From positions 1-64,000 of the forward strand of contig JAISJD010000008.1 of the NCBI GenBank assembly GCA_031261705.1: a DNA stretch of 64,000 nucleotides. Direction: 5' to 3'. The first letter of the stretch is position 1. Each line of letters begins with the position of its first letter. Source of the DNA: Lactobacillales bacterium (GTDB lineage Bacteria > Bacillota > Bacilli > Lactobacillales > Streptococcaceae). The position numbers were made by a program, and so were the translations under genes. Below the pieces are notes generated by a model that did not search any database, had not been told where the DNA came from, and saw only the letters and a program-made list of their open reading frames with translations. Positions 1 to 64,000 of this stretch are shown here, in pieces.

Positions 1-18
1 GGTATAATTTTTATGCAT
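1..18 (-). CDS. Start of an unidentified gene running off the left edge
   Basis: An ATG at 18-16 on the minus strand opens a frame reading MHKNYT before the window ends. An AGGAGG Shine-Dalgarno sequence at 32-27 sits eight bases upstream, so the start is well supported. It follows rbfA in the same direction, but about 300 bp of repeat-bearing DNA separates the two. The position behind rbfA often holds truB, but six residues cannot identify the product. Confidence 0.5.
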
Positions 19-93
19 AGTGAACGCCTCCTAAACGTTATTGATTCATCACTTTAATTGTATAGGTTCGCGTTCTTTTTGTCGTTAATTAAC

Positions 94-154
94 AGAAATA
101 GGGTGTGGATAACATTTTCCGATATTCATCGGAAGTTATCCACACCCTATTTCT
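94..154. repeat. Long hairpin-forming inverted repeat downstream of rbfA
   Basis: Two perfect 20-bp arms (94-113 and 135-154, beginning AGAAATAGGGTGTGG) enclose an inner 7-bp stem (TTCCGAT at 117-123 and its complement at 128-134). There is no long T-run on either side, so it is not a textbook terminator, although it lies where one for the rbfA operon would be expected. It could be a terminator, an RNA-stabilising 3' hairpin or a small dispersed repeat. Confidence 0.75.
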
Positions 155-210
155 TATTGAGAAGCTAGTTTTGTCCCAGCCTCACTGACTCATTCTTTTA
201 GAGAGTTTTC

Positions 211-311
211 TCACCCACATCATTTGACAAAGAGCCTTTATTTCTCATGTGAAGCAGCCTAAGCTTTATTTATCAGATTTAGGTGTCACCACCATCATTT
301 GACAAAGAGCC
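211..311 (-). repeat. Pair of direct repeats resembling ISL3-family terminal repeats
   Basis: Two 26-bp segments (211-236 and 286-311) match at 24 of 26 positions, 75 bp apart in the same orientation. On the minus strand both start GGCTCTTTGTCAAATGATG. ISL3-family insertion sequences typically have terminal inverted repeats beginning GGCTCTT, so these are probably leftover IS ends. No transposase sequence lies between or beside them. The family assignment is inference from the short end sequence only. Confidence 0.5.
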
Positions 312-322
312 CCTCTTTCAGA

Positions 323-688
323 TTACTCTGGATTATTCAATTTCCGAATTAATTCATCAATGTGATTCCCGTATTGAACAGATTCGTCACGTTCAAAAAT
401 CAACTCAGGAATTTTATAAAGTGTTAAACGACTACCCAACTCACGTTTGATAGTACCAGTTGCTTTTTCCAATCCACGTTGTGCTGCTTGTGCATCACTT
501 GCACGATCAGAAAGCAAACTATAATAAATTGTCGCTTGGGAAAGGTCTCCCGTCACATGCACATCCGTAATGTTCACTTCTTGAACACGTGGATCACGTA
601 CACGGCGACGAAGAATATCGTTGACTTCTTTCTTCAACTCTTGACCAACACGACGATCACGATATTGTGCCATTTTCTTTTCCTCCAT
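323..688 (-). CDS. rbfA: Ribosome-binding factor A
   Basis: RbfA is a small KH-fold protein that binds the immature 30S subunit near the 16S rRNA 5' helix and helps late maturation. The 121-residue product has the usual size. Its N-terminal part ([16 protein letters not shown], with [19 protein letters not shown] at about 32-50) is typical of the family. The true start may be Met6 (MAQYRD), because family members normally begin close to this point. It is the last gene of the rimP-nusA-ylxR-ylxQ-infB-rbfA operon, 14 bp behind infB, the standard Firmicutes order. Confidence 0.95.
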
Positions 689-702
689 AATAGAGTGTAT
701 TC

Positions 703-3225
703 TTAGGCTTTTTTAATTTCTTCCATAACGTAGCCTTCAATAATGTCGTCTTCTTTAATATCATTGAAGTTTTCAATCATTGCGCCGCCTTCAAAGCCTA
801 ATTTAATTTCTTTTACATCATCTTTGAAGCGTTTCAAAGAAGCAAGTTTTCCTTCAAAAATAACAATACCGTCACGAATGACACGAACGCCTGAATCACG
901 TTGAATATATCCATCTGTGACGTAAACACCAGCAATTGTTCCAACTTTTGATACCTTGAATGTTTGACGAACAATCATTTGACCAGTGATTTTTTCTTCA
1001 TATTCTGGGTCAAGCATTCCCTTCATCGCTGTTTCGATTTCTTCGATAACTTTATAGATGATACGGTGTAAACGAATATCTACTTCATCTGCATCCGCTT
1101 GTGTTTTCGCTTGTGGTGTTGGACGAACGTTAAAACCAATGATAATCGCATTTGATGCTTCCGCTAGCGTGACATCTGATTCATTGATTGCCCCAACAGC
1201 CGAGTGAACAATTTTCACACGAACGCCTTCGACTTCAATTTTTTGAAGAGAGGCAGCAAGTGCTTCTGCCGAACCTTGTACATCTGCTTTGATGATGACA
1301 TTGACTTCTTTGATTTCTCCATCTTTCAAAGAATCAAATAAGTTTTCAAGCGTGACACGGCTTGTTACTTTGCGGTGTTCCATTAATGCACGTTTGGCAC
1401 GTTCTTCACCTGCCGCACGAGCTGTTTTTTCATCTTCAAAGACAACGAAGTGATCCCCAGCTTGTGGTACATCATTTAACCCAGTAATTTCAACTGGTGT
1501 TGCTGGGCCTGCTGTTTTATCACGACGGCCACGATCGTTGACCATGACACGCACACGTCCAAAGGTGCTACCCACTACGATTGGATCTCCCACGTGAAGT
1601 GTGCCTTGTTGAACTAACAAGGTGGCTACTGGACCTTTTCCTTTATCCAAACGAGCTTCGATAACTGTACCGATTGCACGTTGTGTTGGATCGGCTTTTA
1701 AGTCTTCCACTTCGGAAACTAAAAGAATCATTTCTAATAGTTCATCAATATTTTGACCAAATTTTGCAGAGATTTCCACGAAAATTGTGTCACCACCCCA
1801 GCTTTCAGGAATTAGACCATATTCGCTTAATTCTTGCATAACGTGTTGAGGGTTTGCACCTGGTTTATCAATTTTGTTTACCGCTACAATAATTGGAACA
1901 TCTGCGGCTTTTGCGTGGTTGATTGCTTCAACTGTTTGTGGCATGACACCGTCATCAGCTGCTACAACTAAGATAGTAATATCTGTAATAGATGCTCCAC
2001 GTGCACGCATAGAAGTAAACGCCGCATGTCCCGGAGTATCTAAGAAAGTAATCGTTTTTCCATCCACATCAATTTGGTAAGCACCGATATGTTGAGTGAT
2101 TCCTCCAGCTTCTCCACTTGTCACACGAGAATGACGTAGGGTATCAAGTAAAGTTGTTTTCCCATGGTCAACGTGTCCCATAATTGTGACAACTGGGGGA
2201 CGAGTAACTAAATTATCCTTGTTGATTGCTTCTGGTTCAAAGAATTTATCAATATCCGCAACATCTACTTGTACTTTTTCTTCTGCTTCCATTCCGTAGT
2301 CTGCAGCTAATAATTCTAAAGTATCTTTATCAAGCGATTGATTTTGTGTTGCCATTACACCCATCATGAATAATTTTTTCACGATTTCTGCTGGTTCGCG
2401 TTTAATCTTCTTCGCCATTTCAGCAACCGTCATACCGTCTGTATAGACAAATACTTCTGGTAATTCATGGAATTTACGTGCAGGAACAGCAGGCTTATTA
2501 CTTTGTTGAGTATGCTTGCCCTTCTTGCCTTTTTTGTTGAATTTGTTACGGTTATTCCCATTCCAACCGCCGTTGCCGTTACGGTTTTGGTTGTTACGGT
2601 TGCCACCGCCAGTATTGCCACCCCAATTACTATTACGGTTTTGATTACTGTTATTATTATTGGTATTAGAATTGCGATGATTATTTGTATTTGTTGAACC
2701 CGTCGTCGTTGTTGAACGGTTTTGATTATTGTTGTTCGTGTTGTTTGGACGATTTGGTTTCTTCGCATTTCCTTGTGTATTTGGTCGATTTTGTGACGCA
2801 TTGTTTCCTTGGTTATTTGAACGTTGTTGGTTCGCATTCCGGTTTTGGGTCGATTGATTTTTGTTTTGATTTGTGTTCGTCATCTTAACCCCCCGATCTT
2901 TAGTATTGTTATTTGGTTTGACTTGTTTGTTTCTATCAGCCGAATGTTCTTTGTTTGGTTGTCCCTGTGGCTTAGAACCTTGAGGACGTTGATTGTTTGC
3001 TGGCTTATTATTTTGCGGACGTGCAGTATGTACTGCTTTGTTCTCCACGGGTTTTTTAGGCGCAGAAACAGGTTTATAGGCATTTTTAATTTTTGATTCT
3101 TGATTGCTGTCTACCACACCCATATGATTTTTTACATCAATCCCAAGTTTATGTGCTGTTTCGACAACATCCTTACTTGGCTTATCAATTTCTTTAGCTA
3201 TTTCATATATTCTTTTTTTGCTCAA
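703..3225 (-). CDS. infB: Translation initiation factor IF-2
   Basis: IF-2 is the GTPase that brings fMet-tRNA to the 30S subunit and promotes subunit joining. I place the start at the TTG at 3225, giving 840 residues beginning [23 protein letters not shown] lies 6 bases upstream, and the longer frame from 3258 has no such signal. The order is a small N-terminal IF2_N module, a very Asn/Gln/Lys-rich low-complexity linker (roughly residues 60-240), a second IF2_N module, the G domain with [13 protein letters not shown] and NKID, then domains II to IV. The Asn-rich linker explains several overlapping open frames on both strands, which are not genes. Confidence 0.97.
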
Positions 3226-3238
3226 TAAGTTCACCTTC

Positions 3239-3544
3239 CTACTCGCTAAGTAGTTCAATTAATTTCTTGGCAAAACCAGCGTCATTCACGCCTACAACCA
3301 TTCTAATTTTCCCGATTGCATGACTTAATTCTGCTTGGTTAAAGCGTTCAAAATAAGGAACTGCATAATAAGAGCTTTTATCTTTAATTTTTTTTCTTGT
3401 ATTTCCACTGGCGTCACTCGCGACAAAAACTACCTTCGTCTTTTCCCTGCGAATGTCGTCAATTGTTAACTCTTCACCTGTGATTAATTTCCCAGCACGT
3501 TGCGCCAAGCCTAATAGATTTAGTACTCTTTCGCTATTTGTCAT
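3239..3544 (-). CDS. ylxQ: YlxQ-type L7Ae-family RNA-binding protein
   Basis: This 101-residue protein belongs to the L7Ae/L30e/S12e fold that binds kink-turn RNA. The family glycine-rich start ([15 protein letters not shown], about residues 11-25) and the [15 protein letters not shown] segment are visible. It overlaps the end of ylxR by 11 bp and ends 13 bp before the infB start, so the three are translated as a unit. The precise function of YlxQ in the nusA operon is not settled; a role in ribosome or RNase-associated RNA binding is inferred from the fold. Confidence 0.9.
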
Positions 3545-3836
3545 TTGAAAATAACTCCTTACGTGCTTTTTGGTGCGTTACATAGTTCAGTAATTCCTCA
3601 TAAAATTCATCGCTCAAGCTCGTTTCCAAGATACGATCAAGAATTTTCTTTTGTCGAGAAATCTCTACCTCCTTTGGTTCCAGAGCAATGTACGCCCCAC
3701 GACCGGGAGCCTTTCCAGTTGGATCAATCGTTACCGCGCCGTCTTTTGAACGAGCAATGCGGACTAACTCTTTCTTTGGAAACATCTCGCCAGATACAAC
3801 TGATTTACGCATGGGAATTTTTCTTTGTTTTGCCAC
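3534..3836 (-). CDS. rnpM: YlxR/RnpM family RNA-binding protein
   Basis: The 100-residue product is a YlxR (DUF448) protein. The family signature is clear: PMRKSVVSGEMFPKKELVRI near the N-terminus and PGRGAYIAL in the middle, which forms the positively charged RNA-binding face. The Bacillus subtilis homologue was shown to modulate RNase P and renamed RnpM; older literature calls it YlxR. It sits between nusA and ylxQ in the conserved order and overlaps ylxQ by 11 bp. Confidence 0.92.
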   Translation of the reverse strand: MAKQRKIPMRKSVVSGEMFPKKELVRIARSKDGAVTIDPTGKAPGRGAYIALEPKEVEISRQKKILDRILETSLSDEFYEELLNYVTHQKARKELFSNDK

Positions 3837-3863
3837 AACAAAAACCTCCTAGCTCTCCAATTG

Positions 3864-5045
3864 TTAAATATTTTCGTACGGTTCTTCCGCTTGGACTTCA
3901 TCTTCCACTTCTAAAGAATCGACCCCTTCAACACGGTATTCATCTTCAAGAAAGGCTTCCAATGAATCGTCAGGAGTTCCCTCTTCTTTGGCTAGCTCTT
4001 CATAGTAGCTTGTCATTTCTGATTCTGGTTTAATATCAATCTTGTAACCTGTCAAACGAGCAGCTAGACGAGCATTTTGTCCACGTTTCCCAATAGCAAG
4101 TGATAATTGATGATCAGGAACAACAACAGTCGCTGCTTTTGGATTATTACGGTCAAAGATGACATCAATAACTTGAGCAGGATTTAAGGCATTCGCAATA
4201 AAGACAGTTGGATCATCGCTATATTCCACAATATCCATGTTTTCACCTTTTAGTTCATTCACAATCGCTTGCACACGAGCCCCTTTTGGACCAACTGTAG
4301 TACCTACTGGATCGACGTTCGGATCATTTGAACGAACTGCCACTTTTGAACGATCGCCTGCTTCACGAGCGATGCTGACAATTTCAACGATTCCATCGTA
4401 AACTTCTGGTACTTCTTGTTCAAATAAACGACGAAGTAAATCTGGATGTGAACGACTTACGTAAACTTGTGGCCCTTTTGTCGTGTTATTCACGCGGTAA
4501 ACGTAAACTTTAATGCGGTCATGTGGTTGGTAAACTTCATTTGGCATTTGATCTTTCTTAGATAACACCGCTTCAATTTTTCCAAGATTCACATAAATGT
4601 AACGATTGTCTTGACGTTCAACTGTTCCAGTCATAATGTCATTTTCATAGGCAGAAAATTCGTTATAGATAATCGTACGTTCTTCCTCACGAACACGTTG
4701 CAAGATAACTTGTTTAGCTGTTTGTGCAGCAATCCGACCAAAATCTTTTGGTGTTACTTCAAATTTGATTTTATCCCCAATTTCATAGTGAGGATTAATC
4801 TTCAAGGCATCTTCTAATGAAATTTCTAGCTGTGAATCAAAAACTTCTTCTGTCACTTCTTTGACTGAATAAACTTTGATATCGCCTTTTTTCTGGTCAA
4901 ACTCTACTTCTACATTTTGCGCTTGTCCATAGTGACGTTTGTATGCAGAAACTAAGGCAGTTTCTAACGCATCAATCACAATCTCCTTTGAAATTCCTTT
5001 TTCTTGTTCCAGAGCGTCCAATGCATTTAACATTTCTTTACTCAT
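3864..5045 (-). CDS. nusA: Transcription termination/antitermination factor NusA
   Basis: NusA binds RNA polymerase and the nascent transcript and affects pausing, hairpin-dependent termination and antitermination. The 393-residue protein has the standard N-terminal polymerase-binding domain (MSKEMLNALDALEQEKGI), an S1 domain (about 130-200) and two KH domains including VDPVGTTVGPKGARVQAI and LSLAIGKRGQNARLAARL. The C-terminal tail from about 350 is acidic, and it lacks the extra C-terminal acidic repeats of E. coli NusA, as usual in Firmicutes. It is the second gene of the operon, 41 bp behind rimP. Confidence 0.97.
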   Translation of the reverse strand: MSKEMLNALDALEQEKGISKEIVIDALETALVSAYKRHYGQAQNVEVEFDQKKGDIKVYSVKEVTEEVFDSQLEISLEDALKINPHYEIGDKIKFEVTPKDFGRIAAQTAKQVILQRVREEERTIIYNEFSAYENDIMTGTVERQDNRYIYVNLGKIEAVLSKKDQMPNEVYQPHDRIKVYVYRVNNTTKGPQVYVSRSHPDLLRRLFEQEVPEVYDGIVEIVSIAREAGDRSKVAVRSNDPNVDPVGTTVGPKGARVQAIVNELKGENMDIVEYSDDPTVFIANALNPAQVIDVIFDRNNPKAATVVVPDHQLSLAIGKRGQNARLAARLTGYKIDIKPESEMTSYYEELAKEEGTPDDSLEAFLEDEYRVEGVDSLEVEDEVQAEEPYENI

Positions 5046-5086
5046 GTTCCTAATTCCTCCTAGCTAACCTTACAACTTATTTTGAT

Positions 5087-5560
5087 TTAGAATTTTATGG
5101 CTAAACGAGCTTTGGCAATATTTTTTCTCTCAAAGGTGAATTCTTTTTCTCGCGTCTTAATTCGCACATTTAAAGTCAACGTGTCCGCATCAAAACGAAT
5201 TAAATCGCCCTCAAATTGCTTATTTCCTTCAACCGCTTGATACAATGAGATATTGATATATTCCCCAATGGCGTTTTCATAATCAGATTCTTTTTTCAAC
5301 GGACGTTCCGCACCAGGGGACGATACTTCTAAAAAGTACGCTTGTGGAAACGGATCAGGGGTAATTTCGTCTAATAACCCACTTAAACGTTCACTTACCC
5401 AAGCAGTTTCTTCAATGTCAATTCCGCCTTCTTTGTCAATGAAAACACGCAAGAACCAGTTTTTCCCTTCTTTCACATACTCCAAATCTACCAATTCAAA
5501 GTGCTGTTCTTCTAGGATAGGTGTCACTAATTCTGTCACTGTTTTTACTACACTGCTCAA
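5087..5560 (-). CDS. rimP: Ribosome maturation factor RimP
   Basis: RimP assists 30S subunit assembly around the S12/S19 region. The 157-residue product shows the family core: LVDLEYVKEGKNWFLRVFID (about 23-42), the conserved WVSERLSGLLDE, and PFPQAYFLEVSSPGAERPL. It uses a TTG start at 5560 with AGGAG nine bases upstream. It is the first gene of the nusA operon; a promoter and an unusual leader hairpin precede it at 5634-5715. Confidence 0.95.
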   Translation of the reverse strand: MSSVVKTVTELVTPILEEQHFELVDLEYVKEGKNWFLRVFIDKEGGIDIEETAWVSERLSGLLDEITPDPFPQAYFLEVSSPGAERPLKKESDYENAIGEYINISLYQAVEGNKQFEGDLIRFDADTLTLNVRIKTREKEFTFERKNIAKARLAIKF

Positions 5561-5633
5561 TCAAGTCATCTCCTATTCATAAAAAGCTAACACATTACCG
5601 ACATTCAGCTGTGCCAATCTACCAAGCTCCATT

Positions 5634-5662
5634 AAAAAGAGTGAGCAGAAATCCGCTCACTC
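5634..5662 (-). terminator. Terminator-like hairpin in the rimP-nusA leader
   Basis: On the minus strand a perfect 8-bp stem (GAGTGAGC and GCTCACTC) with an 8-base loop is followed directly by TTTTT. It lies about 75 bp before rimP and only some 20 bases downstream of the predicted transcription start. The divergent gene on the other side reads away, so the only minus-strand transcript that meets it is that of the rimP operon itself. This suggests a leader attenuator. Confidence 0.7.
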
Positions 5663-5686
5663 CGACTTAGTATCTTTACGCATTTT

Positions 5687-5715
5687 ATCCTACCATAGCT
5701 ACAGAAAATTTTCAA
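5687..5715 (-). promoter_or_regulatory. Predicted sigma-A promoter of the rimP-nusA-infB operon
   Basis: Minus strand TTGAAA (5715-5710), a 17-base spacer and TAGGAT (5692-5687), with TG one base upstream of the -10 (extended -10). The expected start is near 5680, upstream of the leader hairpin. Confidence 0.6.
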
Positions 5716-5837
5716 GAAATACGACCATGTAGACGCTACTTCTAAAATTCTTATAAATCTTCTCTCATATTTACAAAGATTTATAAATAAATAGTGTAGA
5801 ATGAAAGTGAAAGAATAACTCAAAGGAGAGGATTTCA

Positions 5838-6842
5838 TTGAAAATTTTTATCTACGCTATTGGAAAACTGGAACAAATCGCTGCAGACAAGTGGGCAGAG
5901 GAACATCAAGTAGAGATTGGCACTAGCCCAGAATTTTTCAGTCGTGAAACCGTTGAGCTGGCAAAAGGCTATAACGCGATTAGCTTTCAACAAATGCTTC
6001 CTATACATGATGAAGAAACTTACAAAATTCTAGCAGAAAATGGAACAAAATTTATCTCTACCCGTTCTGCAGGAATTGATATTTTAAACTTAGATTATAT
6101 TAAAAAGTACCATTTAAAAGCAGTCAATGTTCCTGTTTACTCTCCACGTGCGATTGCTGAATTTGCATTAACTCTAACAATGAATCTACTTCGCAATATT
6201 CCTGAACTCGTTCACCGTGAAGAAAAAGGAAACTATAACTTTGATGGTTTAATCGGAAATGAAATTCACGAAATGACGGTCGGCGTTGTTGGCACGGGAC
6301 ATATCGGATTTGCTGCAGCAGAAATTTTCCATGCACTTGGAGCAAAGGTTATCGCCTATGATAAGTTTCCAAAACCAGCCGAAGTCATTGAGAATGTTTT
6401 AACCTACAAGGATTCTCTTGAAAGTTTAGTCAAAGAAGCCGATATTGTAACGATTCACGCCCCTTATCTTGAAGAAAATCATCATCTCTTTAATGCAGCA
6501 ATTTTCAACCAAATGAAAGATGGTGCCTTACTTATCAATACCGCTCGTGGGCCAATCGTTGACACGGAAGCGTTGCTTGCTGCCTTAAAATCTGGAAAGC
6601 TAGGTGGCGCTGGGCTAGATGCAGTGGAAGATGAAGAAAACTGGATGAATGTCACCTTTAAATCTAAAGACGACTATCCAAAAACTTTAAGAGAACTTCA
6701 AGAACAAGACAATGTTCTCGTGACTCCTCATATGGCGTTTTATACAAAAGCTGCAAGCCGTGCGCTGATTACAAACTCACTGGATAGCTTGTACGATTTA
6801 GAAACTACTGGCACTTCTAATGTTGAAATTTCTTTAGATTAA
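5838..6842 (+). CDS. D-lactate / D-2-hydroxyacid dehydrogenase
   Basis: This NAD-dependent D-2-hydroxyacid dehydrogenase (334 residues) reduces a 2-keto acid such as pyruvate to the D-hydroxyacid. The Rossmann motif GTGHIG is at about 152-157. The catalytic Arg (NTARGPIVD, about 237), Glu (about 264-266) and His (TPHMAFYT, about 298) are all present. The overall sequence is closest to the D-LDH/VanH/D-hydroxyisocaproate dehydrogenase group. The start is TTG at 5838, preceded by AAAGGAGAGG. It is monocistronic, divergent from rimP, and ends at a strong terminator. Exact substrate preference cannot be read from sequence. Confidence 0.88.
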   Translation: MKIFIYAIGKLEQIAADKWAEEHQVEIGTSPEFFSRETVELAKGYNAISFQQMLPIHDEETYKILAENGTKFISTRSAGIDILNLDYIKKYHLKAVNVPVYSPRAIAEFALTLTMNLLRNIPELVHREEKGNYNFDGLIGNEIHEMTVGVVGTGHIGFAAAEIFHALGAKVIAYDKFPKPAEVIENVLTYKDSLESLVKEADIVTIHAPYLEENHHLFNAAIFNQMKDGALLINTARGPIVDTEALLAALKSGKLGGAGLDAVEDEENWMNVTFKSKDDYPKTLRELQEQDNVLVTPHMAFYTKAASRALITNSLDSLYDLETTGTSNVEISLD

Positions 6843-6852
6843 AACAGAAAAA

Positions 6853-6889
6853 AGCCACTTGGAACGGATAGATAACACTCCAAGTGGCT
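6853..6889. terminator. Bidirectional terminator between the dehydrogenase and pstS
   Basis: An 11-bp perfect stem (AGCCACTTGGA and complement) with a 15-base loop. On the minus strand it is followed by a T-rich run, on the plus strand by TATATTTTATTTC, so it can serve both convergent genes. Confidence 0.85.
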
Positions 6890-6896
6890 ATATATT

Positions 6897-7784
6897 TTAT
6901 TTCTTCGTTACTTTTCCTTCTGCATCACGTTCCACTTTCATATCTGAAACAGAAAGATACCCAAGTTTTTTCACTTGTTCTTTTTGAATGGCTGGTGAAA
7001 GAATGTAGTCGATAAATTTTTTCGTTCCTTCATTGGGTTCTCCATTTGTATACATGTGTTCATAAGACCAAATTTTCCAATCATTTGTTTGAACATTTTC
7101 TTCTTTTGGTTCTACTCCGTCAATAGATAGAGGAGTCAATGAATCGTCAAAGTATGAAAAGGCTAAGTAGGAAATTGCCCCCGGTGTAGATGAAACGATT
7201 TGACGAACCGTTCCAGAAGAATCTTGTTCTTGAGATTGTGCTACTTTAATGTCATCTAATGCGTATTTTTCAAAGTTAAAACGAGTTCCTGAACCTTCTG
7301 CACGGTTAACGACTTCAATTTTTACATCTTTTCCACCGACATCCTTCCAATTTGTTACTTTTCCTGAAAAAATATCTTTTAGTTGGTCTTTGGTTAAATC
7401 TTTTACACCCGTGTCATTATTTACAACAGGTGCTACACCTACGACCGCTACTTTATGGTCAACTAATTTTGAAGCATCCACGCCGGATTTTTCTTCAGCA
7501 AATAAATCTGAATTTCCAATCGTAACAGATTTTGAAGAAACTTGAGAAAGTCCTAAGCCTGAACCTCCACCTTGAACGGAAATGTTATAGCCTGCATTTT
7601 CTTCTTGGAATGATTCACTTGCTGCATCTACTAATGGTTGTAGTGCGGTTGACCCAGCGGCAACAATTTTCGTATCCTCAGCTGCTTTACTACTTGATGA
7701 ACTACCTGTATCTGTGCCACCTGCCCCACAGCCTGCTAACAATAATGCTCCTGCTAATAATGTACCGAAAAGAATTTTCTTCAT
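6897..7784 (-). CDS. pstS: Phosphate-binding lipoprotein PstS
   Basis: PstS is the extracellular phosphate-binding subunit of the high-affinity Pst ABC transporter. The 295-residue product has a lipoprotein signal peptide with lipobox LLAGC (Cys19). Phosphate-contact segments typical of the family are visible: GSTALQPL, GGGSGLG, and GTVRQIVSSTPGAISYL; the SGTRFNF loop is also present. No pstC, pstA or pstB follows, since the gene ends at a terminator facing the dehydrogenase; the permease and ATPase must lie elsewhere. The PhoP-like box array upstream indicates phosphate-starvation control. Confidence 0.93.
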   Translation of the reverse strand: MKKILFGTLLAGALLLAGCGAGGTDTGSSSSSKAAEDTKIVAAGSTALQPLVDAASESFQEENAGYNISVQGGGSGLGLSQVSSKSVTIGNSDLFAEEKSGVDASKLVDHKVAVVGVAPVVNNDTGVKDLTKDQLKDIFSGKVTNWKDVGGKDVKIEVVNRAEGSGTRFNFEKYALDDIKVAQSQEQDSSGTVRQIVSSTPGAISYLAFSYFDDSLTPLSIDGVEPKEENVQTNDWKIWSYEHMYTNGEPNEGTKKFIDYILSPAIQKEQVKKLGYLSVSDMKVERDAEGKVTKK

Positions 7785-7910
7785 GTTGTTCTTATCTCCT
7801 CTTCACATCTTCCGCCTGTTATCGAAAGATATAGTTTTTTTCCGTAAATTCATCTTTCTCATTTACAAGTTCTATGATAGCATTCGAGTGTTAAAGAGTT
7901 TTATGCAAGA

Positions 7911-7948
7911 GGTAAAGGTTTTGTAAATCTCTGTAAATTTTTTGTTAA
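7911..7948 (-). promoter_or_regulatory. Four-copy PhoP-like box upstream of pstS
   Basis: On the minus strand the hexamers TTAACA (7948-7943), TTTACA (7937-7932), TTTACA (7927-7922) and TTTACC (7916-7911) recur with 11, 10 and 11 base periods. Tandem TT(A/T)ACA hexamers at one helical turn are the known PhoP binding pattern of Firmicutes. A candidate extended -10 (TGCTATCAT) lies downstream near 7875, without a good -35, as expected for an activated promoter. Confidence 0.7.
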
Positions 7949-8061
7949 CAACGAAAAAAATGAGAGCCGCATTGTAGAATGAAGTTAGCCACCCTAGTTT
8001 AATAAAAAACGTCCTAGTGAAAATTCATGTATTATTGAAGTCATGACACAGACAATAAAGA

Positions 8062-8328
8062 ATGAATTTCACTATGACGCCAGAAAAGAATACCACAAAA
8101 CAAATGAGTTATACACACTTATCTTCTGAGGAAAGAATCAATATTCAAACGCTTAAAAATGAAGGCTATTCCAATCGACATATCGCAAAGATTCTCGGAC
8201 GTTCATCTCAAACGAACAACAATGAGATGATTCATCAGTTTATTGTCAAAGGACAACCTATTTCCAATAGTGCCGTTCAAAAAATTCAGCAACTTCTAAT
8301 ACTTGAGCTAATTATTTTTCATCGTTAA
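8062..8328 (+). pseudogene. Truncated IS30-family transposase N-terminus
   Basis: The 88-residue frame contains the helix-turn-helix start typical of IS30 transposases (MSYTHLSSEERINIQTLKNE, then GYSNRHIAKILGRSSQT), after which identity with the family fades and the frame stops. The DDE catalytic domain is absent, so this is a dead fragment. The next 230 bases are AT-rich with no coding signal. It marks an old IS insertion between pstS and the deiminase-like operon. Confidence 0.75.
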
Positions 8329-8522
8329 TTTCATCTTCAAATAAAAATTTGCGTTTTCTAATATCATCTTGGCTATACTATTGGTTAATGGTAAACTTGA
8401 ACAATTATTTTTATAATTAAATAATATAAATCGATTAATATCAATCTGTTATTATGCACGAAACAAGCCTGTACTAGACTTTCACCTTCTAATTCTCACA
8501 CATACAGGGCACATATCTAAAA

Positions 8523-8554
8523 AAGACAGCTGTAAAAATTCTCCTAGCTGTCTT
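8523..8554 (-). terminator. Terminator of the deiminase/carbamoyltransferase operon
   Basis: A 9-bp stem (AAGACAGCT and complement) with a 14-base loop, followed on the minus strand by TTTTTT. It lies 10 bp past the stop of the last gene of the operon. Confidence 0.85.
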
Positions 8555-8563
8555 CTATTTCAT

Positions 8564-9550
8564 TTAATTCTCACTAACAAGTTTAAAGACTTTCTCTTTT
8601 TCTCCATTAAGATAATGAACAATATTCTCCGTTGAAATTCTTTGAAGCTCATGAATAGAGGTAGAAGAGTAAAAGGCTGCGTGTGGTGTGAGAATAACAT
8701 TCGGCAACCCAACCAGTGGATGATTTGCTAAATCTGGTGTCTCATCCGCTAATAAATCTAAGCCTGCACCTTTGACATAATTATTTTCAAGAGCAAGTAA
8801 TAAATCTGATTCTACAACACTTGCTCCTCGTCCCATATTGATAAAGTAGGGATGTTGCTTCATCTTTTTGAAGTTTTCAAAATTGAAAAATTCGTAATTC
8901 GATTTATTCAGATTCATGTTATTAGTAATCACGTCCGCTCTCGCAAAGATTTCATCCTGGCTCACAAGCCTCACGCCATTTTCCTCTTCAACACTCTCTG
9001 AAATGTAAGGATCACAAGCAATGACATCCATACCAAGACCTTTTGCCAAATTTGCCACAGCTTGTCCAATTTTTCCAAAACCAAAAATTCCTAATATCAT
9101 GTCTTCAATTCGCTTATTAGGCGGTACTACGTCAAAGCGCCACTTATGATTTAGATCTACATCTTGAATGTAAGCTTTCAGATTCTTCACCAAAGCTAAT
9201 ATTATAGAAATGGTGTATTCTGCCACATCAACTGTTGAATATTCGCCTACCGGGCAGACGCCAATTCCTCGCTTATTCGCAACCTCTAAATCAACGTTAT
9301 CATAGCCTGTTGCATTCATTGAAATGACTTTCAAGTGTGAAGCGTGACTCATCGCTTCTTCATCAATTTTAGTAAATGCTGTCAAGATAGCATCTGCATC
9401 TGAAATAATTTGAAAAAATTCTTCTCTCTTTTCGTCAGTATATTCATAAACGACAACTTCGCACTGACCGAGTCCGTTGACTAATATTTCTTTTTCGTAA
9501 TCATGTGTTGGCATCATGGAATCTAAATAGTCCGAAATGACAATTTTCAT
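8564..9550 (-). CDS. D-2-hydroxyacid dehydrogenase (operon member)
   Basis: This 328-residue NAD-dependent D-isomer 2-hydroxyacid dehydrogenase is distinct from the D-LDH-like protein at 5.8 kb. The nucleotide motif GFGKIG is followed by an acidic residue (IACDP) that favours NAD over NADP. The catalytic Arg (NMGRGASVVE), Glu (GLDLLADE) and His (TPHAAFYS) are present. AGGAGG precedes the ATG. It is the fourth and last gene of an operon with a carbamoyltransferase, a carrier and an arginine-deiminase-like enzyme, so it probably reduces or oxidises a 2-oxo/2-hydroxy acid belonging to that pathway. The substrate is unknown. Confidence 0.85.
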   Translation of the reverse strand: MKIVISDYLDSMMPTHDYEKEILVNGLGQCEVVVYEYTDEKREEFFQIISDADAILTAFTKIDEEAMSHASHLKVISMNATGYDNVDLEVANKRGIGVCPVGEYSTVDVAEYTISIILALVKNLKAYIQDVDLNHKWRFDVVPPNKRIEDMILGIFGFGKIGQAVANLAKGLGMDVIACDPYISESVEEENGVRLVSQDEIFARADVITNNMNLNKSNYEFFNFENFKKMKQHPYFINMGRGASVVESDLLLALENNYVKGAGLDLLADETPDLANHPLVGLPNVILTPHAAFYSSTSIHELQRISTENIVHYLNGEKEKVFKLVSEN

Positions 9551-9560
9551 CGTTGTCCTC

Positions 9561-10415
9561 CTAGCTTCTTAATACGGGATAAGTCATACAATGTGGTCCG
9601 CCACCAGCTTTCAGAATTTGTTCCAATGGAAGTTTGATGACTTCTAGTCCTTCTGCCTCCATTGCTTCATTGACAGATTTATTATTTTCAATCCCCAAAA
9701 CACGCCCATTTCCTAAGGCTTGAACGTTACAACCATGCTTAAATACTAATTCTGATGGCACATGAATAATTTTGAAATCACGGCGTTTTAACATTTCTAA
9801 AAATTGATAAGGTAATTCATCTGTTGCGGCAATACATATTTTTTCTGCAACAATATTAAACACCATATCTAAATGCAAATTAGCTGACGGACAGGAAACA
9901 CCCACAACCGTATAACCAAATTTTTCCAATTGTTCGCGAAGATTATCAACCCCAGCTTTATCTGTTCTATCGACTAATCCGAATGCGATAGTGTGTTCAT
10001 CAATCATCCAGAAGTCGCCGCCTTCAAAGCATCCTGCATTACAACGAGCAACAATCGGTACACCTAATTCTTTTAATTTTGCTTCGTAAATTTCGGTTTC
10101 TTTCTGACGAGCTGGATGGCGAAATTTCCCGATGATTGCACCTTCCTTAATCATTGCACCAAAATCACGTGCAAAGGTTTGAACTTCTAATTCCTTATGT
10201 GCTTCTACCTCAACAACTTCCACTCCATTGTTCTTATAAGCATCCACTAAAGTTTGCCATTCTTGAACCATTTTTTCGTTTTTCTCTGTTTCTCCTTTTT
10301 CCATCCAACTTTTCGTAATTTCATTAATAGCATTAAATACATAATATTTCGGTGAACACACGATAACTTTTTTTAATTCATTTGTTGCGTTGCTAACATA
10401 ATCTTTTTCACCCAT
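9561..10415 (-). CDS. Arginine-deiminase-like (guanidine-group modifying) hydrolase
   Basis: The protein belongs to the amidinotransferase/arginine deiminase/DDAH superfamily, which attacks guanidino groups through a Cys thiolate. At 284 residues it is much shorter than a true ArcA (about 410) and near DDAH size. Motifs that can be aligned to arginine deiminase are GGDFWMID, the catalytic His in LHLDMVF, and the nucleophile Cys in GGGPHCMTYP near the C-terminus. I choose ATG at 10415 (MGEKDY) because AGGAG lies 10 bases before it; the GTG at 10427 would be too close to that signal. The likely reaction is hydrolysis of a guanidino compound to a ureido compound plus ammonia; the substrate is not known. 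Confidence 0.8.
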   Translation of the reverse strand: MGEKDYVSNATNELKKVIVCSPKYYVFNAINEITKSWMEKGETEKNEKMVQEWQTLVDAYKNNGVEVVEVEAHKELEVQTFARDFGAMIKEGAIIGKFRHPARQKETEIYEAKLKELGVPIVARCNAGCFEGGDFWMIDEHTIAFGLVDRTDKAGVDNLREQLEKFGYTVVGVSCPSANLHLDMVFNIVAEKICIAATDELPYQFLEMLKRRDFKIIHVPSELVFKHGCNVQALGNGRVLGIENNKSVNEAMEAEGLEVIKLPLEQILKAGGGPHCMTYPVLRS

Positions 10416-10429
10416 AAAATTTTCCACTC

Positions 10430-11938
10430 CTATCTAAAAATCAAAACATTGACTAGTAAAATTCCACAACAAGTTAAGAAGAATATAACGATATATTTTC
10501 CAGTTGCTTTCAGCCAAGACCCGTAATCCACATGAACCGCTTGCGTACACGTCATAACGATAATAGACGTTGGTGCAAATAGCTTCACTAGTCCTAAAGC
10601 CAAATTATATATAACAACCATTGAAGATTCAGAAATCCCTGCAAATATAGCAAGTGGTGCCATAATAGACATAGTCGCTGCCGCAAGCCCTGTTGAACTT
10701 GGAATAAAAGTTGCAAGCAGAATATACACCACAAAGCAAGCGATAACGAATATAACCGGTGATAAACTACCCAATGTCTTTTCACAGCCATTTAAAACAG
10801 TCGCCGTAATATTTCCGTTCGTCATCAAGACTTGAATCCCTCTAGCTAAAGGTACGATGAATGCAGTAGAAACTAACCCCGCAGCCCCTTTAATCAAAAT
10901 ATTGATTGTTTTATCAATGCTATATCCCATAATCAAACCAGTAATAATAGTCATAATAATTAACAATCCATTAATTTCATTGAAATACCAGTCCCCAAGA
11001 GGTACAAGATCACTTCCTAGAATTGTTCCTAAAATTGGTGAATTGTTTATCCAATCCGTCACTTGATTGAAAAACGTCCAATGTTCATTGAGCGAAGTCC
11101 ATGGAACCAACGAAACAATCATAATGGCAAACGTTAAAACAAAAATCATAAAAACCTTACGTTGACGGTTGTTAAGTTTTTCTTCCCCTTCTTCAATATC
11201 AGCAAATTCTTCTAAATCTTTTTCTCTTCGGAAAAACTGTACGGATTTCTCAGGATGATGCGATATTTTTTTTGCATATCCGCAAATCAAGAAAGAAACG
11301 AGTGATAACAGAATGATAAAAATAACTGTCCGATAGATAATTCCGTCACCGGGACTGATTCCAGCAATTCCTGAAGCTATCCCAGTAGAAAATGGATTAA
11401 CAATGGATGCCGCACATCCAGCTTGCGTACCAAAGATAACAATCATCAAAGCTACTATAGTATCTAGTCCAAGGGCTAAAATTATTGGTAAGAACATCAA
11501 CAAATATACGAATCCTTCTTCATAAGCTCCTTGCACTGTTCCGAAAATTCCCATAATAAATGTTAAAACAGTGATTAGTACAAAATAATTCTTTTTATAT
11601 TTTTGTGCAACACCTTTTAAAGCAATATTGATTGCACCAGCAGAATCCATCATTTCAAGGAAACTACCAAAAAGCATGACGTTTAACGAAATTGTAATTG
11701 CACCACTTACTTGATCATTCCCCACCATACCGATAATCGGCGCCATAATGACATCCCATAATCCTTGACGATTTGCAGCAATTCTTGAATAGGTATTCGC
11801 AATTGCCCGTCCTGAATCATCTATATCATATTTCCCCCCCGGGATTATCCATGTCAAGATCGCAACTAACAGCAAAACAAAGAAAATGATGACATAGGTA
11901 TTTGGTGATTTAAATTTTTTCTTTTTAGCTACTTCCAT
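10430..11938 (-). CDS. YfcC-family membrane carrier
   Basis: This 502-residue polytopic protein has about 11-13 hydrophobic segments and resembles the YfcC/DcuC-like carrier group, which includes arginine-ornithine-type antiporters and dicarboxylate or basic amino acid carriers. A GTQAGCAASIVNPFSTGIA stretch and a later FIPSSTGLAAATMSIMAP stretch are the symmetric conserved hairpin-type segments of this group. It sits between the carbamoyltransferase and the deiminase-like gene, the position of ArcD in arginine deiminase operons. The natural inference is substrate/product exchange for this pathway. Specificity cannot be read. Confidence 0.8.
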   Translation of the reverse strand: MEVAKKKKFKSPNTYVIIFFVLLLVAILTWIIPGGKYDIDDSGRAIANTYSRIAANRQGLWDVIMAPIIGMVGNDQVSGAITISLNVMLFGSFLEMMDSAGAINIALKGVAQKYKKNYFVLITVLTFIMGIFGTVQGAYEEGFVYLLMFLPIILALGLDTIVALMIVIFGTQAGCAASIVNPFSTGIASGIAGISPGDGIIYRTVIFIILLSLVSFLICGYAKKISHHPEKSVQFFRREKDLEEFADIEEGEEKLNNRQRKVFMIFVLTFAIMIVSLVPWTSLNEHWTFFNQVTDWINNSPILGTILGSDLVPLGDWYFNEINGLLIIMTIITGLIMGYSIDKTINILIKGAAGLVSTAFIVPLARGIQVLMTNGNITATVLNGCEKTLGSLSPVIFVIACFVVYILLATFIPSSTGLAAATMSIMAPLAIFAGISESSMVVIYNLALGLVKLFAPTSIIVMTCTQAVHVDYGSWLKATGKYIVIFFLTCCGILLVNVLIFR

Positions 11939-11981
11939 TAGTTTCTCCTACTTTCCAGTACAAACTCCAACTAAAGTATCT

Positions 11982-12920
11982 CTAATTAGCTACTGCAGCC
12001 AAAATTGCCTTAATAGAGTGCATGCGATTTTCCCCTTCATCAAAAATTACAGATTGACTACATTCCATCACTTCATCTGTTACTTCTTCTCCTCGATGAG
12101 CTGGTAAGCAATGCATAAAGATTGCTTCTGGTTTCGCTTTTCTCATCGCATCCATCGTGATTTGATAAGGGGCAAAAGCTTTCTTCAAATATTCAATTTC
12201 TTCATCACTTTGTCCCATACTATATTGTGACATGCCATAAACAATATCTGCGTCCTTTAAAGCCATATCAAAGTCTTGCGTAAATTCTATTTTTGCACCT
12301 GAAATTTTTGCTCTATTTTGTGTTTCTACTAAAATCTCTGCATCAGGTTCAAGACCTTTAGGACAAGCAATAGATAAATCTATTCCTAAAGTGGCACAGA
12401 AAATCATGGTCGTATAGGCTACATTATATAAATTCCCTGAATAACAAATCTTCAGCCCTTCATATTTACCAAATTTTTCCTTAATCGTCATCAAATCAGC
12501 AATTCCTTGTGTTGGATGTTCAAGAGCTGTTAGTCCATTAATTACTGGATTTTCCATCCATTTTGAACATTCCTCCACAACCTCATGACCAAAAGTTCGG
12601 ATAAAAAGTCCGTCAAAGTAACGGTCTAAAATTCGTGCTGTATCTTTCAAAGGTTCTCCCCTAGTCATCTGCATTTCATCTGGACGAAGGTAGACAATCT
12701 TTATCCCTAAATCTGCTGCCGCACGTTCTAAGGCATTTCTTGTTCTAGTGCTATTTTTTTCAAATAAACCTGCCCACACTTGCCCTTTAAAATATTCATG
12801 CGGTTCTCTCGCTACCCATTTACGCTTAAAATCTAACGAAAGATCTGTAATAAACTCAATTTCCTCCTTTGTCATGTCTTTGAATGCTAGGTAATCCTTT
12901 CCTTTAAATCGATTTCTCAT
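11982..12920 (-). CDS. Ornithine/putrescine-type carbamoyltransferase, substrate unknown
   Basis: The 312-residue enzyme belongs to the aspartate/ornithine carbamoyltransferase fold. The carbamoyl-phosphate loop is FEKNSTRTRNALE, where most ornithine enzymes read FEKTSTRTR. HPTQ and the HCLPAHRGEEVTDEV motif are present; the latter ends like putrescine carbamoyltransferase rather than classical ArcB (HCLPAFHD). The middle part differs from both. In catabolic operons these enzymes run backward, phosphorolysing a ureido compound to carbamoyl phosphate and an amine. It is the first gene of the operon, behind AGGAG, and divergent from a PucR-type regulator. No carbamate kinase is in the window. 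Confidence 0.82.
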   Translation of the reverse strand: MRNRFKGKDYLAFKDMTKEEIEFITDLSLDFKRKWVAREPHEYFKGQVWAGLFEKNSTRTRNALERAAADLGIKIVYLRPDEMQMTRGEPLKDTARILDRYFDGLFIRTFGHEVVEECSKWMENPVINGLTALEHPTQGIADLMTIKEKFGKYEGLKICYSGNLYNVAYTTMIFCATLGIDLSIACPKGLEPDAEILVETQNRAKISGAKIEFTQDFDMALKDADIVYGMSQYSMGQSDEEIEYLKKAFAPYQITMDAMRKAKPEAIFMHCLPAHRGEEVTDEVMECSQSVIFDEGENRMHSIKAILAAVAN

Positions 12921-13051
12921 TTTTCCATCTCCTGTTCTTTCTTATTGTTTTTACATCTTTATTTTATAGCCAAAAAAGCGTAAAATATATTGTGCATAGG
13001 AACGAAATGAAAGCGTTTTTCTAGTCATAAAGAACATAGGGAGTAGATAAA

Positions 13052-14689
13052 ATGAAGAAGAACATAAGCATTCAAGAAATTGTGAAATTGGCTGAATTTA
13101 ATCAATCTGATTTGATTTCTACCAAAAACGGATTGTTGAACGTTGTTGAGACAGTAACAATCATGGATATTCCTAATATGGATGATTGGGTTAAAAAAGG
13201 GGATTTACTGATTATTGGACTCTTTTTAGAAACACATTTGACAGAAAAATTTTTACATCGGCTACACGAAAAAGAAATTGCTGGGATTATTACAAAGAAA
13301 AAGTTCAAACATTTTCTCACTCCTGAGTTGATTCAACTTTTTCATCTTTATAACATTCCAATCATTATTATTGAGGATAAGTATTCATGGAGTGACGTAA
13401 TGACTCCGATTCAACGCCTCATTATAGAAAAACAAACTATTTCACTTAGGGAGACGGAGCAATTCCATCAAACAATTTTTCGTTCTTTATCCGATGAACA
13501 GTCCTTGAATAATTTATGCTCGGCTATCTATAATGTTAGTGGTTTGTCCTTAGCGGTGGTCGATGAGAACTTCAACCTACTAGATTCTTCCTTTGACTTT
13601 TCTTGGGGTGAGGTTTTTGAGGATTTTTCTTCAAAAAAGCTTTCAAATTGGATGACTATAGGACATGATGTTGACGGAAAACCAATTAACGGCTTTTGCT
13701 TTACGCAGTCAATCAAGCAAGCAGAGACTCTTCGATTTTTCTTCTTTCCTCTCTATAAAAAAAGAAAAATCGAAAATTTCATTGTCCTCAAACCTCCAAT
13801 TTTTTTTAAGGAGTTAAATTCAGAGATTGTTGCAAAACTTCAGAGCTTCAGCTCATTTTATCAGTTAAAGAAAACCATTTTCTTGGAGTTTCAGAAGGCA
13901 AATCTTCATTATCGCAACTTAATTTTGGAAGAATTATTGAATTCCACCAGTCCAGATTCTATTAAAAAAAGAAAATATAGTCTTGTTCTAGGAACTCAGT
14001 TAGAGCAACAATATCGCTTAGTTTTAGTGAAAAATCTGAAACAAACAGACCGTATTGATGACAGTGAGGAATTTTTGAACTTTGAACATCAGTTTTACAA
14101 GACACAGTTCAGCAATGAAAATATTTTGCTTTTCAATAAAGATAAGTATTGGTTCCTTCTCGTGGGCGAATCCTATAGCTCAATTGAATTCTTCATTGAA
14201 TCTCTATATACGTTATTGAAAGAAACTTATAAGCATAGCTCGTTTCAGATGGGAATAAGTGATTTACAGCCTTTTTGGAAGCTAACTGCTGCTTGGCAAG
14301 AGGCAAAACAAGCGCTTCTATTCACTGAAAATAACACAAATGTCAAACCAGTGCAATTCTATAAAGACTTAGGCATCTTCAAACTATTTATTGATGATTT
14401 TGGAAAAATTAACCAATACTTCATTCAGAAGATGTTGGAAGATTTTGTTTATCCAATTATAGACTACGATACTCATACAAAAACTGAGCTGTACCACACC
14501 TTAGAAACCTATTTTGCAAACGATTTTTCACACACACAAACCTGCAAGATGCTTTTTATCCATAAAAACACGTTACGAGCTAGACTAAAAAAAATCGAAG
14601 AAATTCTATCTGTAAATATAAATAATGCAGATACATTAATGAATCTACACTTAGGAATTCGACTTAATCAGGTAATAAAACAGAATTAA
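13052..14689 (+). CDS. PucR-family transcriptional regulator
   Basis: The 545-residue protein has the PucR architecture: an N-terminal PucR sensory domain (SIQEIVKLAEF to about residue 125), a central GGDEF-like/CdaR-type region, and a C-terminal PucR HTH_30 domain (SHTQTCKMLFIHKNTLRARLK, about 493-513). Family members usually activate purine, amino acid or polyamine catabolic genes in response to a pathway metabolite. It is divergent from the carbamoyltransferase operon across 131 bp, so it most likely controls that operon. AGGGAG precedes the ATG. A near-match to a cre site (ATGAAAGCGTTTTTC at about 13007-13021) lies in its promoter region, which would give carbon-source control. Confidence 0.85.
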   Translation: MKKNISIQEIVKLAEFNQSDLISTKNGLLNVVETVTIMDIPNMDDWVKKGDLLIIGLFLETHLTEKFLHRLHEKEIAGIITKKKFKHFLTPELIQLFHLYNIPIIIIEDKYSWSDVMTPIQRLIIEKQTISLRETEQFHQTIFRSLSDEQSLNNLCSAIYNVSGLSLAVVDENFNLLDSSFDFSWGEVFEDFSSKKLSNWMTIGHDVDGKPINGFCFTQSIKQAETLRFFFFPLYKKRKIENFIVLKPPIFFKELNSEIVAKLQSFSSFYQLKKTIFLEFQKANLHYRNLILEELLNSTSPDSIKKRKYSLVLGTQLEQQYRLVLVKNLKQTDRIDDSEEFLNFEHQFYKTQFSNENILLFNKDKYWFLLVGESYSSIEFFIESLYTLLKETYKHSSFQMGISDLQPFWKLTAAWQEAKQALLFTENNTNVKPVQFYKDLGIFKLFIDDFGKINQYFIQKMLEDFVYPIIDYDTHTKTELYHTLETYFANDFSHTQTCKMLFIHKNTLRARLKKIEEILSVNINNADTLMNLHLGIRLNQVIKQN

Positions 14690-14705
14690 ATCTATTTAGC
14701 TCATT

Positions 14706-14731
14706 GAAACTCATACGTGGGTTTCTTTTTT
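14706..14731 (+). terminator. Terminator of the PucR-type regulator gene
   Basis: A 7-bp stem with one G-T pair (GAAACTC and GGGTTTC), a 6-base loop and a following run of T residues, 16 bp past the stop codon. Confidence 0.75.
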
Positions 14732-14823
14732 GCTCCTAGAAAAAACATTCAACAAATATGACTTGTATGATTACAAAATAAAAAGCTCAGAAACAATGCT
14801 TTAACACCATTTCCAAGCTAAAA

Positions 14824-14985
14824 TTATTCAGTTTCAAGCAATCGTTCTCCAGCATTGTCTAATCCATGAACGATATAGATAAGAGTCCATTTAAGTATTC
14901 ATCTTTATTGGTCACATAAAAATCTACCTTTTGTAAAACTTCTTACTCATGATACATAGCAATATACTCAATTTTAACAACTAAA
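14824..14985 (-). pseudogene. Decayed small coding remnant
   Basis: The 316 bp between the PucR gene terminator and the PTS gene contain no intact gene. On the minus strand, however, a protein-like stretch reads VVKIEYIAMYHE, then an in-frame TAA, then EVLQKVDFYVTNKDEYLNG. After a one-base shift it continues as IYIVHGLDNAGERLLETE and a stop. The composition looks like real protein broken by one nonsense codon and one frameshift. I do not recognise the family. Confidence 0.4.
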
Positions 14986-15047
14986 ATTAATTTTAGAATA
15001 TTATCTACCATGTAAGTAAGTCTAACCTAAGATACTGAAGTTGAAAA

Positions 15048-16919
15048 CTATCTGACGACTTTCATAACCGGCTGTGAAGCCTTCACCATTGATGTTTCAA
15101 TCGGTAAAATTTCCGTATAATCTGAGGAATTTGTAATAACAATTGGGGTGATAATATCATAGCCTGCTGCTTCAATTTTTTCTAACTCGACAGACATTAA
15201 AGGAGTTCCAACCTCGACACAATCCCCAATCTGAATTTTTGCTGAAAAATATTGACCCTCAAGTTTAACTGTATCAATCCCGATATGAATGAGAACTTCG
15301 ACACCCTCCTCTGATTTTAAACCAATAGCATGATTTGTCTCATACAAAGCTGTCACAACACCATTAACTGGTGAAACAAAAATGGGGTCAATTGGTATAA
15401 TCGCACAGCCTTTCCCAATCATTTCTTCTGAAAAAACTTCATCAGGAACATTTTTTAAAGAAACTAGCTTTCCAGATACTGGCGCCATGATAGTAGTCAC
15501 ACTTTTAGTTTTGGTGAAATCAAGTGTCTCTTTTTCAAAAGCCTGTTCACTTTCTGATACCTTGTTTTCATTGAACAAAATATATGAAACGATAAATGAA
15601 ACAACGAAAGCAATAGCACAAGCAATGCAGGCGTTGATGAAATTAGTTAAACCTTTATCCCCAATATAAACAGGTAATGTCAAGAGACCTGGTGAACCTG
15701 ATGCAAAACGACGAACACCCATCAGTCCAATGAATAACCCACCGACACCGCCACCAGCCATAGCAGCATATAAAGGTGTTTTAAAACGAACATTTATCCC
15801 AAATAAAGCTGGTTCAGTAATCCCACATACAGCGGTAACTCCACTAGAAAAAGCTAATTGTTTGATTTCACTTTTCTTAGTTTTAACCCCAACGGCAAGT
15901 GCTGCACCACCTTGAGCAATATTTGACGGTAAATTTCCTGGGCCAATCATAGCATCGTAACCAAGAGTCATGATATTATTGGCACCAATTGGCACTATAC
16001 CATAATGTGTCCCTGTCATGACTAAAAGCGGCATAAAAGTCCCAATAACCGTTGGTACTAGCCAACCTGCAGTTTTATCCAAGAACATAACACCATTGGC
16101 AATATATTGCCCAATGATATAACCAATAGGACCAAGTACGACTAAAGCGACTAAACCGGTAACTAATACCGTAATCAAAGGAATTGTAAAGAAAGCAATA
16201 ACTTTGGGAGAATACTTCTTTGCATACTTTTCGACATAGGACATAAACCACACTGTTAAAATGATTGGAATAACCGTTGAAGCATAGGTGGCATTGTAAA
16301 TTGGTAAGAAACCAAATTTAATTCCTTCGCCACTTTCTCTGGAAGCTGTCACCATCGCAACAAAATTTGGATGTAAAAGAATCCCACCTAACATCGCTGC
16401 TAAATAAGTATTACATTTAAATTTTTTGGCTGCAGAAATAGCCAAGAATACTGGTAGAAAGTAAAATGCGGCATCTGCCATAAAATTAATGACTTGATAA
16501 ACAGTTGATGCTGTAGGGTCTACCCACTTAAACGCTGTGCACAGTGCTAAAACTGCCTTTAACATCCCAGAGGCAGTGATAACAGGCAAAATAGGTGTAA
16601 AAATACTCGAAATTGTATCTATTAAACGCGTCCCAATATTTTTTTTGCTTTTCTCTTCACTACCACCTTCTGAAAAGCCAAGCGTTTCAATCAAGATGTC
16701 ATAAACTTTTTCAACGTCGTTCCCGATAATCACTTGGAACTGTCCTCCACCACTTGTGACGCCTAAAACGCCTTGTAAGTGATTCAACTCAGCACGATTT
16801 GCCTTGCTATCTTCTTTTAAATTGAACCGCAAACGCGTTGCACAATGAGTCAAATTTTGAACATTTTTTTCGCCACCGACTTGTTCTAAAATCTGATTTG
16901 CTAAATTTTGATAATCCAT
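15048..16919 (-). CDS. bglP: Beta-glucoside-specific PTS enzyme IIBCA
   Basis: This single-chain phosphotransferase permease (623 residues) imports and phosphorylates aryl-beta-glucosides or related beta-glucosides. The domains run IIB (1 to about 85, phosphorylated Cys26 in LTHCATRLR), IIC (about 100-450, multiple membrane segments, substrate motif GITEPALFGI), and IIA (about 480-620, active His in VLIHIGIDTVKL). It is co-directional with and 44 bp behind the LicT-type antiterminator gene, and so is controlled by the RAT switch and cre site upstream of that gene. No phospho-beta-glucosidase follows; the enzyme at 25.6 kb could serve. Confidence 0.92.
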   Translation of the reverse strand: MDYQNLANQILEQVGGEKNVQNLTHCATRLRFNLKEDSKANRAELNHLQGVLGVTSGGGQFQVIIGNDVEKVYDILIETLGFSEGGSEEKSKKNIGTRLIDTISSIFTPILPVITASGMLKAVLALCTAFKWVDPTASTVYQVINFMADAAFYFLPVFLAISAAKKFKCNTYLAAMLGGILLHPNFVAMVTASRESGEGIKFGFLPIYNATYASTVIPIILTVWFMSYVEKYAKKYSPKVIAFFTIPLITVLVTGLVALVVLGPIGYIIGQYIANGVMFLDKTAGWLVPTVIGTFMPLLVMTGTHYGIVPIGANNIMTLGYDAMIGPGNLPSNIAQGGAALAVGVKTKKSEIKQLAFSSGVTAVCGITEPALFGINVRFKTPLYAAMAGGGVGGLFIGLMGVRRFASGSPGLLTLPVYIGDKGLTNFINACIACAIAFVVSFIVSYILFNENKVSESEQAFEKETLDFTKTKSVTTIMAPVSGKLVSLKNVPDEVFSEEMIGKGCAIIPIDPIFVSPVNGVVTALYETNHAIGLKSEEGVEVLIHIGIDTVKLEGQYFSAKIQIGDCVEVGTPLMSVELEKIEAAGYDIITPIVITNSSDYTEILPIETSMVKASQPVMKVVR

Positions 16920-16963
16920 AGAACCTCCACTAGTAAAATTAAATTATTTTTAAATTTAACATT

Positions 16964-17800
16964 TTATTTGTGTGTCATGCGTCTGATGTGAATCGTTAGG
17001 TACATAATTTCGTCATTTGTCAATTGAATATCATATTGCTTCAAGAAATAGTCATATACCTTTAAAGTACACAGGTATTCTTCTTTGTATTTTTCCTTGA
17101 GCATGATAAGAAAATCTTCGTCATCACTCTCAAGTTCATTGCCAGAAAAAACACGCTGAATAAAGAATTTTAGATGAGTGATAAATCGGTCGTAATGTAA
17201 AGAATTTTCATCCAATTCAATACCCACAAAATGATACTTGATAATGGTCAAAACTTGTTTAATAATCGTCATTGTTTGCTTGGTTTGAGCAGTTCCCGCA
17301 AAATCCAAAGTCGCACTCGCTAAATGCAAGGCAATAAAAGCTGCCTCATCTTCTGGCAAAACAACATTTAAGTTTTGATTGATAATCTCTAGTGCTTCTT
17401 GACCAATCAGAAATTCATGATTATAGAAACGCTTAATCTCCCATAACAAAGCATTTTTGATAGTCAAGCCTTCATTAGCGCGCTCAATTGCAAATTGGAT
17501 ATGGTCAGCAAGAGTCAAATAAATATTATCTGGCAACGGATTCCCTAGTGACGTCTTAGCATAATCCACAATTTCATTTGTTGTCTGAATCGTTTCAAGC
17601 GATAAGCCTGCTAACAACGTTTCCAATTTACTAAGTGCCTGCTTTGATTGTAAACGATAAATTTTATCAATCTTTTTTGAATCAATCATCATCCCAATTT
17701 CTTTTTTAAAACCAATACCACATCCCATGACAAGAACTTCATTATGACTATCATCACTTGAGCGAATGATATTGTTATTAATTATTTTTTCAATTTTCAA
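16964..17800 (-). CDS. licT: BglG/LicT-family transcription antiterminator
   Basis: The 278-residue protein binds a ribonucleic antiterminator (RAT) in its target leader and prevents termination when its PTS sugar is present. It has an N-terminal RNA-binding CAT domain (about 1-55, KIEKIINNNIIRS) and two PRD domains with the expected histidines (for example LADHIQFAIER, IALHLASA, LTIHIRRM). The start is TTG at 17800 with AAGGAGG upstream; the frame open to 17842 lacks a ribosome site. A RAT/terminator pair lies in its own leader, so it controls itself and bglP. The PTS IIB/IIA of bglP presumably phosphorylates the PRDs. Confidence 0.92.
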   Translation of the reverse strand: MKIEKIINNNIIRSSDDSHNEVLVMGCGIGFKKEIGMMIDSKKIDKIYRLQSKQALSKLETLLAGLSLETIQTTNEIVDYAKTSLGNPLPDNIYLTLADHIQFAIERANEGLTIKNALLWEIKRFYNHEFLIGQEALEIINQNLNVVLPEDEAAFIALHLASATLDFAGTAQTKQTMTIIKQVLTIIKYHFVGIELDENSLHYDRFITHLKFFIQRVFSGNELESDDEDFLIMLKEKYKEEYLCTLKVYDYFLKQYDIQLTNDEIMYLTIHIRRMTHK

Positions 17801-17915
17801 AAGGTTACCTCCTTCCTTTGATTTTGTTTTGGTGTCACACACCTGTCAACTAACGATTCACTTAATGTGTGCAAAGTTTCTTTGTGAGTGAGTTTAACTA
17901 AGGAAAAAATCACGC

Positions 17916-17975
17916 AAAAAAAGACTACACCCTACTTACACACAAATAAAATATTTGGCGTATATCGGTATAGCC
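17916..17975 (-). terminator. RAT-overlapping terminator in the licT-bglP leader
   Basis: On the minus strand GGCTATACC (17975-17967) can pair with GGTGTAGTC (17931-17923), 9 bp with two G-U pairs, followed by seven T residues (17922-17916). The left arm is the 3' part of the RAT, so the two structures exclude each other. Confidence 0.75.
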
Positions 17976-17996
17976 TGCATTACCAGTGACAATCTT
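17967..17996 (-). promoter_or_regulatory. Ribonucleic antiterminator (RAT) for the LicT-type protein
   Basis: The minus-strand leader reads AGATTGTCACTG, then GCAGGCTATACC, matching the LicT/SacY RAT pattern (GGATTGTTACTG, GCAGGCAAAACC) at nearly all conserved positions and sharing its 3' end with the terminator stem. Confidence 0.8.
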
Positions 17997-18009
17997 CTTA
18001 TACACTAGT

Positions 18010-18038
18010 AGTATAACATTTTATTGAAACCGCTTCAA
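18010..18038 (-). promoter_or_regulatory. licT-bglP promoter with overlapping cre site
   Basis: Minus strand TTGAAG (18038-18033), a 17-base spacer and TATACT (18015-18010). The perfect palindrome TTGAAGCGGTTTCAA (18038-18024) covers the -35 and fits the CcpA cre consensus, predicting catabolite repression. Confidence 0.75.
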
Positions 18039-18217
18039 TATGTTTTTGGTTTGAATTTGCCTATTTTATGAAAAAAGTAGCCTCGCTATAGAATGCGTAC
18101 CACAACATTGAGCAAAATAGGTCACCAAAATCAACCTAAACTGAATATAGACAGATTTTTGTTATTTATTTTAAGGAGGATAAGTAAGAAGTGATCGTCC
18201 TATTCCCATAATTAATT

Positions 18218-18246
18218 TTCACACAGATAGAGTTTATCATTGTGAA
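18218..18246 (-). terminator. Possible weak terminator behind the sensor kinase
   Basis: TTCACA/TGTGAA arms with an inner GATA/TATC pairing, followed on the minus strand by AAAATTAATT. It lies 34 bp past the kinase stop. The T-run is poor. Confidence 0.35.
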
Positions 18247-18279
18247 TATCCCTTGTTTTCTGAATCAAAACGCAAATAA

Positions 18280-19635
18280 CTACTTGTTATAAATCTTCAA
18301 TAATGCGATTGTCGTAATGTAAGTGTCCTCTTCCATCCATTGTTTATAAATTCCACCATATTCATTAACAATTTTTTGAATACTTTTAATACCAATACCT
18401 TTTAATTTTTGAACTTTACGTGTTTCTATTTCTTGTAAATCAAAACTATTTGATACTTCAATCAAAATATTATTATTGAATGATTTAATACTTACCAATA
18501 TCTCTTTTTTATTGCTAGATGTGTTTCTTTGGACAGCATTAATAGCGTTATCTAATAAATTGCCAATGACAATTGCTAGCACATCATTTTCGATAATCAG
18601 TTTTTCTGGGAGTAACACTTTAACATTCAACGTTATTCCAAAATTTTCCGCATTTTTATTTTTTTCATTTAATAAATAATTAAGCAAAAAGTTATGCGTA
18701 TAAAAATGTCCAGCTCTTGCCAAACTATTTAATGATTGATGTAAATAGTTTTTAGCTTCTGTTATTTCATCATTTTCCAACATACCTAATAATAAAATTT
18801 GATGATTTCTTAAATCATGTCTGATATGCTTCATTTCTAACTGTGCTTTTTTTACATTTTCATAATACTTTAATTCTGCTTTAAATGAATTATTTTGAAC
18901 AGTTGATTGAGCATTTTTTTCAAAATATGTCTTAAAACTTCTATATAAGACTAATACACATAAATGAATAGAAAGGAAAATACAAATCGCCATTAATCCA
19001 AATTTATTTGAAATCGAATTTTCAATGGTATACTCGCGCATGAATACTAGCATAAAGAAAAAAGTAATAGATGAAACAATGATTAGTGGCAACAAGCTGA
19101 ATAAATTTATTTTATTGGTTGTTTCGATTTTTTGATTAAAAATAATTTTCAACTTACGTATGAATAAAATATCTAAAGTAGCAGCAATTACAAATTCCAA
19201 TAAACTCTTAAAATTTATTGGGATACTATTTAACGACATACTCGGATATTCAAAAATCATATTTCCTGCTATCATTGCTAATATATGAGATATTAAAAAT
19301 GAAACGGATAGCGAGAATATCCAAAAAGACACCCGAGTAATGATTAGTTGTTTTCTAAAAATACTTAAAATAATCATAATAGGTATAATGATTACATTAA
19401 AATAGAACTGAATGACCTGATAATGAAGAAAAAGAATATTTAGCCCGATAAATGAAATAATCATTAAAATATTATATGAATAATCAATGAATATTGTTTT
19501 TTTAGCGATATTTTTTTTTGAAAAAAAATACTTCACTAGGTATATTTCTAAAATAAATAGAAGTGTATGACAGGTGATTTTCTGAAAAAGGTATATATCC
19601 CAACCCAAGTATTCTCTTGTTAAATAATCAAACAT
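18280..19635 (-). CDS. AgrC/FsrC-like peptide-sensing histidine kinase
   Basis: The 451-residue protein has an N-terminal half of about six or seven membrane segments and a C-terminal HPK10-type kinase core. The phospho-accepting His is in HIRHDLRNHQ (about residue 270) and the ATP-binding domain carries NLLDNAINA and KGIGIKS. This is the architecture of kinases that sense secreted peptide pheromones (AgrC, FsrC, ComD, BlpH). Its start codon overlaps the stop of the response-regulator gene (TAATG). No AgrB-like protease or AgrD-like peptide gene is adjacent, so the signal is unknown; it may be produced elsewhere. Confidence 0.88.
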   Translation of the reverse strand: MFDYLTREYLGWDIYLFQKITCHTLLFILEIYLVKYFFSKKNIAKKTIFIDYSYNILMIISFIGLNILFLHYQVIQFYFNVIIIPIMIILSIFRKQLIITRVSFWIFSLSVSFLISHILAMIAGNMIFEYPSMSLNSIPINFKSLLEFVIAATLDILFIRKLKIIFNQKIETTNKINLFSLLPLIIVSSITFFFMLVFMREYTIENSISNKFGLMAICIFLSIHLCVLVLYRSFKTYFEKNAQSTVQNNSFKAELKYYENVKKAQLEMKHIRHDLRNHQILLLGMLENDEITEAKNYLHQSLNSLARAGHFYTHNFLLNYLLNEKNKNAENFGITLNVKVLLPEKLIIENDVLAIVIGNLLDNAINAVQRNTSSNKKEILVSIKSFNNNILIEVSNSFDLQEIETRKVQKLKGIGIKSIQKIVNEYGGIYKQWMEEDTYITTIALLKIYNK

Positions 19636-20342
19636 TACATTATTTTCCTCAATTTCGTAATAATTTGTTCTTTTGCTTTTTTAATAAATTTTTGACTTAT
19701 TGGAAGTTCGATTGTCTTTGAATAGCCTAAGTCAACTAGTAAATAGTGATTAGCCATTTCTTTAATATAATTGCTATTCACAATAAAGGAAGTATGGATT
19801 TGAACAAAGTTTTCGTTAAGCATCGAGAGAAGTTTTTCAGTTGTCATGATTGTTATAAAACTATTTTCCTTCGTATGGATTATGACACTACGTTTGTTCT
19901 TTTCAAAGTATATTATCTGATTTAAAGCAATATTATGGGATACTTTGTTGAAGCTAAATATAAATCTATTATTCTCTAAAGCTAGATATTTTATCACTCT
20001 ATCTAATGCAGGGAATAATTTTGTTTTATTAAGTGGTTTTAAAATATAATCAAATGTTTGTATTTTGAAAACATCTTCCATATATTCTTTGAAATTTGTT
20101 AAAAATATTATTGGTGTATAAATATTATTTTCTCTAATTTTTTCGGCTAAATCAATTCCTGAATATTCAGGAAATTCAATATCTAGTATAAATAAATCGT
20201 AAGATATTTCCTCACATCTGCTAATTAAACTTTGAGGTGATGTAAAAATATCAACTACAACTGATGCTTGTTTGTAGTCCATCAAAATTTCCTTTGTTAG
20301 ACTCGCAATAGCCAGTACATCATCGCATACCGCAATTTTCAT
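19635..20342 (-). CDS. AgrA/FsrA-like LytTR response regulator
   Basis: The 235-residue protein has a receiver domain with phospho-acceptor Asp54 (LFILDIEFPEY) and a C-terminal LytTR DNA-binding domain (from about 135; the FVQIHTSFIVNSNYI segment is typical). LytTR regulators bind short direct repeats upstream of bacteriocin, virulence or competence genes. I take the ATG at 20342, preceded by AGGGGGG; the longer frame to 20393 has no signal. It is co-transcribed with the kinase. The two secreted-protein genes starting at 20563 are divergent from it and are the obvious candidate targets. Confidence 0.88.
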   Translation of the reverse strand: MKIAVCDDVLAIASLTKEILMDYKQASVVVDIFTSPQSLISRCEEISYDLFILDIEFPEYSGIDLAEKIRENNIYTPIIFLTNFKEYMEDVFKIQTFDYILKPLNKTKLFPALDRVIKYLALENNRFIFSFNKVSHNIALNQIIYFEKNKRSVIIHTKENSFITIMTTEKLLSMLNENFVQIHTSFIVNSNYIKEMANHYLLVDLGYSKTIELPISQKFIKKAKEQIITKLRKIM

Positions 20343-20562
20343 AAGTGTATCCCCCCTTTCCTGAATACTACCACAGGAAAATTTTAAACGCATTCATTAT
20401 TGAAAAAATTGATGGATTTTTCATGCCAATAAAAAAACATTTAGGAAATATTTAAAACCTTTCTATGAATTATTACATATAAAAGATAATTCGTTACATG
20501 ATAGATTTTCACTTGGAATTTGTATGTATAATGGAGCTATCCAAGAAAGGAAGAGAGGTTTT

Positions 20563-21261
20563 ATGACAAATTTCAAAGCGCTACTCATTGCTTCACTTAC
20601 TCTGGGAACTTTGTCTGTAGTAAATATTGAAGCACGAGCACAGGAACAAAATGGTCCCGAACAAGCACCAATTTTACGAAGTGATGCAGAAGTTACAACT
20701 CGTTTTACTGGAATGAATGATTCTGATTCCCTCCTTATATTACCCGATGGCGAATTTCTTCATGGTGAAGTCGAAATTTCTACAATAGATGAGCCTGAAA
20801 AAATTCTTGAAAAATACAATAGTAATACTGATCCAAAAGCAAAAACTGTTGCTGAAATAAAAAGAAGTTGGAAAACACAACCAGTAGAATTATTGGATAA
20901 TGTTATTAAAGAGAATGATTTATTGAGAGGTGCTGCCCCCGCTCCTTTATCAGCTTTAAAAACCTTAGTTGGTGGAGAAACTTATTTATCTAATGGTTTT
21001 AGTGGCCGTGGTTGGAGATATGCAGAAAGTTACTATAGACCTGCTACAGGAACAGGAAAATTTTTACGTTGGGAAACAATCAAGGATAGTGGTATAGTCG
21101 GTGACCGTGAAGATGCAAATAAAACTTACCGTACGGGTATTGGGTATGGCTATAAAATATACCCTGGACACCCACAATCAGTCACTGGTATAAATAACAC
21201 TTTGACATATTATACCTATAACCCAATAAAAGGTTCATACTATTCTGTTGCTAACTACTAA
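20563..21261 (+). CDS. Secreted protein of unknown function beside the Agr-like system
   Basis: I do not recognise this 232-residue protein. Residues 1-26 form a good Sec signal peptide ending IEARA. The middle contains a motif (EKILEKYNSNTDPKAKTVAE, about 79-98) that recurs in the next gene's product. The C-terminal 90 residues are rich in Gly, Tyr and Thr (for example SNGFSGRGWRYAESYY). It has no LPxTG motif, lipobox or recognisable enzyme motif, so it is probably released. The ATG at 20563 follows GGAAGAGAGG. A TATAAT lies at about 20526 without a good -35, which suits an activated promoter. Confidence 0.75.
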   Translation: MTNFKALLIASLTLGTLSVVNIEARAQEQNGPEQAPILRSDAEVTTRFTGMNDSDSLLILPDGEFLHGEVEISTIDEPEKILEKYNSNTDPKAKTVAEIKRSWKTQPVELLDNVIKENDLLRGAAPAPLSALKTLVGGETYLSNGFSGRGWRYAESYYRPATGTGKFLRWETIKDSGIVGDREDANKTYRTGIGYGYKIYPGHPQSVTGINNTLTYYTYNPIKGSYYSVANY

Positions 21262-21309
21262 TTTACTGATTTCAAAAGAATAATGTTTTATAATAAGGAG
21301 GAAGTTAAA

Positions 21310-21741
21310 ATGAAACAAAAAAAAGCTTTATTTTTAATCCCATTGGTTCTCATTACAATGGCAATAATCGCATTAACAAGTGGACACGATAATATTGCGG
21401 TTGCTGACGAACCGGCTGAAAATAATCAAGTACCTAAAGATAAAATGCCGGCAACACTAAAAATAGCATTACAAAAGTTTAAAAATCTTAGTGAGGAAGA
21501 ATTTGAAGAACTTTTCCCAGGTGTTGATGATTCAGCGCGTGTCTTAGCAATGGCCGAAGGAAATGATGAGGACGGATATGGTTATGGTTTTTTCACTTCT
21601 CCTGCAAGTAACACCGAAGATTCAGTAGTTCTTGATATGGATACCGGAGAAGTTCTCGAAAGATATAACCTTTCCACTGACCCAGATGCCACCACATTGG
21701 GAGAAATTAAAAAAGCACTAAGAGAACTTCGAGGAGAATAA
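21310..21741 (+). CDS. Small secreted or membrane-anchored protein sharing a motif with its neighbour
   Basis: This 143-residue product is unknown to me. It has an N-terminal hydrophobic segment (about 6-24) that may be a signal peptide or anchor, then an acidic mature part. Near the C-terminus it reads GEVLERYNLSTDPDATTLGE (about 113-132), clearly related to the motif in the preceding protein. The ATG at 21310 follows AAGGAGG. It lies 48 bp behind the first secreted-protein gene and before a strong terminator, so the two form an operon. Confidence 0.72.
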   Translation: MKQKKALFLIPLVLITMAIIALTSGHDNIAVADEPAENNQVPKDKMPATLKIALQKFKNLSEEEFEELFPGVDDSARVLAMAEGNDEDGYGYGFFTSPASNTEDSVVLDMDTGEVLERYNLSTDPDATTLGEIKKALRELRGE

Positions 21742-21775
21742 GACGATTTTTCATCTTAACTCTTGCTCGTAAATA

Positions 21776-21828
21776 AAACAAAGACTGTTCCAGTAAAATT
21801 TATATTAGAATAGTCTTTGTTTTTTTTT
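21776..21828 (+). terminator. Terminator of the secreted-protein operon
   Basis: A 15-bp stem with one G-T pair (AAACAAAGACTGTTC and partner) with a 17-base loop, followed by a run of T residues. Confidence 0.85.
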
Positions 21829-22223
21829 GCAAAAAATTATTGAATGCTTTTTTGTCGGAATAAAATTTGGACGGTCGAGTTCTATTTACTGTATTTCCAG
21901 ATTTTATAATCAAATGAATTCAATAGTCTACTAATTTAATTCGTGCTTAAAAGTAATGATTTTCTCGGCAAGGGATTTCATAAATTCTGTTTTAACCTTT
22001 CAAACATACACTTTCTAAAAAAATGGGTTGAAATTTGTCGATTAAACTTTACTCGAAATTTTTTTTCACCATCTCTTTGATTAACCCTTCTAATATTCAA
22101 TAACATGAGGATTCGGAAAGTGGCTAACTTGCTAGTGCAATTTGGCAAAAAATGAGATAATGTAACCAACACTTTTGTAAAAGTTTGTTAGCTAAATCAC
22201 CTCAAAAGAACGAAATGACTTTA
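21829..22223. other. Non-coding interval before the IS200/IS605 right end
   Basis: About 395 bp with low GC. A 64-codon open frame on the minus strand (21978-22172) has no ribosome site and no family resemblance, so I do not call it. The last bases before 22224 are host flank of the insertion sequence and would supply the guide of a TnpB omega RNA. Confidence 0.5.
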
Positions 22224-22400
22224 GTGAACTACCCCCACTTAGTGAAGACGCTGGCTCTTAACGCTTGAAGTGGGAGCTTCGTGGAAACAGAGCTTACTTG
22301 TTACATCATGCGTTAGCATGATGAACAGCGGTTTCTCTTTTATACCCCACAAGGCTCGTTCCGAACCTATCTATGATAAGACTACGCAATTTGTAACATT
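22224..22400 (-). ncRNA. Presumptive omega RNA (TnpB guide RNA scaffold)
   Basis: In IS200/IS605 elements the transcript covering the end of tnpB and the right end forms the omega RNA that guides TnpB; its guide is the host DNA just outside the element. Here the tnpB 3' end and the 158 bp after it hold several hairpins, ending with the CCCACTT/AAGTGGG stem and GGTAGTTCAC. The extent is inferred from the family, and the 5' end is approximate. Confidence 0.55.
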
Positions 22401-23533
22401 TCGTTCAGTAGACGTAAGCCTTCGGTTTCAATATTGATACTGGCGTTTATATCTCTATCGTGATGAAAGCCACAATTAGGACAATTCCACTCACGAATAC
22501 CAAGTGTTTTCTTGCCTGAGTTATAACCACAATCAGAACAGATTTGACTAGACGGATACCACGTATTGATTTTCACGATAGTTTTTCCATACCAGTCAGC
22601 TTTATATTCTAATTTACTTACAAATTTAGACCAGCTAACATCAGCGATAGATTTCGCTAATTTATGATTGCGTATCATACCTTTGACATTCAGGTTTTCT
22701 AAGCAGATAACATCGTGGTTATTGATGATTTCTGTACTTAGCTTATTCAGAAAGTCATTTCTTTGATTCGATACTTTCTCATGTAATTTAGCAACAATCA
22801 GTTTTTGTTTTTGATAGTTTTTACAATCAACTAATTTGCGTCCTTGTTTCTTAGCAATTTCACTTTTACGTGACAACTTGCGTTGTTCAACAGCCAATTT
22901 CTTAGCTGTCTTAGCAAGAAACTTAGGATTGGCAATCTTAGTACCGTCAGACAAAATAAGGAAATCAGCAATACCTAAGTCACCACCAACTGTTTTACCT
23001 GTTTGCTTTTTAGCTGATACAGTCGTTTTGCAAAGCAAAGAAACATAATACTTGCCCGTTGATGTACGAGTGATTGTAGCTGATTTGATAATGCCTGTTG
23101 GTTGACGGTGTAACTTAATACGAATTGGTGCTTTTATTTTTGGTAACTTCAAGTATTTATTTTCGTAAATTGCTACCGTTCCATTTTGATTGTTCGTAGT
23201 GTAGCTTTGAACTGGATTTTTACGACTTTTCCATTTTGGAAATCCAACGGATTTATCACGGAAGAAATTCTTGTATGCTTTATCTAAATTCATTTGTGCG
23301 TTCGCCAAAGCTAAACTATCGACTTCTTTAAGAAACGGAAAGTCTTTCTTATATTGAGCAGGTGTTGGATATTTCATCTTTTCGCCAGTAATTTTAGACT
23401 CTTCGTATGATTTCATACGGTCATCTAACAGGAGATTATGGACTTTACGCACACAACCGAACGATTTAGCGAAAAATGTTTCCTGCTCATCATTCGGATA
23501 AATACGATATTTGAACGCTTTTAAGATTTCCAT
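22382..23533 (-). CDS. tnpB: TnpB RNA-guided nuclease of the IS200/IS605 element
   Basis: TnpB is a compact RNA-guided DNA endonuclease, the ancestor of Cas12, that cuts the empty donor site and helps retain the element. The 383-residue protein has an N-terminal OrfB HTH region and a split RuvC nuclease with Asp185 (GGDLGIAD), Glu279 (CLENLN) and Asp361 (DRDINAS). A zinc ribbon of Cys332, Cys335, Cys351 and Cys354 lies between. All key residues are intact and the length is normal, so it is probably active. AAAGGTAGG precedes the ATG, and its start overlaps the end of tnpA. Confidence 0.93.
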
Positions 23534-23954
23534 ATCTAACGCCTACCTTTCTAATTATTTTTTGTCCTTGTGACTGAATATACTTCTTAATGACTTCGAT
23601 TGGAGCACCACCTGTTGTAAGTAAGCAAGATGATTTAGACCAAAACATTTCTTTCCAAAGTTGTTTCTTTACTTGTGGATAGTCTTTTTTGACCAACCTA
23701 GAACTGACTGATTTATAGGAATTGATGAATTTGGTTATTTCCGTATTTGGGTATGCTTTGAACATAACGTGAATATGGTCTTTGTCGTGCTTCCACTCAA
23801 CAACCGTAATATTATAGTTCAATCCAATACGTTCAAAATGCGAACGTAAGTAATCTGAAATTTCATCATCTAGTACCGCTCTACGATATTTCGTTACGAG
23901 AACAAGATGATAATACAACAAGAATACTGAATGATTATTGCTATCTAACTTCAT
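23490..23954 (-). CDS. tnpA: IS200-type Y1 HUH transposase TnpA
   Basis: TnpA catalyses single-strand excision and insertion of the element. The 154-residue protein has the HUH metal-binding pair His60 and His62 (DKDHIHVMF) and the catalytic Tyr125 ([10 protein letters not shown]), the usual size and arrangement. I use the ATG at 23954 (MKLDSN) because AAAGGTGG lies eight bases upstream; the frame opens at a GTG at 23966. It overlaps tnpB by 44 bp in another frame, a known arrangement in this family. Confidence 0.93.
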
Positions 23955-24120
23955 TGATACAACCACCTTTATATTTCTAAATACATTATTGGTATAATCG
24001 CAATAAAGCTAGATATTATCGGGCTTTGAACTGCCCGAAGGAAGTCTCTATCCCGAACGGCATTCATCACCCACCTACTTCGTTGAGGTGGACGACTTCT
24101 GCCTAATTTAAGTTAAAAGA

Positions 24121-24165
24121 AAAAAGTTCAAAACCTAAGGAAATTCCATTAGATTTCAAACTTTT
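24121..24165 (-). terminator. Terminator of the TPR-protein gene
   Basis: Imperfect 17-bp arms (beginning AAAAGTTTGAAATCTAA on the minus strand), followed by TTTTTTC. It overlaps the stop codon region of the TPR gene and separates it from the insertion sequence. Confidence 0.65.
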
Positions 24166-25121
24166 CACACCATTGCTTCATTCAACATTATTCGAAGTTT
24201 CCGCTGCTCTTTTCGTACCTCTTTCATAATTGCAGGATCTTCATGACTTTCAAAATCCACTGCATACTCTTCAAGGTAAGCAAGCGCCCACAATTCTGGC
24301 TCGGCAATCACTTCATCTGCAAAAGGATAAAGTAATGCAAATTGAATGCGAATTTCTTCAACCATATTAATCAGTAAAATCGGGTCGTTATTTCCTAATT
24401 CTTTCTCAATCATTGCTATCATTCGTTTATAAGTTTGACTTTCATAGGGTTGTGAAAGCTCCGCGGGAATCATCGCACGTTCCCCTTTGTTTAACCATAG
24501 AAATGTAATCTTCTCCCGAATGTTCATGCCTGACAATTCTTCAATTAGCCACGATTTTACAAAAATATTCGTTTCTGGCTTCAAGAGTAAGACTTTTGCT
24601 ACCTCAAGAAAATCATCCTGTGGTAGCTGGATCGATTTTTTTACCTGTGCCATTTGTTCAAAGGCTGGGAGTTTGGTTAGTTGAAGCAATTCCTCTTTCA
24701 GCTCATTGATTTTCCGTTTTTCAAATTGACGATAAAGTAGTTCCGCATGACGAACTTCCTTTTTCACACGAACGAGCTTGTTCATCTCCTCTGAATTATC
24801 CTGTAAAATTCGTTCATTGAGAATTTGATGTGCCTGCACAAATTGATGATTGCCAACTAATAATTGAATATAAAACACGAGGTAATCAATGTGTAAATAA
24901 TAATCTCGTTTAAATTCTTGTGCTAATTCTAACGCCTCTTCAACCTCTCCCAAGTCAAATAACGTATTCGTTAATAAGAAATTCAGCGGAAAATCGGGCG
25001 CTATTTCATACGCCTTGGAGAAATAATCTACCGCTTTTGAAAAATTCTGCTGATTAATTGCTTCTTGCCCAAGCTCAATAAATCGTTCAAAATTCTTTGG
25101 GAATTGAATTTCTTGCCCCAT
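24165..25121 (-). CDS. Tetratricopeptide-repeat protein, function unknown
   Basis: This 318-residue cytoplasmic protein has TPR-like helical repeats near the N-terminus (for example FIELGQEAINQQNFSKAVDY and the following SKAYEIAPDFPLN). The rest is helical and acidic with no enzyme motif. TPR proteins act as protein-binding scaffolds. The start at 25121 (MGQEIQ) is preceded by GGGGAGGTGG; the frame extending to 25151 is not needed. It lies 38 bp behind a small unknown gene in the same direction and is probably co-transcribed with it. Similar TPR proteins are common in Lactobacillales, but I cannot name a function. Confidence 0.8.
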   Translation of the reverse strand: MGQEIQFPKNFERFIELGQEAINQQNFSKAVDYFSKAYEIAPDFPLNFLLTNTLFDLGEVEEALELAQEFKRDYYLHIDYLVFYIQLLVGNHQFVQAHQILNERILQDNSEEMNKLVRVKKEVRHAELLYRQFEKRKINELKEELLQLTKLPAFEQMAQVKKSIQLPQDDFLEVAKVLLLKPETNIFVKSWLIEELSGMNIREKITFLWLNKGERAMIPAELSQPYESQTYKRMIAMIEKELGNNDPILLINMVEEIRIQFALLYPFADEVIAEPELWALAYLEEYAVDFESHEDPAIMKEVRKEQRKLRIMLNEAMV

Positions 25122-25159
25122 GTTGCCACCTCCCCAAAATGCGTTTTTCATTTTACTCT

Positions 25160-25453
25160 TTAGTAAAGATTATTGATAATCACCGCTTGTTCACTTGGTT
25201 TGCCCGTTTTTTCAAATTTTGATTCTCTTTCAGCCAAGCTCATGCCATAAAACTTCTCATGGTTTAGTGGATCCTCAACAACAAATTGCACCACTTCTTT
25301 CACTTCGATAGCATTAGGCTGTACCTCTTGCACAGAATCCCATCCAGTATTTAAGTAAATTTTTGTTTCATCAGTAATACCTTGTTGTGTTTCTATTTCA
25401 GCGATTTTTTTCTTCAATTCCCCTACTGTCATTACTGGAATTTGATTTTCCAT
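25160..25453 (-). CDS. Small conserved-looking protein of unknown function
   Basis: A 97-residue cytoplasmic protein with no signal peptide or membrane segment. Its N-terminal half (MTVGELKKKIAEIE, then a TKIYLNTGWDSVQEV stretch) reads like a folded alpha/beta domain. GAGGAGAAG precedes the ATG. It is followed by the TPR gene and preceded by a terminator belonging to the glucosidase operon, so it heads a two-gene unit. I do not recognise the family. Confidence 0.65.
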   Translation of the reverse strand: MENQIPVMTVGELKKKIAEIETQQGITDETKIYLNTGWDSVQEVQPNAIEVKEVVQFVVEDPLNHEKFYGMSLAERESKFEKTGKPSEQAVIINNLY

Positions 25454-25566
25454 ATTCTTCTCCTCATTCCCTTACATTCCTCTAAATTCATTTTAACAAA
25501 ATCTTGTCTACAATCAAAACGTTTCCATGTAATGTTGGATTAAAACTTTCACTAACTATCTAACGA

Positions 25567-25604
25567 AAAATCCAGAATCACTAAGTTAAATGATTCTGGA
25601 TTTT
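25567..25604. terminator. Terminator of the phospho-beta-glucosidase operon
   Basis: A perfect 14-bp stem (AAAATCCAGAATCA and complement) with a 10-base loop. The T-run within the outer arm works on both strands; on the minus strand it follows the glucosidase stop by 14 bp. Confidence 0.85.
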
Positions 25605-25618
25605 ATCTAATATTTATT

Positions 25619-27971
<2,353 letters not shown>

Positions 27972-28038
27972 CCCTTTTTCCTCCCATTCTTGTTATAATA
28001 ATAGAAACAAAATCAATTCAACAAAAGGAGAATTAATC

Positions 28039-28779
28039 ATGTTTGAACAATTGAGCGACAAACTTTTTACATCCGCTGAAAAAGATATTTTTTCTTTCAT
28101 CATGCAACATCCTGAAAGAGTCAGCCAAATGCGTGTCAAGGACTTAGCAGAAAGCGTCCATGTTGCCCCATCATCCATTATTAAATTTATTCATAAAATC
28201 CATTTTAAAAGCTTTTATGACTTTAAATCCTATCTTAAGCAAAATATTACACCAACAAAAACAACTAATTTAGTAAGCGGTCAGATAACACTAGATTGTT
28301 TACCTGAAAATTATGAGGACTTGATTGCTTCGATTGCCGAATGTTTAACTAAACACCAACTTGTCTATTGTGTTGGTCTAGGCGGTTCGGGCATTTTAGC
28401 CGAATATGCCAAACATCAGCTTTCTATTTTTGGATGTATTACTTTACTCGTTAAGGATAGCTTTGCTCCATTCTTTACTTTGCTTCCCCTTAAACAAGAT
28501 TGTGCGGTAATATTTTTCTCTGTTTCTGGAAAAACTAAAGAATTATTAAATATAATCAACCCTCTACTTGCAAATAATATAGATGTCATCAGTGTTACTA
28601 ATGGTTCTGCCAATCCCTTAGCCGAAAAAGCCACGATTAGCTTTCCCTATCATGTAAAGAAAGAGCGAATCCATATGACAGCTGAGGTTTCAACTCAATT
28701 ACCTGTTTTATTCATGATTGAATCTCTCTCTCGTCAAATTTATCGAACAAAATTAATTGAAAATAAAAAGCAAGAGTAA
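28039..28779 (+). CDS. MurR/RpiR-family transcriptional regulator
   Basis: The 246-residue protein has an N-terminal RpiR helix-turn-helix domain (about 1-77; the VKDLAESVHVAPSSIIKFIH stretch is the recognition region) and a C-terminal SIS sugar-phosphate-binding domain (about 100-235; VGLGGSGILAEYA and FFSVSGKTKELL). Such regulators sense a phosphosugar and control the adjacent catabolic genes. The ATG at 28039 follows AAAGGAG. It lies between, and in the opposite direction to, the EIIC gene and the kinase-glucosidase operon, and probably controls both. Confidence 0.9.
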   Translation: MFEQLSDKLFTSAEKDIFSFIMQHPERVSQMRVKDLAESVHVAPSSIIKFIHKIHFKSFYDFKSYLKQNITPTKTTNLVSGQITLDCLPENYEDLIASIAECLTKHQLVYCVGLGGSGILAEYAKHQLSIFGCITLLVKDSFAPFFTLLPLKQDCAVIFFSVSGKTKELLNIINPLLANNIDVISVTNGSANPLAEKATISFPYHVKKERIHMTAEVSTQLPVLFMIESLSRQIYRTKLIENKKQE

Positions 28780-28800
28780 CTTTTTAAAAAGAAAAATACT

Positions 28801-30087
28801 TTAAGCTGCTATCCCTTTTTCTTCCTTTACTTCACGGTCGTCGGCAATTTTGAAAAATGGTAGCCATAAGAAATAATTAACCACAATAATCACCAAACCG
28901 ACTAAAAACAATTTCACTCCACCACAAAGAAACATTTTAATAATTGATGGAGTTGTCCAAGGCATAATAATAAAAGGATTAAATTTGCTTAAATCAATTA
29001 ATTTATAAGCCAGAATTGCCGTTCCACCCATTAATGCTGGTGATAGTACCATTGGGAAAAAGAAAAGTGGATTCATCATAATCGGCATACCGAAAACAAG
29101 AGGCTCATTAATATTAAAAATACTTGGCACTACGCAAAGCTTGAATAATTCTTTATAGCGTTGAGATTTCGACCGAATCATCGCAATTACAAGACCATAC
29201 GTACTTCCTTGACCTCCAAAACCATTTCCAATCACTAATGAAATAATACTAAATAGTAAAAATGGTAAAGCTTTATTTTGTGCGTAGGCTTCTTGATTTG
29301 CAAGGCCATTTGCTAAAAATAAAGGTGTTACAACACCATAAATCATATTTGGATGAATACCAAAGAACCATAAAAGATTGGCTAAAGTAAAGATAATGAT
29401 TAACGCTCCAGCATTAGCTGTTAATTGTTGTAATGGTGCTTGGATTAACGAACTAATAAAGGTGAAAATATCTCCGCGTAAGAATGGAATGTAAGCAAAG
29501 GCTAAACGAATTAAGAAAAAAATGATGAAAATAAGCCCTGATAAAATTGACGGTCTAAGGGATTCAGTGACATTGGTTGGTACTGAGTCCGGTAATTTCA
29601 CGACAATATTTTTACGATTGAAAAAGACATATAAAAGACTGGTAATGTATGCAACAAGAATGGCTACTAATAAACCCGTTCCTCCTGTATAGGTTGTTTG
29701 GAAGGCTTCAATAGGGTTCCCGTTGATAATAAGTATTTGCGGCATAACTATAAAAAAACTTGCAACCGATAATAGTCCAGCTGGTAGTGGGTTGTATTCG
29801 CTTTTCTTCGCATAAATATAAGCGAAATTAAAAGCGACAAAAATTGACAACGCATTTAATGTAGCTCCTTGCACCGCTGTAAAATGTGCATAAAGCCCAA
29901 TTTTTTCTAAATGCTCTTTCCAACCTGGAACTGGAAAATTTCCGACAATCATGAGAACTGCAGCACCTAATGTAATCGGAGTAATTTGCATAAATGCTTC
30001 TGCTAAAGTACTGAAAAATTTACTCTTATTCATAAACATAGCTACTGGAGCTAAAAATTTGTTTAAAAATTTTTCTAACTTATCCAT
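28801..30087 (-). CDS. celB: PTS cellobiose/lactose-type enzyme IIC
   Basis: The 428-residue polytopic protein is an EIIC of the lactose/cellobiose PTS family, the membrane channel that moves the sugar during phosphorylation. Typical conserved stretches are the IHPNMIYGVVTPLFLANGL loop and NINEPLVFGMPIMMNP, which carries the conserved Glu of the substrate site. No EIIA or EIIB gene is adjacent, so soluble partners must be encoded elsewhere. It has its own promoter with an overlapping cre site. The gene is convergent with the RpiR regulator, with 21 bp between their ends. Confidence 0.9.
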   Translation of the reverse strand: MDKLEKFLNKFLAPVAMFMNKSKFFSTLAEAFMQITPITLGAAVLMIVGNFPVPGWKEHLEKIGLYAHFTAVQGATLNALSIFVAFNFAYIYAKKSEYNPLPAGLLSVASFFIVMPQILIINGNPIEAFQTTYTGGTGLLVAILVAYITSLLYVFFNRKNIVVKLPDSVPTNVTESLRPSILSGLIFIIFFLIRLAFAYIPFLRGDIFTFISSLIQAPLQQLTANAGALIIIFTLANLLWFFGIHPNMIYGVVTPLFLANGLANQEAYAQNKALPFLLFSIISLVIGNGFGGQGSTYGLVIAMIRSKSQRYKELFKLCVVPSIFNINEPLVFGMPIMMNPLFFFPMVLSPALMGGTAILAYKLIDLSKFNPFIIMPWTTPSIIKMFLCGGVKLFLVGLVIIVVNYFLWLPFFKIADDREVKEEKGIAA

Positions 30088-30139
30088 TGTAATTCCTCTT
30101 TTCTTTTAGATATATATTCATTCTTAGAATACATTTCTA

Positions 30140-30176
30140 ACTATAACATGAGGATAAAAAAATGTAACCGCATTCT
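30140..30176 (-). promoter_or_regulatory. celB promoter with cre site
   Basis: Minus strand GTTACA (30168-30163), a 17-base spacer and TATAGT (30145-30140). ATGTAACCGCATTCT (plus strand 30162-30176) fits every position of the cre consensus WTGNAANCGNWNNCW and covers the -35, so CcpA repression is predicted. Confidence 0.7.
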
Positions 30177-30336
30177 TTGGAAGTGTGCATTTATTCGATT
30201 ATTAGAAATTAATTTCTTAAAAAAATATATTAAGGGGGACCAAAAAAACGAACGGACTTTCTGATAAGTATAATTTGAGAAAGTTTGAAATAAAAAAATA
30301 CAGAGTAAAAGAAAATCAATAACAAAAAATCATCTT

Positions 30337-31180
30337 CTACTGATAAAGTTGCTTATTGAACTCAATAATCCCAGTTGTTTTAAATTCATTAGTCACTTTC
30401 CCAATGTTACTTTCAACAGGTGTTCGCTCAAATGAAAAACCACCAATATAGCCTTGTGCTGAGGTTTGTTTAAACAAAAAATCAGCATCTAGTGGACTAT
30501 CTATAGGATCACCATAAGCCATGCGAATCACATTAGGATTAACTTTTTCACAAATTTTAAATAAGTCATTAACTATGCTTATCCCAGCTTCTAAAGAGAG
30601 AATCTTTTTTGCGCCAATAGTTCCACCACCAGTCAAACCTAAATGGACACAAATAATATCTGCACTAGCTGCTAACATTTGTTTGGTTTGAGTTTGGTCA
30701 AAGACAAAAGCAATTGTCAACAAACCTAGCTCATGGGCAAGTTTTATAGAATCAACTTCTTGAACATAACTTTCATTATTTTCCTCTAACCACTCTCTAA
30801 ATTGACTATCAAACATGCCTACAGTCGGAAAATTATTGATTCCAGCAAAACCAGTTTCTTTTATTAATGATAACCATTCTTTTTTATCAATTGTAGGTCT
30901 GTTCCGTTAAATCCAAAGAACACTGGGATATTTTTTATTCTCGGTAGAATCTCTTTTCTCCCGTAGTCCATTCCCATTTCATTAGCATTAGAAAAAGGCA
31001 AGCAGCTTGCTAAGGAGCTAACGCCCATTTGACGGAATTTTCCTGAATTTAATGCTCAAATAAAATCAGCCCCACCATTTTCTACTGATTTTGCGCTAAT
31101 CCTGAACTAGCAGCAATACCGATAATTCGTTTATCTGTATAAATAGTTCTTTTAAACTGAAGTATTCGATTCTGTCCCAC
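30337..31180 (-). pseudogene. Broken PEP-hydrolase-family TIM-barrel gene
   Basis: The family (PF09370) contains TIM-barrel proteins related to phosphoenolpyruvate hydrolases. From a GTG at 31180 with AAAGGA upstream the reading goes RIIGIAASSGLA, then a frameshift near 31085-31092. It continues KSVENGGADFI, an in-frame TGA at 31056-31058, ALNSGKFRQMGVSSLA and FFGFNGTD. A second frameshift lies near 30894-30897. From 30816 the frame is open as a 159-residue remnant with VCVHLGLTGGGTIGAKK-like barrel sequence. Three lesions make a functional product unlikely, although the C-terminal open frame could still be translated. It lies upstream of celB in the same direction. Confidence 0.8.
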
Positions 31181-31240
31181 TACAAGTAGTCCTTTCTTTA
31201 AACTTTTTTTTATTATAAACACGAATTCTTATAAAAGAAT

Positions 31241-31271
31241 AGAGTATAGAACAGCGCCTGCTCTATACTCT
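31241..31271 (-). terminator. Terminator overlapping the whiA stop codon
   Basis: A perfect 10-bp stem (AGAGTATAGA and complement) with an 11-base loop, followed on the minus strand by ATTCTTTTAT. Its first arm includes the whiA stop codon. Confidence 0.7.
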
Positions 31272-32204
31272 ATATTTTTCAACTCGAAGATTTTCTGCAA
31301 ATTCGTTAATTTTACGGATGCGATGATTGATTCCTGATTTTGAAATGGTCCCGCTTGGAATCATTTCTCCGAGCTCTTTCAAGCTTACCTCAGGATTTTC
31401 CAAACGTAGCTCGGCAATTTCTTGTAATTTCTCTGGCAGAGCATTTAGCCCTACCGTATCGGAAACATACTGAATATTTTCAAGCTGTCTTGTCGCAGCA
31501 TTAATCGTTTTGTTCATATTAGCTGTTTCACAATTTACCAACCGATTGACTGAATTACGCATATCCCGAACAATCCGAACATCCTCAAATTTCAGCATAG
31601 CATTCGTTGCTCCAATCAACGTTAAGAAATCAGCAATTTTTTCCGCCCCTTTTAAATAGGCGATATAGCCATTTCTTCGTTCCAAGGTTCCAGCATTCAA
31701 ATCAAAATAATTCAACATTTCTGCAATATCCTGATTATGATCCTCATAAACGGAATAAATCTCTAAATGATACCGGCTTGTTTCTGGATTATTCACCGAA
31801 CCACCCGCCATGAACGCCCCACGTAAATAGGAACGCATTTTTTGTGCATTTCCCTTAATATCTGGAGAAACCTTCGTTGTAAAAAACAGACCGTCTAAAA
31901 TTTCTAAATCAGCCAAAATTTCTCGAGCATCCTGCTTTAAGCGAACGATGTAGACATTATTTTTCTTCAGTTTCATTTTTCGACGAACGAGCACCTCGCT
32001 ACGCACTTCATAATGATCTTTAAGTAGGGTGAAAATTCTCCGAGCAATTGAAGCATTCTCTGTCTGCACATTTAAAACAAATTGATGATCCACTAAACTT
32101 AATGAACCATTCATCCGAATTAATGCGGCAAGTTCCGCACGGGCGTGCTCTCTATGAACTTCAAGAGAAGTCAGCTCTTTTTTTACATCTGCTGCAAATG
32201 ACAT
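31263..32204 (-). CDS. whiA: WhiA family DNA-binding protein
   Basis: WhiA combines a LAGLIDADG homing-endonuclease-like domain without nuclease function (about 20-200) and a C-terminal helix-turn-helix (about 225-310; the [20 protein letters not shown] stretch is characteristic). In Firmicutes it affects cell division and chromosome segregation. The 313-residue form starts at ATG 32204 ([11 protein letters not shown]) behind AGGAGGAG; the track to 32312 is only open frame. It is the last gene of rapZ-glmR-whiA, with 31 bp after glmR. Confidence 0.95.
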
Positions 32205-32235
32205 CGGACTCCTCCTCTTTTCTTCTATAAATATT

Positions 32236-33213
32236 CTAGTACTTTGCTCCAAACACGATATTAAATAATTCTTCCACAACTTTTTCACCGTCGTGGAATA
32301 CACCACCATCACGCAGTTTTAAGAAATTAGTAGAAATCACGCGACAGCCTTCATCACGCAAGCCATTAAAATCATGTTTGACCTGTACTAAGTATTCATC
32401 ATAAATTTTTGTATCCATATATCCTTCTGGTACTTTTTCTGTATTCACAAGTACAGTATTGATAAATTTTGCATGTAAGTGGCGATGTAGCACACGCACA
32501 TGATCTGCATCGGTAAAATGCTCTGTTTCACCTTTTTGTGTCATGATATTACAAATATAAACAACTTCCGCACGAGTTGTTTTCACTGCTTCTCCAATTT
32601 CATCAATTACGAGATTAGGCAAGACACTGGTAAATAAACTCCCCGGGCCAAGTACTACCATATCTGCTTCTTGGATCGCCTTTACCACTTTTCGAGCGGC
32701 TTTCGGTTTTCCGGCACTGTACGTGTTTGTTACGTAAACATGGTCTATCGTCTTGCGATGTTCCGCAATTTTTGACTCGCCAACAACCTCTTCTCCGTCT
32801 GTAAAAACGGCATGAAGAGTTAAAGGCTCCTCTGAAGAAGGATAAACCTTTCCGTCTGTGTGCATGACCTTTGACAAGACCTGAATCGCTTCATAGGTTG
32901 AGTTATACATTTCTGAAACCGCTGCAATAATAATATTTCCGATTGCATGGTTTGCTAGATATTGATCAGATTTTTTGAAACGATATTGAAATAAATCTTG
33001 ATAAAATTTTGGCATGTCGCTCATTGCCACAAGGACATTTCGTAAATCTCCGGGAGGTGCCATACTTAGTGTTGCTCGTAAATCACCAGAGCTTCCGCCA
33101 TCATCGGCAACCGTTACCACCGCTGTAATATCTGCCTGGCGTGAACGTAAACTTTCTAAAATAACTGGAAGACCTGTTCCTCCTCCAATAATCACAATCT
33201 TCGGTCTTCTCAT
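32236..33213 (-). CDS. glmR: GlmR/YvcK gluconeogenesis factor
   Basis: GlmR (YvcK, CofD-like fold) binds UDP-GlcNAc and stimulates GlmS, tuning cell-wall precursor supply. The 325-residue protein starts [20 protein letters not shown], with the glycine-rich nucleotide-binding loop, and carries the family [13 protein letters not shown] and [12 protein letters not shown] motifs. The start at 33213 overlaps the rapZ stop as ATGA, giving translational coupling; the longer frame to 33339 is inside rapZ. The order rapZ-glmR-whiA is conserved across Firmicutes. Confidence 0.95.
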
Positions 33214-34115
33214 GAACGATTTACCGTCTCTTTCCTCTTGTCTTTGTCCCGATGTGTAATATTTACATGATAATGCTCCGATAGTTCTTTTCCAACCCTC
33301 TCTGTAAACGCCACAGAACGATGCTGACCACCTGTACAACCAATCGCAATCGTCAAGCTACTTTTTCCTTCTTTTTCATAGCCCGGCAGAATTGGGTTAA
33401 GCATTGCCATAAAGTTTTGATAAAAATCTTCCGATTCGGGAGAGTTCATCACATAGTCGTAAACGGCTTTATCTTGTCCTGTCAATGCTCGTAGTTCCGG
33501 CACATAATGCGGGTTCGGCAAAAATCGCACGTCCATAACAATATCCGCATCAATTGGTAAACCATATTTAAACCCAAAAGATAACATCTCTACACGAAAT
33601 TGATGCGATTGTTCTTCTTTAAATTCTTTTATAATTTGTGCACGAAGCTGACGTGGGGTTAAATTGCTTGTATTAATCACAATTTGTGAAAACGCGCGAA
33701 TAGGACGTAATAACTCACGTTCCTTTTTCACACCGTCAAGCACCAAACCATCTACTGCTAACGGATGAGAACGTCTTGTTTCCTTATATCTCGCCACCAA
33801 TTCATTATCATCTGCATCCAAAAACAACAACCTAAAATCAACATTAGGGTCGTCTGTTATTTGATTGAGAATATTTTGCATTTCACTGAAAAATGAGCGT
33901 GAACGCATATCAATCACGAGTGCTAGCTGCGTAAGCGTGCCACTTTCACGAATCAATTCCATAAATTTTGGTAGTAAAGCTGGAGGCATATTATCAATGG
34001 CGAAGTAGCCCATGTCTTCAAAGCTTTGAATCGCTACGGTTTTTCCGGCACCACTCATCCCAGTAATAATCGCTAACTCTACTTTTGGTGTTTCTTGTTT
34101 ATCTGTCAATTTCAT
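33210..34115 (-). CDS. rapZ: RapZ/YvcJ P-loop nucleotide-binding protein
   Basis: The 301-residue protein has a Walker A loop ([15 protein letters not shown], about 18-32) and the conserved C-terminal domain with [13 protein letters not shown] and the HVNITHRD ending. In E. coli RapZ controls the small RNA GlmZ; in Firmicutes the YvcJ homologue binds nucleotides and affects competence, with the RNA role unproven. It heads the rapZ-glmR-whiA operon. Upstream, the 180 bp to the pilus locus terminator contain a TATTATAG-like AT-rich region but no clear promoter that I would defend. Confidence 0.93.
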
Positions 34116-34265
34116 CCCATCCTTTCATTATAAGAGCAGATGAATTTTCTATTTTCTTTGCTCAATTCACTAGATTGAACCTTCATCGACGATTTGATGT
34201 TAGTATACATATTATAGCACACTCCGGGCGTGTCCGAAACTTTTATTATAGATGACTAAAGAAAA

Positions 34266-34289
34266 GAGGTTAGAAATTTCTAACCCCTC
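34266..34289 (-). terminator. Terminator of the pilus operon
   Basis: GAGGGGTTAGAAA pairs with TTTCTAACCTC with a single bulge, followed on the minus strand by TTTTC. It lies just past the last pilus gene. Confidence 0.75.
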
Positions 34290-34294
34290 AACTA

Positions 34295-37123
34295 CTATAT
34301 TCTGTATGATTTTTTACTATTCACTTTGTAAGCAATTAGGCTTATCACTAAGATAAGTATCATCGCTCCGATAATAATAACAAACTTCATTCCGCTACCA
34401 CCAGTAACTGGCAGAAGACTTTTATCTTTAGATGTATTAATTACTTCGAGCTTACCATCTTGATTCACATCAAAAACAATTCCATCTTTTATTTCATCTT
34501 TTGATGAAATAGTTGGTGCTAAGTCTAAGGTAAATTGATTAGTCACCTCTTCTTCAGGATTTTTACTTATATCCCAAACCTTTTCATTTTCTATCGCATA
34601 AATGTATTCTTTTCCCTCAAAGTCATATTTTGGAAGCCCAGTAACTACTGCTGAAAAATCATTGTCATTCGTTAAAACCAATTGTGGTCCTTTATAATTT
34701 TCGTCCAAAATTTTAACAGGAGGTTTTGCATCATTTTCTGTGTAACGAACTACATCAAAGGTTACTTTATAATTTTTGATAGTTATGTCATCGTCCGTTA
34801 CCGTCCAACTCTTTTTCACCTCAAGCTGAGTGGTTACTAACTCATCAATTATTTCAGTCTCATAGTGATATGTCTTTCCATTTTCAGCAACTATTACTTC
34901 AAAAGGTTTGAATAAACTATAACCCGTTTTTCCTTTTGTTTCTGAAATAATATACGTACCGTATGGAAGATTTTTTATTTCAAAGAATCCATTTTTTCCT
35001 GTCATTGCGGTATATTTTTTAGAAGAATCAGATTTTAAAGTTGCGGTAATTTCTACACCTTCCAAGGCTGGACCTTTTGAAGCATCTGGTGTTCCTCCAC
35101 GTTTAATCCCTGAAATATCTCCTTTAATTACCTCATCCTTAGCCGTTTTTTCGATTGAAACTACCGCTGTTGAGCCTGATACAACACTAAAGGAAATTTT
35201 TTCGTCATTCAATTGATAACCGGTTGGAGCTTTCGTTTCTAACCAATAGTAATCACCCAAAGCAAGATGATCCACTTCAATGCTTCTTCCATCTGCTTGA
35301 ACCACAATCTCGTCGTTTTTGCCAACATCTGTTCCAACCTTTATGACTGCCTTTGATTCAGATTTTTTCACTGGCGTACCATCTTTATGGAATAAACTAA
35401 ATTCTGCTCCCGAAAGAGAAGCATCGCCTTGTGGTTTATCGCCAGTTTCTGCATCTGTTTTCTCAAGTTTTATATTTCCAGTAAGTTCTTGATTGGTAAT
35501 CTTCACTATCATGGAAACTGTCGCTACATCTTTATTATATTTCAAAGTCACAACCGCTGTTTCTGGATTAATCGCAAAGCCTGGACTTGAAGCGACTTCT
35601 TTAACAAAATAAGTCCCAAGTGGCAAATCTCCTACTTCTGCTTTCCCATTAGCATCTGTTACTAAAGTGGCTACTAGTTTTCCAGCATCCGAAGTTCCCT
35701 CATAAATATTGAACTTATTGCCTGCTAATGTGTAATTTCCATTCCACATTGTATTGCCCGACTCTTCTCCACTCTTTTCAATCTTTATTTTCCCTTTTTG
35801 AGCATGGTCAATATATTTGAAAACAATGGTTTGATTGGCTTTAACAATTTTTGTTGTTTTTTCTTTATCATCAATTAAGTAACCATTCGGCGCAGTAATT
35901 TCTGACACTGTTACTTCAGAATCTTCAGTAACATTAGCAAGCTTTACTAATCCGTTAGCATCAGATGTATAATTTTTTGAGCCTTGCCCATTAATATCAA
36001 CTGCGAAAACCGCTCCTGCTAAAGGTTGACCGTTTTCGTCGACTTTTTCAATTTGCACATTTCCTTTACCAAGCACAAGCTCTGCATTTGCAGAAATGCT
36101 TGCTTTTTCATTGGTATGTGCATTTAGTAGAGACTGTGAATCAATTCCTCCAGCTTTGTTGTTATCTGATCTAATAGTAAGCTTTGTGCCAGGCAAGCCG
36201 GTGACTTTTAAGCTAACTTCCACTTTTCCAGTTGTTCCGCTATTATAGACAATTTCCGGAAAAGCTGTTCCATTTTCAACCGAAGCTGTAGTTGTTCCTC
36301 CTACAAAGGTAGCATTGCCGGAAGTGATTGTCGCTTGAACTGTGTAATCTTTCCCATTTGACGTTTTTTTACCAGTAAAAGTTTTACCACTAGCAGCAAG
36401 AACTTCATAGCTCAAAACAGCTTGATTCGCAGCACTTGTACTTTTCTTTAAAGTGACATTTGAAAATTTATAGGGTCCGTAGTTTCTCTTGGCATCAGTC
36501 ATTAATTCCTCCGCTAAAGTAGAAATTTTCGTAAGAATATCACTGTCGTAAGCAACTTTAAATGAAGTCCAACGAGTTTTATTCACTTCATACTTAGACT
36601 CACGAAGATTGTAGTGAATAGCGGCATTATTTATATACATTGAACGGCTATTAATTGGCGATTTATGCATATGTTTAGAATCTGCTGAAGAACCCTCTGA
36701 CAAGTCACTTGCTCCAGATTGACCATAAGTATGGATCAAGTAGGCGTATTTAGCAGAATAGGCGTCATCAATAGTTACCTCATCTGGTAATTTTCCCCAT
36801 GGTAAGTCCATTGAATAATTGATTGCCACACAGTAAATCAGTGGATTCGTCTTGTCACCTGAATAATATGCCCCCATATTTTCAGATGAAACCTCATACT
36901 TATCGTTTGCTAAATAATGTCCTACCAATAAATCTCCATGTGGATCCTTTAAAGGCGATTGTACGACATGTGCACGTTCATAAGTATCCACATCAAAATG
37001 GGTCTTAACCTCAGCATTCGCCACTTGTGGCACAGATAGGAATAAAGCAAACACCGCACTTAACAAGAATGAAAAGCCGATAATGATTTGTTTTAATTTC
37101 GTTTTAATTTTCTTCACCCCCAA
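34295..37123 (-). CDS. LPxTG-anchored, multi-Cna_B pilus tip or ancillary adhesin
   Basis: This 942-residue surface protein has a signal peptide ending VANA (about residue 38). A thioester-like N-terminal domain follows, with Cys in LIYCVAINY. Then come four or five SpaA/Cna_B modules, each with a lysine start (for example GNVQIEKVDENGQPLAGAVF) and an E-box (VSEITAPNGY, YWLETKAPTGY, ISETKGKTGY). It ends with the sortase signal LPVTG, a membrane segment and a basic tail. The usual thioester Gln (TQxAIW) appears as YINNAAIHY here, so the thioester may be absent. It is the largest, last gene of the pilus operon and the likely adhesin. The start is uncertain (TTG 37123 or GTG 37117). Confidence 0.85.
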   Translation of the reverse strand: MGVKKIKTKLKQIIIGFSFLLSAVFALFLSVPQVANAEVKTHFDVDTYERAHVVQSPLKDPHGDLLVGHYLANDKYEVSSENMGAYYSGDKTNPLIYCVAINYSMDLPWGKLPDEVTIDDAYSAKYAYLIHTYGQSGASDLSEGSSADSKHMHKSPINSRSMYINNAAIHYNLRESKYEVNKTRWTSFKVAYDSDILTKISTLAEELMTDAKRNYGPYKFSNVTLKKSTSAANQAVLSYEVLAASGKTFTGKKTSNGKDYTVQATITSGNATFVGGTTTASVENGTAFPEIVYNSGTTGKVEVSLKVTGLPGTKLTIRSDNNKAGGIDSQSLLNAHTNEKASISANAELVLGKGNVQIEKVDENGQPLAGAVFAVDINGQGSKNYTSDANGLVKLANVTEDSEVTVSEITAPNGYLIDDKEKTTKIVKANQTIVFKYIDHAQKGKIKIEKSGEESGNTMWNGNYTLAGNKFNIYEGTSDAGKLVATLVTDANGKAEVGDLPLGTYFVKEVASSPGFAINPETAVVTLKYNKDVATVSMIVKITNQELTGNIKLEKTDAETGDKPQGDASLSGAEFSLFHKDGTPVKKSESKAVIKVGTDVGKNDEIVVQADGRSIEVDHLALGDYYWLETKAPTGYQLNDEKISFSVVSGSTAVVSIEKTAKDEVIKGDISGIKRGGTPDASKGPALEGVEITATLKSDSSKKYTAMTGKNGFFEIKNLPYGTYIISETKGKTGYSLFKPFEVIVAENGKTYHYETEIIDELVTTQLEVKKSWTVTDDDITIKNYKVTFDVVRYTENDAKPPVKILDENYKGPQLVLTNDNDFSAVVTGLPKYDFEGKEYIYAIENEKVWDISKNPEEEVTNQFTLDLAPTISSKDEIKDGIVFDVNQDGKLEVINTSKDKSLLPVTGGSGMKFVIIIGAMILILVISLIAYKVNSKKSYRI

Positions 37124-37132
37124 TAAATCATT

Positions 37133-38251
37133 TTATTTTTTTTCTTCATTAAATCTTTTTCGCTTATGAAAATAAAGAAACGCCAGTTGAAGTAAAATAG
37201 CTATTCCAAGAACTGTTGCACCATTTCTTATAGCTTCCCCCGTTTCTGGAAGAAGGTGTTCTTCATTACTTGGTGTTACAGGTTTATTCGGCTTTTCTTC
37301 CTTGGGTGTTTCATGGAAATCATTATAAACAATCGCCTCATCCATTGAGGTTGTCTTGTCTTCTACCGTAATCATCACAGGTTCCGTAGTATTCTCTGGA
37401 ATCGTCACCTTAATTTGTAAAGCTTCCTTTGTAATTTCATAATTTTCAACGGTACTAATTTCTTCAAAGTAGTATGTCCCTGCTGAAAGAAAGCGACTGT
37501 TCGTTGAAACTTTCCCAGATTTATCAGAAGTAAAAATAGTTACTTCCTCGCTATTTGCCTCTTTCACCCAATGATTGTTCGCATTGTCTGCCACATCTTC
37601 ATGTAGGTACCAGCGTTTTCCTGTTTCATCTACTTTGTAAAGACGGAATTTTGCCCCTTCTAAAGCACCTAAATCTTTTTTTGAATAATAATCACGTCCA
37701 TGTTTATAAAAATATGGATTACGGGCATATTCATAATTTTTAGGATACAAGTCAATCGTTGTCATTGCTGTTCCATCTTCATTATTCAGTGGAAAACTAA
37801 TTAACATTGGTTGCGCCACTTCTTTAGCAATTGCTGGTTTTCCCGTTTCAATAATAAGATAACTAGCATTTTTTCCATTTGATAAAGAGGAAATAATGAA
37901 ATCAGCTTCTCCTTTTATCCCTTTTTCTCCAGTAACACCACGAGATACTTCTTCATTTTCAAACGGAGCAATCCCCTTGTTGGTGAATAGTTCAATTAAG
38001 CTATCCCTTGTTTCCCCACTTTCAATAAGAGCTGTCACATCATAAACGGTAAATTCAGCTCCATCCAAGGGAGTTCCAGTCTTGGGAGTTACGGGCACTC
38101 CCGCATTATCAATTACTGTTGTATCATTTTCATCTAGTAAAATTTTATGAAGCCGTAAATTTACATCGCCAGCTTCCGCATACACCGTATTTCCAATGAA
38201 TAAAACCAAGCCCATTAATCCAAGAAACAAGATATTTCTTATTTTTCTCAT
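37133..38251 (-). CDS. Ancillary pilin with LPETG anchor
   Basis: The 372-residue protein has a signal peptide (to about residue 25, VYAEA), Cna_B-type domains and a C-terminal LPETG signal with membrane segment and KRKRF tail. A YPKN element (IDLYPKNYEYARNP, about 167) matches the pilin motif that supplies the joining lysine in polymerised pilins, and an E-box lies in YYFEEISTVENYEI. It could be a second polymerisable pilin or the basal subunit. GGAGGTG precedes the ATG. It is flanked by the sortase and the large adhesin genes. Confidence 0.85.
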   Translation of the reverse strand: MRKIRNILFLGLMGLVLFIGNTVYAEAGDVNLRLHKILLDENDTTVIDNAGVPVTPKTGTPLDGAEFTVYDVTALIESGETRDSLIELFTNKGIAPFENEEVSRGVTGEKGIKGEADFIISSLSNGKNASYLIIETGKPAIAKEVAQPMLISFPLNNEDGTAMTTIDLYPKNYEYARNPYFYKHGRDYYSKKDLGALEGAKFRLYKVDETGKRWYLHEDVADNANNHWVKEANSEEVTIFTSDKSGKVSTNSRFLSAGTYYFEEISTVENYEITKEALQIKVTIPENTTEPVMITVEDKTTSMDEAIVYNDFHETPKEEKPNKPVTPSNEEHLLPETGEAIRNGATVLGIAILLQLAFLYFHKRKRFNEEKK

Positions 38252-38305
38252 CCTCTTTACACCTCCCTTTCACTTAAATGAAAAATAGCTTCTATAAAGT
38301 TATTT

Positions 38306-39463
38306 TTATATTCTCTTTTTTAATCGCTGAGATTTTACCCTTCCAATTCTTGTTAACTTAAAAACGAATCTCTGGAAGTTCCCTTTTGCTTCAAACTTGA
38401 AGACAAATTTTGGTAAATCATTTCTACCATTCATTTGTCGAACCAAGTAATTTCCTCTTGGTAAATCAGTAAACGTTACACGCTTCGTTTCCACATCTGG
38501 TAATACGACGAACGGTTTTTCTTTTCTATATAATATCTTTTTATCTTCAGAAAAAAGAGCGTATCTATCCCCCGGATGCACACCTAATCTAGCCACAACA
38601 AAAGTTAAATCTCTGCGTTGACGTTTCATCATCCAATGAAGAATCATCCAGATAGCAATAAAAAGAAACAAAGCTACAAAAGCAATTATTCCAATAATTA
38701 CCGCACGCCCTCGAATTGTTTCTTCAGCTTTTATTTTTTTTATTTTCTCTAATGTTTCGGGTGTAAACGGAACTCGAGTGCCAGTCACTAATAAGCGTTT
38801 GGAATTAATCCCAATAGGTACGCAAGTCACTAACGTTGCTAAATCGCGCCCTTTTTCTCGCTTAATAGACGTTGTATCATTAGGCTTCACTTCTCGAATA
38901 TCATAAACCTTATAAGCTAAATATTTGTTCCCCACAAAAAGGATGAATAAATCATCCTCTTTAATATTGGGAACATCTGTAAAAAGTCGAGCTGTCGGAA
39001 TACCAGAATGTCCTGTAATCACTGTATGAGTCCCGTCACCGCCATCTGGAAAATTCGACCCATTTAGCCACCCTGCTCCATGCTCCATAAATTTATCCTC
39101 CACAGAATCAAAAATTGGCATTTGAATATGGATAGTTGGAAGATAAATCTCACCAATCGTATGCTTAATTAACTCTTTATTCGTGTTCGGATTCGTGATG
39201 GGTAAAGCCTTTAAGCCAACTTCTGAGTATGGATTCGCCAAGGCTTTGCTCATTACCTTATTTTCACGTTTTGCATTTTCTTTTGCTAATTGTTGCGTAG
39301 AGAGTTGTTCTTTTTGAAACTCACGCATTGTTGCTTCATTTTTTAAATCATTAAAAAAATTCGCCCAAATCGGACAAGTGATTAGAGCAATTCCAACAAA
39401 CGCAAGAAAAACAATCACCCATTGAACAATAAAATCAAGCGTTTCTTTTTTTCGAGAGTGCAT
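38306..39463 (-). CDS. srtC: Class C pilin-polymerising sortase
   Basis: The 385-residue enzyme joins pilin subunits through LPxTG cleavage. It has an N-terminal membrane segment, a sortase core with catalytic His in ITGHSG, Cys in TLVTCVPIG and Arg in LLVTGTRVPF, and a second C-terminal membrane segment (about 250-275), as in class C enzymes. The lid region before the core reads ANPYSEVG, whereas most class C lids have a DP(F/W/Y) motif, so Asn replaces Asp. A 100-residue tail after the second membrane segment is longer than usual. It lies between the major and ancillary pilin genes. Confidence 0.9.
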   Translation of the reverse strand: MHSRKKETLDFIVQWVIVFLAFVGIALITCPIWANFFNDLKNEATMREFQKEQLSTQQLAKENAKRENKVMSKALANPYSEVGLKALPITNPNTNKELIKHTIGEIYLPTIHIQMPIFDSVEDKFMEHGAGWLNGSNFPDGGDGTHTVITGHSGIPTARLFTDVPNIKEDDLFILFVGNKYLAYKVYDIREVKPNDTTSIKREKGRDLATLVTCVPIGINSKRLLVTGTRVPFTPETLEKIKKIKAEETIRGRAVIIGIIAFVALFLFIAIWMILHWMMKRQRRDLTFVVARLGVHPGDRYALFSEDKKILYRKEKPFVVLPDVETKRVTFTDLPRGNYLVRQMNGRNDLPKFVFKFEAKGNFQRFVFKLTRIGRVKSQRLKKRI

Positions 39464-39487
39464 CTAATCACCTACCCTTTACTCTTT

Positions 39488-41314
39488 TTAAATAGAGCGT
39501 TTTGAATTTTTTCTATTACGATTCATGAAATAAAAACCAACTGCTGCTGTTAAAGTAAGTGCTCCGACAGTAAAGACAACTTTCATGCCTTGTCCCCCAG
39601 TTAATGGAAGTGAAGTTTCTTTCACATTATCAATGCGATCAATTTCACTACTTGGAACTTCTGTTAATGTTGTTTCATTATCCACCTTAACTGTAAATTC
39701 AAGTGGTTTACTATTTAATAAATAACCAGCCGGTGCTTTTGTTTCAACGATGAAGTAATCTCCTGCTTCAAGACCGCTCAACGTAATTCCTGGATTAGCA
39801 ACAACTTCTGTAACTTTAGTTACATTATTATCTGAAAGTTCTTTTTCTGAAGCCACATGATAAACTCCATCAGCCAATACAAACTTGATTGGATTTTTAT
39901 CGTCATATTTGTTTCCTAAATCTGGAACGGATGGACCTGTAATATCTTCTTTAGGAGTTGTTACTTCTGTTTGACTCTTTTGATAAACCTTAAATGTTGC
40001 ACCATTAAGTTCTTCTGCTGTATCAGCATCTTTTTTGATGAACTTGTGACCGTAAGTAAAGACTTGAACATCATCATGTCCTTCAACATAAGTCAAATCT
40101 CCACCAGAACCGTTTCCAATAACATAGCTTGCATCATTAATTAAGTTATTTTGAGTTCCATCTTCGTCTTTATTGTTATCACCAACTAAGGCAGACTCAT
40201 TGATTTTTGCCGTTACAGTAAAGACTAATTTCTTTCCTGCAAGAGTTCTCATTTGATTTACCAAAGCTGTTTTTTCTGAATCACTGCCAACATAGGCTGG
40301 AGTATTTAAGTGAATTGTTGAAGCTTCTCCATCACCATAGCTGCCCGCTACGCCTGTCGGATTTGTTGCTTCCCCAGTAATTGAAACAAATGTTAAACCA
40401 AAAATGCTAGCAGGTCGTGATGGTACAAGATTTACCGCTGTTCCAGTTCCTTCTTTTGTCCCATCTGTATAATTTGCTGTTTTCCAGTCAATAAAATTCA
40501 ATCCTGGTTCTGGATTATCTGTAACGGATAGATTTTGATATTTAAATTCTTCTTTTCCATCACGAGTGACTACTTGTGCAAAATCGTTGGGAATATCTAA
40601 CCCAATGGTATAAGTAATTTCTTCCCCAATTGCAACATTCGGGTCAGAAACTTGTTTAATAATTTCAGAAGTAGAGTTCTTTGGATATAAATGAATGGTA
40701 TCTGCTGTTTCTAATTTATCAACAGGTAATGCTACAACCATAGGAACGGCTTCAGCAATTGTATCTTCATTATTTTTTGCTGTTGAATTTTCAAAAATGA
40801 CATAGACAGCGTTTTTACCCCCACTTGTTTTTGGTAATTCCATTTGCGCGGGTGTAGAATGTGTATTTCCTGACGGCGTACTTGTTTTTACAAATGAATT
40901 ACTAATTTTATCTGTTGAATCAATTTGATTAGCATTTGGTGATGAAAGACCTGCATAATAAACTTTTACTTCTTCAAGTTCTTCTGCTGTTGTTTTTGAA
41001 GAATTTTTAGCTAAATAATCATAGTAATATTTAGTAATATCATAAGCTGAGAAAGTTACCCCCTCCAAGTAGTTAACAGAGCCATCTCCTTTAATTGCTT
41101 CTAGTTCATTCCCCGTATTAGCAATATCTGATCCATCTTTTGCTCCGTTTTGATAGTTCTTCAATTTGTGCAGGTCGATTTCCACATAACCACTTGTTAC
41201 TGCTTGTGCTGTTGAAATACCAATAGTCGTGGGCATCGCTCCAACTCCGTAGCCGACACCTCCCAACAACAATGCTGCTACTGTCACATTACGTACTAAC
41301 CTCTTCTTGTTCAA
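39488..41314 (-). CDS. Major pilin backbone protein (SpaA-type), LPLTG anchor
   Basis: The 608-residue protein has a signal peptide, Cna_B-type domains, a pilin motif TIHLYPKN (about residue 210) whose Lys is joined by the sortase, an E-box YFIVETKAPAGY and the C-terminal LPLTG with membrane segment and RNRKNSKR tail. These are the marks of a fimbrial shaft subunit. The start is TTG at 41314 behind AAAGGAA. It is the first gene of the operon, ahead of the sortase. An AT-rich 560-bp region with a large palindrome lies upstream. Confidence 0.9.
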   Translation of the reverse strand: MNKKRLVRNVTVAALLLGGVGYGVGAMPTTIGISTAQAVTSGYVEIDLHKLKNYQNGAKDGSDIANTGNELEAIKGDGSVNYLEGVTFSAYDITKYYYDYLAKNSSKTTAEELEEVKVYYAGLSSPNANQIDSTDKISNSFVKTSTPSGNTHSTPAQMELPKTSGGKNAVYVIFENSTAKNNEDTIAEAVPMVVALPVDKLETADTIHLYPKNSTSEIIKQVSDPNVAIGEEITYTIGLDIPNDFAQVVTRDGKEEFKYQNLSVTDNPEPGLNFIDWKTANYTDGTKEGTGTAVNLVPSRPASIFGLTFVSITGEATNPTGVAGSYGDGEASTIHLNTPAYVGSDSEKTALVNQMRTLAGKKLVFTVTAKINESALVGDNNKDEDGTQNNLINDASYVIGNGSGGDLTYVEGHDDVQVFTYGHKFIKKDADTAEELNGATFKVYQKSQTEVTTPKEDITGPSVPDLGNKYDDKNPIKFVLADGVYHVASEKELSDNNVTKVTEVVANPGITLSGLEAGDYFIVETKAPAGYLLNSKPLEFTVKVDNETTLTEVPSSEIDRIDNVKETSLPLTGGQGMKVVFTVGALTLTAAVGFYFMNRNRKNSKRSI

Positions 41315-41876
41315 TTCCTTTTCCCCTCTCTTTAAATAAAAACTCTACTTCGTGTTTATTATCCAAAAAAACACTCATACACTTCAAAAAAGAAATTTTG
41401 AAACACATGACTATTTTCAAATACTATACCTATCACGTTGAAGAGAATAACCATAAATTCGGTTTCTTTTAATCATGATTAAAAGAACGACTAATTTAAC
41501 ACATATGTTTTTTAAAATAACTAATAATATTTTTACCATTTTCTATATTAACTATTTACAAATTATATTTCAATAATATCTGATTATATTTATCTATTTT
41601 CTAAAACAAACTAATAATTATTGAAAAAATTGATATTGTTGATTATTTTTTTGAATTTATTTTATATACTAAGAAAAGATAGATATTTTTATTTAATATT
41701 TTTAATAAAAAAAGAATTATAATTTCATTGATACTTTATTTATCAAAAAGTTATAAATATGAGCGTGTTTTAGAATAAATTTTTAGGATGAATTTATGAG
41801 GATATTTAAATAAAATAACAGATGAATTAGGGGGAACAAAAGAAAAACAACAGAAATTATTTTATTACATGATAAA
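41315..41876. other. AT-rich intergenic region upstream of the pilus operon
   Basis: About 560 bp of very AT-rich DNA without a gene. It must hold the pilus promoter; a TATAGT near 41440 on the minus strand is a possible -10 with no good -35. The notable element is the perfect palindrome at 41464-41487. No regulator gene (RofA, Nra or MsmR type) lies next to the locus. Confidence 0.6.
41464..41487. promoter_or_regulatory. Perfect 24-bp palindrome, candidate operator of the pilus genes
   Basis: The half-site TTCTTTTAATCA is followed directly by its exact complement, giving a spacer-free 24-bp palindrome about 150 bp upstream of the major pilin start. It has no following T-run, so an operator is more likely than a terminator. 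The binding protein is unknown. Confidence 0.55.
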
Positions 41877-41901
41877 AAGGCTAGAAAAAAATTCTAGCCT
41901 T
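41877..41901 (-). terminator. Terminator of the uvrB-uvrA operon
   Basis: A perfect 10-bp stem (AAGGCTAGAA and complement) with a 5-base loop, followed on the minus strand by TTTTTATC, 123 bp past the uvrA stop. Confidence 0.8.
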
Positions 41902-42023
41902 CTTACCATTTGAACGGATTTTTCTATAGGATAGTGGGTATTCTATGAATATGCCACCACCAAGAATCATACAGAAATTTCCGTTTATTCTCAAAAGATT
42001 TGTTTAGAATGTTCTTTTATTGC

Positions 42024-44846
42024 TTAGTTTCTTAAGACTCTCTTTAAATATTGACCTGTATAACTTTCTTCCACCTCGGCAATTTCTTCGGGAGTCCCTG
42101 TTGCTATCACTGTTCCCCCGCCTTCTCCGCCTTCTGGACCAAGGTCAATGACATAATCCGCAGACTTAATTACATCTAAGTTATGTTCTATCACAAGAAC
42201 CGTATTTCCAGCCTCTACTAAACGCTCTAAAACAACAAGAAGTCGAGCAATATCATCACTATGAAGTCCTGTTGTTGGTTCATCCAAGATATAGAAGTTC
42301 TTTCCGTTTGAAATTTTGTGTAGCTCACTCGCTAACTTCATCCGCTGTGCTTCCCCACCAGAAAGAGTTGTGGCTGGTTGTCCCAATGTTACATAACCCA
42401 AACCTACATCAAGAATCGTCTGTAGCTTCCGATGAATTTTAGGAATGTGTTGGAAAAATTCCACAGCATCTTCCACCGTCATTTCCAAAATTTCAGCGAT
42501 ATTTTTCCCCTTGTAATGAACTTCAAGCGTTTCAGAATTATACCGTTTCCCGTGGCAAACCTCACAAGGAACGTAAACATCTGGTAAGAAGTGCATTTCA
42601 ATCTTAATGATTCCATCACCACGACAGGCTTCACAACGTCCACCCTTCACATTAAAACTAAAACGCCCTTTTTTATACCCACGCACCTTTGCCTCATTTG
42701 TTTGGGCAAATAATCCGCGAATATTATCGAATACACTCGTGTAAGTGGCAGGATTTGAACGAGGGGTTCGGCCGATTGGACTTTGGTCTATGTCAATTAA
42801 TTTTTCAATAGATTTCCAGCCAGTAATGGACTTAAATTTCCCTGGTTTGTTAGAATTGCGATTCAGCTTTTGTGCTAAAGCTTTTTTCAAAATTTGATTG
42901 ACTAACGTTGATTTTCCAGAACCAGAGACCCCTGTTACCGCAATAAAATCTCCTAATGGAAACTCTACATTAATTTTCTTTAAATTATTTTCTTCCGCAC
43001 CGGTGATTTTTATTTTCTTCCCGTTTCCTTTTCGACGTGTTTGTGGCACTTCAATTTTCTTCTTTCCAGACAAATATTGCCCAGTTAATGATTTCGGATT
43101 TTTTTCCACCTGTTTTGGTGTTCCAGCCGCCACAATTTCTCCGCCGAGATGTCCAGCTCCAGGACCAACATCAATCAGATAATCTGCAGCACGCATAGTA
43201 TCCTCATCATGTTCGACGATAATTAAAGTATTTCCTAAATCACGCATCTTTCGTAAAGAGTCAATTAAACGGTCGTTATCCCTTTGGTGAAGTCCAATAG
43301 AGGGTTCATCAAGAATGTAAAGCACCCCTGATAAATTAGAACCAATTTGGGTAGCAAGTCGAATTCGTTGTGCTTCTCCACCAGATAAAGAACCTGATGA
43401 TCGGCTTAATGTTAGATAATCTAAACCAACATTTTTTAAGAAAGTTAAGCGGTCACCAATTTCTTTCACGATAGGCTTTGCAATCATTGTTTCTTGCTCC
43501 GACAACGTGAGCGATTGAATAAAATCTAAAGAATGTCCAATTGCTAGATTACTTAACTCTCCGATATGTTTTCCATTCACTTTTACAGAAAGAGCTTGCG
43601 GATTTAAGCGATACCCGTGACAAGTCGCGCAGGTTAATTCATTCATGTAGCGACGCATTTGTTCTCTTGTAAAATCAGAGTTTGTCTCATGAAAACGGCG
43701 GTCAATATTAGGAATAACCCCTTCAAATACCGCTTCAACATCACGCACGCCACCAAAATCATTTTCATAATGGAAATGGAAAAGCTCTCCGTCTGACCCA
43801 TACAAAATAATCTCTTGTTCTTCCTTTGAAAGCTCTTCAAAAGGGGTATCCATGTCGATATTAAAGCTTTGTGCCGCCTGTTCCAACATTTGTGGATAAT
43901 ATTGCGAACTGATTGGATTCCAAGGGGCAATAGCTCCCTCACGTAATGTCTTGGTAGGATCCGGTATAACTAAATCGAGGTCAACCTCGAGCTTAATCCC
44001 TAAACCATCACAGTCAGGACATGCGCCAAATGGGGCGTTAAATGAGAAAAGACGAGGTTCTAGCTCACCGACCGTAAAGCCACAATACGGACAAGAATAA
44101 TGTTCACTAAATAGCATTTCCTTTTCACCAATGACATCCACTAGAGCATAACCATTTGCTAAACGTAAAGCAGCTTCAAACGAATCAAATAAACGGGAAC
44201 GAATGCCGTCTTTTACCACAATTCTATCTACCACAATAGCAATATCATGTTTCTTATTTTTTTCAAGCTCTGGAACTTCTGTCACATCATATGTTTCTCT
44301 GTCCACACGTACACGGACATAGCCCTCACGTTGAACCAATTCAAACACTTTTTTATGTTGTCCTTTTTTTCCTGTAACGATTGGTGCAAGAATCTGAATT
44401 TTTGTCCGTTCTTCAAGCTCAAGCACTTGGTCTACCATTTGTTCTACAGATTGGCTGGTAATCTCAGTCCCATCATTCGGGCAAATTGGGTGACCCACCC
44501 GCGCATAAAGTAACCGCAAATAATCGTTAATTTCTGTAACTGTTCCCACAGTAGAGCGTGGGTTTTTACTTGTCGTTTTTTGGTCGATTGAAATAGCTGG
44601 GCTCAACCCATCAATAGAATCAACATCTGGCTTATCCATTTGTCCTAAAAATTGACGAGCATAGGCTGACAAGCTTTCTACATAGCGCCGTTGCCCTTCT
44701 GCGTATAATGTGTCAAAAGCTAACGAACTTTTCCCTGAACCAGAAAGTCCTGTCACGACAACCATTTTATCTCGTGGAATCTCAACATCTATATTTTTTA
44801 AATTATGTGCTCTTGCGCCGTGAATGACGATTTTATCATTTTTCAT
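42024..44846 (-). CDS. uvrA: Excinuclease ABC subunit A
   Basis: UvrA is the damage-recognition ATPase of nucleotide excision repair. The 940-residue protein has two ABC modules, each with Walker A ([11 protein letters not shown] near 32 and [11 protein letters not shown] near 640) and signature motif ([11 protein letters not shown] and [11 protein letters not shown]). CxxC zinc modules are present (CPYCGF with CPDCDG, CATCHG, and CEACRG with CEVCHG). It follows uvrB by 28 bp and shares its SOS-controlled promoter. Confidence 0.97.
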
Positions 44847-44874
44847 CTAGGTATCTCTCTCCAATCTATGTGTA

Positions 44875-46869
44875 TTAGTCCTGTGCCTTTAGTTCTAATA
44901 TTGTATCACGAATGGTTGCAGCCGCCTCAAAATCGAGTTTCTTCGCTGCTTCACGCATTTCATTTTCTAATTTTTGTAATAACGTTGCTTTTTCATCCTT
45001 AGATAATTTCACGTAATCTTGGATGGTTTCAATATGTTCGTCCTCTTCCACCACTTTAGTAATAGCGATTAAATCACGAATCTCCTTCTTGATTGTTTTC
45101 GGAACGATATGATGTTCTTCATTAAATTTCATTTGAATTTCCCGACGTCGAGTCGTTTCATCAATTGCTCGATTCATGGAGTCCGTCATTTTATCAGCAT
45201 ACATGATTACTTTTCCTTCTGAATTACGAGCCGCCCGTCCGATTGTTTGTACGAGTGAGCGTTCACTACGCAAGAAGCCTTCCTTATCCGCATCTAAAAT
45301 AGCAACAAGCGATACTTCGGGTACATCAATTCCCTCACGTAGGAGGTTAATCCCAACCAAAACGTCAAATACACCCAAACGTAAATCACGAATAATTTCC
45401 GTCCGCTCAAGCGTCTTAATATCCGAATGCAAATATTTTACTTTCACACCCATTTCTTTGAAGTAATCCGTCAAATCTTCTGCCATTTTCTTCGTTAACG
45501 TCGTGACAAAAACCCGTTCATCTTTTTCTACTCGTTCATTAATTTCCCCGAGTAAATCATCCATTTGTCCCATTATTGGACGAACTTCAATCACTGGATC
45601 AAGCAAACCAGTTGGACGAATAATTTGTTCAATCACCGTATCCGTTTGTTCCGCTTCATACGGTCCTGGTGTCGCCGATACGTAAACAATCTGGTGTACA
45701 TGTTCTTCAAATTCTTCCAATCTAAGCGGACGGTTGTCTAAGGCGCTTGGTAAACGGAAACCATAATCTACAAGCATTTGTTTTCGGCTACGGTCACCGT
45801 TATACATTCCACGAATTTGTGGCATCGTCGCATGACTTTCATCTACAACAATCAAGAAGTCTTCTGGGAAGAAATCTAACAATGTATACGGAGGTTCTCC
45901 CTCTTTCCGTCCATCCATATGTCGAGAATAATTTTCTACGCCACTGGTATAGCCCATTTCTCGTAACATTTCCATGTCATAATTCGTCCGTTGTTCCAAG
46001 CGTTGCGCTTCAATTAACTTATTTTCAGAATGCAACACTTCCAGACGGTCTTTTAACTCCGCTTGAATGTCAGAAATCGCACGTTCTAAATGTTCTTCAT
46101 TTGTCACAAAGTGAGTAGCTGGGAAAATCGCTAAATGTTCCACATCACCCACGATATGACCTGTCAAGGCTTCAACCTCTACAATACGATCAATCTCATC
46201 TCCAAAAAATTCCACACGAAACGCATGTTCATCCCTACTTGCTGGAAAAATTTCCACTACGTCCCCACGTACACGGAACCGCCCACGCTGAAAATCAATG
46301 TCATTTCGTTCAAATTGAATATCCACTAAACGATTTAAAAGGTCGCTACGCTCCAGCTCCATGCCAACACGCAAAGAAACCACTTTATCTTGATATTCAC
46401 GAGGATCCCCTAAACCATAGATACAAGAAACGGAAGCCACCACGATAACGTCATTTCTTTCTAATAAAGAAGAGGTCGCCGAATGCCGAAGTTTATCAAT
46501 TTCATCATTTACCGAAGAATCCTTTTCAATATACGTATCACTAGACGGAACATAGGCTTCTGGTTGGTAATAATCATAATAGGAAACAAAATATTCCACT
46601 GCATTATTCGGGAAAAATTCTTTAAACTCTCCATATAATTGTCCCGCCAATGTCTTGTTATGTGCAATCACCAGAGTTGGTTTATTCACCTCTTGAATCA
46701 AATTCGAGATAGTGAACGTTTTCCCTGTTCCCGTCGCACCAAGTAAAATTTGCGCCTTTTCGCCACCTTCGACATTATCAACAAGCTGTTCTATCGCTTG
46801 TGGCTGGTCGCCAGCAGGAGTATATTTTGAAACCAATTCAAATTTATTTGTCGTTGTTCTATCAATCAA
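44875..46869 (-). CDS. uvrB: Excinuclease ABC subunit B
   Basis: UvrB is the helicase-like subunit that verifies damage and recruits UvrC. The 664-residue protein has Walker A GATGTGKT, the beta-hairpin [12 protein letters not shown], the DESH box (VVDESHAT), helicase motifs to GRAARN, and a C-terminal UVR domain. I choose the TTG at 46869 ([12 protein letters not shown]) because GAGGTG lies 7 bases upstream; the frame also opens at a GTG at 46884 without a site. It heads uvrB-uvrA behind an SOS box. Confidence 0.96.
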
Positions 46870-46922
46870 TCTTAAGCACCTCACTTACCATCTAAAATAA
46901 CTCTTTACCCATTTTAACATAG

Positions 46923-46936
46923 CGAACGTATATTCT
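46923..46936. promoter_or_regulatory. LexA (SOS) box upstream of uvrB-uvrA
   Basis: CGAACGTATATTCT matches the Gram-positive SOS consensus CGAACRNRYGTTYG at 12 of 14 positions and lies 54 bp upstream of the uvrB start codon. Confidence 0.7.
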
Positions 46937-47044
46937 AAAAGCAAATGAATCAACTCTTTTTTAACGTAGTAGAACTTTATTTTTGCAAAAGGAAAAAGAT
47001 GGATTTACACTGTAAGGGAAATCAAGCAAAGGAAGTAAATGAAG

Positions 47045-47638
47045 ATGAAAAAAATGGATACAGACTTACTAGATTACCTTCAAGGAACAAGTGAAGTAGA
47101 GCTTTACAATGATGAAGTGAATTACTACGCTGTTGAGCTAGAAGAATACGCCAAAGATACTGCAATGATGGTAAAACTTGGCAAGATTGGTGAAAATTAT
47201 CGGACGAAAATTGTTCCAAAGGTCATTTCTTTCAACCAACAAATTGCTGATTTCAACCATTACTGTTATACCTTGAAGGAAGCTTACTTACATGCAACTG
47301 GAAACACTAAATTACGAGAATCACTAATGTCTCAATTTATGGAAAAAGTTGAAAATATTCGTTTATTAGCCAGAGAATTATTCGACGGAAATCAAGAAAA
47401 TTTGGTTCAATATGTAGAAGAATTTCACGACCATTGGATAGGTTGTGCTTCATCGTTACAACATGTTATTCTCACTCGTCAAAAAGCTTATAAATACAAT
47501 AGCAGCAAAAACTATATGACAGAATATGATGCAAAAATGAAACTGGGAAATGATTTAAAAGCAGTTGCAACGGCGAAAGTTGAATTTTTAGGTGAAAACT
47601 GGTACCCGAAGTACGTCTTAGATTTGAAAAAGGCTTAA
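47045..47638 (+). CDS. Unidentified protein, 197 residues
   Basis: I do not recognise this gene. The product is soluble, mainly helical, acidic near the N-terminus and Lys-rich at the end, with no enzyme motif, signal peptide or membrane segment. The start is ambiguous: AAAGGAAG at about 47028-47035 is 3 bases from an ATG at 47039 and 9 from one at 47045; I prefer the latter. It stands alone between uvrB and the CRISPR array in the opposite direction to both, followed by the hairpin at 47748-47793. Confidence 0.7.
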   Translation: MKKMDTDLLDYLQGTSEVELYNDEVNYYAVELEEYAKDTAMMVKLGKIGENYRTKIVPKVISFNQQIADFNHYCYTLKEAYLHATGNTKLRESLMSQFMEKVENIRLLARELFDGNQENLVQYVEEFHDHWIGCASSLQHVILTRQKAYKYNSSKNYMTEYDAKMKLGNDLKAVATAKVEFLGENWYPKYVLDLKKA

Positions 47639-47747
47639 TTAACTGCCTTATAAGATGGTTGTAAATACTCAAATTAGGATTGTTTTATGAGGATTAAGCT
47701 GTACTAACTTAAGCCATTCATAATTTGAAAATATCACATAAAGAAAA

Positions 47748-47793
47748 AAATACACCCTCGGAGTTAGCAGTCACTGACTTCTTGGGTGTATTT
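47748..47793. terminator. Hairpin terminator between the CRISPR array and the unidentified gene
   Basis: Ten-bp perfect arms (AAATACACCC and complement) with a 26-base loop that can pair further inside. The minus-strand side is followed by TTTTTTC, so it can end the CRISPR transcript; the plus-strand side (TTTATTTAG) could serve the gene ending at 47638. Confidence 0.7.
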
Positions 47794-47837
47794 ATTTAGT
47801 TTGTTAAACTAAGTCAAATAAACTCATCAATGTTCAC

Positions 47838-47867
47838 ATTTCAATCCACGCACTCATTAAATGCGAC
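47838..47867 (-). repeat. Degenerate CRISPR repeat beyond the distal end of the array
   Basis: A 30-base copy of the repeat keeps the ATTTCAATCCACGCAC end and the ATGCGAC end but has a shorter, altered middle. It lies 146 bp beyond the last perfect repeat, at the leader-distal end. Confidence 0.8.
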
Positions 47868-48013
47868 AACTAATTATACCCTAAAAATACAAAATTTAAA
47901 AGTTTCTTTTAGTCGTACTCATATATTAGAATTCAATTATATGTTGTTGTAAAGGATAAAGATTTTTCCAGAGTATAACAGTTTCTGATGATACATTGCA
48001 AGCCAACACATTG

Positions 48014-49611
48014 ATTTCAATCCACGCACCCCATACAGAGTGCGACACTATTGAAATGGATTTAAATAATGCACTGGATATTTCAATCCACGCACCCCAT
48101 ACAGAGTGCGACGCATCGTGTTGTCTCTGCCAAAACCCTCATCACTGCATTTCAATCCACGCACCCCATACAGAGTGCGACTGTTAGATTCCATGGTACC
48201 AGCGACGTGTTTATTTATTTCAATCCACGCGCCCCATACAGAGTGCGACTATACGCTGATTTTATGGGACGATGCGACAGCTATTTCAATCCACGCACCC
48301 CATACAGAGTGCGACCCAAATTACAAGAACATCTCAACCTATCCCATCGTTATTTCAATCCACGCACCCCATACAGAGTGCGACTCAATTGTACTTGTCA
48401 TACCCTTATACATGTTCTTATTTCAATCCACGCACCCCATACAGAGTGCGACGCTATCCTCTCAATCGTCAATAGTAAAAACTCTATCTATTTCAATCCA
48501 CGCACCCCATACAGAGTGCGACGATTGAGAAATACAAGTTTTGAAGCTCGTCAGGCAGATTTCAATCCACGCACCCCATACAGAGTGCGACCGATTTTGC
48601 GGTAGAGATTGGAAAAATTCTTTCTATTTCAATCCACGCACCCCATACAGAGTGCGACGAAGCATTACTTGAAAAAGCTCAACCGTGCGAATGGATTTCA
48701 ATCCACGCACCCCATACAGAGTGCGACACGATTAGTCCGTTGTTCATGACAATTCGTAGATTCATTTCAATCCACGCACCCCATACAGAGTGCGACCAGA
48801 CTAGACGCTGTTAGAATGTTTGGTCGGTCGAATTTCAATCCACGCACCCCATACAGAGTGCGACTGACGTCCTCATGCGGTTCTTTTTCAAACCGGTTAT
48901 TTCAATCCACGCACCCCATACAGAGTGCGACTGACGTCCTCATGCGGTTCTTTTTCAAACCGGTTATTTCAATCCACGCACCCCATACAGAGTGCGACTT
49001 AACGCATCGACGGCTGTTGTTACTTGAGGCAATTATTTCAATCCACGCACCCCATACAGAGTGCGACGCTTGCGGATAAACTCTTTTTAATTCTGATTTT
49101 GTATTTCAATCCACGCACCCCATACAGAGTGCGACATATTGATATCAAATAAAATGGTGGTGATATTATATATTTCAATCCACGCACCCCATACAGAGTG
49201 CGACTCAGCCAAACAAAAAAGACTATTATTTTTTAAAAATTTCAATCCACGCACCCCATACAGAGTGCGACCGCTAAGTGGGGTAGTTCACGGAGATCGT
49301 AAAATTATTTCAATCCACGCACCCCATACAGAGTGCGACCGTTATGCAGATTCTTAAACAATTTCACAAAATCAATTTCAATCCACGCACCCCATACAGA
49401 GTGCGACGGAACTTTTACGTTATCAGGAGAATGGGAGGAAAAGATTTCAATCCACGCACCCCATACAGAGTGCGACTTACAAAAACGCTTGACACATTTG
49501 GAGATAAAGTTATTTCAATCCACGCACCCCATACAGAGTGCGACCAAACGCTCGTTTCAAATAAAATTTACCGTATATATTTCAATCCACGCACCCCATA
49601 CAGAGTGCGAC
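48014..49611 (-). CRISPR. Type I-C CRISPR array, 24 repeats and 23 spacers
   Basis: The 33-base repeat (reading from GTCGCACTC to GATTGAAAT on the transcribed minus strand) recurs 24 times with spacers of 33-37 bases. All repeats are identical by eye, except the copy at 48217-48249, which has one A-to-G change. The sequence is typical of type I-C, agreeing with the cas genes. The leader lies at the cas2 side (49612 onward), so the newest spacers are near 49.5 kb. Spacers at 48865-48898 and 48932-48965 are identical. The spacer at 49272-49306 begins with the end sequence of an IS200/IS605-type element. Several overlapping open frames across the array are translation artefacts of the repeat. 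Confidence 0.98.
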
Positions 49612-49785
49612 CGCAAGATATGCTACTACATATCCGCTTACAATCTAAATATTGTGTTTTCCATTAAAATTTAAAATAAAAATTCAACAATAATTAGTTA
49701 TTTCCTTTATTTTTTTCTAAAAAATAGTGCGAACAACACGGTTATTCCATGTGCACTTGCTATTCGCACTAATCAATATTTTCTT
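49612..49785 (-). promoter_or_regulatory. CRISPR leader
   Basis: The 174 bp between the cas2 stop and the first repeat are AT-rich and non-coding, as expected of a leader carrying the pre-crRNA promoter and adaptation signals. AATAGTGCGAACAACACGG and GTGCACTTGCTATTCGCACT (about 49726-49770) can form a GTGCGAA/TTCGCAC hairpin. Confidence 0.65.
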
Positions 49786-50076
49786 TCATAGAATCAATGT
49801 ATCCGTTACATCAAAACTTGTATCTACACCATAATACTCTATTTTATTTTTATAGTGATTTCCTAATCGATAAAAACGTAAACTGTCCGAATTATTATCA
49901 ATAATTTGAAGCATTTTTTCTTTCACTTCTCGAAATTTTGCCTCATCAATGTGACATTCAAACACTGAATTTTGTACTCTTTGCCCATAATTTACACATT
50001 CTTTAGCAATTTTTCTAAGTCGGCTTCGACCTTCTTTTGTTTCAGTATTTACGTCATAACATATTAACACTAACAT
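49786..50076 (-). CDS. cas2: CRISPR-associated endoribonuclease/adaptation protein Cas2
   Basis: The 96-residue protein has the ferredoxin-like start MLVLICYDVNTETKEG with the conserved Asp8, and forms the core of the Cas1-Cas2 integration complex. The length is normal for type I-C. It follows cas1 by 7 bp and is the last cas gene before the leader. Confidence 0.95.
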   Translation of the reverse strand: MLVLICYDVNTETKEGRSRLRKIAKECVNYGQRVQNSVFECHIDEAKFREVKEKMLQIIDNNSDSLRFYRLGNHYKNKIEYYGVDTSFDVTDTLIL

Positions 50077-50083
50077 TTTTAAC

Positions 50084-51121
50084 CTACTTCCATAAAAATG
50101 GTGGGTACTCCTCTAAATCTCCTCTAAGATGTCTGGCTAAAAGCAAACTCTGTACATATGGTACTAATCCCCAAGAAATTTTTTCTTTTAAAAATGGATG
50201 AGTGAGTTCTTCTTGTTTCTTTTTCTGCCAAGCTGATATTATTTTTTTACGTGTTTCATCTTTCATTAGAATCGCACCATTATCTTGTTTAACAAAATCC
50301 GAAGCACAAACTTGCTTGTTATTAATCATTGTTATAACAAATCTATCAGCTAAAGGTGCTCTAAGCTCCTCCATTAAATCCAATGCTAAAGACCTTCTGC
50401 CTGGTCTATCTTTATGCATAAAACCTACAAATGGGTCTAAGCCAACGCTGGATAATGCTGAAGCAACATCGTTCGATAAAATTGTATAAATGAACGATAA
50501 CATAGCATTTACATTATCAAGTGGAGGTCTTTTCGTACGCCCTTTAAAATAAAAGTCATGCTTATTACTTAAAATCAACTCATCAAAAACCTCAAAATAC
50601 TGGGAAGCAACTTTTCCCTCTATCCCTCTTAATGTATCTAATTCCACATTTTCGGTAGAGTAAAGAAATTGAATGCTCTCCTTTATTAATTGAGATTTCT
50701 TTTTTAAGTTTTCTACATCTACTCTTAAAGGATAATCTCTACAAGTCCGCTCAATAACAAAACGACTATTATAAAATTTACCAACCAACATATTTTTCGC
50801 AATTTTTGAGCATTGTTCTTCATTTTCAGAAAGAATAAATTGTTTTTTTCTAAGATAAACACTTCCCGTTTCTTCTCCCACAACATTTGCCAAAAAGCGA
50901 CCATTTGGCGTAGCAAAAGTTAATGAAATTCCTCGCTTTGCACAAGCACCCATTAAAGCGGGACTTGCTCCTAAATAACTAAAGGAAACAATGCTTTCTA
51001 AGTTATGAAGTGGCACACGTGTCTTAAATTCTTCTTCTTGTTTAACAATAATATTTTCCCCGTCTAAAGATAGATAGGTTTTAGGGTTCACGATATATAA
51101 CGTATTCAAAAGTTTTCTCAA
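50084..51121 (-). CDS. cas1: CRISPR integrase Cas1
   Basis: Cas1 is the metal-dependent integrase that inserts new spacers. The 345-residue type I-C form has the catalytic Glu in RGIEGKVAS, His in GFMHKDRPGR and Asp in SLALDLMEELR. Its start overlaps the cas4 stop (ATGA), and it precedes cas2 by 7 bp. All active-site residues are present, and the array contains many spacers, so adaptation was probably functional. Confidence 0.96.
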   Translation of the reverse strand: MRKLLNTLYIVNPKTYLSLDGENIIVKQEEEFKTRVPLHNLESIVSFSYLGASPALMGACAKRGISLTFATPNGRFLANVVGEETGSVYLRKKQFILSENEEQCSKIAKNMLVGKFYNSRFVIERTCRDYPLRVDVENLKKKSQLIKESIQFLYSTENVELDTLRGIEGKVASQYFEVFDELILSNKHDFYFKGRTKRPPLDNVNAMLSFIYTILSNDVASALSSVGLDPFVGFMHKDRPGRRSLALDLMEELRAPLADRFVITMINNKQVCASDFVKQDNGAILMKDETRKKIISAWQKKKQEELTHPFLKEKISWGLVPYVQSLLLARHLRGDLEEYPPFLWK

Positions 51122-51780
51122 TCGTCCACCAAACTTTCTCTAATATACTCACTAACAGAATTTGCACTGGGCATTTTAGGTAAACAAATATTTTGAAGAG
51201 AACAGGACTGACAAGATTTCCTCCATTTGACACGTGGGGTATATCCACGATTGTAATATTCATTCATCTCACAAAGCATGGAAAGAACTTCTTCTCTTAG
51301 TTCATCCGTCAATTTCACAACTTCTCTTCTTCTTGGCTCTCCATAGTAAATCGCCGCTTCTTTGATTTTGTCACACAACAACATTTCTTCTAGGCAGATG
51401 GCTTGCCCACAAAGTTGCAAACGATCACAATCATTTACTTTTGATTTCCCTCGTTTATACTCTACTGGGTAGGGGCTCCATAATCCTCTATGCCCAGCAA
51501 TATTCACTCCGTTATTATCTTTATAAAATTCTACTACATCGCATTTTCCTACAACGCTTAAATTATGCGAGATAATATTCATCTCATGAGTAATAATTCT
51601 GTCTTTTCGCTTTTCAATTTTTAATGGATTATGGGCATTTTTATGCATAATCTGACCGTCAACCGTCAATAAATTTTCTTCCCATTGATTTTCAATATGA
51701 ATGAGCGCCCATTGACGCTTGCAAAAAGAAAAATGTTGAATCCCAGAAAGCATTAGATAATCTTCCACTAGCTTTTCCAT
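51118..51780 (-). CDS. cas4: CRISPR-associated exonuclease Cas4
   Basis: Cas4 trims prespacers and helps choose those with the right PAM and orientation. The 220-residue protein has the four iron-sulfur Cys residues (one in HFSFCKRQW near residue 20 and three in CQSCSLQNIC near 193-202) and the RecB-like nuclease motif (GKCDVVEF, PVEYKRGK). It lies 4 bp after cas7 and overlaps cas1 by 4 bases. Presence of cas4 next to cas1 is typical of type I-C. Confidence 0.95.
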   Translation of the reverse strand: MEKLVEDYLMLSGIQHFSFCKRQWALIHIENQWEENLLTVDGQIMHKNAHNPLKIEKRKDRIITHEMNIISHNLSVVGKCDVVEFYKDNNGVNIAGHRGLWSPYPVEYKRGKSKVNDCDRLQLCGQAICLEEMLLCDKIKEAAIYYGEPRRREVVKLTDELREEVLSMLCEMNEYYNRGYTPRVKWRKSCQSCSLQNICLPKMPSANSVSEYIRESLVDD

Positions 51781-51784
51781 AGAC

Positions 51785-52612
51785 CTATTTAATACATTCT
51801 TCGTATTTCAAACCTTCTAATTCCTTAATTGTATAAACGCCGTCAGGTTCAACAGTTAAACTACCATGAACTTTAGCACTTGAATATTGTCCAGCCGCTG
51901 AATCATGCTCCCACCAAATCACTTGTTCTACCCACATACTCCCAGCGGGTCTGGCACTACTTTCATCGTTTTCAAATAATGTTGACAGTGATTTCTTAAT
52001 AAGTACTGCATCTTCGTTAGAAAAGTCAGTTTTTGAAGCTAACTGTGTATTAATCGAACCATAAGTAACATAAAATCCTTTATCTACACGATGTTTCATC
52101 CCCATAGTATCAGAAGCTTTTCTGCCATCTTCCGTTTCTTCCCCGTTCACACTCTTAGTAATCTGAATACTTTCAATATCTATTGGTTCAATCGAAAAAG
52201 CACTTTGAACCGACACAGGTCCACGAACACCTATTGAAATCCCTTTGCTTTCTTTTGAACTAAAAGCAAATACTTGTCCAAACGAACGAACATCTAACCA
52301 ATTCTCACAAAGTTTCTTGCTTAATAAAACTTCATCACCCTTTACTCCTTTATCAAGAGAACTGATAAATTGTTTATATCTACCAGATAAACTGTTTTGT
52401 CCATCGTCGCTTCGGTCATTACTTTGCACAAAAATTGCTTGACCGAGATCTTGAAGTCTATTTCTGATTTTACGCTTGATTGCAACATCTGAAATCTCTC
52501 CTAAACCATCATAATTTTGGCGAGGACGATTTCCATTTAAAGGGTCTCCATTAGGATTGGCATTCTTTACACCAATAATTACCGCAAAATCAATTTTATT
52601 TGTTAAACTCAT
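51785..52612 (-). CDS. cas7: Type I-C Cascade backbone protein Cas7
   Basis: Cas7 (Csd2) subunits coat the crRNA and form the backbone of the type I-C interference complex. The 275-residue protein has the RRM-type start IDFAVIIGVKNANPNGDP, with the Asn-Pro-Asn-Gly-Asp signature of the family, and the later RGPVSVQSAF segment. Its start overlaps the cas8c stop (ATGA), so the two are translated together. Confidence 0.95.
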   Translation of the reverse strand: MSLTNKIDFAVIIGVKNANPNGDPLNGNRPRQNYDGLGEISDVAIKRKIRNRLQDLGQAIFVQSNDRSDDGQNSLSGRYKQFISSLDKGVKGDEVLLSKKLCENWLDVRSFGQVFAFSSKESKGISIGVRGPVSVQSAFSIEPIDIESIQITKSVNGEETEDGRKASDTMGMKHRVDKGFYVTYGSINTQLASKTDFSNEDAVLIKKSLSTLFENDESSARPAGSMWVEQVIWWEHDSAAGQYSSAKVHGSLTVEPDGVYTIKELEGLKYEECIK

Positions 52613-54441
52613 TTTTCTTCCTCCACTTGTGCTTTATTTTTTGATAATTTTTTTACTTCTTCTTTAATCCACATCTTTTCACACGAGTATCCTAGTAAAT
52701 AAGTTCCATCTAAGGCTTCATTTTTCTTAAATTCATCAACACTAGGAAACATATTTTTTATTTCTTCCATCTCCGCATAAGCAATATTAGTGCTTTCTTG
52801 CCCTTTTAATCTTTGAGTATAAGGAACTAAAGCCTCTTCAATAATTTGCCACGTTTTGAATGGTTTTCGAGAAAAAGCATTCATATATCTCATCGCAATT
52901 GTCGAGCGTTTAATCCCCGCCTTGTAATTAATATAACTTTCAAACCTATCTGCTGCTCCCAAAAGACGCCCATATAAATAAGCTCTTTCTGTATTGTCTC
53001 TTTCTAAACTCAATCCATACACCTCTTTCTCATATTTTCTTACTAACGCGCAAGTTACATTAACAAGCTCGTCAAAATTGCCTTCATAAGCTTGTGGTGC
53101 AGAGGCTCTTCTGACAGCAGAATGAACATAATCTCTCGGAATAGCCTCCCCATCAAAAATACAATGAATTAGTCGTTCTCTTGCATTTTTTTTCAGCTTT
53201 TCGTAACCCTCATCATTTTCTCCTTTAGGCTTTCCATAAACTGCTTGAATAATACTATCTACACTTGGTGTTTTAATATAGATATGATCATCATGTTTTT
53301 CATCCGTATAAGTAAAATTGAATTTACAAGTTCCATGCCAATCAGCGATTTTTTCTAAATAATCCTCGTTATCTAGTTCTTGATAATATTTCACAGAAAG
53401 TCGTCCAGTCGTTGCAGCATCTAAAATCACAATTGCCGTCTTTTTATGCTGGGTTAAAGCTTTAGATTCTTTGCCTAACAAAATAGCTTTCTTTAATGCT
53501 TCGGCAAAATCCTTCCCCGTTTCCACGCTTGCAATTTTATCTTCCGACGAATTTTCTTGTAAGGCACTCAATAACTCTAACAAATTTTTGCTATCCTTTA
53601 ATGGATTCACAATTTTCATTTCGTTTTTATTTTGTTCAATTTCATACGTGATGATTACTTGTTTGCCACAAGTAATGCCTCTATCTCGAATTAAAAAGCG
53701 TAGAAACTGATGGGCTTTTTGACTACTATCATACCCAATAGATAGCGCTTCCTCTGGCTTTGCAAACATCCCTCTATAAGTATAATTTGAACTATCATTA
53801 GCAGAAATTAACTTAGCATTTCCACTACCATTTGATATTTTTTTCGGATGTATTTTCGCAGTAGTTTGTATCTCACCCGTGATAAAATCTAAACGATTTC
53901 CTTCCTGTTTCTTAGACAGATAGTAGCTATGCCAAGCTTGGAACATCTCTTTATTTTTCCAGGTTTTCGTCTGATTCTCACCGGGAATTTGAACTTCAAA
54001 TAAAATATTCGTTTTTCCTTTTAGATTGATGTTACTTAAATCCTCTTTCAGATTTCTTTTATACATGTAGGAATAAATAGCTTTAATTTGTGTCGTGGCA
54101 AAGTCACTTTCCGCAAATTCTTTTAGCTGTTCAATATACGCCTCAAACTTTTTTCCACTCCCTGAAAGGTAATCATATTGGTCATAAATTGGGTGTGGGC
54201 AAATGCCACTTGAACGCCCCATACTTTCTTCTGTCACGGGAAAAACAATATTCGTAAGTGACTCATCTTTTTTCTTTTTGTCTATTTTACCAACTTCTAA
54301 AAAGTTTCCTTCTCCGTCAATTTTAACAATTAAAATGTCTTCCCTATTATTTGAAATAGAGGTAGTTGATAACGGAAACTCTTTTGCCAACTCCTTAGCA
54401 TTGGCATCGTAACTTTTAACTAAACTTTGCCAAAAGCTCAT
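52609..54441 (-). CDS. cas8c: Type I-C Cascade large subunit Cas8c
   Basis: Cas8c (Csd1) is the large subunit that recognises the PAM and recruits Cas3. In type I-C an internal start often yields a small Cas11-like subunit from the C-terminal part. The 610-residue protein fits family length and has the FWQSLVKSYD start and the AYLYGRLLGAADRFES-type C-terminal helix region. It overlaps cas5 and cas7 by 4 bases each. An internal start for Cas11c in the last 120-130 codons is expected from the family; I have not identified it. Confidence 0.94.
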   Translation of the reverse strand: MSFWQSLVKSYDANAKELAKEFPLSTTSISNNREDILIVKIDGEGNFLEVGKIDKKKKDESLTNIVFPVTEESMGRSSGICPHPIYDQYDYLSGSGKKFEAYIEQLKEFAESDFATTQIKAIYSYMYKRNLKEDLSNINLKGKTNILFEVQIPGENQTKTWKNKEMFQAWHSYYLSKKQEGNRLDFITGEIQTTAKIHPKKISNGSGNAKLISANDSSNYTYRGMFAKPEEALSIGYDSSQKAHQFLRFLIRDRGITCGKQVIITYEIEQNKNEMKIVNPLKDSKNLLELLSALQENSSEDKIASVETGKDFAEALKKAILLGKESKALTQHKKTAIVILDAATTGRLSVKYYQELDNEDYLEKIADWHGTCKFNFTYTDEKHDDHIYIKTPSVDSIIQAVYGKPKGENDEGYEKLKKNARERLIHCIFDGEAIPRDYVHSAVRRASAPQAYEGNFDELVNVTCALVRKYEKEVYGLSLERDNTERAYLYGRLLGAADRFESYINYKAGIKRSTIAMRYMNAFSRKPFKTWQIIEEALVPYTQRLKGQESTNIAYAEMEEIKNMFPSVDEFKKNEALDGTYLLGYSCEKMWIKEEVKKLSKNKAQVEEEK

Positions 54442-55169
54442 CCAAGATCACCTACTTTCAGATTATCATCAGTAAGAGAAGAGAAATTTCTATTGTCAAT
54501 AAATTCTTTTGCTTTCTGTTTACGAATAAACTTCACTATGGAACAGGCAGTAGGTGGTATAAACTCAATCACCCCATCTATCATTTTTGGTTGCCAAAAC
54601 CGAGTTTCTAGCTTCTCTTCACCCGTCTCATCTGGATAGTTAAACCCATGAAACATGGTACCAAACGAAAGCTCCCCATAATTATCGTAAAAGCCGTCTC
54701 CTCTTCCAAACTTACATGGAACGACATAGCCTTGACATTCCCTAGTGCCGAGGAAAATATCTCTACGTCCTCCTGTTTCAATCTTTCTTTTTGCCATCTG
54801 ATGATGTTTATTTTCATTTCTATCATGCGCTAATTGAGGACGGTTTTCGTTGAACTCAAAATGAGCTAAAACCTGATAACGTACATCACTCAAATAAGTA
54901 TAATAAGATAGGTCATTCCCCCTGCTCATTTTGATCGGTCGGATGCCTTTTGCTTGAGTGACTATCTTATTCATTACTCGAATTTTGTCAATATACCAAA
55001 TAATCGTTGGCTTCCAATAAACGCTTTCTAAAATTCCTTTGATTGCCTGATAAGTCGGTACCTGATAACTCATTTTTTCTCCACCAACACGAGTCACGGG
55101 GTCTGAAAATAAAGCGTATTTCCCGTAAACTTCAAATTCAACACTATTTCGTTTTTTTAAATCATTCAT
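54438..55169 (-). CDS. cas5c: Type I-C crRNA endonuclease and Cascade subunit Cas5c
   Basis: In type I-C, which lacks Cas6, Cas5c cuts the pre-crRNA and holds the 5' handle. The 243-residue protein begins MNDLKKRNSVEFEVYGKYAL; I choose this start at 55169 because GGAGAGAGG lies just upstream. The ENKHHQM segment (about residue 115) contains the Lys-His pair that matches the catalytic positions of studied Cas5c enzymes; the RDIFLGTRECQGYV stretch is also typical. It lies 28 bp after cas3 and overlaps cas8c. Confidence 0.94.
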   Translation of the reverse strand: MNDLKKRNSVEFEVYGKYALFSDPVTRVGGEKMSYQVPTYQAIKGILESVYWKPTIIWYIDKIRVMNKIVTQAKGIRPIKMSRGNDLSYYTYLSDVRYQVLAHFEFNENRPQLAHDRNENKHHQMAKRKIETGGRRDIFLGTRECQGYVVPCKFGRGDGFYDNYGELSFGTMFHGFNYPDETGEEKLETRFWQPKMIDGVIEFIPPTACSIVKFIRKQKAKEFIDNRNFSSLTDDNLKVGDLG

Positions 55170-55197
55170 TTCCTCTCTCCTTTCCGTTTTAATACAT

Positions 55198-57546
55198 TCA
55201 ATTTTCAACATTCTTATCGGAAATTACTCCTAATTCATCATTATAATTTGATTTATCTATGGAATAAAATCCCTCATTCACAACCCAAATTGCATGCTCT
55301 TTCTCTAATTTTTTTAAAATACATTCATGTAGTGAAACACTATACCTCTGTAATTTTCGTAAAACAGCTTTCTTTTTTGAAAAGTCGTTAGCAGATAATT
55401 TTTCATAATTATAGATTAACTTTTCTGCCTCTTCATTATAAGGAACTACCACTGAAAATTGATTCTTATCAATGACAAAAAAATTGTCCGAGGCCTCTTT
55501 AAACGCAGAAGGTAAACCTTCAAATTTTTGTCTCGTTATATCTTTATAAGCTTTACACTTTTCCGGATTATCAGAAAGTAATCTATAAATCGTTTTTCCT
55601 TTATCTGTACCAGGCAATAGATAATCTAGCTCGTTGTCCTCCTCATGACCGAAAAAATAATAATTGTAATACTGCTCTAAGCATTCCTTTGATAAAAAGT
55701 CTTTCCCTTTCTTTTCCCGAAAAATCCTTGAACAACCGTCCTTTCCTGACTCTATTTCAGGTAAACGAGATAAGTTTTCACCTTTCATAGTAATGACAAA
55801 AACCTCTCTTGTTCCCTCAAATTCTCCACTACGATTACAACGTCCAGCCGCTTGAACGATGTTGTCTAATCCCGCTTTTGCCCGAATCACACATTCAAAG
55901 GATACATCCACCCCAGCTTCGACTAGTTGAGTTGAAATCAAAACAATCGGAGTGTCACTTTCTTTAAGATTTTTCTTCACTTGTTCCAACACATTCATTC
56001 TGTGCGCTGGACACAGTGATGTACTCAAAAAGAAAACTTTACTAGAAGTATACTTTTGGGTCTCCTTAAATACTGATTCAGCCTGTGTCTTTGTGTTAAA
56101 TATAGCTAAAGTGTTTTTCTTTTCACCCACTTGTTTTTCGATAAATTCAGCAAGTGACGCAGGTGTGTAAGGAATAGCTGTCTGGTCAACAATTTCAGTT
56201 CTTCTAAAAATTTCCTGTTCTTCCTCAGATAGCTCAACCAAATCGGGATATTCAGATAACACGATTGGACGTTTCACTTTATCTAAAATAGGCTGTGTTG
56301 CAGTACAAAGTAAAATAGTTGAATTTGCTATCTGATTCAAGAAGTTAATTGCTAAATTAAATAAATGTGTACATTTCACTGGTAGAGCTTGAACCTCGTC
56401 AAAAATCAGCACACTATTTGCCATATTATGAAATTTTCGTAAATCTGTTCCTTTATTTGAATAAATCGTTTCTAAAAATTGAACCATTGTCGTTAGGATA
56501 ATCGGAGCATCCCATGAAGAAGTTAAAAGTCGATAATTATCATTATCTTTTTTATTTTCTGGCCGCAATACATTCGAGTGATGTTCTAAAATATAATCTT
56601 CTTGATAATCCAACGCTTCCTTTATACTTTTAGCCGTCTGGTCCAATACAGAAAGATAAGGAACAATATAGATAATATGGTCTTTCTCCATCCTCTTAGC
56701 ATGATTTATTGCAAAACGTAAGCTTGACAACGTTTTTCCACCACCAGTCGGAACACTTAACTGATAAATACCTGTTGAAGTTGTCTTTCCTTTTTCAAAG
56801 CATTGATTAGATATTTTTTTCCGCATACGATCTAATTTGTTCTCAGTAGTATATTTTGACAAATAATTCTCCAATTTTGGAATCAAAGTGTTCCAGATTC
56901 TTTTTGGTGTTTGATATTTCCGCTCACGATTCACTCCAAATAAATAAGCACAAGTTCTATCAGCATCAACTAAACCAGAATAAATAGCTTTAGTAATAAG
57001 GTTTAAGTAAAAAAAGAAATCTTTTTGCAACTTTTTATCCCGATAAATTTTCAAAAAAAATTCACCAAATTCCTTCTCGCTTATTTCAAGAAGTTCATTA
57101 AAGTCTACCTCTGAAAATTCGTTTAAAAAACGTTCCTTAGCTATCTCGTATTCAAGTTTTTTCTCATTATTAAAAAGTTTAGAATACATCGGACGTTCTC
57201 CATCGCTATCCGCTCCATCAAGTAACCCTCCATGATGAGCAAATATGGTTTGAGCAATTATTTCTTTCAATAAAACACATGCATTCTGTTCTAATATAAA
57301 TTTTGCACCTTGCTGACTATGAATTGCTCCATTATCTAAATCTTCTCGGATTCTTTCCTGAAAAATATCAGAGTATTTTCCGAAATCGTGCAGCAAACCT
57401 ACAAGAAAACCAATCGTAGGAAGTCCAAATTTTTCAGAACATTTTCCGCTATATTCTGCCACTTCTCGCAAATGATTACGAATGAGTTCTGTTTTCTCAA
57501 CATCATCTGATAATTTTAGTTTTCTGGAAATAAACTCTCGTTCCAT
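55198..57546 (-). CDS. cas3: CRISPR-associated nuclease-helicase Cas3
   Basis: Cas3 unwinds and degrades DNA bound by Cascade. The 782-residue protein has an N-terminal HD nuclease (LLHDFGKYS near 52, FAHHGG near 98) fused to an SF2 helicase with Walker A PTGGGKT, a DEVQ box (LIFDEVQALP), SAT-like LCTATQP and the QAAGRCNRSGE motif. All key parts are present. It is the first gene of the cas operon, with a predicted promoter at 57626-57655. AAAGAGGAACT precedes the start. Confidence 0.96.
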   Translation of the reverse strand: MEREFISRKLKLSDDVEKTELIRNHLREVAEYSGKCSEKFGLPTIGFLVGLLHDFGKYSDIFQERIREDLDNGAIHSQQGAKFILEQNACVLLKEIIAQTIFAHHGGLLDGADSDGERPMYSKLFNNEKKLEYEIAKERFLNEFSEVDFNELLEISEKEFGEFFLKIYRDKKLQKDFFFYLNLITKAIYSGLVDADRTCAYLFGVNRERKYQTPKRIWNTLIPKLENYLSKYTTENKLDRMRKKISNQCFEKGKTTSTGIYQLSVPTGGGKTLSSLRFAINHAKRMEKDHIIYIVPYLSVLDQTAKSIKEALDYQEDYILEHHSNVLRPENKKDNDNYRLLTSSWDAPIILTTMVQFLETIYSNKGTDLRKFHNMANSVLIFDEVQALPVKCTHLFNLAINFLNQIANSTILLCTATQPILDKVKRPIVLSEYPDLVELSEEEQEIFRRTEIVDQTAIPYTPASLAEFIEKQVGEKKNTLAIFNTKTQAESVFKETQKYTSSKVFFLSTSLCPAHRMNVLEQVKKNLKESDTPIVLISTQLVEAGVDVSFECVIRAKAGLDNIVQAAGRCNRSGEFEGTREVFVITMKGENLSRLPEIESGKDGCSRIFREKKGKDFLSKECLEQYYNYYFFGHEEDNELDYLLPGTDKGKTIYRLLSDNPEKCKAYKDITRQKFEGLPSAFKEASDNFFVIDKNQFSVVVPYNEEAEKLIYNYEKLSANDFSKKKAVLRKLQRYSVSLHECILKKLEKEHAIWVVNEGFYSIDKSNYNDELGVISDKNVEN

Positions 57547-57625
57547 AGTTCCTCTTTCCTTCCAATCATCAATATTTTTAAAACAATTTAATTTTTGTCA
57601 AAAAAATCGTTTTCATCTCTCTCTT

Positions 57626-57655
57626 ATTGTACCACTCTTATTTTTAAATTGACTA
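57626..57655 (-). promoter_or_regulatory. Predicted cas operon promoter
   Basis: Minus strand TAGTCA (57655-57650), an 18-base spacer and TACAAT (57631-57626) with TG one base upstream (extended -10). It lies between the terminator of the small upstream gene and cas3. Confidence 0.5.
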
Positions 57656-57687
57656 AAAATTTTTATTAAAAAGAGAAAGAAATTAAA

Positions 57688-57712
57688 GCAGGAGAGAACC
57701 TAATCTCTCTGC
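57688..57712 (-). terminator. Hairpin just behind the small membrane-peptide gene
   Basis: GCAGAGAGA pairs with TCTCTCCTGC with a small offset, then TTTAATTTCTTTC on the minus strand. It begins one base after the stop codon of the 41-codon gene, the compact arrangement common in small toxin or sRNA-like units. Confidence 0.6.
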
Positions 57713-57713
57713 T

Positions 57714-57839
57714 TCATTTTTGACACTTCCATTTTGAGTTTTCGCTTTTCAATTTTGTTAATTTAATTTGGAAGAAAATGTAACAAAAATTCAACAATGA
57801 GATAACAATCGACAGAATTCCAATAACCAACGCTAACAA
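57714..57839 (-). CDS. 41-residue single-pass hydrophobic peptide upstream of cas3
   Basis: This gene is too short for ordinary gene callers. GGAGG (57852-57848) lies eight bases before a TTG at 57839, which starts MLALVIGILSIVISLLNF, then CYIFFQIKL and a charged tail (TKLKSENSKWKCQK). It is a single membrane helix plus a basic end, the layout of Fst/TxpA/holin-like type I toxins and of many small membrane regulators. A hairpin follows one base after the stop. No homologue is recalled, and no antisense promoter was proven. It sits 168 bp before cas3 in the same direction. Confidence 0.55.
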   Translation of the reverse strand: MLALVIGILSIVISLLNFCYIFFQIKLTKLKSENSKWKCQK

Positions 57840-58034
57840 ATTATCCACCTCCAGATGCGTTTTAAATTATAACTTCGTGAATATTGAGGATTTTTATTTT
57901 TATATATCTACAAAGAGGTAATATCACAACGAAAATGAAAGCCAGCCTTTTATGTGGTTTTAAATTAAGTTTTGAAATCTGCCTTCTTCACACTCTAATA
58001 ATTAGAAAATAATAAATCAGCAATAAATTTAAAA

Positions 58035-58067
58035 TCCCTGCTAAATACTCAAAGTATCCAATAGGGA
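58035..58067 (-). terminator. Possible terminator of the glucosaminidase gene
   Basis: TCCCT and AGGGA arms with an inner ATACT/AGTAT stem; TTTTAAATTT follows on the minus strand. Modest stem. Confidence 0.45.
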
Positions 58068-58109
58068 CCAATTAATTTATATTCACTTATTTTTCTAAAA
58101 CGAGTAATT

Positions 58110-58994
58110 TTAAACATTCAAAACTGTACCAATCAAAATATTATAATCAGTCAAATTATTCATTGTCATAAGCTGCTCTAGCGTCAATCCATAATATTGA
58201 GCAATATCCCAAAGTGTATCTCCACTAACAACCGTATGCGTTCCTGCTGTTGCATTTGCCGAAGCTGAAACATCTATTCCAGTGGCTTGACTTACTTGAT
58301 TATACTCCGCCTCATAGCTCGCTTGTGAATCTGGTGCTAAATAAGAGGGTGTATCATACATTGTTAAACCGTATTTTTCAATAATACTATTCAACTTGTA
58401 GCTGTAATTGGGATCCGTTGCATAAGTACCTGTTAGCCAAGCAGTAGCATCCTGATAACTAATTGTATTACGTTTCCAAACTCCGGAATAATGATAAGTA
58501 TCATTAAATGAAGTCGTCATCAATACATTTGCTTGGTCAACAATTGCTTCCCAATAAGAATTGTATTGTCTAAACGGTTGCAGCATCTGAACCCAATTCC
58601 CATTGAGATATTCCAATGTAGAAAATTGAACTGATTGCCCGCGATAACTTCCTTTCACTCCAAAAAGATTGTAATAGGGCGCTTGAGCCAATTCAGAATT
58701 ACCAAAATTACTTTCTAATAACGCCTGAGCAATCATTACTGAAGCATATAAATCATTGGCATCAGCAACTTGAGAGGCGATAGGCGCAATCCTAGCGATA
58801 AAAGATTCAACATTCATATATGTAGGTGTTTGACTTTCTAATTCTTCCGCACTAGCATGTGTAGGTGCAATATTGGCAAGAATTGGTCCAGCAAGTAAAG
58901 CTGTACTCAAAAGGGGCAAGGTTGCTTTTTTTATTCTATTGCGTTGAGCGTCCTCTTCTGCTTGATGTCGTTTTGCCCTTGTTGTATGATTCAT
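58110..58994 (-). CDS. Secreted N-acetylglucosaminidase with LysM domain
   Basis: This 294-residue cell-wall hydrolase starts at 58994 (MNHTTRAKRHQ) behind AGGAGGATAC. A basic N-terminus and hydrophobic segment (about 23-50) form a signal peptide. A glucosaminidase (GH73-type) domain follows (about 58-210), with the likely catalytic Glu in AQALLESNFG and the conserved YNLFGVKGSYRG. The C-terminus is one LysM module (HTVVSGDTLWDIAQYYGL), which binds peptidoglycan. It resembles the enterococcal AtlA-type autolysins but is small. It probably acts in cell separation or wall turnover. Confidence 0.88.
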   Translation of the reverse strand: MNHTTRAKRHQAEEDAQRNRIKKATLPLLSTALLAGPILANIAPTHASAEELESQTPTYMNVESFIARIAPIASQVADANDLYASVMIAQALLESNFGNSELAQAPYYNLFGVKGSYRGQSVQFSTLEYLNGNWVQMLQPFRQYNSYWEAIVDQANVLMTTSFNDTYHYSGVWKRNTISYQDATAWLTGTYATDPNYSYKLNSIIEKYGLTMYDTPSYLAPDSQASYEAEYNQVSQATGIDVSASANATAGTHTVVSGDTLWDIAQYYGLTLEQLMTMNNLTDYNILIGTVLNV

Positions 58995-59288
58995 AGACGT
59001 ATCCTCCTGACTATTTTCCAATAGATTATAAATAATATTCGATAATTTAATTTTACAAGATTTGATATTTTAATACAAACTGTTACAACCGACTTTCAAT
59101 CTTTTAAACGTTCTGTAATATAATTTCATGATTTCTTCTCTATTTTATATTTAATTTTCTTGAACCTTTGAATTTATCAGATCTAATCCAAAACCTTTTA
59201 AAAGCTTCTGTATTTTAATAAACCACCATTATATTACATTTAGATGTTTAAATACCTAAAACTGAAACTTTTAAAAAACTTTAATAAA
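58995..59288. other. AT-rich intergenic region between transketolase and glucosaminidase genes
   Basis: No coding signal. It must contain the glucosaminidase promoter on the minus strand; I cannot place it with confidence. Confidence 0.4.
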
Positions 59289-59325
59289 AAATTGCCTATT
59301 CTAGAATGAGAAGAATAGACAATTT
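59289..59325 (-). terminator. Transketolase terminator
   Basis: Fourteen-bp arms with one G-T mismatch pair (AAATTGTCTATTCT and partner) and a 9-base loop, followed on the minus strand by TTTTTTATT, 10 bp past the tkt stop. Confidence 0.85.
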
Positions 59326-59334
59326 CAAGATTAT

Positions 59335-61326
59335 TTATAAAGAATTATATTTATTTACCACATTTTCAACAGTGAAACCAAATTTCTCAAAGACAATTTC
59401 TCCCGGCGCAGAGGCCCCATAGCGGTCAATCGTTACGGTATCACCAGCTAAGCCAACATATTTCGCCCAACCGAAACTTGAACCTGCTTCAATTGCTAGA
59501 CGTTTAGTCACTGCTGTTGGTAAAACAGATTCCTTGTAAGCCGCAGATTGTGCATCAAATAAATCAAAACTTGGGAGAGAAACCACTGAAACGTCTTTGC
59601 CTTGTGCTGCAAGTGTTGCTTGTGCATCTAAAGCTAATTTCACTTCTGCTCCTGTCGCAATCAAAATCCCTTCTGGTACTTCACTTTTGGCAGGTGAAAG
59701 GACATAGCCACCTTTGGCTACATTTTCAAGGGCGTGCTCCTTTGTTCCTTCCAAAACAGGTAAATTTTGACGACTCAAAATTAACGCTGTTGGTTTGTCT
59801 GTTGATTCTATTGCTAATTTCCATGCGGCAACTACTTCATTTCCATCCGCTGGACGAAGAACTGAGAGTCCCGGCATCGAACGAACACTCGCTAATTGTT
59901 CAATTGGTTCATGAGTTGGCCCGTCTTCTCCAACCGCAATAGAGTCATGCGTAAAGACATAGGTCACTGGTAGATTTTGAATAGCTGCCATACGAATCGC
60001 TGGGAGTAAATAATTGGAAAAGACGAAGAAGGTTCCCCCATAAACTTTCGTTCCTCCGTGTAACGCAATCCCATTCATTGCCGCACCCATCGCAAACTCA
60101 CGCACGCCAAACCAAATATTCCGTCCCTGATAATTATCTGGTTGAAACGCAGTTTCCACCGCTACCATAGTATTATTGGAGGCAGATAAATCAGCTGACC
60201 CCCCCCAGAATGCTGGAATACTTGCAGAAAGTGCTTGAATCGTGTCTTTTGATGTCACACGACTGGCCGCACTGGTACCTAAGTCATAGCTTGGCAAGTT
60301 TTTCGCCCAATCTGTTGGCAATTCATTCGCAAATGCTTGCGTATATTGCGCCGAAAGTTCGGGATAATCGGATTGGTATTTCGCAAATAATTCGTTCCAT
60401 TCCGCTTCTTCTTTTTCCCCACGAGCGTTGATTGTTTCTTTAAAGCGTGTAGCGACTTCCTCTGGCACAGTAAACGCTGGATAGTCCCAACCATATGCTT
60501 TTTTCGTTGCTTCGACATCTGCCCCCAAAGGCGCCCCATGTACTGCAGAAGTTCCTTGTTTTGGTGCGCCAAAACCAATAATTGTTTTCACTTCAATCAA
60601 GGTTGGTTTTGTTGTTTCAGCTCGCGCTTCTTCTAGTGCTTTGGCAATTGCTTCTAGGTCATTACCATCTTTGACAAGAAGATGTTGCCACCCATAAGCT
60701 TTGAATCGTTCGCCAACATTTTCGGTAAACGCCATAGAGGTTGGTCCGTCGAGGGAAATATCGTTAGAATCGTATAAAACAGTTAATTTTCCAAGTTTTA
60801 AGTGTCCTGCAAGTGACGCCGCTTCTTGTGACACACCCTCCATTAAGTCGCCATCTCCACTTAACGCATAGGTATAGTGGTCAACGATTGGATAATCTTT
60901 ACGGTTATAGGTCGCTGCCAAATGAGCTTCTGCCATAGCCATTCCAACGGCATTAGCGAACCCTTGCCCAAGTGGTCCCGTTGTCGCTTCTACCCCGTCT
61001 GTATGATTCACTTCTGGGTGCCCAGGTGTTTTGGAGTTCCATTGGCGAAATTGTTTTAAGTCTTCTATGGAAAGGTTATATCCCGCTAAGTGAAGCAAGC
61101 TATAAAGCATCGCTGACCCATGTCCTGCCGACAAGACAAAGCGGTCACGGTTACTCCAATTGCGTGAAGTGGCTGGGTTAATTTTCAAGAATTTGGTCCA
61201 AAGCGTATACGCCATAGGGGCAGAACCCATCGGTAATCCCGGGTGTCCTGAATTTGCCTTTTGAATAGCGTCAATACTAAGTGTGCGAATCGTGTTTACT
61301 CCTAATTGGTCTACTGTATCAAACAA
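59335..61326 (-). CDS. tkt: Transketolase
   Basis: Transketolase transfers two-carbon ketol units between pentose-phosphate sugars using thiamine diphosphate. The 663-residue enzyme has the TPP motif ([20 protein letters not shown], about 154-173), an N-terminal substrate His ([15 protein letters not shown]) and the pyrimidine domain ([20 protein letters not shown]). The start is TTG at 61326 behind AGGAGATG. It follows the DUF896 gene in the same direction and lies divergent from lexA, as in Bacillus. Confidence 0.96.
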
Positions 61327-61394
61327 AGAATCATCTCCTAATTTTAATTCACTATTATTTTATCTTTTCTGACATCAAAACACAATAAAATCTT

Positions 61395-61640
61395 CTACTT
61401 ACGCCCATGTAAACCCTTTTCTTTTTGGATTTCTTTTAGTTTTTCAGGAGTGATATCATTTCCTTCCTCATCCACTACTTTAATGCCTTCAATATGGTGA
61501 CGTACATTCCCTTTGATAGCATCAATATATTCACAACGAAGAACTGCTTGTTCCTCTTTTTCTTCTTTTGTTAATCCTTTTTCAGTTTTTGCAATTTTTG
61601 CCAATTCATTAATTCTTGCTATTTTTTCGTCTGTAATCAT
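61395..61640 (-). CDS. DUF896 (YnzC-type) small protein
   Basis: The 81-residue protein has the DUF896 signature: [18 protein letters not shown] followed by the [13 protein letters not shown] segment. YnzC of Bacillus subtilis, in the SOS-controlled yneA-yneB-ynzC operon beside lexA, is the reference member. I take the ATG at 61640, with AAAGGATG upstream. Its biochemical role is unknown. It lies about 80 bp from a perfect SOS box that could control both it and lexA. yneA and yneB are absent here. Confidence 0.88.
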
Positions 61641-61720
61641 CAAATATCATCCTTTCATTGTACTTACAATCTATATTCTATATGAGCAAGAAAGAAAAAA
61701 CAATTTTTCGCTATTTTTAT

Positions 61721-61734
61721 CGAACAGACGTTTG
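61721..61734. promoter_or_regulatory. Perfect LexA (SOS) box between DUF896 gene and lexA
   Basis: CGAACAGACGTTTG matches all 14 positions of CGAACRNRYGTTYG. It overlaps the lexA -35. A second half-match (CGAACATTTGTGCT) lies at 61742-61755, inside the promoter spacer. Confidence 0.88.
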
Positions 61735-61760
61735 ACGGGGACGAACATTTGTGCTATCCT
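61732..61760 (+). promoter_or_regulatory. lexA promoter
   Basis: TTGACG (61732-61737), a 17-base spacer and TATCCT (61755-61760). The overlap with the SOS box implies autorepression by LexA. Confidence 0.7.
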
Positions 61761-61793
61761 AAATTTATAAATTATGAAAGCGAGCTGTTAATT

Positions 61794-62417
61794 ATGCCAA
61801 AACGATCCGACTCAAGACAGATGGATGTTTTGAGATTTATCTATGAACAAGTCGAACAAAAGGGCTACCCGCCTACCGTACGGGAAATTGGTACTGCCGT
61901 AGATTTATCTTCTACCTCTACTGTTCACGGACATCTTGAACGCTTAGAAAGAAAAGGCTACATTCAACGAGATCCAACAAAACCACGTGCCATGGAAGTC
62001 ACAACAAAAGGTTTGTCTACTCTAGGTATTCAGCCTGATCAAATTCCTGTTCTTGGAATTGTTACAGCAGGGGAACCAATTTTAGCTGTAGAAGATGCCA
62101 CAGATTATTTTCCGCTTCCGCCAAATCTAAAATACGAAGAAAATTCTTTATTCATGCTGACGATTCGTGGGGAAAGTATGATTAATGCTGGGATTTTAGA
62201 CGGTGATAACGTCATAGTCCGTAAACAGCCCTATGCAGAAAATGGGGATATCGTTATCGCTATGACTACTGAGGATGAAGCAACATGCAAACGATTCTTT
62301 AAAGAGAATAACCACTACCGTTTGCAGCCTGAAAACGACTCTATGGACCCAATCATTCTTCAAGAAGTTTCTATTTTAGGAAGAGTCATCGGCCTTTATC
62401 GTGACCGCATTTATTAA
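61794..62417 (+). CDS. lexA: SOS repressor LexA
   Basis: LexA represses DNA-damage genes and cleaves itself when RecA filaments form. The 207-residue protein begins at 61794 ([15 protein letters not shown]). It has a winged helix domain (1-70; PPTVREIG), the cleavage site Ala92-Gly93 (VTAGEP), and the catalytic dyad Ser128 (RGESMIN) and Lys166 (ATCKRFF). The upstream ribosome site is weak (AAAGCGAG). It is controlled by the SOS box at 61721. A small membrane-protein gene follows, with its own SOS-like box. Confidence 0.97.
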
Positions 62418-62424
62418 TTTATTT

Positions 62425-62446
62425 CGATTGTCGAAAAGGGCAATCG
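62425..62446 (+). terminator. lexA terminator
   Basis: CGATTG/CAATCG stem with a 10-base loop, then TATTTTTC, 7 bp past the stop. Confidence 0.7.
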
Positions 62447-62465
62447 ATATTTTTCAAAAGCAAAA

Positions 62466-62479
62466 AGAACAAATATTCG
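62466..62479. promoter_or_regulatory. SOS-like box before the small membrane-protein gene
   Basis: AGAACAAATATTCG matches the consensus at 12 of 14 positions and abuts a TATAAT at 62481-62486. A CGAAC half-site follows at 62498. Confidence 0.6.
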
Positions 62480-62524
62480 TTATAATATTTCTATAAGCGA
62501 ACAAATAAGAAAGGTGTGTCAATT

Positions 62525-62737
62525 ATGCATTCTGTAAGAAGATTTGGTTTTATTCTATTTATTTTAATTTTAGGCATTATTTTAGGTTCTGTTGGTGTAA
62601 AATGGGCAATACTTTCTCTTATTCCATTATTTATCTTATGGTTGTTAGCGTGGGATGAAAAAAGATTTCGTCGCCATGTTCGTGAGCAACGTTATCAAGA
62701 ATATTACCAACAAACACATTTCAGACGATTTCCATAA
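62525..62737 (+). CDS. Small two-helix membrane protein, probably SOS-induced
   Basis: The 70-residue protein (MHSVRRFGF start) has two hydrophobic segments (about 7-26 and 28-46) and a basic, Arg/Gln/Tyr-rich tail (EKRFRRHVREQRYQEYYQQ). AAAGGTG precedes the ATG. I recognise no family. Its place next to lexA with an SOS-like box parallels SosA of Staphylococcus and YneA of Bacillus, both small SOS-induced division inhibitors, but its sequence is not like either. An effect on division is therefore a guess. It could also be a stress-induced membrane protein of other function. Confidence 0.65.
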   Translation: MHSVRRFGFILFILILGIILGSVGVKWAILSLIPLFILWLLAWDEKRFRRHVREQRYQEYYQQTHFRRFP

Positions 62738-62745
62738 TAAAAAAA

Positions 62746-62798
62746 ACGAGAGCTAATAACTTTCCTACCGCAAAAGTAAGAAAGTAATCAGTTCTCGT
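62746..62798. terminator. Bidirectional terminator between convergent small genes
   Basis: ACGAGA/TCTCGT outer stem extended through AGCTAATAACTTTC and partly complementary bases, with a 15-base loop. A-run before and T-rich ends after allow use on both strands. Confidence 0.7.
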
Positions 62799-62810
62799 GA
62801 ATCTATTTGC

Positions 62811-63029
62811 CTATTTAAAATCGTATTTACCAGAGTTTAATTTAAAAAATAATTCTCCAACGTTACCAGAAAAATCTAATTCTTTCCCATCAATCGTTGC
62901 TTTAACAACGGAAAGATGATCTTGAATATTTGGAACTTCTCTCATTTGTAATGTTAAAAATTCGTCTACGTTTTTGTATTCTTTGGTTTGTACATCGCCA
63001 TTTACTTCTTTGTATTCAATAATTAACAT
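62811..63029 (-). CDS. DUF4649-like small protein
   Basis: A 72-residue cytoplasmic protein. The ending with VVKATIDGKELDFSGNVGEL and FFKLNSGKYDF resembles the small DUF4649 family of Lactobacillales, which I recall only in outline. AGGAAAG precedes the ATG at a somewhat long distance. It is convergent with the small membrane-protein gene and read in the same direction as apt. Function is unknown. Confidence 0.65.
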   Translation of the reverse strand: MLIIEYKEVNGDVQTKEYKNVDEFLTLQMREVPNIQDHLSVVKATIDGKELDFSGNVGELFFKLNSGKYDFK

Positions 63030-63090
63030 AACACAACACTTCTTTCCTGTTTATATTTTCATAATACTCTCAAATAAAAATAATTGCACC

Positions 63091-63115
63091 AAAAACGATC
63101 AGATAAATCTGACCG
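63091..63115 (-). terminator. apt terminator
   Basis: CGGTCAGAT/ATCTGATCG stem with a 2-base loop, followed on the minus strand by TTTTT. Confidence 0.8.
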
Positions 63116-63123
63116 CTCCAATT

Positions 63124-63636
63124 TTAATAATGCATCAGTGCTTTTACTTCGTAATCAGCAATTTTATCCCGTCCGCGTAATTCATCTAATTCAATCAAGA
63201 ATGCACAACCGACAACGATACCACCTAATGCTTCAATCATTTCAATCGTTGCTTTCACTGTCCCACCAGTAGCAAGTAAATCATCTACAACTAATACACG
63301 CATCCCTGGCGTAATAGCATCTTTATGCATTGTCAAAGTATCCACACCGTATTCTTTTTCATACTCCGCGGAAATTGTTTCACGAGGTAATTTCCCTGGT
63401 TTACGAACTGGTGCAAAGCCAACACCCATCTCAAAAGCTACTGGGCAGCCAACGATAAAGCCGCGCGCCTCAGGACCAACAACCATGTCAATATTTTTTT
63501 CTTTCGCATAATCAACAATTTGTTGTGTAGCATCTCGGTAAGCCGCACCGTTCGCCATTAATGGAGAAATATCACGAAACGTAATCCCTTCCTTTGGATA
63601 GTTCTCAATACTTGCAATATACTTTGTTAAATCCAT
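63124..63636 (-). CDS. apt: Adenine phosphoribosyltransferase
   Basis: Apt salvages adenine to AMP using PRPP. The 170-residue enzyme has the PRPP loop ([20 protein letters not shown], about 122-141), the flexible loop with the [21 protein letters not shown] sequence in part, and the [10 protein letters not shown] substrate region. GAAGGAG precedes the ATG. It follows recJ with 40 bp between, the usual recJ-apt pairing in Gram-positive bacteria, which shares transcription. Confidence 0.97.
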
Positions 63637-63676
63637 TTTTTGTTCTCCTTCTTTGAGCAGTTACGCTTGCTCATAT

Positions 63677-64000
63677 TTAATTATTATCCCTATTTCCACT
63701 TAACCACTCACGAATGGTTTCAACATCACTAAGCAAAAGAAATTCTTCTGACTTAATCTGTACCATGCGTTCTTGGTAAATCGAACTTTCAGTTAACGCT
63801 CTATTTTGAGGGTGCGTCACTTCCGTTAAAACACCGTTGTCTATTGTAACAAATTCTAGCTCAGAAAACACGTTTATCATAAAGATTAATAGACTTTGAG
63901 GAATTTTTAAGAATTGAGCAATTTGTTTTAGCTTATATCGAACATCTAGCTCTTTTTGTTGCTTAATAAACTTGAATAAACGTGCAAATTGATCTCGACT
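63677..64000 (-). CDS. recJ: C-terminus of single-strand exonuclease RecJ (cut by window edge)
   Basis: The minus-strand frame is open from the right edge (64000) to a stop at 63677, 107 residues. It reads SRDQFARLFKFIKQQKELDV, then FLKIPQSLLIFMINVFSELEF and ends REWLSGNRDNN. This matches the C-terminal RecJ domain of Firmicutes, where the F.RLFKFI and FM..VFSELEFV patterns are conserved. The catalytic DHH part lies outside the window. The internal ATG at 63880 is not the gene start. Confidence 0.85.
   Translation of the reverse strand, partial: SRDQFARLFKFIKQQKELDVRYKLKQIAQFLKIPQSLLIFMINVFSELEFVTIDNGVLTEVTHPQNRALTESSIYQERMVQIKSEEFLLLSDVETIREWLSGNRDNN

Follow-up and report, generated by a model that had tools for sequence, protein, structure and literature searches.

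It is common for CRISPR spacers to match mobile elements. In ISDra2, the TnpB nuclease is guided by an RNA that comprises the right end and about 16 nt of the adjoining DNA (PMC8612924). ISEfa4, an IS200/IS605 element of Enterococcus faecium, has the gene order tnpA-tnpB, a hairpin in its right end, a terminus at TTCAC and an insertion point 3' of TTTAAC, and all of these traits are shared by an element that we describe here from a Lactobacillales bacterium. The stretch of DNA analysed, 64,000 nucleotides long and referred to below as the window, also holds a type I-C CRISPR array, one spacer of which probably spans the junction between an ISEfa4-like right end and its target DNA.

The CRISPR-Cas locus and the resident ISEfa4-like element

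The main features of the two loci are collected in Table 1. The CRISPR-Cas locus is complete. Its cas operon has no separate cas6, in keeping with the gene content of type I-C, and the products matched the subtype-specific PADLOC models Cas1c, Cas2c, Cas3c, Cas4c, Cas5c, Cas7c and Cas8c. On the minus strand the repeat reads GTCGCAC...ATTGAAAT, and a decayed 25th repeat is found at 47838-47870, at the end of the array away from cas2. Because the type I-C repeat ends in ATTGAAAT, cas2 and an AT-rich stretch adjoin the array at 49611, and the decayed repeat lies opposite, we infer that the minus strand is the crRNA strand.

Table 1. Coordinates of the CRISPR-Cas and IS features within the window
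Feature	Position	Strand	Basis
Type I-C CRISPR array	48014..49611	-	24 good 33-nt repeats, 23 spacers of 33-37 nt
Presumed leader, AT-rich	49612..49785	-	position between array and cas2, composition
cas3-cas5c-cas8c-cas7c-cas4-cas1-cas2, subtype I-C	49786..57546	-	Pfam and PADLOC
Probable junction-type spacer	49272..49306	-	crRNA sense AATTTTACGATCTCC-GTGAACTACCCCACTTAGCG; parsed array, repeat/leader orientation
IS right-end-like part of spacer, CGCTAAGTGGGGTAGTTCAC	49272..49291	+	19/19 with E. faecium plasmid remnant
Non-IS part of spacer, GGAGATCGTAAAATT	49292..49306	+	begins exactly after TTCAC; PAM-proximal, crRNA seed side
ISEfa4-like IS200/IS605 element	22224..24108	-	sequence and ISEfa4-family end comparison
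tnpA, Y1 transposase	23490..23966	-	PF01797, E 4.4e-39
tnpB, RNA-guided nuclease	22382..23533	-	PF07282, PF01385, PF12323
Right end / omega RNA 3' region	22224..22380	-	hairpin GCTCCCACTT...AAGTGGGGGT, then AGTTCAC

Some parts of the array show features of their own. The spacers at 48865-48898 and 48932-48965 are adjacent and identical (TGACGTCCTCATGCGGTTCTTTTTCAAACCGGTT), representing a duplicated repeat-spacer unit, such that 22 of the 23 spacers are different. At the trailer end the decayed repeat is followed by 143 bp without repeats (47838-48013 in all), and these sequences are possibly remnants of older array units. The leader-proximal spacer (49545-49578) agrees at 17 of 18 bases with positions 21116-21133 (CAAATAAAA[T/C]TTACCGTA) in the gene at 20524-21261; this similarity is near chance in shuffles, and the spacer is a candidate for self-targeting that is worth a check.

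The resident IS is a complete element that encodes both a Y1 TnpA and a TnpB. Its hairpin-bearing right end terminates with TTCAC at position 22224, and its left end lies immediately internal to TTTAAC, at about 24108-24113. The terminal hairpin has a predicted free energy of -18.2 kcal/mol. The element is related to those of the ISEfa4 type, which carry this annotation in E. faecium plasmids. Its right end is ~67% identical to that of ISEfa4 (114/169 aligned columns), and its TnpB is about 70% identical to that of ISEfa4 and 71% identical to ISEfa4-type TnpB from viral contigs. Contig C19 of the bacterium's own genome carries two more IS200-like tnpA genes, one of them with an in-frame TAA, as well as a second, different TnpB-type gene; within the stretch examined, the TAGTTCAC end was absent at these genes.

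To place the boundary of such elements we compared 18 insertions in other loci, comprising 15 with 15 different flanks and three in other genomes of the order, two of which are IS copies within one genome. In all 18 the IS ends at TTCAC and the sequences diverge from the next base onward, and TTTAAC precedes the left end wherever that end was readable. Because these insertions were compared among themselves, the boundary at TTCAC is established independently of the spacer. The earlier note had likewise placed the end of the element at TTCAC and had named related elements with another terminus as evidence against its reading; the insertions compared here agree with it throughout. More distant relatives from the same order (three loci, TnpB about 50-56% identical) can end in TTCAA, and by sequence comparison the TTCAC end characterises the ISEfa4-like branch, together with some neighbouring ones, rather than the whole family. 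ISEfa4-like elements or related TnpB genes are also present in enterococcal phages and viral contigs. In Enterococcus phage EFP01 (Herelleviridae; locus L007, 1628-2770), for example, there is an ISEfa4-like tnpB with a right end, and neither an annotated tnpA nor a recognisable left end.

Agreement of one spacer with IS right ends

The spacer at issue, the fifth counted from the leader, is 35 nt long, is flanked by two perfect 33-nt repeats, and reads CGCTAAGTGGGGTAGTTCAC followed directly by GGAGATCGTAAAATT on the plus strand, at the coordinates and with the sequence that had been reported for it previously. The earlier note had drawn attention to a gapped match with the resident IS, and this match is real: CTAAGT-GGGGTAGTTCAC aligns with CTAAGTGGGGGTAGTTCAC at 22224-22242 (minus strand) across 18 bases, interrupted by a single additional G, and the agreement stops after TTCAC. 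Within the window alone the match scores 15.5, a value reached in 2 of 400 dinucleotide shuffles, with about 0.1 such matches expected over the 23 spacers. Two further spacers reach a score of 15 with unrelated DNA of the window. This comparison is marginally above chance and weak alone, and we base no firm claim on it.

A clearer signal emerged with 12 distinct right ends of IS elements as the reference. Here the score of the spacer was 19, which not one of 630,821 shuffled spacers attained, and none of the other spacers of the array scored above 9. The set includes a decayed right end from E. faecium that was found via the spacer itself; with this remnant omitted the score was 16.5, which 3 of the 630,821 shuffles reached.

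This remnant is a decayed ISEfa4-type right end, identical to that of ISEfa4 at 130 of 156 aligned columns, and it occurs in 9 E. faecium plasmids. Its last 19 bases are exactly bases 2-20 of the spacer, and the match stops after TTCAC, at the last base of the IS; base 1 of the spacer is C, versus A in ISEfa4. The terminal stretch of Gs numbers four in both the spacer and the decayed E. faecium copy and five in the resident copy, so the existence of an ISEfa4-type right end with four Gs resolves the one-base discrepancy left by the earlier note. One part of the spacer is accordingly an IS terminus through its exact last base, and the remaining 15 bases, GGAGATCGTAAAATT, differ from every IS flank seen.

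Taken as a blind match to a plasmid database, the 19-mer has an E-value of about 1, and on our reading of the sequences the weight of the match comes from its location on an IS right end and not from that value. The plasmid collection contains 1267 places resembling such a right end among some 14.6 billion strand positions, from which we estimate that a random match would land on one with a probability on the order of 1 in 10 million. Nor is the 19-mer a common word, because in a sample of 395 genomes from this order it was absent, at up to one mismatch, everywhere except in the spacer itself. Viral contigs contained no exact copy.

In an E. faecium plasmid (locus L002, 3868-4019), a decayed ISEfa4-type right end adjoins a gene for a MurR/RpiR regulator and overlaps its stop-codon end. 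No tnpB is annotated upstream within the stretch examined.

Origin of the spacer

Collectively, these data suggest that the spacer is probably an IS-junction spacer. We consider it likely, at a probability of roughly 0.85, that the type I-C Cas4-Cas1-Cas2 proteins captured 35 bp across the right boundary of an ISEfa4-like insertion, which lends support to the earlier proposal that Cas1-Cas2 had taken up a junction between an IS200/IS605 element and its target. The fragment would have straddled the insertion boundary, 20 bp of it coming from the IS right end up to TTCAC and the other 15 bp from the target. The most likely donor is a phage or plasmid not yet sequenced. A TTC PAM is expected beside the protospacer, where GAA after GGAGATCGTAAAATT would correspond to TTC on the other strand. 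In the resulting crRNA the seed would correspond to target DNA and the 3' part to the IS, and the crRNA would thereby act on molecules with that particular insertion while leaving the resident IS copy alone. The resident junction shares only 6 of 15 flank bases with the spacer and has one additional G in the IS part, and for this reason the resident copy should be safe from the crRNA; seed mismatches protect from interference in type I systems.

We searched for the donor and for its empty site. The full spacer had no full-length match in phages, plasmids or viral contigs, and in 335 genomes of the family (up to three mismatches) it matched only itself. Phages, plasmids and viral contigs, as well as genome contigs and the bacterium's own genome, yielded neither a source of GGAGATCGTAAAATT nor the uninterrupted site, TTTAAC followed by GGAGATCGTAAAATT; likewise no donor, from a pool that is poorly sampled, showed GGAGATCGTAAAATT beside an ISEfa4-like end or free of the insertion. 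Two candidates were rejected. The first, from an Oscillospiraceae MAG, lies in a sulfatase-like gene; its matching bases are preceded by TCTTCAC with no IS end, and the number of such matches is at chance level. The second is a viral contig that contains the flank plus GAA; the preceding bases there are AAATA, not TTTAAC, and this match too was judged to be chance. When all 22 different spacers were compared with phages, only four weak matches were obtained, to records of two enterobacterial phages and judged to be chance, such that the phage collection holds a credible protospacer for no spacer of the array. The missing protospacer of this one spacer therefore says little, and the pattern suggests that the mobile elements of this host are simply not sampled in the collection searched.

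An ordinary phage or plasmid gene could also have supplied the spacer, in which case its resemblance to an IS right end would be fortuitous. Two frames of the spacer, FYDLRELPHLA (minus) and LSGVVHGDRKI (plus), are open, making a coding origin possible in principle; the window-only similarity is near chance; and 20 nt of the spacer (TTCACGGAGATCGTAAAATT) occur in the Oscillospiraceae gene mentioned above, in frame FYDLRE. However, 257 billion bases should contain about one 20-nt match by chance, and degenerate searches of viral contigs for the two peptides found none. A full-length protospacer in a phage gene with no IS, the case that the earlier note had set against its own reading, was searched for and not found. 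A coding origin would explain none of the agreement with the IS, whereas the complete absence of shuffles reaching the spacer's score and the position of the exact 19-mer, on an ISEfa4-type right end and stopping at its last base, both argue against coincidence, which we regard as unlikely.

Two further explanations concern where an IS junction might have come from. Acquisition from an IS copy in the host's own chromosome, since lost or absent from the assembly, is a sub-case of the junction reading, and we likewise consider it unlikely. The assembly is 78.7% complete and harbours an intact relative of the IS, yet the right end (up to two mismatches) and the flank occur nowhere else in 2.13 Mb of the genome, and a self-targeting spacer beside active cas genes would face counter-selection. 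IS200/IS605 elements also make circular intermediates with joined ends (PMC8612924), and an excised circle would present the right end joined to the left end. Known left ends of the family begin AGAATTAGGCAGAAG or TTAAATTAGGCAGAAG, unlike GGAGATCGTAAAATT, and the circle is single-stranded DNA, leaving this source barely credible.

If capture across an insertion boundary is correct, the array records that this lineage encountered a foreign replicon in which an ISEfa4-type element occupied one particular site. The immunity it confers would be directed against an insertion allele rather than against the IS as such. The donor would be recognisable by TTTAAC joined to GGAGATCGTAAAATT in its empty form and by ...GCTAAGTGGGGTAGTTCAC joined to GGAGATCGTAAAATT in its occupied form.

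Comparison with known RNA-guided systems and IS elements

The spacer spans the same boundary as the TnpB guide RNA of ISDra2, with 15 nt of flank, and by analogy with that system it is predicted to copy 20 nt of omega RNA scaffold and 15 nt of guide. The earlier suggestion that the spacer links two RNA-guided systems holds literally, as the spacer spans this predicted scaffold-guide boundary, and would be speculative as a statement about function. The crRNA would be complementary to the omega RNA scaffold of this IS family at its 3' end and could in principle pair with the omega RNA of the resident TnpB and damp it, an accidental cross-talk between CRISPR and a transposon nuclease that we consider very improbable; the predicted duplex energy (-29.5 kcal/mol, versus -15.3 +/- 3.2 for shuffled spacers) reflects the complementarity itself. 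In contrast to ISDra2, whose target motif is TTGAT, the motif of the resident IS family appears from its insertion sites to be TTTAAC.

With respect to CRISPR adaptation, this is an ordinary 35-nt spacer in an ordinary type I-C array, comparable to other spacers against mobile elements, from which it differs in straddling an IS boundary rather than lying inside one element. A limited literature search revealed no direct precedent for a spacer spanning an IS junction. We interpret it as a rare though ordinary outcome of the normal process by which CRISPR memory forms, and as a single case of a known process: a curiosity that involves no new mechanism and leaves the understanding of either CRISPR or TnpB and its IS elements unchanged.
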